IMG/VR virus record: IMGVR_UViG_3300028608_000082
Coordinates: 1-23,281 of that record
Source: a virus
DNA length: 23,281 nucleotides
Direction: 5' to 3' (one strand)
Part shown: piece by piece, positions 1 through 23,281 of the stretch
Position numbering within the stretch: position 1 is the first letter of the stretch
Layout of the letters: each line of letters opens with the position of its first letter
The notes under the pieces: model-generated
Database searches by the model: none
The model's input: only the letters and a program-made list of their open reading frames with translations
What the model was told of the DNA's origin: nothing
Program-made: the position numbers and the translations under genes

Positions 1-590
1 ATGATGACTGGCCGCGCCTGACCTCCGCAGTCAACAGGATCATGGATGCGCCGCTCTACATCAGCGATAAATCTGGCCTGACTGTGGCGCGCATCCGCAG
101 CATTTGCCGGCAGGTGAAGCGCAAGCACGGTTTGGATGTGGTGGTTATCGACTACATCGGTCTGATCGGCTCCGACGGTAAGGCGTTCAACCGAACCGCC
201 GAACTCGGGAAGATCTCCACCGGAATCGTCAACATCGCCAAGGAGCTGGAGGTGCCGGTGATCCTTCTGGCGCAGCTCAACCGCGACTCGACGAAGCGCC
301 CGGGCAAGAAGCCGATCGCTTCTGACTTGCGCGACTCCGGCCAGATCGAGGCGGATGCCCATTGCATCATCCTTGTTCACCGCGACAACGACTCGGAGGA
401 GGGCCAGAACGGCGTCACGGAGCTGATCATGCCCAAGTGCAGGCACGCGCCAGTTGGCTCTTGTCTGGTACAGCAGCAGGGCCAGTACGCTCGCTTCGTC
501 AACTTCGCGGGCAATCGTGAGCCGAGTAACGAGGAAGTCGAAATGGGCCGCTCCTTTGCCAGCCAGTACCGGGGGAAGGCGCAGTCATGA
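1..590 (+). CDS. DnaB-like replicative DNA helicase, C-terminal part (5' end outside window)
   Basis: This is the C-terminal RecA-type ATPase half of a phage replicative helicase that unwinds the replication fork. The frame is already open at the window edge (from base 3, reading DDWPRLTSAV), so the ATG at 42 is internal and the gene is truncated only by the window. Visible motifs are the Walker B strand VVVIDYIGLI, then VPVILLAQLNRD, then SDLRDSGQIEADA and the C-terminal GQYARFVNFAGN. They occur in the same order and spacing as in bacterial DnaB (IDYLQLM, LSQLNR, SDLRESGSIEQDAD, GQWSRFDNYAG). Walker A lies upstream of the window. The stop overlaps the recombinase start by 4 bp (ATGA), so the two genes are probably translationally coupled. 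The family call is strong; whether the full protein has a DnaB-type N-terminal domain cannot be seen. Confidence 0.9.
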   Translation, partial: DDWPRLTSAVNRIMDAPLYISDKSGLTVARIRSICRQVKRKHGLDVVVIDYIGLIGSDGKAFNRTAELGKISTGIVNIAKELEVPVILLAQLNRDSTKRPGKKPIASDLRDSGQIEADAHCIILVHRDNDSEEGQNGVTELIMPKCRHAPVGSCLVQQQGQYARFVNFAGNREPSNEEVEMGRSFASQYRGKAQS

Positions 591-1948
591 CGATCACCCC
601 GAAAACCATCGCAGTCGCCCTGAGTGACGCCGAGATCCGCCGGCACCAGAACAGCGAAGTTCGCCAGCTACGTGATCCCCGGTACCGCCAATTGCGTTTC
701 CGGTATTCCACCGTGGACCGAACCCGAGGCGCTTGGCATGTCGTCATCGCTGGTAAGTGGGGCAAGGCTGGTGATTACCCAGGAATCAACGTCAAGGCGA
801 TGCTGGCCACGTTGCCGGCCATCCTTACGCGCCGGTCCGCCGACCCGGTGGCCAAGTCCACGGCCACCAACTGGTCAACGATGGGCGAGCTGCTCACCTG
901 GTATGAGGACCGCATGACCCGGGACCGCTCACTGTCTGGGAAGCGCAAGGCCAGCGCCAAGTCGGCATTGAAGCGGCACCTGAACCCGCGACTGGGGCAA
1001 CTGGCGCTCGCTGAGTTGGACAGGCCGGCCATTGACCGTCTGCTGCTGATGCCGATGCAAGAACGGTACGCCCTGTCGTTCGTTCGTTCGGTCTGGGGCG
1101 TGCTTGGCGTGGCTGTCCGCCAGGCGTATCGCCTCGATCTGCTGGCGGTGAACCCGCTGGCCGGCCTGGAGTTCACCGACTTCGTGAGGACCAAAATCAA
1201 AGCGAAAGCCGCGCGACTGCACAGCGACGACGTGCCGGGCCTGCTGCAGGTGCTGGCGGATCGCTTTGACGGACTACCGGTGGGCTGCGCGCTCGCTGGC
1301 TTGATGCTCTGCCACGGCACGCGTCTTGGTGAGACCCGCCTGGCCCGCTGGAAAAACGTCAACACTGCGACCGGCAAGTGGTTCATCCCGGCGGCGGACA
1401 CGAAGACCAAGGCTGCGCACACCCTGCCGCTGACCGACCAGGCCAAGGCGCTGATTGAACGGTATCGGCGCGTGCAGCAGGAGAACGGCTACACCGGGCA
1501 GTTCCTGTTCCCGGGCAGCTCCGGGCGTGCGCTCAGCGCCACGAAGGCGAGCACGATCTTCAGTCACTTGGCCCATGGCGAATGGTCGAGCCACGACCTG
1601 CGTAAGGTGGCCCGAACGGCGTGGGCGGACCTAGGCGTCGACTACATGGTCGGTGAGCTGCTGCTGAACCACGCGATGAAGGATCTGGACCAGGCCTACA
1701 TCCATACGGCCGCCGAACAACTCAAACGGCAGGCTCTGGAGACCTGGCACAACTGGCTCGATCAACGGGGGTTTGAGGCTTTGCATAGCGAGACATTCGC
1801 GAGACACGAAGGCGAGGATAAACCCGTAGATGCCGCGTGCGGCGAGGGTTTCAGCGCAAATAAGTATCCACTTCCGAGGAGGAAGTTTTTAGACAACCGC
1901 GACACCGAGAGCACCCAAAACCAGCAGCCAGGAGACGGCAATGAGTAA
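587..1948 (+). CDS. Tyrosine-type site-specific recombinase (phage integrase family)
   Basis: This 453-aa tyrosine recombinase would cut and rejoin DNA at specific sites. The catalytic set is intact: R246 (HGTRLGE), a candidate beta-hairpin K275, H336 and R339 (HDLR), H362 (LLNH) and the nucleophile Y371 (AYIH). A SAM-like core-binding domain spans roughly residues 95-190. About 80 residues follow Y371 and end in a low-complexity polar tail, which is unusually long. The gene starts 4 bp inside the helicase gene and ends 8 bp inside the next gene, so it belongs to the early operon. It does not sit beside an obvious att site or an excisionase gene at a phage end. It could be the phage integrase of a permuted map, or a second recombinase in the position occupied by nin-type genes in lambda. 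Enzyme class is certain; biological role is open. Confidence 0.93.
   Translation: MTITPKTIAVALSDAEIRRHQNSEVRQLRDPRYRQLRFRYSTVDRTRGAWHVVIAGKWGKAGDYPGINVKAMLATLPAILTRRSADPVAKSTATNWSTMGELLTWYEDRMTRDRSLSGKRKASAKSALKRHLNPRLGQLALAELDRPAIDRLLLMPMQERYALSFVRSVWGVLGVAVRQAYRLDLLAVNPLAGLEFTDFVRTKIKAKAARLHSDDVPGLLQVLADRFDGLPVGCALAGLMLCHGTRLGETRLARWKNVNTATGKWFIPAADTKTKAAHTLPLTDQAKALIERYRRVQQENGYTGQFLFPGSSGRALSATKASTIFSHLAHGEWSSHDLRKVARTAWADLGVDYMVGELLLNHAMKDLDQAYIHTAAEQLKRQALETWHNWLDQRGFEALHSETFARHEGEDKPVDAACGEGFSANKYPLPRRKFLDNRDTESTQNQQPGDGNE
1870..1890 (+). terminator. Possible intragenic Rho-independent terminator in the recombinase 3' end
   Basis: ACTTCC (1870-1875) pairs with GGAAGT (1881-1886) across a GAGGA loop and runs directly into TTTTT (1886-1890). 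The stem is only 6 bp and half A/T, so it would be weak. It lies inside the polar C-terminal tail codons of the recombinase. If it works it would attenuate transcription before the antiterminator gene. Confidence 0.35.
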
Positions 1949-2228
1949 CGTGACAGCGGCATTGCCGCGCAAAAGCATGAGTGACCTGGAGCGGCGCTTT
2001 CTGAAGATCGCGGGTGAGGAGTTGGCCAAGGTCAAAGTTGGTGGGCCGAACGCGCTGGCTTACCTGCTCGACATGGTTGCCAGTTGGCACGGCAGCCGCG
2101 CACAGATCGGCTTCCACGACTTCGGTCAGCGCTGGTTAATTGATGGCAACGCGAAAAACAAACCTGCCGATCGGTTGCTTCGCGACCTGTTTGGCCTGAG
2201 TGATCCGGATCCGAGGAAGGCGGCATGA
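1941..2228 (+). CDS. Conserved-looking small phage protein, function unknown
   Basis: This 95-aa, mixed-charge soluble protein is not one I can assign to a family. It starts at ATG 1941, overlapping the recombinase stop by 8 bp, and overlaps the antiterminator start by 4 bp (ATGA at 2225), so all three are read from one mRNA. Residues 10-60 look helical (DLERRFLKIAGEEL, NALAYLLDMVASW). There is no signal peptide and no cysteine cluster. Its position between a recombinase and a Q-type antiterminator is where lambdoid phages carry small nin-region genes. The coding call rests on tight spacing and intact reading frame; no function is claimed. Confidence 0.75.
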   Translation: MSNVTAALPRKSMSDLERRFLKIAGEELAKVKVGGPNALAYLLDMVASWHGSRAQIGFHDFGQRWLIDGNAKNKPADRLLRDLFGLSDPDPRKAA

Positions 2229-2614
2229 AGAAACGCACTTATGTAGGCAAAGCCTTGGGCGATACCGAGTGGCTTCTGGAGCAGTGGGGGTTCTGGCGCA
2301 TGGACGGGATGGGCGTACCGAGCTACGTGTCGCCGCTCTACACGTTGATGCGAGACAATACGCCGTGTGTAGGTGGCGTGAAGGAATACAGCTTGACCGA
2401 TGAACTGGCGTTGGTGATCGACGGCGCTGTTGCCCGACTGATCAGCCGGGATGTGCAGATGGGCGACTTCATCTGGCTCTACTTCGGTGCCAAGTGGCCC
2501 GCTCTCCGAATTGCGAGAGCCGCGGGTATCGGCGAGGCAAAGGCGCGGGAGATTATCAAGGCCGGTGTGGCCTGGGTGGACTGTGCGCTGGAGGGGATTC
2601 GCGAGGCTGCTTAA
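2225..2614 (+). CDS. Q-type late antitermination protein
   Basis: This 129-aa protein resembles the Phage_antitermQ family of lambdoid phages. These proteins load onto RNA polymerase at the late promoter and let it read through terminators into lysis and structural genes. Visible landmarks are the N-terminal LLEQWGFWRMDG, the central YVSPLYTLMRDN, and a helix-turn-helix-like C-terminal segment (GDFIWLYFGAKWPALRIARAAGIGEAKAREII, quoted here only as a region at about residues 80-112) ending in VAWVDCALEGI. It is the last gene of the early operon and is followed by a strong terminator. Three hairpin terminators lie between it and the holin, which fits a late operon that needs antitermination. 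The family call comes from memory of homologues and has good but not complete certainty. Confidence 0.8.
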   Translation: MKKRTYVGKALGDTEWLLEQWGFWRMDGMGVPSYVSPLYTLMRDNTPCVGGVKEYSLTDELALVIDGAVARLISRDVQMGDFIWLYFGAKWPALRIARAAGIGEAKAREIIKAGVAWVDCALEGIREAA

Positions 2615-2686
2615 AAAGTCTTTCCACGCGGATAAACACCTGTTTTCATGGCACCGTGTTCAGCTTTTCAAGCGCGACACCCATTC

Positions 2687-2717
2687 AAAAAGCCCCGACG
2701 ACTTGTTGGGGCTTTTT
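2687..2717 (+). terminator. Rho-independent terminator after the antiterminator gene
   Basis: AAAAAGCCCCGAC (2687-2699) pairs with GTTGGGGCTTTTT (2705-2717), with one G-U pair and a 5-nt loop. The A-tract/T-tract flanks make it usable in both directions. It closes the early operon 70 nt after the antiterminator stop and may be the first late terminator that the Q-like protein overrides. Confidence 0.88.
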
Positions 2718-2733
2718 GTTGGCCCGCAGTCTT

Positions 2734-2774
2734 TTGAGATTTGGATGATGTCTATATGATGGCATTGTCATCAT
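2734..2774 (+). promoter_or_regulatory. Candidate promoter with overlapping dyad before the membrane-protein gene
   Basis: TTGAGA (2734-2739) and TATGAT (2755-2760) each match the sigma-70 boxes at 5 of 6 positions, but the 15-bp spacer is short. A dyad, ATGATG (2756-2761) against CATCAT (2769-2774), overlaps the -10 box and is a plausible operator. It sits just after a terminator and before the single gene at 2793, as expected for a self-contained unit. Confidence 0.35.
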
Positions 2775-2792
2775 CGATTAGAAGGGAATCTC

Positions 2793-3155
2793 ATGCGGTC
2801 ATTATTTGCGAAAACATTTGGCGGGTTGAGCGGTCCGGTGTATCTGCGGCATTTTTTGTTCGGTGCGGTTATCGCGGCATTGCTAATCACTGTTTCAGTC
2901 AGCGGTAACCACCAGCCAAATTATGGTTTCATCGCCTTCGTGCTGATCAACACCGTGCTGTATCCATACGCAAGGTTCGTCTACGAGAGCGTGGTTAACT
3001 ACATTGTTGGGAACAATCAGTTTTATTGGAACGCCGTCACGTTCGTGATCGTGAAATATTTCACGATCACGATGTGCTGGGCTTTCGCGATCTTCATCGC
3101 CCCCGTTGGGCTGATCTATCTGTTCTTCCGTAATAGCAAGCGTTCAGCGATGTGA
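2793..3155 (+). CDS. Small multi-pass inner-membrane protein, function unknown
   Basis: This 120-aa protein has hydrophobic segments at about residues 20-37, 44-60 and 80-112; the last is long enough for one or two passes. A basic tail follows (FFRNSKRSAM). The start is supported by an AGAAGGGA ribosome binding site about 6 nt upstream of ATG 2793. The gene has a candidate promoter upstream and a terminator downstream and is not coupled to its neighbours, so it looks like an independently expressed moron-type unit. I do not recognise a family. Its place between the antiterminator and the holin might suggest a lysis or membrane role, but nothing in the sequence proves it. The codons for residues 84-93 are written as a 30-bp perfect palindrome. 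Confidence 0.75.
   Translation: MRSLFAKTFGGLSGPVYLRHFLFGAVIAALLITVSVSGNHQPNYGFIAFVLINTVLYPYARFVYESVVNYIVGNNQFYWNAVTFVIVKYFTITMCWAFAIFIAPVGLIYLFFRNSKRSAM
3043..3072. repeat. 30-bp perfect palindrome inside the membrane-protein gene
   Basis: The 15 bases from 3043 (TCGTGATCGTGAAAT) are followed directly by their exact reverse complement through 3072, with no spacer. A further CAC (3038-3040) / GTG (3074-3076) pair flanks it after a small bulge. It encodes the start of the last membrane segment. It can act as a protein-binding dyad in DNA or a long hairpin in mRNA. Confidence 0.9.
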
Positions 3156-3163
3156 CGCTAGTC

Positions 3164-3193
3164 GAAAGCCCGGCCATTGAGTCGGACTTTTTT
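3164..3193 (+). terminator. Probable Rho-independent terminator after the membrane-protein gene
   Basis: GAAAGCCCGGC pairs imperfectly with GTCGGACTTTTTT around a short CATTGA loop, with one mismatch and one G-U pair, and runs into a T tract at 3188-3193. It begins 9 nt after the stop of the upstream gene. Confidence 0.6.
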
Positions 3194-3255
3194 ATTTGCG
3201 TAGCTGAGAGATATCCTCGAGCTTCATCTTTTTTGATCGAATAGGAAGGCACTAC

Positions 3256-3498
3256 ATGAGACGGGACATTCAACTGGCGAGGCTGATCCTCACTCACGTG
3301 CAGGCATTCGCGGTAATCGATGGGGTACGGGAAGCGGCGGCGAATATTTACGTCAAGGAAGCTTCTTCACAGGATCAACAGTTGGTTGACTATCACTTCG
3401 ACCTTTTGGCGAATGACGGTTATCTGTTGCGCAGTCACGGGCTTGTCCAGTTGACCTGGGCAGGGCACGATTTGCTTGACTCCCTACTGGCTAAGTAA
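3256..3498 (+). CDS. DUF2513-like small protein (winged-helix-type)
   Basis: This 80-aa protein opens with MRRDIQLARLILTHV and ends with a GLVQLTWAGHDLLDSL segment. That is the DUF2513 pattern: a basic N-terminal RD-x(2)-LAR-x-IL helix, a central YHFDLLANDGYL helix and a terminal LTWxGHDLLD. DUF2513 proteins are small phage and mobile-element proteins with a winged-helix-like predicted fold and no settled function. The start has an AGGAAGG ribosome binding site about 8 nt upstream. It stands alone, flanked by terminators at 3164 and 3551. A DNA-binding role is inference from the fold. Confidence 0.75.
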   Translation: MRRDIQLARLILTHVQAFAVIDGVREAAANIYVKEASSQDQQLVDYHFDLLANDGYLLRSHGLVQLTWAGHDLLDSLLAK

Positions 3499-3550
3499 AT
3501 CTGCCCAACTCGGATCACACGATCTGAGAGGTGCGCGCATTCACCTATTT

Positions 3551-3577
3551 AAGCCTCGGCATTCGCCGGGGCTTTTT
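3551..3577 (+). terminator. Rho-independent terminator upstream of the lysis genes
   Basis: AAGCCTCGGC (3551-3560) pairs with GCCGGGGCTT (3565-3574), with one T-G pair and an ATTC loop, and ends in a T tract through 3577. It is the third terminator between the antiterminator and the holin. It ends the DUF2513-like unit and would have to be bypassed for late transcription coming from upstream. Confidence 0.82.
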
Positions 3578-3641
3578 CGTCTTTGGCTCCACCACACCCA
3601 TTGCTCCGAGCTGGGAGTGCTGCTGGAGCCGGATCTATTCG

Positions 3642-3657
3642 CTCCCCGAAAGGGAGG
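3642..3657 (+). promoter_or_regulatory. Hairpin that covers the holin ribosome binding site
   Basis: CTCCC (3642-3646) can pair with GGGAG (3652-3656) around a CGAAA loop. The 3' arm is the Shine-Dalgarno sequence GGGAGG itself, 8 nt before the first holin ATG. In the hairpin form, initiation at 3666 should be repressed. This resembles in principle the sdi structure that tunes start choice in the lambda S gene. Confidence 0.55.
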
Positions 3658-3665
3658 ATGCCGAG

Positions 3666-3995
3666 ATGCCAAACATGCCCGACAAACCAGACACCTGGCT
3701 GCTCGTTCTCGCGTGGCTGAGTCAGCACGCGCCGACGATCTATGCGGGCGCGCTGTCATTCGTTGTGGCTGGTTTGCGAATTATCTATGGCGGCGGAACA
3801 CGGCGGCAGGCGCTGCTCGAAGCCTCGCTCTGCACACTGATCACCATTGGCCTGATCCCGCTGCTGGAGTACTTCGGTCTTCCTCAGAACCTCGCTACTG
3901 CTGCCGGTGTGTTCATCGGCTTCCTCGGCGTGAAGAAGATCGCCGACCTGGCTGATCGATTCGCCGACTTCAAGTTGCCTCGGCGTGCTGAGTGA
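3666..3995 (+). CDS. Lambda S-like holin, with two candidate starts
   Basis: This 109-aa phage holin of the lambda S family forms lethal pores in the inner membrane that time lysis. Three hydrophobic segments are visible at about residues 17-40, 50-68 and 78-97. The C-terminal pattern VFIGFLGVKKIADLADRFA parallels lambda S VFIGYIGTDSIGSLIKRFA. The start at ATG 3666 has an ideal GGGAGG 8 nt upstream, so a longer frame from 3531 that crosses a terminator is rejected. A second ATG at 3675 (MPNMPDKPD) mirrors the S107/S105 dual start of lambda (MKMPEK). Here, however, the extra residues are M-P-N, with no lysine. The stop overlaps the next ORF (TGATG). No endolysin follows. Confidence 0.9.
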   Translation: MPNMPDKPDTWLLVLAWLSQHAPTIYAGALSFVVAGLRIIYGGGTRRQALLEASLCTLITIGLIPLLEYFGLPQNLATAAGVFIGFLGVKKIADLADRFADFKLPRRAE

Positions 3996-4177
3996 TGCCG
4001 TGCAGTGGGTGCGCCGCCCGGCGCGAGTGGATCAAGAAGTGGAGCAAGGTGGCGTATGAACGATCCATTGATCTCATTGCTGGAAAGACTGGTGATCGCC
4101 CAAGAGAGCACAGCCCAGTCGATGAGCGAGGTAGCGGATCGACTGGACCTGTTGATCCAGGCGATGGGCGAGGATGA
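3995..4177 (+). CDS. Possible small CxxC protein coupled to the holin
   Basis: This 60-aa ORF begins at the ATG of TGATG, where the holin stops, a classic coupling arrangement. The first 25 residues look protein-like: a CSGC motif followed by a basic amphipathic stretch (AARREWIKKWSKVAYERS). The remaining residues are polar and low-quality, and the ORF overlaps the next gene by more than 120 nt in another frame. One explanation is that only the N-terminal part is under selection. The function is unknown; a lysis accessory role is only suggested by position. It may be a chance ORF. Confidence 0.45.
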   Translation: MPCSGCAARREWIKKWSKVAYERSIDLIAGKTGDRPREHSPVDERGSGSTGPVDPGDGRG

Positions 4178-4235
4178 GCCAGAAGATCCTGATGCTCAGC
4201 CACTCACTTATATGGATGGCACGCCATGCCGCTGA
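4056..4235 (+). CDS. Small acidic helical phage protein, function unknown
   Basis: This 59-aa protein reads MNDPLISLLERLVIAQEST, then a helical SEVADRLDLLIQAM segment and an acidic EDEPEDPD tail. The start at 4056 is chosen over the longer frame from 4005 because AAGGTGG lies about 6 nt upstream and the upstream residues are low-complexity translation of the preceding ORF. The leucine/isoleucine spacing suggests a short coiled coil. Its stop overlaps the HNH gene start by 10 bp. Small proteins of this type occur between holin and HNH or terminase genes in other Pseudomonas phages, from memory; no function is known to me. Confidence 0.65.
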   Translation: MNDPLISLLERLVIAQESTAQSMSEVADRLDLLIQAMGEDEPEDPDAQPLTYMDGTPCR

Positions 4236-4600
4236 GGCCGCAGAAGCCATGCAACGCCCAGGGCTGCAACGTGCTGACCCGCAACCCTCGTTACTGTGAT
4301 GCTCACTCTCACCTATTGAAGAGCGCGGCCAGGGCCAAGCCGCGGGAGAGCAGTACGAAGCGGCACTACAACTACAAGTGGCAGCAGGCGAGGGCAGGCT
4401 GGCTAGCCAAGTACCCGCTGTGTCGGCACTGCTCAGCCAGAGGACTGGTGGTTGTGGCCACCGATGTCGACCACATCATCCCGCACAAGAACGACATGGC
4501 CCTGTTCTGGGACAAGACCAACTGGCAAAGCCTGTGCGGTCCGTGCCATTCAGCCAAAACGGCCGCCGAGGACGGCGGATTCGGCAATGCGCGGCGCTGA
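4226..4600 (+). CDS. HNH endonuclease next to terminase
   Basis: This 124-aa HNH nuclease carries the zinc-binding pairs CRHC (C66, C69) and CGPC (C104, C107), which frame the catalytic DVDHIIPH segment (D82, H83), N99 in KTNWQSL and H108. An additional N-terminal set (C9, C14, C24, H27) could bind a second metal. HNH proteins coded next to the terminase are known to assist specific DNA cleavage at cos during packaging in HK97-type phages. Here the gene immediately precedes the G-rich gap and TerS, in that same arrangement. The start ATG 4226 overlaps the upstream gene by 10 bp. The family is certain; the packaging role is a well-supported inference. Confidence 0.93.
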   Translation: MPLRPQKPCNAQGCNVLTRNPRYCDAHSHLLKSAARAKPRESSTKRHYNYKWQQARAGWLAKYPLCRHCSARGLVVVATDVDHIIPHKNDMALFWDKTNWQSLCGPCHSAKTAAEDGGFGNARR

Positions 4601-4759
4601 AAACAGAAAAACCCCGGGAAAACAGTGAAATTCGACCAAATGAGAGCGATTCGCGCTCAAGGGGAGGGGGAGGGTCGAAAGTCTGGGGCATATTTTTTCT
4701 AGACCGCGCCCTCAATCGTTTTCTTACACCCGCGAAATTAAAAATTCAGGAGTTGCGCG
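4601..4759. other. Non-coding HNH-terS gap, candidate cos region
   Basis: No convincing ORF fills this 159-nt gap, the only sizeable non-coding stretch among the packaging genes. It contains a short hairpin (GAGCG 4644-4648 / CGCTC 4654-4658), then a purine tract with four G runs at 4661-4664, 4666-4670, 4672-4674 and 4684-4687, then an A/T patch (4689-4701) and GACCGCGCCC (4703-4712). Cos-type HK97-like phages keep cos just upstream of terS, and G-rich tracts followed by a GC-rich core are common there. The exact cut positions cannot be read from sequence alone. Confidence 0.5.
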
Positions 4760-5245
4760 ATGGGAGGCACCGCCACGGTCGCCGGCCGTGGTCGCAAACC
4801 CAAGCCAACGGCCAAGAAAGCACTCGCCGGAAACCCCGGCAAGCGCGCGCTGAATACAGCTGAGCCACAGTTTTCCAAAATCACTCAGATCGATCCGCCG
4901 GAGTGGCTCAGCGCTCGAGCCGCCACCATGTGGAACATGATTGTTCCCGAACTGCTGCGGGAGAACGTGGTAGCTATCACTGACCTGCACAACGTCGAGG
5001 CCTTCTGTAGTGCCTATGACAACTGGCGGCTCGCGCAGGAATCGATCCAGCAGCACGGCATCGTTGTCGCCGGCGCCACCGGCGGGCCGATGAAGAACCC
5101 CGCGTTGACCGCCGCGAACGAAACGATGCGCCAGATGGTGACCTTCGGTTCGATGCTCGGCCTGGATCCTGCCAGCCGCACACGGCTGATCGGCGGCAAC
5201 AAGGAGAAAGAGACCAACGAATTCGCCAAACTACTGAGTAGCTGA
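4760..5245 (+). CDS. terS: Terminase small subunit, P27 family
   Basis: This 161-aa terminase small subunit recognises the packaging site and hands DNA to the large subunit. It has the P27-family layout: a basic Gly/Lys/Pro-rich N-terminus ([21 protein letters not shown]), a [21 protein letters not shown] helix region, then the paired helices around residues 75-135 ([24 protein letters not shown]) and the terminal [11 protein letters not shown] segment. An AGGAG ribosome binding site precedes ATG 4760. The stop overlaps the terL start (TGATG at 5243-5247), so the two subunits are coupled. It lies directly downstream of the presumed cos region and HNH nuclease. Confidence 0.92.
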
Positions 5246-6969
5246 TGACCAAATCTGCCCACCCCAACGTCGACAAGGCGACGGCGTGGGGTCGGTCATT
5301 GCTCCGCGGGAAGGTCCCGGCATGCCGCTACATCCACCAGGCGGTGCAGCGTCACTTCGATGACCTCGCCTCCAGCCGTAAACGCGGTTTTCGCTTCAAA
5401 TTCGATCCGGCCAAGGCTGAGAAAAAGCTCAAGCTGATGCAGTTGCTGCCGCACACAAAAGGCGAGTGGGCGTTCAAGCGTCAGCTAATCACACTTGAAC
5501 CATGGCAATTATTCGGCCTGGCAGTGACGTTCGGCTGGGTCAAGAAGAAGGGTGGCCACCGCCGGTTCCGCGAAAGCTACTGGGAGGTGCCGCGCAAGAA
5601 TGGCAAGTCCGTGGTTGCGGGCGGCGTCGGCATAAGCATGTTCGTCGCCGACGGCGAGTTCGGTGCCGAAGTGTATGCCGGTGCAACCACCGAGAAGCAG
5701 GCGTGGGAAGTTTTTCGGCCTGCGAAGCTGATGGTCAGCAAGTCTCCAATGCTTATTCAGGCGGCTGGCATTGAGGTTAACGCCTCGAACATGAACATCC
5801 CGTCCGACTTCAGCCGCTTCGAGCCACTGATTGGCAACCCGGGCGACGGGGCTTCACCCAGCTGCGCCATCGTTGATGAATACCACGAACACCCAACGTC
5901 AGCCCAGTACGACACCATGCTCACTGGTATGGGCGCTCGACGACAGCCGCTGATGTTCATCATCACCACCGCCGGCGCCGATATCGAAGGACCCTGCTAC
6001 GACAAGCGCCGCCAGGTTATAGAGATGCTGGCCGGTACCGTGCCTGATGAAGAGTTGTTCGGCTGGATCTGGACCCTCGACGAGGGCGACGACTGGACCG
6101 ATCCGAAAATGCTGGTCAAGGCCAACCCCAACCATGGCGTCTCGGTATTTCAGGAATACCTCGAGAGTCAGCAGGCCAGGGCCATACGCTCGGCGCGGTT
6201 TGCGAACACCTTTAAAACGAAGCACCTGAACCTCTGGGTTAGCGCTAAATCCGGCTTCTTCAACATGGAGGACTGGAAATCGTGCGAAGACGCCACGCTC
6301 ACGCTCGAGCAGTTCGAGGGGCAGGAGTGGATTGCGGGCTTCGACTTGGCCCGCAAGCTGGACATGAACTCACGCGCTCGCCTGTTCTGGCGAGTGATTG
6401 ACGGGAAGATCCACTACTACAGTGTCGCACCGAAGTTCTGGGTTCCCTATGACACCGCGTACGACAGCGACAACAAGCGAATGTCCGAACGGTTCCAAGC
6501 CTGGATCAACTCCAAGCATTTGGAAATCACCGACGGCGCCGAGATCGATTACCGCGAAATCTTCGAAGACACCAAGGAAGCCAATCATCAAGCGCCGGTG
6601 CGCGAGTGCCCGATTGACCCACACGGTGCAACCGGCCTAAGCCACGACCTCGACGATGAAGGCTTCAACCCGATCACGATCACGCAGAACTACACCAACA
6701 TGTCCGATCCCATGAAGGAACTAGAGGCCGCGATCACTGCCGGCCGCTTCCATCACGATGGGCATCCGATCATGACCTGGTGCATCGCAAACGTGATCGG
6801 CAAAAACATGCCCGGCAATGACGATGTCGTGCGGCCAATCAAGCAGGGAGACGACAACAAGATTGACGGCGCCGTGGCTCTGATCATGTCCATAGGGCGG
6901 GTACTGGCGAGCGTCAGCGTCCCTGATACAAGCGGCTTCTACGAAAACCCAATCATGGTAGGAATCTAA
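5245..6969 (+). CDS. terL: Terminase large subunit, HK97-like
   Basis: This 574-aa packaging motor and nuclease pumps DNA into the prohead and cuts it at cos. The ATPase has a Walker A variant PRKNGKS (residues 116-122), Walker B CAIVDE (D211, E212) and the coupling motif TTAG (241-244). The RNase H-like nuclease begins around [11 protein letters not shown] with candidate metal ligand D367. It continues through CPIDPHG and ends with the C-terminal [14 protein letters not shown], which usually supplies the last acidic ligand. Length is normal for the family. The start overlaps terS by 1 nt and the stop overlaps the portal start by 1 nt (TAATG). Confidence 0.96.
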
Positions 6970-8267
6970 TGGCGCGCGAAAAGAAGCCTGGGCGGGTCAG
7001 ATCTGCCTTACAAAATTGGCTTGGCGTGCCAGTCGGTCTCAACGACAAAGCGTTTTGGCAGGAGTGGTTTGGCACGTCCGCCAGTGGCCAGGTAGTGACT
7101 GTCGACAAGGCCCTCCAGTTGTCAGCGGTCTGGTCCTGTGTCCGCTTGCTGTCAGAGACCGTATCGACGCTTCCGCTGAGGCTGTACGAACGTGGGGCGA
7201 ATGGTGAGCGTGTCGCAGCCACGAATCACCCGCTCTATGACATCCTCACAAAACGCCCGAACGCTGAAATGACGCCGGGCCGCTTCATGCTCATGGTTGT
7301 GGCAAGTATCTGCTTGCGCGGCAATGCATTCGTGGAAAAAAAGCGTGTTGGCACACGAATCGTTGCGCTCAACCCTTTGCTCCCGCAGCTAATGACCGTC
7401 AAACGTCTTGACTCAGGCAGGCTCGAATACAAGTACAACCTTGACGGCAAGCCCCGGGTGATCCGTGAGGATGATCTTATGCACATCCGAGGCTTCGGTC
7501 TGGATGGGGTTTGCGGAATGCTGCCGGTATCAACTGGCAAAGAGATCATGGGCGCGGCAATTTCCGCCGAGGAAGCGGCGGCCAAGGTGTTTGCCCAGGG
7601 CATGCAGGCTTCCGGAATATTGAGCAGTGACACCGCTTTAAAGCCGGAACAGCGAGAGCAGCTTCGATCGAGCCTTCAGGCGTTCATGGGTTCGAAGAAT
7701 GCCGGCAAAATCATGGTGGCTGAAGCCGGTCTGAAGTACCAGGGCATCACCATGAACCCTGAAGCCGCGCAGATGCTGGAATCCAGAGCCTACGGCATCG
7801 AAGAGGTTTGTCGTTGGTTCCGGGTGCCTCCGTTCATGGTCGGCCATATGGACAAGCAGAGCAGTTGGGCATCGAGTGTAGAGGGCCAGAACCTGCAATT
7901 TCTGACCAACTGCCTGCGGCCCTTGCTGGAGAACATTGAGCAGGAGATCGGACGGTGCCTGCTGGAACGTGATGACCGCTACTTTGCGGAATTCGCGGTT
8001 GAGGGTCTGCTACGCGCCGACAGCCAGGGGCGGGCGAGCTACTACAACATCTGTTTGCAAAATGGCTGGATGAGCCGTAACGAGGTGCGGCGGCTTGAAA
8101 ATCTGCCGCCCATTCCGGGCGGAGACGTTTACACCGTGCAATCGAACCTGTTGCCCATTGAGCAGCTTGGACAAGGAGCAGATAGCGGCGAGCGAGTCCG
8201 GGCCGCGCTGTCCGACTGGCTCAACCCAACCGATAAAGGCCGATCCCCCGGCAGCTCTGGAGACTGA
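6969..8267 (+). CDS. Portal protein, HK97 family
   Basis: This 432-aa portal subunit forms the dodecameric ring at one capsid vertex through which DNA enters and leaves. Family landmarks are VDKALQLSAVWSCVRLLSET near the N-terminus, the MHIRGFGLDG stretch, the FRVPPFMVG motif around residue 287 and the C-terminal GWMSRNEVRRLENLPP segment. The gene starts on the terL stop (TAATG) and is followed after 3 nt by the protease gene, giving the standard terminase-portal-protease-capsid order. Length is typical. The last 35 residues are polar and poorly conserved-looking, as usual in this family. Confidence 0.96.
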   Translation: MAREKKPGRVRSALQNWLGVPVGLNDKAFWQEWFGTSASGQVVTVDKALQLSAVWSCVRLLSETVSTLPLRLYERGANGERVAATNHPLYDILTKRPNAEMTPGRFMLMVVASICLRGNAFVEKKRVGTRIVALNPLLPQLMTVKRLDSGRLEYKYNLDGKPRVIREDDLMHIRGFGLDGVCGMLPVSTGKEIMGAAISAEEAAAKVFAQGMQASGILSSDTALKPEQREQLRSSLQAFMGSKNAGKIMVAEAGLKYQGITMNPEAAQMLESRAYGIEEVCRWFRVPPFMVGHMDKQSSWASSVEGQNLQFLTNCLRPLLENIEQEIGRCLLERDDRYFAEFAVEGLLRADSQGRASYYNICLQNGWMSRNEVRRLENLPPIPGGDVYTVQSNLLPIEQLGQGADSGERVRAALSDWLNPTDKGRSPGSSGD

Positions 8268-8270
8268 CCC

Positions 8271-9143
8271 ATGACAATTCGTAGCCTTCCGGCAGCGCCG
8301 GCGGGTCGCCCGTGCGCGGGCGTTTCCTTCGATCTGATGCCCCAGGCAATGGAGCGCTGGAATTCAACCATCCAGGCTGCTGACGAGGATGCCAAGAACA
8401 CCATATCCATGCTCGACGCGATTGGCTTCGATCCTTGGTCGGGGGAGGGCGTTACTGCCAAGCGTATTTCAGCGGCCCTACGCAACATGAACGGCGCTGA
8501 TGTCACCGTGAACATGAATTCCCCTGGTGGCGACATGTTCGAGGGGTTGGCGATCTACAACATCCTTCGAGAGTACAAGGGGCACGTGACGGTGAAGGTT
8601 CTCGGCCTTGCCGCCTCCGCAGCATCAATTATTGCTATGGCCGCTGATGACCTGCAGGTAGCGCGATCTGGCTTTCTGATGATCCACAACGGCTGGACTA
8701 TCGCCGCAGGCAATCGCCATCAATTCCGTGAAGTCGCGGACATGATGGAGCCCTTCGACGCTGCCATGGGCGATATCTATTCAGCCCGCACTGGCAGCGA
8801 TCTGAAGGCGATGCAAAAGCTGATGGATGCGGAAACGTGGATCGGCGGCTCTGCTGCCATTGAGCAAGGCTTCGCTGATTCTCTTCTCGAGTCCGACTCC
8901 ATCAAAGAAGGCACCAAGGCACAAATTGGCCTGATCGCTGCCCGAAAGCTCGACCTGATCCTAGCTAAGCAGGGCATGCCCCGTAGCGAGCGACGGTCAC
9001 TCATTCAAGAAATCAAGTCCGGCACGCCTTGCGCTGCCGAGCACGGTACGCAAGACGCTGCCGACAACCTGGCCAATCTGGCCGAACCAATCGCCGAACT
9101 GGAACGAGCGCTCGCTCGGTTCTCGGCAGCCGCTACCAATTAA
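8271..9143 (+). CDS. ClpP-like prohead maturation protease
   Basis: This 290-aa serine protease of the ClpP/crotonase fold cleaves the capsid delta domain during prohead maturation. Visible motifs are MNSPGGDMFEG (83-92) for the oxyanion loop, the nucleophile region GLAASAAS with S116, and MIHN with H139. The third catalytic residue probably lies among D163, D168 and neighbours. The C-terminal 80 residues are polar and may bind scaffold or self-cleave. It begins 3 nt after the portal stop and precedes the capsid gene, which carries a coiled-coil delta domain and no separate scaffold gene. That is the usual HK97-type arrangement. Confidence 0.94.
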   Translation: MTIRSLPAAPAGRPCAGVSFDLMPQAMERWNSTIQAADEDAKNTISMLDAIGFDPWSGEGVTAKRISAALRNMNGADVTVNMNSPGGDMFEGLAIYNILREYKGHVTVKVLGLAASAASIIAMAADDLQVARSGFLMIHNGWTIAAGNRHQFREVADMMEPFDAAMGDIYSARTGSDLKAMQKLMDAETWIGGSAAIEQGFADSLLESDSIKEGTKAQIGLIAARKLDLILAKQGMPRSERRSLIQEIKSGTPCAAEHGTQDAADNLANLAEPIAELERALARFSAAATN

Positions 9144-9155
9144 GGAAACGAAACC

Positions 9156-10364
9156 ATGTCCGACCAAGCCCAGTTGCTTGCCAAAATGAGCGCCGAGCTC
9201 GAAAAGGCTTCCAGTGATTTCAGCGCGAAAGCCGAAGCCGCGCTCGGTGAAGCAAAAAAGGCAGGCACTTTGTCTGCTGAAACCAAAGCCGCTGTCGACG
9301 AGATGGCTCTCAAGTTCAACACCCTGACCGAAGCTGAGAAGCAGCTGAAGGCCCAACTCGGCGAGCTGGAGCAGGAGTTCGCACGTATCCCTACCCAGGC
9401 CGCTACTTCTCAGCGCGAGACGCTGGGCGGTACCGTCATCAAAAGCGAAGCCCTCGCTGAGTTTGCCAAAAGCATTCAAGGCAACCGCCGCGTCAGCGTT
9501 CCGGTTAACGCTGCGCTGCTGAGCACTGGTGTTGCCGAAGGCGTAGTTGAGCCTCAGCGCCTGCCAGGCATCGACGTGATGCCAAAGCAACGTCTGTTCA
9601 TCCGCGACTTGATTGCGCCAGGCCGTACTACCTCCCCGGCGATCTTCTGGGTTCAGCAAACCGGCTTCACCAACGCCGCCCGTGTGGTTGCTGAAAACAC
9701 CGCCAAGCCGTACAGCGATATCCAGTTCGATACCAAGATCACGCCGGTGACCACCATCGCGCATATGTTCAAGGCGTCGAAGCAGATACTGGACGACTTT
9801 GCACAACTGCAGTCGACCATCGACGCCGAAATGCGCTACGGCCTGAAGTACGCTGAGGAGTCGGAGATCCTGTTCGGTGACGGCACCGGTGTGCACCTGC
9901 ACGGTATCGTGCCGCAGGCCCAAGCCTACTCGGCTGCCTTCGAGCCTGACGCAATGACCCAGATCGACCAGCTGCGCCTGGCCATGCTCCAGTCTCAACT
10001 GGCACGTCTGCCGGCCAGTGGGCACGTTCTTCACTTCACTGACTGGGCCAAGATCGAGCTGACCAAGGACACCCTGGGTCGTTACATCATCGGTAACCCG
10101 CTGAGCCTCGCCGGGCCTACGCTGTGGGGTTTGCCAGTTGTTGCAACTGAGCTGGCAGCGTTCCTCGGCAAGTTCCTCACCGGTGCCTTCCAGACCGGCG
10201 CTCAGATCTTCGATCGCGAAGATGCCAACGTGGTGATCTCCACTGAGAACGCTGACGACTTCGAGAAGAACATGATCTCGATCCGTTGCGAAGAGCGGCT
10301 GGCTCTGGCGGTCAAGCGTCCGGAAGCGTTCATCTACGGCACTTTCGCCACTCCAACCCCTTGA
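9156..10364 (+). CDS. Major capsid protein, HK97 fold, with N-terminal delta domain
   Basis: This 402-aa major capsid protein builds the icosahedral head. Residues about 4-78 form an Ala/Lys/Glu-rich coiled coil, the scaffold-like delta domain that the protease should remove. The HK97 fold follows: ATSPAIFWVQQTGFTN and VAENTAKPYSD around 160-185, KASKQILDDFAQLQSTID near 210, TLWGLPVVATELA near 325 and the C-terminal EERLALAVKRPEAFIYGTF. The layout matches HK97 gp5 (DRxDAxVxVSTExxDxFxKNM, EERLALA). Whether it crosslinks like HK97 cannot be judged by eye. An AAGGAAACG ribosome binding site precedes ATG 9156, 12 nt after the protease stop. Confidence 0.96.
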   Translation: MSDQAQLLAKMSAELEKASSDFSAKAEAALGEAKKAGTLSAETKAAVDEMALKFNTLTEAEKQLKAQLGELEQEFARIPTQAATSQRETLGGTVIKSEALAEFAKSIQGNRRVSVPVNAALLSTGVAEGVVEPQRLPGIDVMPKQRLFIRDLIAPGRTTSPAIFWVQQTGFTNAARVVAENTAKPYSDIQFDTKITPVTTIAHMFKASKQILDDFAQLQSTIDAEMRYGLKYAEESEILFGDGTGVHLHGIVPQAQAYSAAFEPDAMTQIDQLRLAMLQSQLARLPASGHVLHFTDWAKIELTKDTLGRYIIGNPLSLAGPTLWGLPVVATELAAFLGKFLTGAFQTGAQIFDREDANVVISTENADDFEKNMISIRCEERLALAVKRPEAFIYGTFATPTP

Positions 10365-10371
10365 TGTAGCA

Positions 10372-10392
10372 GGGCCGCCCGAGCGGCGGCCC
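10372..10392 (+). promoter_or_regulatory. GC-only hairpin after the capsid gene
   Basis: GGGCCGCC (10372-10379) pairs perfectly with GGCGGCCC (10385-10392) over a CGAGC loop. There is no T tract, and it is followed directly by the CCGGAGG ribosome binding site of the next gene. It is more likely an mRNA stabiliser or processing barrier that favours high capsid expression than an intrinsic terminator. Confidence 0.55.
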
Positions 10393-10405
10393 TCCGGAGG
10401 CCGAA

Positions 10406-10663
10406 ATGAAATTGAAGACCCTCAAACCGCTGTACCTCGGCGGCAAGACTCTGGTCGAAGGCACCTCGTTTTTGACCGGGGAGCAGCACGGGCGGCAGTT
10501 GCTTCAGAAAGGCTATGCCGAACTCGACGATGGCAAGGATGCGGCGGCGGTGGATCTGACCGACTCTGAAGCCGAACCAACACCCATGACCTCCACCAGT
10601 GTGGTTGCGGATCCCAAGCCTGGTACCAAGTCGAAGACCACCGAAAAGAAAAAGGCTGACTGA
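10406..10663 (+). CDS. Small head-region accessory protein, function unknown
   Basis: This 85-aa protein has a short folded-looking N-terminus (LKPLYLGGKTLVEGTSFLTGE, LLQKGYAEL) of the type often found between the capsid and connector genes. A long disordered Thr/Pro/Lys-rich tail follows and ends in KKKAD. CCGGAGG lies 6 nt upstream of ATG 10406. The stop is 2 nt before the start of the gp6-like gene. Small proteins at this position are sometimes head decoration or connector accessories; no catalytic motif is visible and I do not assign a function. Confidence 0.75.
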   Translation: MKLKTLKPLYLGGKTLVEGTSFLTGEQHGRQLLQKGYAELDDGKDAAAVDLTDSEAEPTPMTSTSVVADPKPGTKSKTTEKKKAD

Positions 10664-10665
10664 GC

Positions 10666-11142
10666 ATGAGCGTGATCGACATTGAACTAGCGATGAAGCA
10701 TTTGCTGGCAGAGCCGGAAGATCAAGTGCTGGTGCAGGCTCAGCTCGATGCTGCCGAAGAGGCCGCCCAGCAGTTCCTTCAGCGACGGTTCTTTGTCGAT
10801 CAGGCCGCTGTGAATGCGGCAAAGTCTGAAACTGTCCAACGCACCCGCGCCGCACGCGACGTTTATGCCGCAGCGATAGCGGTTGCCGATCTACCCGATA
10901 ACCATGAATTCCGCTGTCGACTGCTCGAGCAGGCAAGGCAATCACTCGCTGACACTTATGAGTCTATCGATATGGACGACTACGCCATTGTGGTGAACGC
11001 AGCGATCACGGCGGCCTGTCTGCTGAAGCTGGGTCACCTGTTTGCGAACCGCGAAGAAGTGGTGACCGGAACCATTGCTACAGAATTGCCGCTGGCCTCC
11101 AAGTCTCTGCTGATGCCGTATCGCATCCGGCTGGGTGTCTAA
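10666..11142 (+). CDS. gp6-like head-tail connector (adaptor) protein
   Basis: This 158-aa protein fits the HK97 gp6/gp15-like connector family, which forms a ring below the portal. It is mostly helical: the N-terminal IDIELAMKHLLAEPEDQ and AAEEAAQQFLQRRFF helices match the LKxHLRVDxxxEDxLI...AAExYxxxxxxR pattern, and a C-terminal segment ends in LLMPYRIRLGV. Residues 45-90 form an insert with RAARDVYAAAIAVADLP that is longer than in small family members. It sits between the capsid block and the head closure gene, with a 1-nt stop-start overlap (TAATG at 11140-11144). Confidence 0.83.
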   Translation: MSVIDIELAMKHLLAEPEDQVLVQAQLDAAEEAAQQFLQRRFFVDQAAVNAAKSETVQRTRAARDVYAAAIAVADLPDNHEFRCRLLEQARQSLADTYESIDMDDYAIVVNAAITAACLLKLGHLFANREEVVTGTIATELPLASKSLLMPYRIRLGV

Positions 11143-11480
11143 TGCAAGCCGGCCGATTGCGACAGCGCATCACCTTCCAAGCGCCCGGCCTGACCCAAGA
11201 CCCGGTCACCGGCGAAGAGATCAAGGGCTGGACGACGGTGTGGGACAAGGTTCCTGCCTCAGTCGAACCGCTCAGCGCGCGCGACCTGATCGCGGCGCAG
11301 GCCGGTCAGTCCGAGGCATCGGCCCGCATGGTCATTCGGTATCGAGCCGGCGTGCTGCCAACGATGCGCATTCTTCACCGGGGCGATGTTTACAATATCC
11401 AAGGCCCGCCGCTTCCTGATCCTGAATCGGGCCTTGAGTACCTCACGATTCTGGTGGCGAAGGGGGTGAATGATGGCTGA
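11142..11480 (+). CDS. Head closure (head-tail joining) protein
   Basis: This 112-aa protein matches the Phage_H_T_join / SPP1 gp16-like stopper family. It begins with MQAGRLRQRITFQ, the usual MxaGxLxxRVtiq start, followed by DPVTGEEIKGWTTVWDKVPASVEPL, in which the WxxVxxxxAxIxpL pattern is clear. A beta-rich C-terminus follows: MVIRYRAGVLPTMRI, GDVYNIQGP and LEYLTILVAKG. It caps the filled head and docks the tail. It starts on the connector stop and its own stop overlaps the next gene by 11 nt. Confidence 0.9.
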   Translation: MQAGRLRQRITFQAPGLTQDPVTGEEIKGWTTVWDKVPASVEPLSARDLIAAQAGQSEASARMVIRYRAGVLPTMRILHRGDVYNIQGPPLPDPESGLEYLTILVAKGVNDG

Positions 11481-11958
11481 AAGCATTGAGTTCAGCTTGA
11501 TTGGCATCGATTCGCTCATTGGCAAGCTCCAGTCCGTCAACTATGACGTCAAGCGCAAAGGTGGCCGTTCGGCACTCCGCCGGGCTGCGCAACTCGTTGC
11601 GGACAAAGCCCGTGAAGGTGCTGCTCGCCTCGATGACAAGGAAACCGGCAGGTCCATTGCACAGAACATCGCTGTACGTTGGAACGGTCGCCGATTCAGG
11701 GCCACCGGCGACCTCGCATTTCGCATCGGTGTTCTGCACGGCGCTGTGCTGAAGGACGGCGGGGACAAGGCTGAAAATGCTCCAACCCCGCACTGGCGTT
11801 TGCTGGAGTTCGGTACGGAAAGAATCCGGGCTCAGCCGTTCATGCGTACCGCCCTTGCCGACAACATCAGCGCAGTGACCGACGAATTCTTGAGTCAGTA
11901 TGAGAAAGCCATTGACCGAGCGATTCGCCGTGCGCAGAAAGCGCGAGGATTGAACTGA
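11470..11958 (+). CDS. HK97 gp10-like tail-joining protein
   Basis: This 162-aa protein belongs to the HK97 gp10 family of neck/tail-completion proteins. It starts with IEFSLIGIDSLIGKLQSV, then a KRKGGRSALRRAAQLVADKAREGA helix, a beta region (WNGRRFRATGDLAFRIGVLH), and the diagnostic HWRLLEFGTERIRAQPFMRTAL segment that matches the YaxflEfGTxxmxAqPFmrpA pattern. The adjacent ATGATG gives two possible starts, 11470 or 11473, which differ by one residue. It overlaps the head closure gene and starts the next gene on its own stop (TGATGA at 11956-11961). Confidence 0.9.
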   Translation: MMAESIEFSLIGIDSLIGKLQSVNYDVKRKGGRSALRRAAQLVADKAREGAARLDDKETGRSIAQNIAVRWNGRRFRATGDLAFRIGVLHGAVLKDGGDKAENAPTPHWRLLEFGTERIRAQPFMRTALADNISAVTDEFLSQYEKAIDRAIRRAQKARGLN

Positions 11959-12326
11959 TGAATACGGCGCCAATTTTCGCGGTGTGTGCCGCCGACGCGG
12001 CGGTAACCACTGTACTCGGCATTCAACCAACGCGTCTTTATCCGTTCGGCGAGGCGCCCGAAGGCGTAGTCAAGCCATACGCGGTGTGGCAACTCCTGAC
12101 CGGTTCGCCAGACAATTACCTGTCGGGCAGACCGGACATCGACGGTTACACGCTTCAGGTCGATGTGTATGCCACCACGGCAAGTGATGCCAGGTCTGTG
12201 ACTCAGGCGATCACTCGCGCGATTGAACTGAAAGCCAATGTCACCCGCTGGGGTGGGGAAACGAAAGACAGTGCGACAAAGCTCTACCGGTCGAGCTTCG
12301 ACATCGACTGGCTTGTACCCAGATAG
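11958..12326 (+). CDS. Tail terminator / completion protein (DUF3168-like)
   Basis: This 122-aa protein of the DUF3168 type corresponds to lambda gpU-class tail terminators. These cap the tail tube and connect it to the head. Recognisable features are the early [21 protein letters not shown], then [21 protein letters not shown], then [24 protein letters not shown], and the C-terminal [13 protein letters not shown]. The start overlaps the gp10-like stop by 1 nt. A strong terminator follows 17 nt after its stop, so it is the last gene of the head operon. Confidence 0.87.
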
Positions 12327-12343
12327 CAAAACACCAATCCCGG

Positions 12344-12365
12344 CCCGCCTTGTGCGGGTTTTTTT
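12344..12365 (+). terminator. Rho-independent terminator between head and tail genes
   Basis: CCCGC (12344-12348) pairs with GCGGG (12354-12358) over CTTGT and runs into seven T (12359-12365). It separates the tail terminator gene from the tube gene and could raise the ratio of head to tail mRNA, or act as an attenuator under antitermination. Confidence 0.85.
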
Positions 12366-12388
12366 ATGCCCGACATTTGGAGAACGCC

Positions 12389-13123
12389 ATGTCGATCCTT
12401 TCCCAAGGAACCCAGATTTTTGCTCTCGTGCCATCGGTTGCAAACCCGGCCGTCTTCGAGGTCCTCGAAATCGAATGCGCCACCGCTTTCACCCCAGGTG
12501 GCAACCCTGCCGACCAGATCGAAACCACCTGTCTCAGCGAGAAGGTTCGGACCTACATGCGCGGGCTGCGTACTCCCGGCCAAGCATCGTTGACGCTGAA
12601 CGCAGATCCTCGCAACACCTCCCACGTACGGCTTCATCAACTGTCTGAAGATGACAGCATCGAAAACATTCACTGGGCTGTTGGTTGGTCCGACGGCACC
12701 GGTATCGTTCCCACCGTCGCTGCTGCGGGCGCCCTGGCTGCAATCAGCCTGACTGCTGGAGGCACTGGCTACACAACTGCTCCGACCGTGGCGATCACTG
12801 GTGGTGGCGGTACCGGCGCTACCGCAACTGCGACCATCAGCGGTGGAGCGGTGACCGGCATCAACATTACCAATCCTGGCTCCGGTTACACCTCTACGCC
12901 GACCATCGCGCTCACTGGCGGTGCCGGCTCTGGCGCGACGGCCACTGCTGAGGTGGCCGACAGTGACGACTTCGTTCTGCCCAACACTCGCACCTGGTAC
13001 GTATTCGACGGCTATGTCTCCGACTTCCCGTTCGATTTCTCCGCGAACACCGTGGTTACCACGGCAGCAACAATTCAGCGTTCGGGCGGCTCCGCCTGGA
13101 TTCGCAAAACCACGAACGTTTAA
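12389..13123 (+). CDS. Major tail tube protein with an inserted Gly-rich repeat domain
   Basis: This 244-aa tail tube subunit stacks as hexamers around the tape measure. The start at ATG 12389 has GGAG about 8 nt upstream; the longer frame from 12350 reads through the terminator and is rejected. The tube core shows [32 protein letters not shown] and, at the end, [18 protein letters not shown] and [14 protein letters not shown]. Between them, about residues 113-190 carry two tandem copies of a GYTxxPTxxxTGGxGxGATATA motif, an extra surface domain absent from simpler tube proteins. This kind of repeat appears in several virion proteins and may coat the tail. It is the first gene after the terminator at 12344. 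Confidence 0.9.
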
Positions 13124-13132
13124 GGCGCCGAT

Positions 13133-13558
13133 ATGCAGCTGAGTATCAAGTCATTGATGGAGAACGGGGCGTTCACCGGACGTCCCGTTGAGAAAGAAAT
13201 CGTCTGGGTCCAAAACGGCACCGAACTGAAGGCAACTGTCTTCGTTCGGCCGCTGGGGTATCGGTCTGCTGTCAGCGACGTGCTTTCGTCGTTGGGCAAG
13301 CTGGACGGGGCGGCTGGGCGAATTGCTGCGTGCATCTGCGACGAAGCTGGCGTTCCGGTTTTCACCGTGGGCGACATCACCGGTGAGGCTGATCCGGCGC
13401 GCGGCGAGCTGAACAGTGAGCTTTCCAAAGTGTTGCTCTCTGCCATCGGCGAGGTAACGCAGATGGGAAAGACGAAGAGCTCACCGACACCGACGAGCTC
13501 TGGCACGAAATCGCGATCTCGATCGGCGCCACGATTGCGGAAGCCCAAGAGCGCGTAA
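13133..13558 (+). CDS. G: Tail assembly chaperone G-like protein (unshifted product)
   Basis: This 141-aa protein, almost the length of lambda gpG (140 aa), is made by translation without frameshifting. The first 113 residues (MQLSIKSLMENGAFTG, EIVWVQNGTELKATVFVRPL, IGEVTQMGK) are shared with the frameshifted GT product. The remaining 28 are a Ser/Thr/Pro/Lys-rich tail of the kind produced by out-of-frame reading. G and GT bind the tape measure and recruit tube subunits during tail assembly and are absent from the virion. It lies between the tube and tape measure genes, as in lambda. Confidence 0.9.
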   Translation: MQLSIKSLMENGAFTGRPVEKEIVWVQNGTELKATVFVRPLGYRSAVSDVLSSLGKLDGAAGRIAACICDEAGVPVFTVGDITGEADPARGELNSELSKVLLSAIGEVTQMGKTKSSPTPTSSGTKSRSRSAPRLRKPKSA

Positions 13559-13767
13559 GCCTCACTGAGTTCCGGAGTTGGGCGCGGTACCGCGCCAAGC
13601 GCGGCTCGCTCAACGTCGGAATGAGGATCGAATATGGCACGGCAATGCTGGCCAGCCTCTATGCAAACACCCATACCAAGAGCGGTGGTTTCACCGTCGT
13701 TGACTTCATGCCGCACGAATCAGAGCGCCCGGTAACTCTCGAAGAGGCGATGAAGTCCTGGGGTTGA
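13133..13767 (+). CDS. GT: GT-like tail chaperone made by -1 ribosomal frameshift
   Basis: The fusion joins 13133-13471 to 13471-13767 and would be 211 aa. After the slip the frame reads DEELTDTDELWHEIAIS and continues through FRSWARYRAKRGSLNVGMR, a plausible gpT-type domain, to a stop at 13765-13767. There is no start codon of its own at the frame junction, so frameshifting is the natural way to express this 98-codon extension. In lambda the T domain contacts the tube protein while G holds the tape measure. The gene ends 49 nt before the tape measure start. Confidence 0.9.
13465..13501 (+). promoter_or_regulatory. Programmed -1 frameshift site: slippery heptamer plus stem-loop
   Basis: GGGAAAG (13465-13471) lies in the phase G GGA AAG, the X XXY YYZ slip form, and is the same heptamer used in the lambda G/GT gene. 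Four nt later, AGAGCTC (13476-13482) pairs with GAGCTCT (13495-13501) over a 12-nt loop holding a direct repeat ACCGAC. The stem is a likely stimulatory element. Confidence 0.92.
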
Positions 13768-13816
13768 GCGAAGTCCTTTCGTAAGCCCGAACGGGTGGTG
13801 TCACTTGGAGTTATAA

Positions 13817-16738
13817 ATGGCCAATTCACTGGGCACGCTGACGCTCGATCTAATCGCGCGCATCGGTGGTTTCACTGGTCCGCTCGATAAGGCCGAGGCG
13901 TCTGCCCGCAAGTCCGGCAAAGGGATCGCTGAATCGGCCAACGTCGCATCGCTGGCATGGGAAGCTCTCGGCGAGGTTATTGCCGGTGCGGTGGCAGGCT
14001 TTTCAGCGGGCGCTGTGTTTTCCACCTTCATCACTGAGACCCGCGACGCAGAAAAAGAGCAGGCCCAACTGGCTGCTGTCCTCAAGTCCACCGGAGAGGC
14101 CGCGGGATTCAGCCGTGATCAGCTGAACGATATGGCCGACGCCATGGAAAAGGCGACCACCTTTTCCGGCGGCGACATCAACCAGGCGCAGACCGCGCTT
14201 CTCGCATTTACCGGCATTGTCGGCGACCAGTTCACGCGGGCATTGAAGTCCGCATCTGATATGGCGGCGCGTACCGGAACGACGGTTGTGCAGGCTGCTG
14301 AGACGATCGGGCGAGCGCTGGATGTGCCCACGGAAGGGCTCGGCGCTCTCAGCAAGCAGGGCTTCAGATTCACGGAAGATCAGAAGAAGCTCGCTGAAGC
14401 CATGGAGTCGACCGGCGACATTGCCGGCGCCCAAGGCATCATCCTCAAGGCTCTCGAAGAATCCTACGGTGGTGCGGCCGCCGCCGCTCGAGATACATTC
14501 GGCGGTTCGCTGGATGCGTTGCGCAACACCATTGCCGGCCTGCTGACTGGCGAGGGTAGTCTCGACGGTGCTCGTTCTGCCATTGAGGCGGTGAACACCG
14601 CGCTTGGCTCGCCGGCGGCACGCACCGCACTGGGTCTTACCGCTCAAGCGGCGACAGCGCTGGCGGTAGTTTTGGCCACTCGCCTTGCGGCTGGCGCAGT
14701 TGCCAGCGGCGCAGCGTTCGCAATGGCTCAGGTTGAAGCGGTTCGCTATCAGTTGGCCCTGGCTCGTATGGCCGGCGTTGCTCCCGCAACTGCTGCTGGT
14801 CTTGTGAGTGTTGGCGTTGCGGCGCGTGGTGCGTCTGCTGCCATGGCGCTGCTCGGTGGCCCGGTCGTGGTTGCTCTGCTTGCCGCCAGCGCCCTGGCGT
14901 ACTTCGCCATCAGCGGAGACGATGCCGAGGAAACCGCGACGTCACTCGGTCAAAAAGTCGATCTGCTGAATCAGTCGTTCGACGGGTTCACGAAGAACCA
15001 GGCCGCCGGCGCACTGCAGGATATCAACAAAGATTTGATGGATGCCCAGCTTCTCGCGATCGATGCAGAAAGTTCGGTAGCCTTATATCAGCGACTACTG
15101 CGTGAACACCCCGATGACTCCCGTCAGCGAGAGTGGAATGAGTCGCTGATATCAGCGCAGGCCGAACTGGACGCCGCCCGCCAAAAGACCGAGGCCTACG
15201 GCAACCAGATCAAGGTGCTGAACGGCATCATCGAGTCGCCGGTTTCCGTCGAGCAATCGAAGGCGTTCAAGGAGCTCGCGAAAAGCCTGGACGAGCAGAT
15301 CCTGCTCTCCGGCAAGAAGACCAACGCTGACAAACTGGCCGCGCGTATTGGTGCCGGGCTGGTAACAGGTCTAAAGCAGGGCGAGGCTGACCTGCTGGTC
15401 GCCAAAGCCAAAACACTGGATGCCAGTGAAGCGGCAGTCGATTCCCAGAAAAAATACGCGGCCGAGGCTTTGCAGGCTTCGAAAGCTGCGGAATCAGAAG
15501 CGAAGGCGCTGGCGAAGCGCGGCGATGATGCCGCAACGGATTACCAGCGGCAGATCGCACTGATCAACACCAGCGGCGAGGCGCAGAAGAAAGCCACCGA
15601 GACGGACAAACTTCGTTTCGAACTGGCGTCCGGCAAGCTGACGGGCCTCAATGCTGAGCAGCAGAAGCGGTTGCAGGGCCTGGCTGCCGAGATCGACGCT
15701 TTACAAACCCTGAAGGTTGCCAACGAGGAAGAGGCGAAAGCCGCTGCGTTCGCGGCCACTCTAAAATCTGCCAACGACACCACCCGTTCCGGCTTCGACA
15801 TGGAGCTTGCTGGCGCTGGGATGGGTGATAAAGCCCGCGATCGCCTGCGCGAAGATCTCGCCATTCAGCAGGACTACAACCAGCAGATGGCGGACCTACA
15901 AAAACAGATGAACGCCGGCGACATCACCAAAGAGCTGTACGACAAGGAAACCGGTTTGCTCAAGGAAGCCTTGGCAGAGCGGATGGTGCTTCAGCAGGAC
16001 TATTACAACCGCCAGGACGAGGCGCAAAAAAGCTGGGTCGATGGCGCCTCGGATGCATTCAACGACTACGTCGACAATGCCCGCGACCTGACCACCCAAA
16101 CAAGGCAGGCGTTCAGTTCCCTTTATGACGGCCTCACGGATGCTGCCGTCGAGTGGGCGTTCGGCGCCGACCTCACCTTCAAGGATGTCGCGACAAGTTT
16201 CGCGAAAATGATCGCCAAGATGGCCTTGCAGTCAGCGGCTTCGAACGTATTTTCCGGCATTGCAGGCAGTGCCGTCGGCGCAGCGTTTGGCGGCGGAGGC
16301 GGCGCAGCTGCATCGGCAGGGAGCACAACTGCCGGCTACAGCAGCGCTTACGGATTCTCTGACGGCGGGTATACCGGCGACGGTGGAAAGTTTGATCCCA
16401 AGGGCGTTGTCCATGGTGGCGAGGTCGTGATCCGCAAGGAAGTGGTGCAGCAACCCGGTATGCGGCGTTACCTCGAGCAACTCAACAAAAACGGTAAGGG
16501 CTACGCCGATGGCGGTTACGTCGGCTCGTCTGGTGGGTCTGGGGGCGCAACGTCCGCGCCTGGCGTGGTTATCCAGCAATCGTTCGCCATTCAAAGCGCT
16601 GACTCCGGCGCCACTCCGCAGGATTCGCAGGCGCTTGGCCAGGCTTACGCGGATGTTGCTCGTCGCGGCGCCCAGCAGGAAATCGCAAAAGAAAGCCAGC
16701 CCGGCGGATCAATCTGGAGGCTCGTTAATGGCCGTTGA
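13817..16738 (+). CDS. Tail tape measure protein (lambda H-like)
   Basis: This 973-aa tape measure protein sets tail length and is ejected during infection. Its N-terminus (LGTLTLDLIARIGGFTGPLDKAEASARKSGK, given as residues 4-34) and the Ala-rich helix around 50-75 match lambda-type tape measures. Hydrophobic stretches at about 271-306 and 325-365 could span the inner membrane during ejection. Residues 470-790 are long Ala/Lys/Glu coiled coils. The C-terminus carries the conserved GGYTGDGGKFDPKGVVHGGEVVIRKEVV segment (about residues 852-879). At the roughly 0.15 nm per residue usual for these proteins, the tail would be about 145 nm. GGAG lies about 8 nt upstream of ATG 13817. The stop overlaps the M-like gene by 11 nt. 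Confidence 0.95.
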   Translation: MANSLGTLTLDLIARIGGFTGPLDKAEASARKSGKGIAESANVASLAWEALGEVIAGAVAGFSAGAVFSTFITETRDAEKEQAQLAAVLKSTGEAAGFSRDQLNDMADAMEKATTFSGGDINQAQTALLAFTGIVGDQFTRALKSASDMAARTGTTVVQAAETIGRALDVPTEGLGALSKQGFRFTEDQKKLAEAMESTGDIAGAQGIILKALEESYGGAAAAARDTFGGSLDALRNTIAGLLTGEGSLDGARSAIEAVNTALGSPAARTALGLTAQAATALAVVLATRLAAGAVASGAAFAMAQVEAVRYQLALARMAGVAPATAAGLVSVGVAARGASAAMALLGGPVVVALLAASALAYFAISGDDAEETATSLGQKVDLLNQSFDGFTKNQAAGALQDINKDLMDAQLLAIDAESSVALYQRLLREHPDDSRQREWNESLISAQAELDAARQKTEAYGNQIKVLNGIIESPVSVEQSKAFKELAKSLDEQILLSGKKTNADKLAARIGAGLVTGLKQGEADLLVAKAKTLDASEAAVDSQKKYAAEALQASKAAESEAKALAKRGDDAATDYQRQIALINTSGEAQKKATETDKLRFELASGKLTGLNAEQQKRLQGLAAEIDALQTLKVANEEEAKAAAFAATLKSANDTTRSGFDMELAGAGMGDKARDRLREDLAIQQDYNQQMADLQKQMNAGDITKELYDKETGLLKEALAERMVLQQDYYNRQDEAQKSWVDGASDAFNDYVDNARDLTTQTRQAFSSLYDGLTDAAVEWAFGADLTFKDVATSFAKMIAKMALQSAASNVFSGIAGSAVGAAFGGGGGAAASAGSTTAGYSSAYGFSDGGYTGDGGKFDPKGVVHGGEVVIRKEVVQQPGMRRYLEQLNKNGKGYADGGYVGSSGGSGGATSAPGVVIQQSFAIQSADSGATPQDSQALGQAYADVARRGAQQEIAKESQPGGSIWRLVNGR

Positions 16739-17066
16739 GACTTTCACCTGGTGTCCGCTGATATCTCCCACCAGCGCTCCGGAGTATCGGAACCGCAGCT
16801 CCAAATTCGGCAGCGGGTATGAGCAGGTGGTGGGGGACGGTCCGAACAATCGGGTCGACTCCTGGCCGCTGACATTCGTTGTGAAAGAGGCTGTCGCGGT
16901 GCAGATCAAGGCGTTCCTCGACCGTCATGCCGGGCACAAGTCGTTCTTTTGGACGCCGCCGCTTGGTGAGCTTTCATTCTTTCGGGCGACCGCCCCAACC
17001 ATCACCCCGAACGGCGCCGGTGTATTCACGCTGGCCACCACCTTCACCCAATCGTTTCTTCCATAA
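16728..17066 (+). CDS. Minor tail protein M-like
   Basis: This 112-aa protein matches the Phage_min_tail family of lambda gpM. Landmarks are the VETFTWCPL start, then VVGDGPNNRVDSWPLTFVV, IKAFLDRHAGHKSFFWTPP, and the terminal TLATTFTQSFLP. The start at ATG 16728 is chosen because TGGAGG lies 8 nt upstream and homologues begin at this point; the frame is open back to 16509 only as a shadow of the tape measure gene. It overlaps the tape measure stop by 11 nt and is followed by the L-like gene after 9 nt, as in lambda. It helps build the tail tip around the tape measure. Confidence 0.92.
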   Translation: MAVETFTWCPLISPTSAPEYRNRSSKFGSGYEQVVGDGPNNRVDSWPLTFVVKEAVAVQIKAFLDRHAGHKSFFWTPPLGELSFFRATAPTITPNGAGVFTLATTFTQSFLP

Positions 17067-17075
17067 GGGGCAACC

Positions 17076-17825
17076 ATGCCGCTGATCAGTGACATCCAGG
17101 TGCTTGAGCCTGGCAGCGAAGTGCTGCTCTTTGAGTTGGACGGGACGGACTACGGTGCGGATGTTCTGCGGTTTCACGGGCACTCGATCCCGCATACACC
17201 CGCTGAACTGATCGCCTCCGGCGCCGATGCCGACCAGCTTCCGGCGAAGGCAATCTATTGGCAGGGCAACGAGTACAGCGCCTGGCCGATGCAGATCGAC
17301 GGAATTGAGGCGAACGGCGACGGCACCGCGGTTCGGCCAACGCTGTCGGTCGGCAACGTCAACGGGCGGATCACGGCGCTCTGCCTGGCGTTCGCGGATC
17401 TACTTGAGTTCAAGCTGACGATGCGCCATACGCTGGGCACGTACCTCGATGCGGAGAACTTCCCGGCCGGTAACCCGACGGCTGACCCAGCCCAAGAAAC
17501 GATTGAAGTCTGGTACATCGACCAGAAAACAAACGAGGACGGTGAGAGCGTCACATGGGAGCTGGCCAGCCCGGGCGACGTCGGAAACGAATCCATCGGT
17601 CGGCAAGCCACAACCCTTTGCCACTGGTGCCTCACCGGCGGCTACCGGGGGCCGAATTGCGGCTACACCGGCGGTTACGTCACGAAAGACGGCGTGCCCA
17701 CCGATAACCCAGAGCTCGACGAGTGCGACGCCACGCTGGGCCGTGGCTGCATTCCGCGCTTCGGTAAGGGTAACCCGCTGCCGTTCGGTGGCTTCCCGGC
17801 TGTATCCCTGATTGCCAGGAGCTGA
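17076..17825 (+). CDS. Minor tail protein L-like, with cysteine cluster
   Basis: This 249-aa protein is homologous to lambda gpL, a tail-tip ring component. It begins with MPLISDIQVLEPGSEVLLFELD, contains IYWQGNEYSAWPMQIDGIE, and has the family signature RQATTLCHWCLTGGYRGPNC at about residues 176-195. Five cysteines (C182, C185, C195, C217, C225) lie in the C-terminal domain. Lambda gpL binds an iron-sulphur cluster through four C-terminal cysteines, so a similar cluster is likely here. GGGGC sits near the start ATG 17076. The stop overlaps the region just before the K-like start, leaving a 1-nt gap to ATG 17827. Confidence 0.93.
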   Translation: MPLISDIQVLEPGSEVLLFELDGTDYGADVLRFHGHSIPHTPAELIASGADADQLPAKAIYWQGNEYSAWPMQIDGIEANGDGTAVRPTLSVGNVNGRITALCLAFADLLEFKLTMRHTLGTYLDAENFPAGNPTADPAQETIEVWYIDQKTNEDGESVTWELASPGDVGNESIGRQATTLCHWCLTGGYRGPNCGYTGGYVTKDGVPTDNPELDECDATLGRGCIPRFGKGNPLPFGGFPAVSLIARS

Positions 17826-17826
17826 A

Positions 17827-18591
17827 ATGCGAAAGCACATCGTGAATGCGATCCAGGCGCACGCGGCGGCCGAGTACCCGAAAGAGTGCTGCGGGCTGCT
17901 GCTGGCGGTCGGACGAAAACAGCAATACTTTCCGTGCCGCAACCTTTCCAGCGAGCCGAACGAGGAATTTCGGATCGATCCGGAGGAATTCGCCGCGGCC
18001 GAGGACATCGGTGACGTGATCGGAGTGGTTCATTCACATCCGGACGCCACCAGCCGCCCGTCACCACGCGACCTCGCCATGTGCGAAGCGACGGCCATGC
18101 CCTGGCACATCCTGAGCTGGCCAGAGGGCGACCTGCGCACGGTCATGCCGACCGGCGATGTCCAACTGCTGAAGCGCCCGTTCGTACATGGTGCGTGGGA
18201 CTGCTGGCAGGTCTGCGCCGATTGGTACAAGCGCGAGTGGGGACTGGAGTTCGAGGCCTTCAAACGTGCCGATGGTTGGTGGGAGAGCAAGGAAAACACC
18301 AGCCTGTACGAGGCCAACTACGAGGCCGCCGGCTTCTACCGCGTTGACCAGCCGCAGCGCGGCGACATGATCGTGATGGAAGTGGGGCGGACGGTTTATC
18401 CGAATCATGCCGGGATCTTTCTCGGCACCGATCCGGCGCTGCTCGGCGAGGATGCAGCAACCTTCGGCCCCGGCCCGTTCCTCTTGCACCACCTATACGG
18501 TCGCCCGAGCGAGATCATCGTCTTCGGTGGGCCGTGGCTGGACCGAACACGACTGATCCTCAGACACAAAGATGCACAACCAACCACATGA
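17827..18591 (+). CDS. Lambda K-like tail-tip peptidase (JAMM + NlpC/P60)
   Basis: This 254-aa two-domain protein has an N-terminal JAB/MPN metallopeptidase with the full JAMM set: E20 in PKECCG, H69 and H71 in HSHP, S79 and D82 in SPRD. A C-terminal NlpC/P60 cysteine peptidase follows, with C126 in WDCWQ and H194 in NHAGIF. Lambda gpK has the same architecture and is needed for tail-tip assembly and probably for local peptidoglycan opening. The start ATG 17827 is preferred over a TTG at 17812 because CCAGGAG lies 5 nt upstream. In lambda, gene I follows K directly. Here about 2.1 kb of accessory genes intervenes before the I-like gene. Confidence 0.94.
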   Translation: MRKHIVNAIQAHAAAEYPKECCGLLLAVGRKQQYFPCRNLSSEPNEEFRIDPEEFAAAEDIGDVIGVVHSHPDATSRPSPRDLAMCEATAMPWHILSWPEGDLRTVMPTGDVQLLKRPFVHGAWDCWQVCADWYKREWGLEFEAFKRADGWWESKENTSLYEANYEAAGFYRVDQPQRGDMIVMEVGRTVYPNHAGIFLGTDPALLGEDAATFGPGPFLLHHLYGRPSEIIVFGGPWLDRTRLILRHKDAQPTT

Positions 18592-18616
18592 CGCGGCAGG
18601 ACCGAAGGAGAGTCAT

Positions 18617-18754
18617 ATGAAAAAAACAATTGCAGGCAGCGCCAAAAATTCCAGCGGGAAGGTAGCTTGGCTGATGATGCCGGATGGGAGCTTTTACATC
18701 AGCCGACAGGCTGTTGAGGATGCAACCATCCAGCACGTAAAACTTAGGACTTAG
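18617..18754 (+). CDS. 45-aa basic ORF at the left edge of the accessory island
   Basis: This short ORF reads MKKTIAGSAKNSSGKVAW, then LMMPDGSFYISRQAVEDA, and ends in HVKLRT. A good AAGGAGAG ribosome binding site lies about 5 nt before ATG 18617, better than for the longer frame from 18572. It is 25 nt downstream of the K-like gene and its 3' end overlaps, tail to tail, the last 11 nt of the opposite-strand gene. The family is unknown to me; the beta-hairpin-like centre suggests a folded peptide. Late expression with the tail genes is expected. Confidence 0.6.
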   Translation: MKKTIAGSAKNSSGKVAWLMMPDGSFYISRQAVEDATIQHVKLRT

Positions 18755-19004
18755 TTTGGGCTTGTTTTGCGGCAAACTCTTCCGAACTCAGTACGACTGG
18801 AAGGTTTTTGCCGGGGAAGACAGTTTGAAAAATCTGCATTGGGTAGTAGTCACCCACACCTTGCTGGCGGCAGGCCAGAACTGCCGCGCCAATCCTCGCC
18901 AGCGCATGGTCTGGATTGGAAGCCGCCTCGGTATGTGCGAGCGCCAATACCAAATTCGTTAGTTGAGCGATAGCGTGTTCAACGCTAATTTCCTGCTGTG
19001 ACAT
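18744..19004 (-). CDS. 87-aa opposite-strand accessory (moron) protein, function unknown
   Basis: This is the only convincing - strand gene in the window. The protein begins MSQQEISVEHAIAQLTNLVL, with two Ala-rich helices to about residue 48, then GVGDYYPMQIFQTVFPGKNL and an acidic-basic tail. A CTGGAGG ribosome binding site lies 5 nt upstream of the ATG at 19004, which argues against the longer frame from 19091. Its orientation against the late operon means it should be silent in lytic growth and expressed from its own promoter in the lysogen, the usual moron arrangement. I do not recognise a family. Small size and placement are compatible with a phage- or host-defence modulator, but nothing in the sequence shows that. 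Confidence 0.68.
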   Translation of the reverse strand: MSQQEISVEHAIAQLTNLVLALAHTEAASNPDHALARIGAAVLACRQQGVGDYYPMQIFQTVFPGKNLPVVLSSEEFAAKQAQTKS

Positions 19005-19024
19005 TTCGACCTCCAGGTCATAAA

Positions 19025-19080
19025 TGCGCCGACATTGGCGCAATCCCAGTCCTTGGGCTTGCAGGCTAAGGACTGGGGTT
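19025..19080 (-). promoter_or_regulatory. Two adjacent dyads in the leader of the opposite-strand gene
   Basis: AATCCCAGTCCTT (19042-19054) pairs with AAGGACTGGGGTT (19068-19080) as a 13-bp stem with one T-G pair and a 13-nt loop. Immediately beside it, TGCGCC (19025-19030) pairs with GGCGCA (19037-19042). Neither is followed by a clear T tract on either strand, so these are more likely operators or a structured 5' leader than terminators. Confidence 0.55.
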
Positions 19081-19187
19081 ATCCATTGCATGGAGGCATG
19101 AGGCTACTACGACGGTCAGTGAAATGTTACTGGTTGTCCATCCACATCAGATAGACAGATAAGCGGCATCACTCTTTGGGGAACATC

Positions 19188-19231
19188 GTGTCAACATTAA
19201 ATTGACACCTATCCTTGACTTCGGCAGACTC
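19188..19231 (+). promoter_or_regulatory. Candidate promoter with operator dyad before the Panacea gene
   Basis: GTGTCAA (19188-19194) and TTGACAC (19202-19208) form a perfect 7-bp dyad over a 7-nt centre. The right arm contains a consensus -35 box TTGACA (19202-19207). With a 17-bp spacer the -10 would be CAGACT (19225-19230), a weak match. A protein bound to the dyad would block the promoter, consistent with autoregulation of a two-gene unit. Confidence 0.5.
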
Positions 19232-19275
19232 GCGCCTCATTTTGAGACTGGTCATTTGTACAGGAGGGCCACACG

Positions 19276-19743
19276 ATGAGAGATGCACGTGCTGTTGCCC
19301 AGCAAATACTCAATGAATGCTGGGCCGCTGGAATATCTGCTGTCACACCAATGCAGCTCCTAAAGCTTGTGTATATCGCACAAGGATACATGCTGGCGAA
19401 AAACGACGTACCGTTGTTCAATGAGCCCGTTGAAGCTTGGCAGTATGGCCCTGTGGTTCGAAGCGTATATCAGGCTGTCAGAGACTTTCGCTCCGACCCA
19501 GTAACACATGTCCCTTACGCCCCGCCAGCACTTTTCTCGCCTCAAGAGATCTCGATAATGCGGGAGGTGGCGCGAATTTATGGGGGAGCTGATGGGGTTA
19601 AATTATCCGCTGCAACGCATCAGCCGGGCACTCCTTGGAGCGTTACATGGACAACATCGGGCATGAACTCGGTGATTCCTAACGAAAGCATAAAAAACTT
19701 TTACCGGTACATTCTCAGCCAGCCTTCCCATTCAATGCTATGA
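19276..19743 (+). CDS. Panacea-domain (DUF4065, SocA/GepA-like) protein, probable antitoxin
   Basis: This 155-aa protein has the Panacea/DUF4065 hallmarks: an N-terminal LNECWAAGISAVTPMQLLKLVYIAQGYML block (about residues 12-40) and the EAWQYGPVVRSVY motif (53-65), then a helical C-terminus. The domain serves as a versatile antitoxin module in PanAT toxin-antitoxin pairs and in ClpXP-adaptor-type SocA. AGGAGG lies 8 nt upstream of ATG 19276. Its stop overlaps the membrane-protein start by 4 bp (ATGA), the expected antitoxin-then-toxin order. A dyad overlapping the -35 box upstream suggests autoregulation. The domain call is firm; the antitoxin role is inferred from the family and gene pairing. 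Confidence 0.85.
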   Translation: MRDARAVAQQILNECWAAGISAVTPMQLLKLVYIAQGYMLAKNDVPLFNEPVEAWQYGPVVRSVYQAVRDFRSDPVTHVPYAPPALFSPQEISIMREVARIYGGADGVKLSAATHQPGTPWSVTWTTSGMNSVIPNESIKNFYRYILSQPSHSML

Positions 19744-20201
19744 CTGACCAATCAAGCAACTCGGTTCCGCCGAGCGCACCTACCAGTATTTTTGATGTGC
19801 CGACACCTGCTGAAGGTTCGCCGATTCGCGAGTTTTTCGATAAAGAAAAACTCGCTTTCGAACAAAATAATCTAGACCAAAATCAGCGTCGAAAGCACGA
19901 TAATGAAATTCATGGTATGCGGAAGCTGCATGCTTGGTTGCTTTTTGGATTGACAGTATGCTGGGTTGTCTTTCTTTGGATCGCTCTTTTGCTTGATGGA
20001 TTTGGGCAGTGGTTTTCCCCGATTCCAGATAGCTACGAATACATAAAATTCAAAGTCTCCGACTCTGTAATGATTGCATTCATGACGACTACCACTACAA
20101 CTGTCCTTGGCTTGTATGGTATCGCTGCCTACTGGCTGTATGGAAAACCTAAAGCGGTTGAAGCCAAGTCTCCTGCGAAGAAAGAAAAGAAGCCCAGCTA
20201 A
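19740..20201 (+). CDS. Two-TM membrane protein paired with the Panacea protein, candidate toxin/effector
   Basis: This 153-aa protein has a cytoplasmic-looking N-terminus. It is Pro/Ser-rich to residue 27, then a charged helix of about 30-64 rich in Lys, Asn, Gln and Asp. TM1 lies at about 65-87 (WLLFGLTVCWVVFLWIALLL) and TM2 at about 108-134, containing six consecutive Thr before VLGLYGIAAYWLYG. The tail is very basic (KKEKKPS). Both termini probably face the cytoplasm. It overlaps the Panacea gene by 4 bp and ends inside a terminator hairpin, so the two genes are one operon. Membrane-active toxins are known partners of Panacea antitoxins. Coding DNA is visibly richer in A/T than flanking tail genes, suggesting transfer. 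Toxicity is inferred, not shown. Confidence 0.75.
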   Translation: MTDQSSNSVPPSAPTSIFDVPTPAEGSPIREFFDKEKLAFEQNNLDQNQRRKHDNEIHGMRKLHAWLLFGLTVCWVVFLWIALLLDGFGQWFSPIPDSYEYIKFKVSDSVMIAFMTTTTTTVLGLYGIAAYWLYGKPKAVEAKSPAKKEKKPS

Positions 20202-20219
20202 ATGCTGGGCCTCTTCGTT
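20192..20219 (+). terminator. Rho-independent terminator overlapping the stop of the two-TM gene
   Basis: GCCCAGC (20192-20198) pairs with GCTGGGC (20204-20210), with the TAA stop in its 5-nt loop, followed by the T-rich CTCTTCGTTT. It closes the Panacea/membrane-protein operon and separates it from the lipoprotein gene. Confidence 0.72.
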
Positions 20220-20267
20220 TCAGGTGCGCAGTGCTAAATTGCCTGCCTTTCCACAGGAGTGACCTGC

Positions 20268-20666
20268 ATGAAACTGATCTTAGGGGCGTTGGCTATAGCG
20301 CTGTTGATGGGATGCGCTACATCCCCGATCCCATCTGATAGAGCCGACTCTGTACCGGCCTCCAGGCTGTTTGCCAATCAAAAGCCGCATGCAGGCGGTG
20401 CGGTTTTGGTCGTGACAAGGGATACGGGATTTATCGGAAGTGGGTGTAACACCACTGTCAGCATCGATGGGCAGAAGAGTGCCGAGATCGGATCTGGTGA
20501 AACCGCGAAATTCTTCGTTTCCGCTGGCGACCACATCGTCTCTGCGTCCGCCTGCGGAAGCGGGCTGAAAGAGCGCGAGGCCTCAATGAAGGCTGGCGCC
20601 ACGAAGCGATTCAGGATATCCATCGATTCGGCGATGAGCATGGATATATCACCAACAACTTACTAA
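20268..20666 (+). CDS. Small lipoprotein, candidate superinfection-exclusion or conversion factor
   Basis: This 132-aa protein begins with a lipoprotein signal: MKLILGALAIALLMGC, with lipobox LLMGC and acylated C16. The mature part is beta-rich (GGAVLVVTRDTGFIGSGC, TTVSIDGQKSAEIGSGE, TAKFFVSAGDHIVSASA), resembling small domains of the DUF2846 type, a weak match by eye. C62 and C97 of the precursor could form a disulphide. ATG 20268 is chosen over a GTG at 20259 because the signal peptide then has normal length; AGGAG lies 10 nt upstream. It is flanked by terminators on both sides. Lipoproteins coded near phage tail-tip genes, such as Cor, often block the receptor against superinfection; that role is inferred. 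Confidence 0.85.
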   Translation: MKLILGALAIALLMGCATSPIPSDRADSVPASRLFANQKPHAGGAVLVVTRDTGFIGSGCNTTVSIDGQKSAEIGSGETAKFFVSAGDHIVSASACGSGLKEREASMKAGATKRFRISIDSAMSMDISPTTY

Positions 20667-20671
20667 CAAAC

Positions 20672-20693
20672 AACCGCCGTCGGGCGGTTTTTT
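20672..20693 (+). terminator. Rho-independent terminator after the lipoprotein gene
   Basis: AACCGCC (20672-20678) pairs perfectly with GGCGGTT (20683-20689) over GTCG and ends in a T tract to 20693. It closes the accessory island just before the I-like gene. Confidence 0.9.
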
Positions 20694-20706
20694 GTGGGCG
20701 TTGAAA

Positions 20707-21297
20707 ATGAGAGCCACAACTGACTTCAATCAGGGCATGACGACCATACTGCTTTCCGGGCCTTTGGCAAAACTGTTCGGACGAACGCATTATCGAGAGC
20801 TAGGCAGCAAGTCCGTGGGCGAGGCATTCAAGGCGCTGAAGTGCACTCTTGATGGTTTCGAAGAGGCAATAAAAAACCTTGAGCGTCGAGGCATGCGGTT
20901 CGCCATATTCCGTAACAGAGAGAACGTCGGGGAAAATAACTTCGCGTTGGGCGGCGCTCAAGAAATAAGGGTTGTTCCGGTCATTTCTGGAAGCAAGCGC
21001 GCGGGACTGCTGCAGACTGTCATTGGTGCAGTGTTAATCGCGGCCGGAAGCTATTTTGGGCAGCCATGGGCCGTTCAATTGGGCGTCGGTCTTGCGGCGG
21101 GCGGCGTCGTGCAAATGCTCAGCCCGCAAGCCAAAGGGCTTTCTCAAAGCGCGTCCCCCGAGAATGCCCCGTCGTATGCCTTCGGCAGCGCCAAAAACAC
21201 CACGGCAAGCGGCAACCCGGTGCCAATTTGCATCGGCGATCGCAGGTGGGGGGGAATGATCATCTCGGCTTCGGTCCTGGCCGAAGACAAAGCGTAA
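20707..21297 (+). CDS. Tail assembly protein I-like (lambda tail I family)
   Basis: This 196-aa protein resembles lambda gpI, a tail-tip assembly factor that acts with K, L and J. It has the family pattern MTTILLSGPLAKLFGRTHY, then VGEAFKALKCTLDGFEEAI, a beta-grasp-like N-terminal domain. A hydrophobic segment lies at about residues 101-138 (GLLQTVIGAVLIAAGSYFG and GVGLAAGGVVQMLSP). The C-terminal YAFGSAKNTTASGNPVPICIGD is typical of the family. ATG 20707 is chosen over a TTG at 20692 inside the terminator tail, although no strong ribosome binding site is visible and ATG 20737 is an alternative. It stands between two near-identical terminators, detached from the K-like gene by the island. Confidence 0.88.
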   Translation: MRATTDFNQGMTTILLSGPLAKLFGRTHYRELGSKSVGEAFKALKCTLDGFEEAIKNLERRGMRFAIFRNRENVGENNFALGGAQEIRVVPVISGSKRAGLLQTVIGAVLIAAGSYFGQPWAVQLGVGLAAGGVVQMLSPQAKGLSQSASPENAPSYAFGSAKNTTASGNPVPICIGDRRWGGMIISASVLAEDKA

Positions 21298-21315
21298 TCA
21301 GAGCGCAACACACAG

Positions 21316-21337
21316 ACCGCCCGCGAGGCGGTTTTTT
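21316..21337 (+). terminator. Rho-independent terminator between I-like and J-like genes
   Basis: ACCGCC (21316-21321) pairs with GGCGGT (21327-21332) over CGCGA, followed by six T. The stem is nearly the same as that of the terminator at 20672, so one may derive from the other. Confidence 0.87.
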
Positions 21338-21354
21338 AATGCCTGGAGGAAAGC

Positions 21355-23281
21355 ATGGGTGCAGCAGCACAGATCGATATCCACGGCGAGAAGGGCGGCA
21401 GCAGCAAGCCGAAGTCGCCGACCGAAGCCAGCGACAGCCTGCGCTCGACCAACCTAGCAAAGCTCCTGATCGCCGTGGGCGAGGGCGAATTCGATGAAGT
21501 CCCGACCGATTACGACATCTACCTGGACAACACGCCGATCCGTGATGCCAGCGGCAACTACAACTTCCCCAATGTGAAGTGGGACTGGCGCCCGGGTTCG
21601 GTTGATCAGACCTATATCCCAGGCATCCCGGCAGTCGAGAACGAGACCTCGCTGAACGTTGAACTACGCAGCGATGCGCCGTGGGTGCGCTCAATCACCA
21701 ATACCCAGTTATCTGCCGTACGCATGCGTCTGGCTTGGCCAGCGTTACAACGGTCAGACGACGAGGGCAATGTCGGCGGCTATCGTATCGAGTACGCCAT
21801 CGACGTGGCCACCGACGGCGGTGCCTACCAGCAGGTGCTGGTCGATGCTGTCGACGGCAAGACTACAACCCGCTACGAGCGCTCGCGCCGCATTGATCTG
21901 CCTGACGCCACCACAGGTTGGCAGATCCGCGTGCGCCGCCTGACGCCGAACCAGAACACCAACAAGATCGCGGACACCATGCTGGTGGCCGGTTATACCG
22001 AAGTCATCGACGCCAAGCTGCGCTACCCGAACACCGCGCTGCTCTACATCGAATTCGACGCCGAGCAATTCACCAATATTCCGGCCGTCACCGTGAAGTG
22101 CAAGGCGCGGCGCTGGATGGTGCCGAGCAATTACGACCCGATCCTGCGCACGTATACCGGTACCTGGGACGGTTCGATGAAGTCGGCGTGGACCAACAAC
22201 CCGGCGTGGATCACTTACGGCGTGTGCACCAACGATATGTTCGGCCTGGGCAAGCGCATCAAGCCGTTCATGGTTGATAAGTGGGAGTTGTACCGGATTG
22301 CTCAGTACTGCGACCAACTGGTGCCGAACGGACTGGGCGGGGTTGAACCGCGCTTCCTGTGCGATATGAATCTGCAGGGTAAGGCGGATGCTTGGTCGCT
22401 GCTGCGTGATATCTCAGCAATTTACCGGGGCATGACGTACTGGGCGCAGGGCCAGTTGGTGATGCAAGCGGACATGCCGCGCGCGCAGGACTTCGACTAC
22501 GTATTTACCCGGTCGAACGTCATCGACGGCAAGTTCTCCTACGGCAGCGCCTCGGCGAAGACCCGCTACACCCGGGCGCTGGTCAGCTACGACAACCCGG
22601 CCAACAACTACGACACGGACGTGATCCCGTTCGCCGATCTGGATTTGCAGCGCCGTTATGGCGACCGGCCGACCGAGCTCAGTGCCATTGGCTGTACCCG
22701 AGCATCCGAAGCCCAGCGCCGTGGTAAGTGGGCGATTCTCAGCAATAATCAGGACCGCACCGTCACCTTCAAGACCGGCATGGAAGGTGTTATTCCCTTG
22801 CCAGGCCACATCATTCCGGTGGCGGATTCGCTGCTGGCTGGTCGTGAAGTGGGCGGCCGGATCTCGGTGGTGGCGGGGCGAGTGATTACGTTCGATCGCG
22901 ACACCCAAGCCAAGGCCGGTGATCGACTGATCATCAACCTGCCGGGCGGCCGCGCCGAAGGTCGGACCGTGCAGAGCGTGAATGGCCGGGCTGTGACCGT
23001 GACCGTGGCCTACAGTGAGCCGCCGGTTGCGCAGTTGCAGTGGGCGCTCGATGCTGATGATCTGGCGATCCCGCTGTACCGGGTGTTGCGCACCAAGCGC
23101 ACCACCGAGGGCGATTACGAAATCAGCGCGCTTCAGTTCGAGCCGAGCAAGTTTGCTTTCATCGACACTGGCGCACGCCTGGAAGAACGCCCAATCAGCG
23201 TCATTCCGATCACCGTGGTTCCGGCGCCGGCGAGCGTGTCGCTGTCGTCGACATCTTCGGTGGTGCAGGGGCTGGCCGTGG
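21355..23281 (+). CDS. J: Tail tip / host-specificity protein J-like (3' end outside window)
   Basis: The frame is open from ATG 21355 to the window end, giving 642 codons so far with no stop. GGAGGA lies 4 nt upstream. The protein matches the central tail-tip protein of lambda-like phages: a basic N-terminal tail (HGEKGGSSKPKSPTEASDSLRS), then LLIAVGEGEF, DIYLDNTPIRDASGNYNFP, GYRIEYAIDVATDGGAYQQV, CTNDMFGLGKRI and WSLLRDISAIYRGMTYWAQG. It then passes into IPLYRVLRTKRTTEGDYEISALQFEPSKF and the first fibronectin-like region. J contacts the host receptor through its C-terminus, which is not in the window, so host specificity cannot be read here. Confidence 0.94.
   Translation, partial: MGAAAQIDIHGEKGGSSKPKSPTEASDSLRSTNLAKLLIAVGEGEFDEVPTDYDIYLDNTPIRDASGNYNFPNVKWDWRPGSVDQTYIPGIPAVENETSLNVELRSDAPWVRSITNTQLSAVRMRLAWPALQRSDDEGNVGGYRIEYAIDVATDGGAYQQVLVDAVDGKTTTRYERSRRIDLPDATTGWQIRVRRLTPNQNTNKIADTMLVAGYTEVIDAKLRYPNTALLYIEFDAEQFTNIPAVTVKCKARRWMVPSNYDPILRTYTGTWDGSMKSAWTNNPAWITYGVCTNDMFGLGKRIKPFMVDKWELYRIAQYCDQLVPNGLGGVEPRFLCDMNLQGKADAWSLLRDISAIYRGMTYWAQGQLVMQADMPRAQDFDYVFTRSNVIDGKFSYGSASAKTRYTRALVSYDNPANNYDTDVIPFADLDLQRRYGDRPTELSAIGCTRASEAQRRGKWAILSNNQDRTVTFKTGMEGVIPLPGHIIPVADSLLAGREVGGRISVVAGRVITFDRDTQAKAGDRLIINLPGGRAEGRTVQSVNGRAVTVTVAYSEPPVAQLQWALDADDLAIPLYRVLRTKRTTEGDYEISALQFEPSKFAFIDTGARLEERPISVIPITVVPAPASVSLSSTSSVVQGLAV

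Follow-up and report, generated by a model that had tools for sequence, protein, structure and literature searches.

A candidate tail-assembly inhibitor and antidote pair encoded antisense to one another in the tail operon of Pseudomonas lambda-like phages

In the tail operon of a lambda-like phage, a small minus strand gene (A) and an even smaller plus strand gene (S) converge and overlap. Both genes are under purifying selection and vary together, and A follows a leader and a promoter-like motif that are shared with many other small antisense genes. On balance, we favour the interpretation that A is an inhibitor of tail assembly comparable to Tab and Tai, that S is its antidote, and that the two form an exchangeable cassette in Pseudomonas lambda-like temperate phages.

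A convergent gene pair in the tail operon

The window, i.e. the whole stretch of DNA that was analysed, is a virus record of 23,281 bases with a lambda-like late operon. The features relevant for this study are:

17830..18591, plus strand: tail gene K (JAB and NlpC/P60), left neighbour of the cassette
18593..18604, plus strand: position of the S-leader hairpin of relatives, GCGGCnnnGCCGC; degenerate in the window, folding gives no support (z 0.37)
18617..18754, plus strand: S gene, 45 aa; convergent tail-sense partner directly after K, overlaps A by 11 nt
18744..19004, minus strand: A gene, 86 aa; open reading frame, one of 22 sequence clusters behind the common leader
19007..19020, minus strand: palindrome holding the SD motif of A
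19026..19041, minus strand: leader hairpin 2, GCGCC-6-GGCGC, 5-6 bp; outside the search pattern, yet found in 114 of 119 loci
19045..19077, minus strand: leader hairpin 1, CCCAGTCCTT..AAGGACTGGG; base pairing mostly maintained despite sequence changes in other Pseudomonas leaders
19103..19133, minus strand: promoter-like motif CCAGT-N18-GTAGTAGC of the antisense operon
20707..21297, plus strand: tail gene I, the next tail gene on the right; variable cargo lies between gene I and the cassette

The A gene starts with an ATG at 19002-19004 and encodes 86 aa, followed by a stop codon. The original prediction of an 87-aa gene was right about the open reading frame and had counted the stop codon. 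The strong ribosome binding site that had been predicted is GGAGG at 19010-19014, five bases 5′ of the ATG, and A is indeed the sole minus strand gene in the window, according to a gene list assembled by hand from the table of open reading frames. The convergent 45-aa gene on the plus strand (18617-18754) had been overlooked. The GC content of the stretch between K and I is lower, about 0.51 versus 0.62.

Selection was estimated from pairs with moderate synonymous divergence only. For the cluster of A homologues the median dN/dS was 0.10 and all eight usable pairs, which are not independent, had values below 1; for A cluster 0, values below 1 were obtained for 26 of 31 pairs. Because of this purifying selection, the neutral pattern that had been named in advance as grounds for doubting the gene does not apply, and a spurious open reading frame, which was also considered, is ruled out by the selection together with the genomic matches.

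A protein scan revealed homologues of A at 14 IMG/VR loci and in two Pseudomonas genomes. At these 16 loci, the tail genes found by tblastn are all antisense to the homologue, and a homologue of S was matched at ten of them. The 86-aa protein has no match in Pfam or NCBIfam up to E 1, and the best match in PHROGs has an E value of 0.3. Six further A representatives gave no match worth naming in Pfam and PHROGs, the 17 members of the largest A cluster yielded just two chance-level names in NCBIfam, and A5 and A6, compared by sequence with solved structures, gave nothing below E 0.3. A confident model of the 86-aa protein (pLDDT 86) predicts four helices; it has no Foldseek match at E 0.001 in BFVD or PDB, and a second look with VIA-align gave a best Z of 4.8, which is uninformative for a helical bundle. 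The protein is thus a predicted four-helix protein without a clear known relative. Four helices are also predicted for the largest A cluster (pLDDT 79; no BFVD match at E 0.001). KD19 values above 1.8 were obtained for 3 of 95 A proteins, so that few look membrane-bound.

S and its co-variation with A

Identified via its hairpin-plus-SD start, S was recovered at 78 of 110 loci (among the matches listed) and was missing or unrecovered at 32; it overlaps A in 72 of the 78 cases. For the S genes that are paired with the 86-aa A, the median dN/dS was 0.35, and all 19 pairs had values below 1. The S of the window matches phrog_33126 (E 1.1e-4) and another S matches phrog_37353 (E 1.2e-19), both of unknown function.

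The two genes vary together. With 70 distinct A-S pairs, S was similar in 135 of 292 comparisons within the same A cluster versus 64 of 2123 comparisons between different clusters. The observed value was reached in none of 500 permutations (maximum 39), and part of this coupling is what is expected of adjacent genes that are inherited together.

At two loci (L002 and L003, phages D14C and PP9W2), S is intact and the A relative is a fragment without a clear start; this cassette seems to have lost its A.

One leader precedes many different genes

The pattern of hairpin 1 matched at least 120 stretches in IMG/VR, some of which duplicate contigs from the A protein scan. The window and the matches listed represent 121 places, 110 of which have a complete downstream open reading frame. 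These encode 95 distinct proteins in 22 clusters (single-linkage), and among the matches listed, 89 of the 95 proteins have a length of 60-95 aa. The idea that the leader is private regulation of the one A gene has to be abandoned, because the same leader precedes all of these proteins. Profile comparison merges some of the helical A clusters, e.g. the L047-type and the L106-type (probability 91.5). The 86-aa family stays apart from the other clusters, with a best probability of 4.8.

At 65 of 120 loci (among the matches listed), the cassette is located exactly between K and I. The remaining loci have K downstream and no tail gene upstream (21), I upstream and nothing downstream (10), the TMP gene upstream and nothing downstream (9), L and M on the two sides (1), K upstream only (1), or no tail gene on either side (13). 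The nearest tail gene is antisense to A in all 107 of the 120 listed loci that have a tail gene. Similar cassettes are present between I and J in the P. aeruginosa phages Alize, YMC11/02/R656 and vB_Pae_U2, and between M and L in phita81A and the plasmid record CP124637.

From at least 125 collected leaders, the analyst picked 42 for a covariance model. In the genus group, it detected leaders in 61 of 298 genomes at E 0.001, and 52 of these reached E 1.3e-7 or better. In a sample of 293 genomes of the order, with an unstated share of the genus, three had a match at 1e-5, and all three also match in the genus sample. Matches near 24 bits resemble chance, e.g. at L150, where the first 1200 of 3090 bases contain no tail gene by eye. 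Of 20 weaker genome loci that were judged, 11 have an intact A-like open reading frame, L179 has a 47-aa version, and eight have none. A profile of the 86-aa A matched six of the 298 genomes of the genus group, and all six genes start directly behind a leader detected by the model; one genome (G001) had contributed to both models and one (G220) to the protein profile, four (G002, G036, G160 and G291) had contributed to neither, and the locus of G002 (L020) is near-identical to a row of the profile (L013).

To evaluate the exchange of A, the identity of the neighbouring K proteins was used. At K identities of 93-97%, 122 pairs of loci have different A clusters and 18 have the same. At identities of at least 97%, one pair with different A clusters stands against three with the same cluster and four duplicate pairs. 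Conversely, for 11 pairs the A proteins are at least 90% identical at K identities below 86%. The evidence for exchange is taken from the 93-97% class and from these 11 pairs, because the highest class has a single pair with different clusters.

Some loci have larger genes at the position of A. By eye, the 234-aa A protein of L061 resembles a nuclease, and its gene is followed by an additional copy of the promoter-like motif and one more gene. The A proteins of L037 and L109 (194-205 aa) contain an R-x4-H stretch as in HEPN domains; for L109, the match to Pfam HEPN_Cthe2314 has an E value of 0.15 only.

Structure of the leader

The DNA alignment of the A-homologue loci revealed about 80 conserved bases 5′ of the A start with a sharp outer edge, which are present even in L018, the protein of which is merely 44% identical. 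The original prediction had placed two dyads of 13 bp and 6 bp in this doubly structured leader. Both dyads are real, with different sizes: the stem of hairpin 1 has 10 bp plus two inner base pairs, and hairpin 2 has 5-6 bp. A third palindrome (19007-19020), which contains the SD motif, has to be added. The leader strand folds at −35.8 kcal/mol, and none of 200 shuffled sequences was as good (z −3.96).

In P. aeruginosa leaders, the stem of hairpin 1 differs in sequence and still pairs. In a set of 13 variants of hairpin 1, 95.5% of the cells pair, a count that favours pairing, as the variants were hand-picked for a gapless alignment and irregular ones (e.g. L187, L192, L195 and L196) were omitted. 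The covariation score and the number of cells changed on both sides exceed all 500 shuffles; the number of pairs with changes on both sides (reached in 34 of 500 shuffles) and the number of further pair types (237 of 500) are not clearly above them. In the alignment of 42 leaders, the covariation term of RNAalifold is small (−0.18), and only 2 of 15 base pairs have changed on both sides, each in just three sequences. The search pattern fixes most of hairpin 1, and its conservation in L021-L140 is therefore partly due to selection by the pattern. Hairpin 2 is missing in a third group of leaders. We regard the leader as likely, not proven, to be a structured RNA. At E values up to 1, no Rfam model matches the window region 18600-19300. 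A likeness between the leaders of A and tab with respect to an SD motif within a hairpin was dropped, an equally good stem having been found in 74 of 2000 shuffles.

A promoter-like motif upstream of the leader

The 121 loci (1.22 Mb) contain 109 copies of the relaxed form of the motif, CAGT-N17..24-(G/A)TAGTAGC, all of them on the leader strand (109/109). In 101 of the 109 cases it is located at most 1300 nt upstream of a leader, and the motif accompanies 88 of the 101 leaders for which the upstream sequence is long enough. It had been derived from these very loci and was loosened afterwards; its stricter form has 59 matches, 57 of them within 1300 nt, and covers 50 of 101 leaders. Outside the defining loci, the motif precedes five of five P. 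aeruginosa-type leaders, six of six leaders of the main third group, L179 and L187; it was not found at L184, L191, L193 and L194. At many loci it lies some 310-465 nt upstream, leaving space for another antisense gene.

On the minus strand of the region 18000-20000, no sigma-70-like site was found, and the only terminator-like site is inside K; sites of this kind are not more frequent than expected by chance. The S-leader hairpin was examined as a possible terminator for A, and the list of predicted sites has no entry at this position. We infer from the sequences that the motif could be the promoter of A.

Similarity of S to the tail-tip protein J

A profile of 14 S sequences related to the S of the window was compared with all six-frame open reading frames of the loci. 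Of 56 matches longer than 150 aa at E values up to 10, 48 were to J, with a best single E value of 0.0025. Two other matches score better than J, namely a frame of L009 that itself contains an S gene and a 234-aa protein of L031. The latter (L031:2936-3637, minus strand) is encoded near a cassette as a separate protein and has C-terminal segments like those of J.

When five S groups were compared with J, one gave a clear match (E 1e-6 to 5e-5), two a weak match, and two none. The profile of the 14 S sequences matches J segments, which were chosen by a motif expression, with a probability of 89 (P 2.3e-6; 0 of 60 shuffles as good). With the eight closest S sequences alone, the hhalign probability is 5, and 2 of 60 shuffles are as good. 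Three of the 14 members reach PF09327 at E 0.1. Judged by these scores, the S family that is paired with the 86-aa A resembles the C-terminal segment of J weakly to moderately; the likeness is real for the wider family and weak for the S of the window. The comparison for which no J segments had been chosen beforehand gives the more modest result.

Comparison with Tab/anti-Tab and Tai/Ati

Tab/anti-Tab is a system of the Mu-like P. aeruginosa prophage JBD26. According to its description, Tab is an 83-aa minus strand protein that has its own promoter and is expressed from the prophage, and anti-Tab is a plus strand partner in the late operon, which binds and disarms Tab (PMC10884400). The loss of anti-Tab alone is reported to be harmful to the phage, and to be harmless once Tab is lost as well. 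The genes are located between the terminase genes, the target is the tape measure protein, and the system is reported only for close relatives of JBD26 (PMC10884400). In the JBD26 record, the two 83-aa genes converge with a 47-nt overlap. In both cases, a small minus strand gene faces a convergent, overlapping plus strand gene positioned in the late operon. They differ in that the pair described here is located in the tail operon, not between the genes of the small and the large terminase subunit, and in that it has many unrelated A families, an S family with similarity to J, and a conserved common leader.

The similarity of the 86-aa family to Tab does not exceed chance (60 of 100 shuffled sequences reach its score). 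The A cluster of L047, L067, L101, L107 and L193 can be aligned with Tab without gaps across 63 columns (P 4e-4, 0 of 100 shuffles), a value of about 0.009 after correction for the 21 A families tried. When this cluster is merged with its nearest clusters, the match fades, with probabilities of 34.5, 5.7 and 1.6, and one A cluster other than the 86-aa family can thus be said to match Tab weakly at the sequence level. Tab has relatives in 36 phage records, 35 of them with at least 99% identity, and at three IMG/VR loci with 97-100% identity; because these are too alike, no Tab profile was built. The Tab-like A protein has no match in the phage collection and in IMG/VR matches its own contig only.

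Tai/Ati systems have been described for phi80 and other phages. As reported, taiEcA is transcribed in the direction opposite to the late operon, atiEcA is part of this operon, Tai is made in the lysogen and blocks tail assembly, and Ati is the product of an adjacent counter-defence gene (PMC11364771). In phages with a J protein, escape mutations map to the C-terminal region of J; TaiEcA has 204 aa, and the two phi80 genes are divergent (PMC11364771). The type of gene layout is the same in our loci, i.e. an antisense gene interrupts the late operon and an adjacent partner lies inside it. In contrast to the phi80 genes, A and S are convergent, and the sections of the source that were consulted mention no common leader for Tai/Ati. 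For the 21 A families, the best hhalign probabilities are 2.3 against TaiEcA and 0.3 against AtiEcA. TaiEcA carries a stretch resembling the R-x4-H of L037 and L109; the profiles do not match.

By these comparisons, no homology of the 86-aa family to Tab or Tai is detectable. By analogy we claim that the 86-aa A would work like them, and membership in either family is not claimed. Our literature searches, which left most subscription papers out of reach, found no paper on these A-S pairs among the results listed.

Proposed mechanism and alternative explanations

The 86-aa gene would be the antisense half of a compact two-gene cassette that was inserted into the tail operon. It would be transcribed from its own promoter-like motif through the conserved structured leader, and because of this motif and leader, A could be made in the lysogen while the late genes are silent. 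S would be transcribed with the late tail operon and would meet A tail to tail. We infer that A would prevent a superinfecting phage from assembling its tails, with the tail-tip protein J as the most likely point of attack. S would neutralise the A of its own prophage once the latter enters the lytic cycle. In this family, S may be a decoy that resembles the C-terminal segment of J, which is suggested because the S family resembles the very region of J in which Tai escape mutations occur. The earlier proposal of a separately regulated modulator that is expressed during lysogeny agrees with the promoter-like motif, the exchangeable cargo and the Tab/Tai layout, with expression in the lysogen being the conditional part; it did not include the likely function, which would be defence against the assembly of rival phages.

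Morons are extra genes between conserved late genes, with their own control, lower GC content and exchangeability. A might be an ordinary moron that changes the lysogen otherwise, i.e. by an entry block, a receptor change or host modulation, and S an unrelated tail-tip protein that hitch-hikes via the overlap. The regulation of A, the lower GC content of the K-I stretch (about 0.51 versus 0.62), the exchangeability of A and the great diversity of A families are all typical of morons or compatible with them. However, this explanation appears unlikely to us, as the co-variation of A and S, the selection on S, and the Tab/Tai layout call for a partner role of S, and A proteins seldom look membrane-bound. 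The loci also differ from morons in having a pair on two strands and one leader with many alternative cargos. The location of S in the late operon and its resemblance to J could alternatively point to a module for tail-tip variation, in which S would be added to the tail tip as a decoration or extension, with A as its assembly helper or regulator. An opposite-strand gene with its own motif would be odd for a late helper, and phage Medea1 (L004) matched neither A nor S and has other genes in the K-I gap, so that tails of this kind can do without the pair; we consider this module improbable.

Small, paired, co-varying and overlapping genes are also reminiscent of a toxin-antitoxin or addiction pair directed against the host cell. 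With opposite strands and different control, a toxic A would be unopposed in the lysogen, and the scanned A proteins reached no curated family, which makes such a pair a little less probable still. At the bottom of our ranking stands the possibility that the RNA is the product, i.e. that antisense transcription from the motif damps the late tail genes in the lysogen and the open reading frame is secondary. The antisense position and the strongly conserved leader would fit; they are set against protein-level selection on A as well as on S, and the replacement of A by unrelated open reading frames of similar size.

An extension of the inhibitor and antidote interpretation is more tentative, and we regard it as possible rather than probable. 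The cassette would be a polymorphic modular defence locus, in which one motif and leader serve interchangeable antisense inhibitors of the tail assembly of rival phages, each exchanged together with its own late-expressed antidote, and S would here titrate the inhibitor by imitating the J tail tip in miniature. If so, interference with virion assembly would not be confined to a few phages as a rarity but would amount to a diversified weapon locus; this sample contains 22 A clusters (among the matches listed), and the leader is present in 52 of 298 genus-group genomes. The leader and the motif would then allow many new inhibitor/antidote pairs to be found by sequence even if they lack homology to those already known, and the locus would bear on the question of which Pseudomonas phages grow in which lysogens.

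Other genes between K and I

In addition to the cassette, the K-I gap of the window carries a Panacea/SocA-type gene, a 153-aa gene and a lipoprotein gene. The antitoxin-like Panacea/SocA-type gene (PF13274, E 1.3e-16) is directly followed by the 153-aa gene (19276-20201 for both), the product of which has two hydrophobic stretches by eye; the two genes are divergent from A and resemble what we take to be a PanAT-type pair. The lipoprotein gene (20268-20666) matches phrog_890 (E 4.4e-40), and many related loci have such a match between the cassette and gene I.
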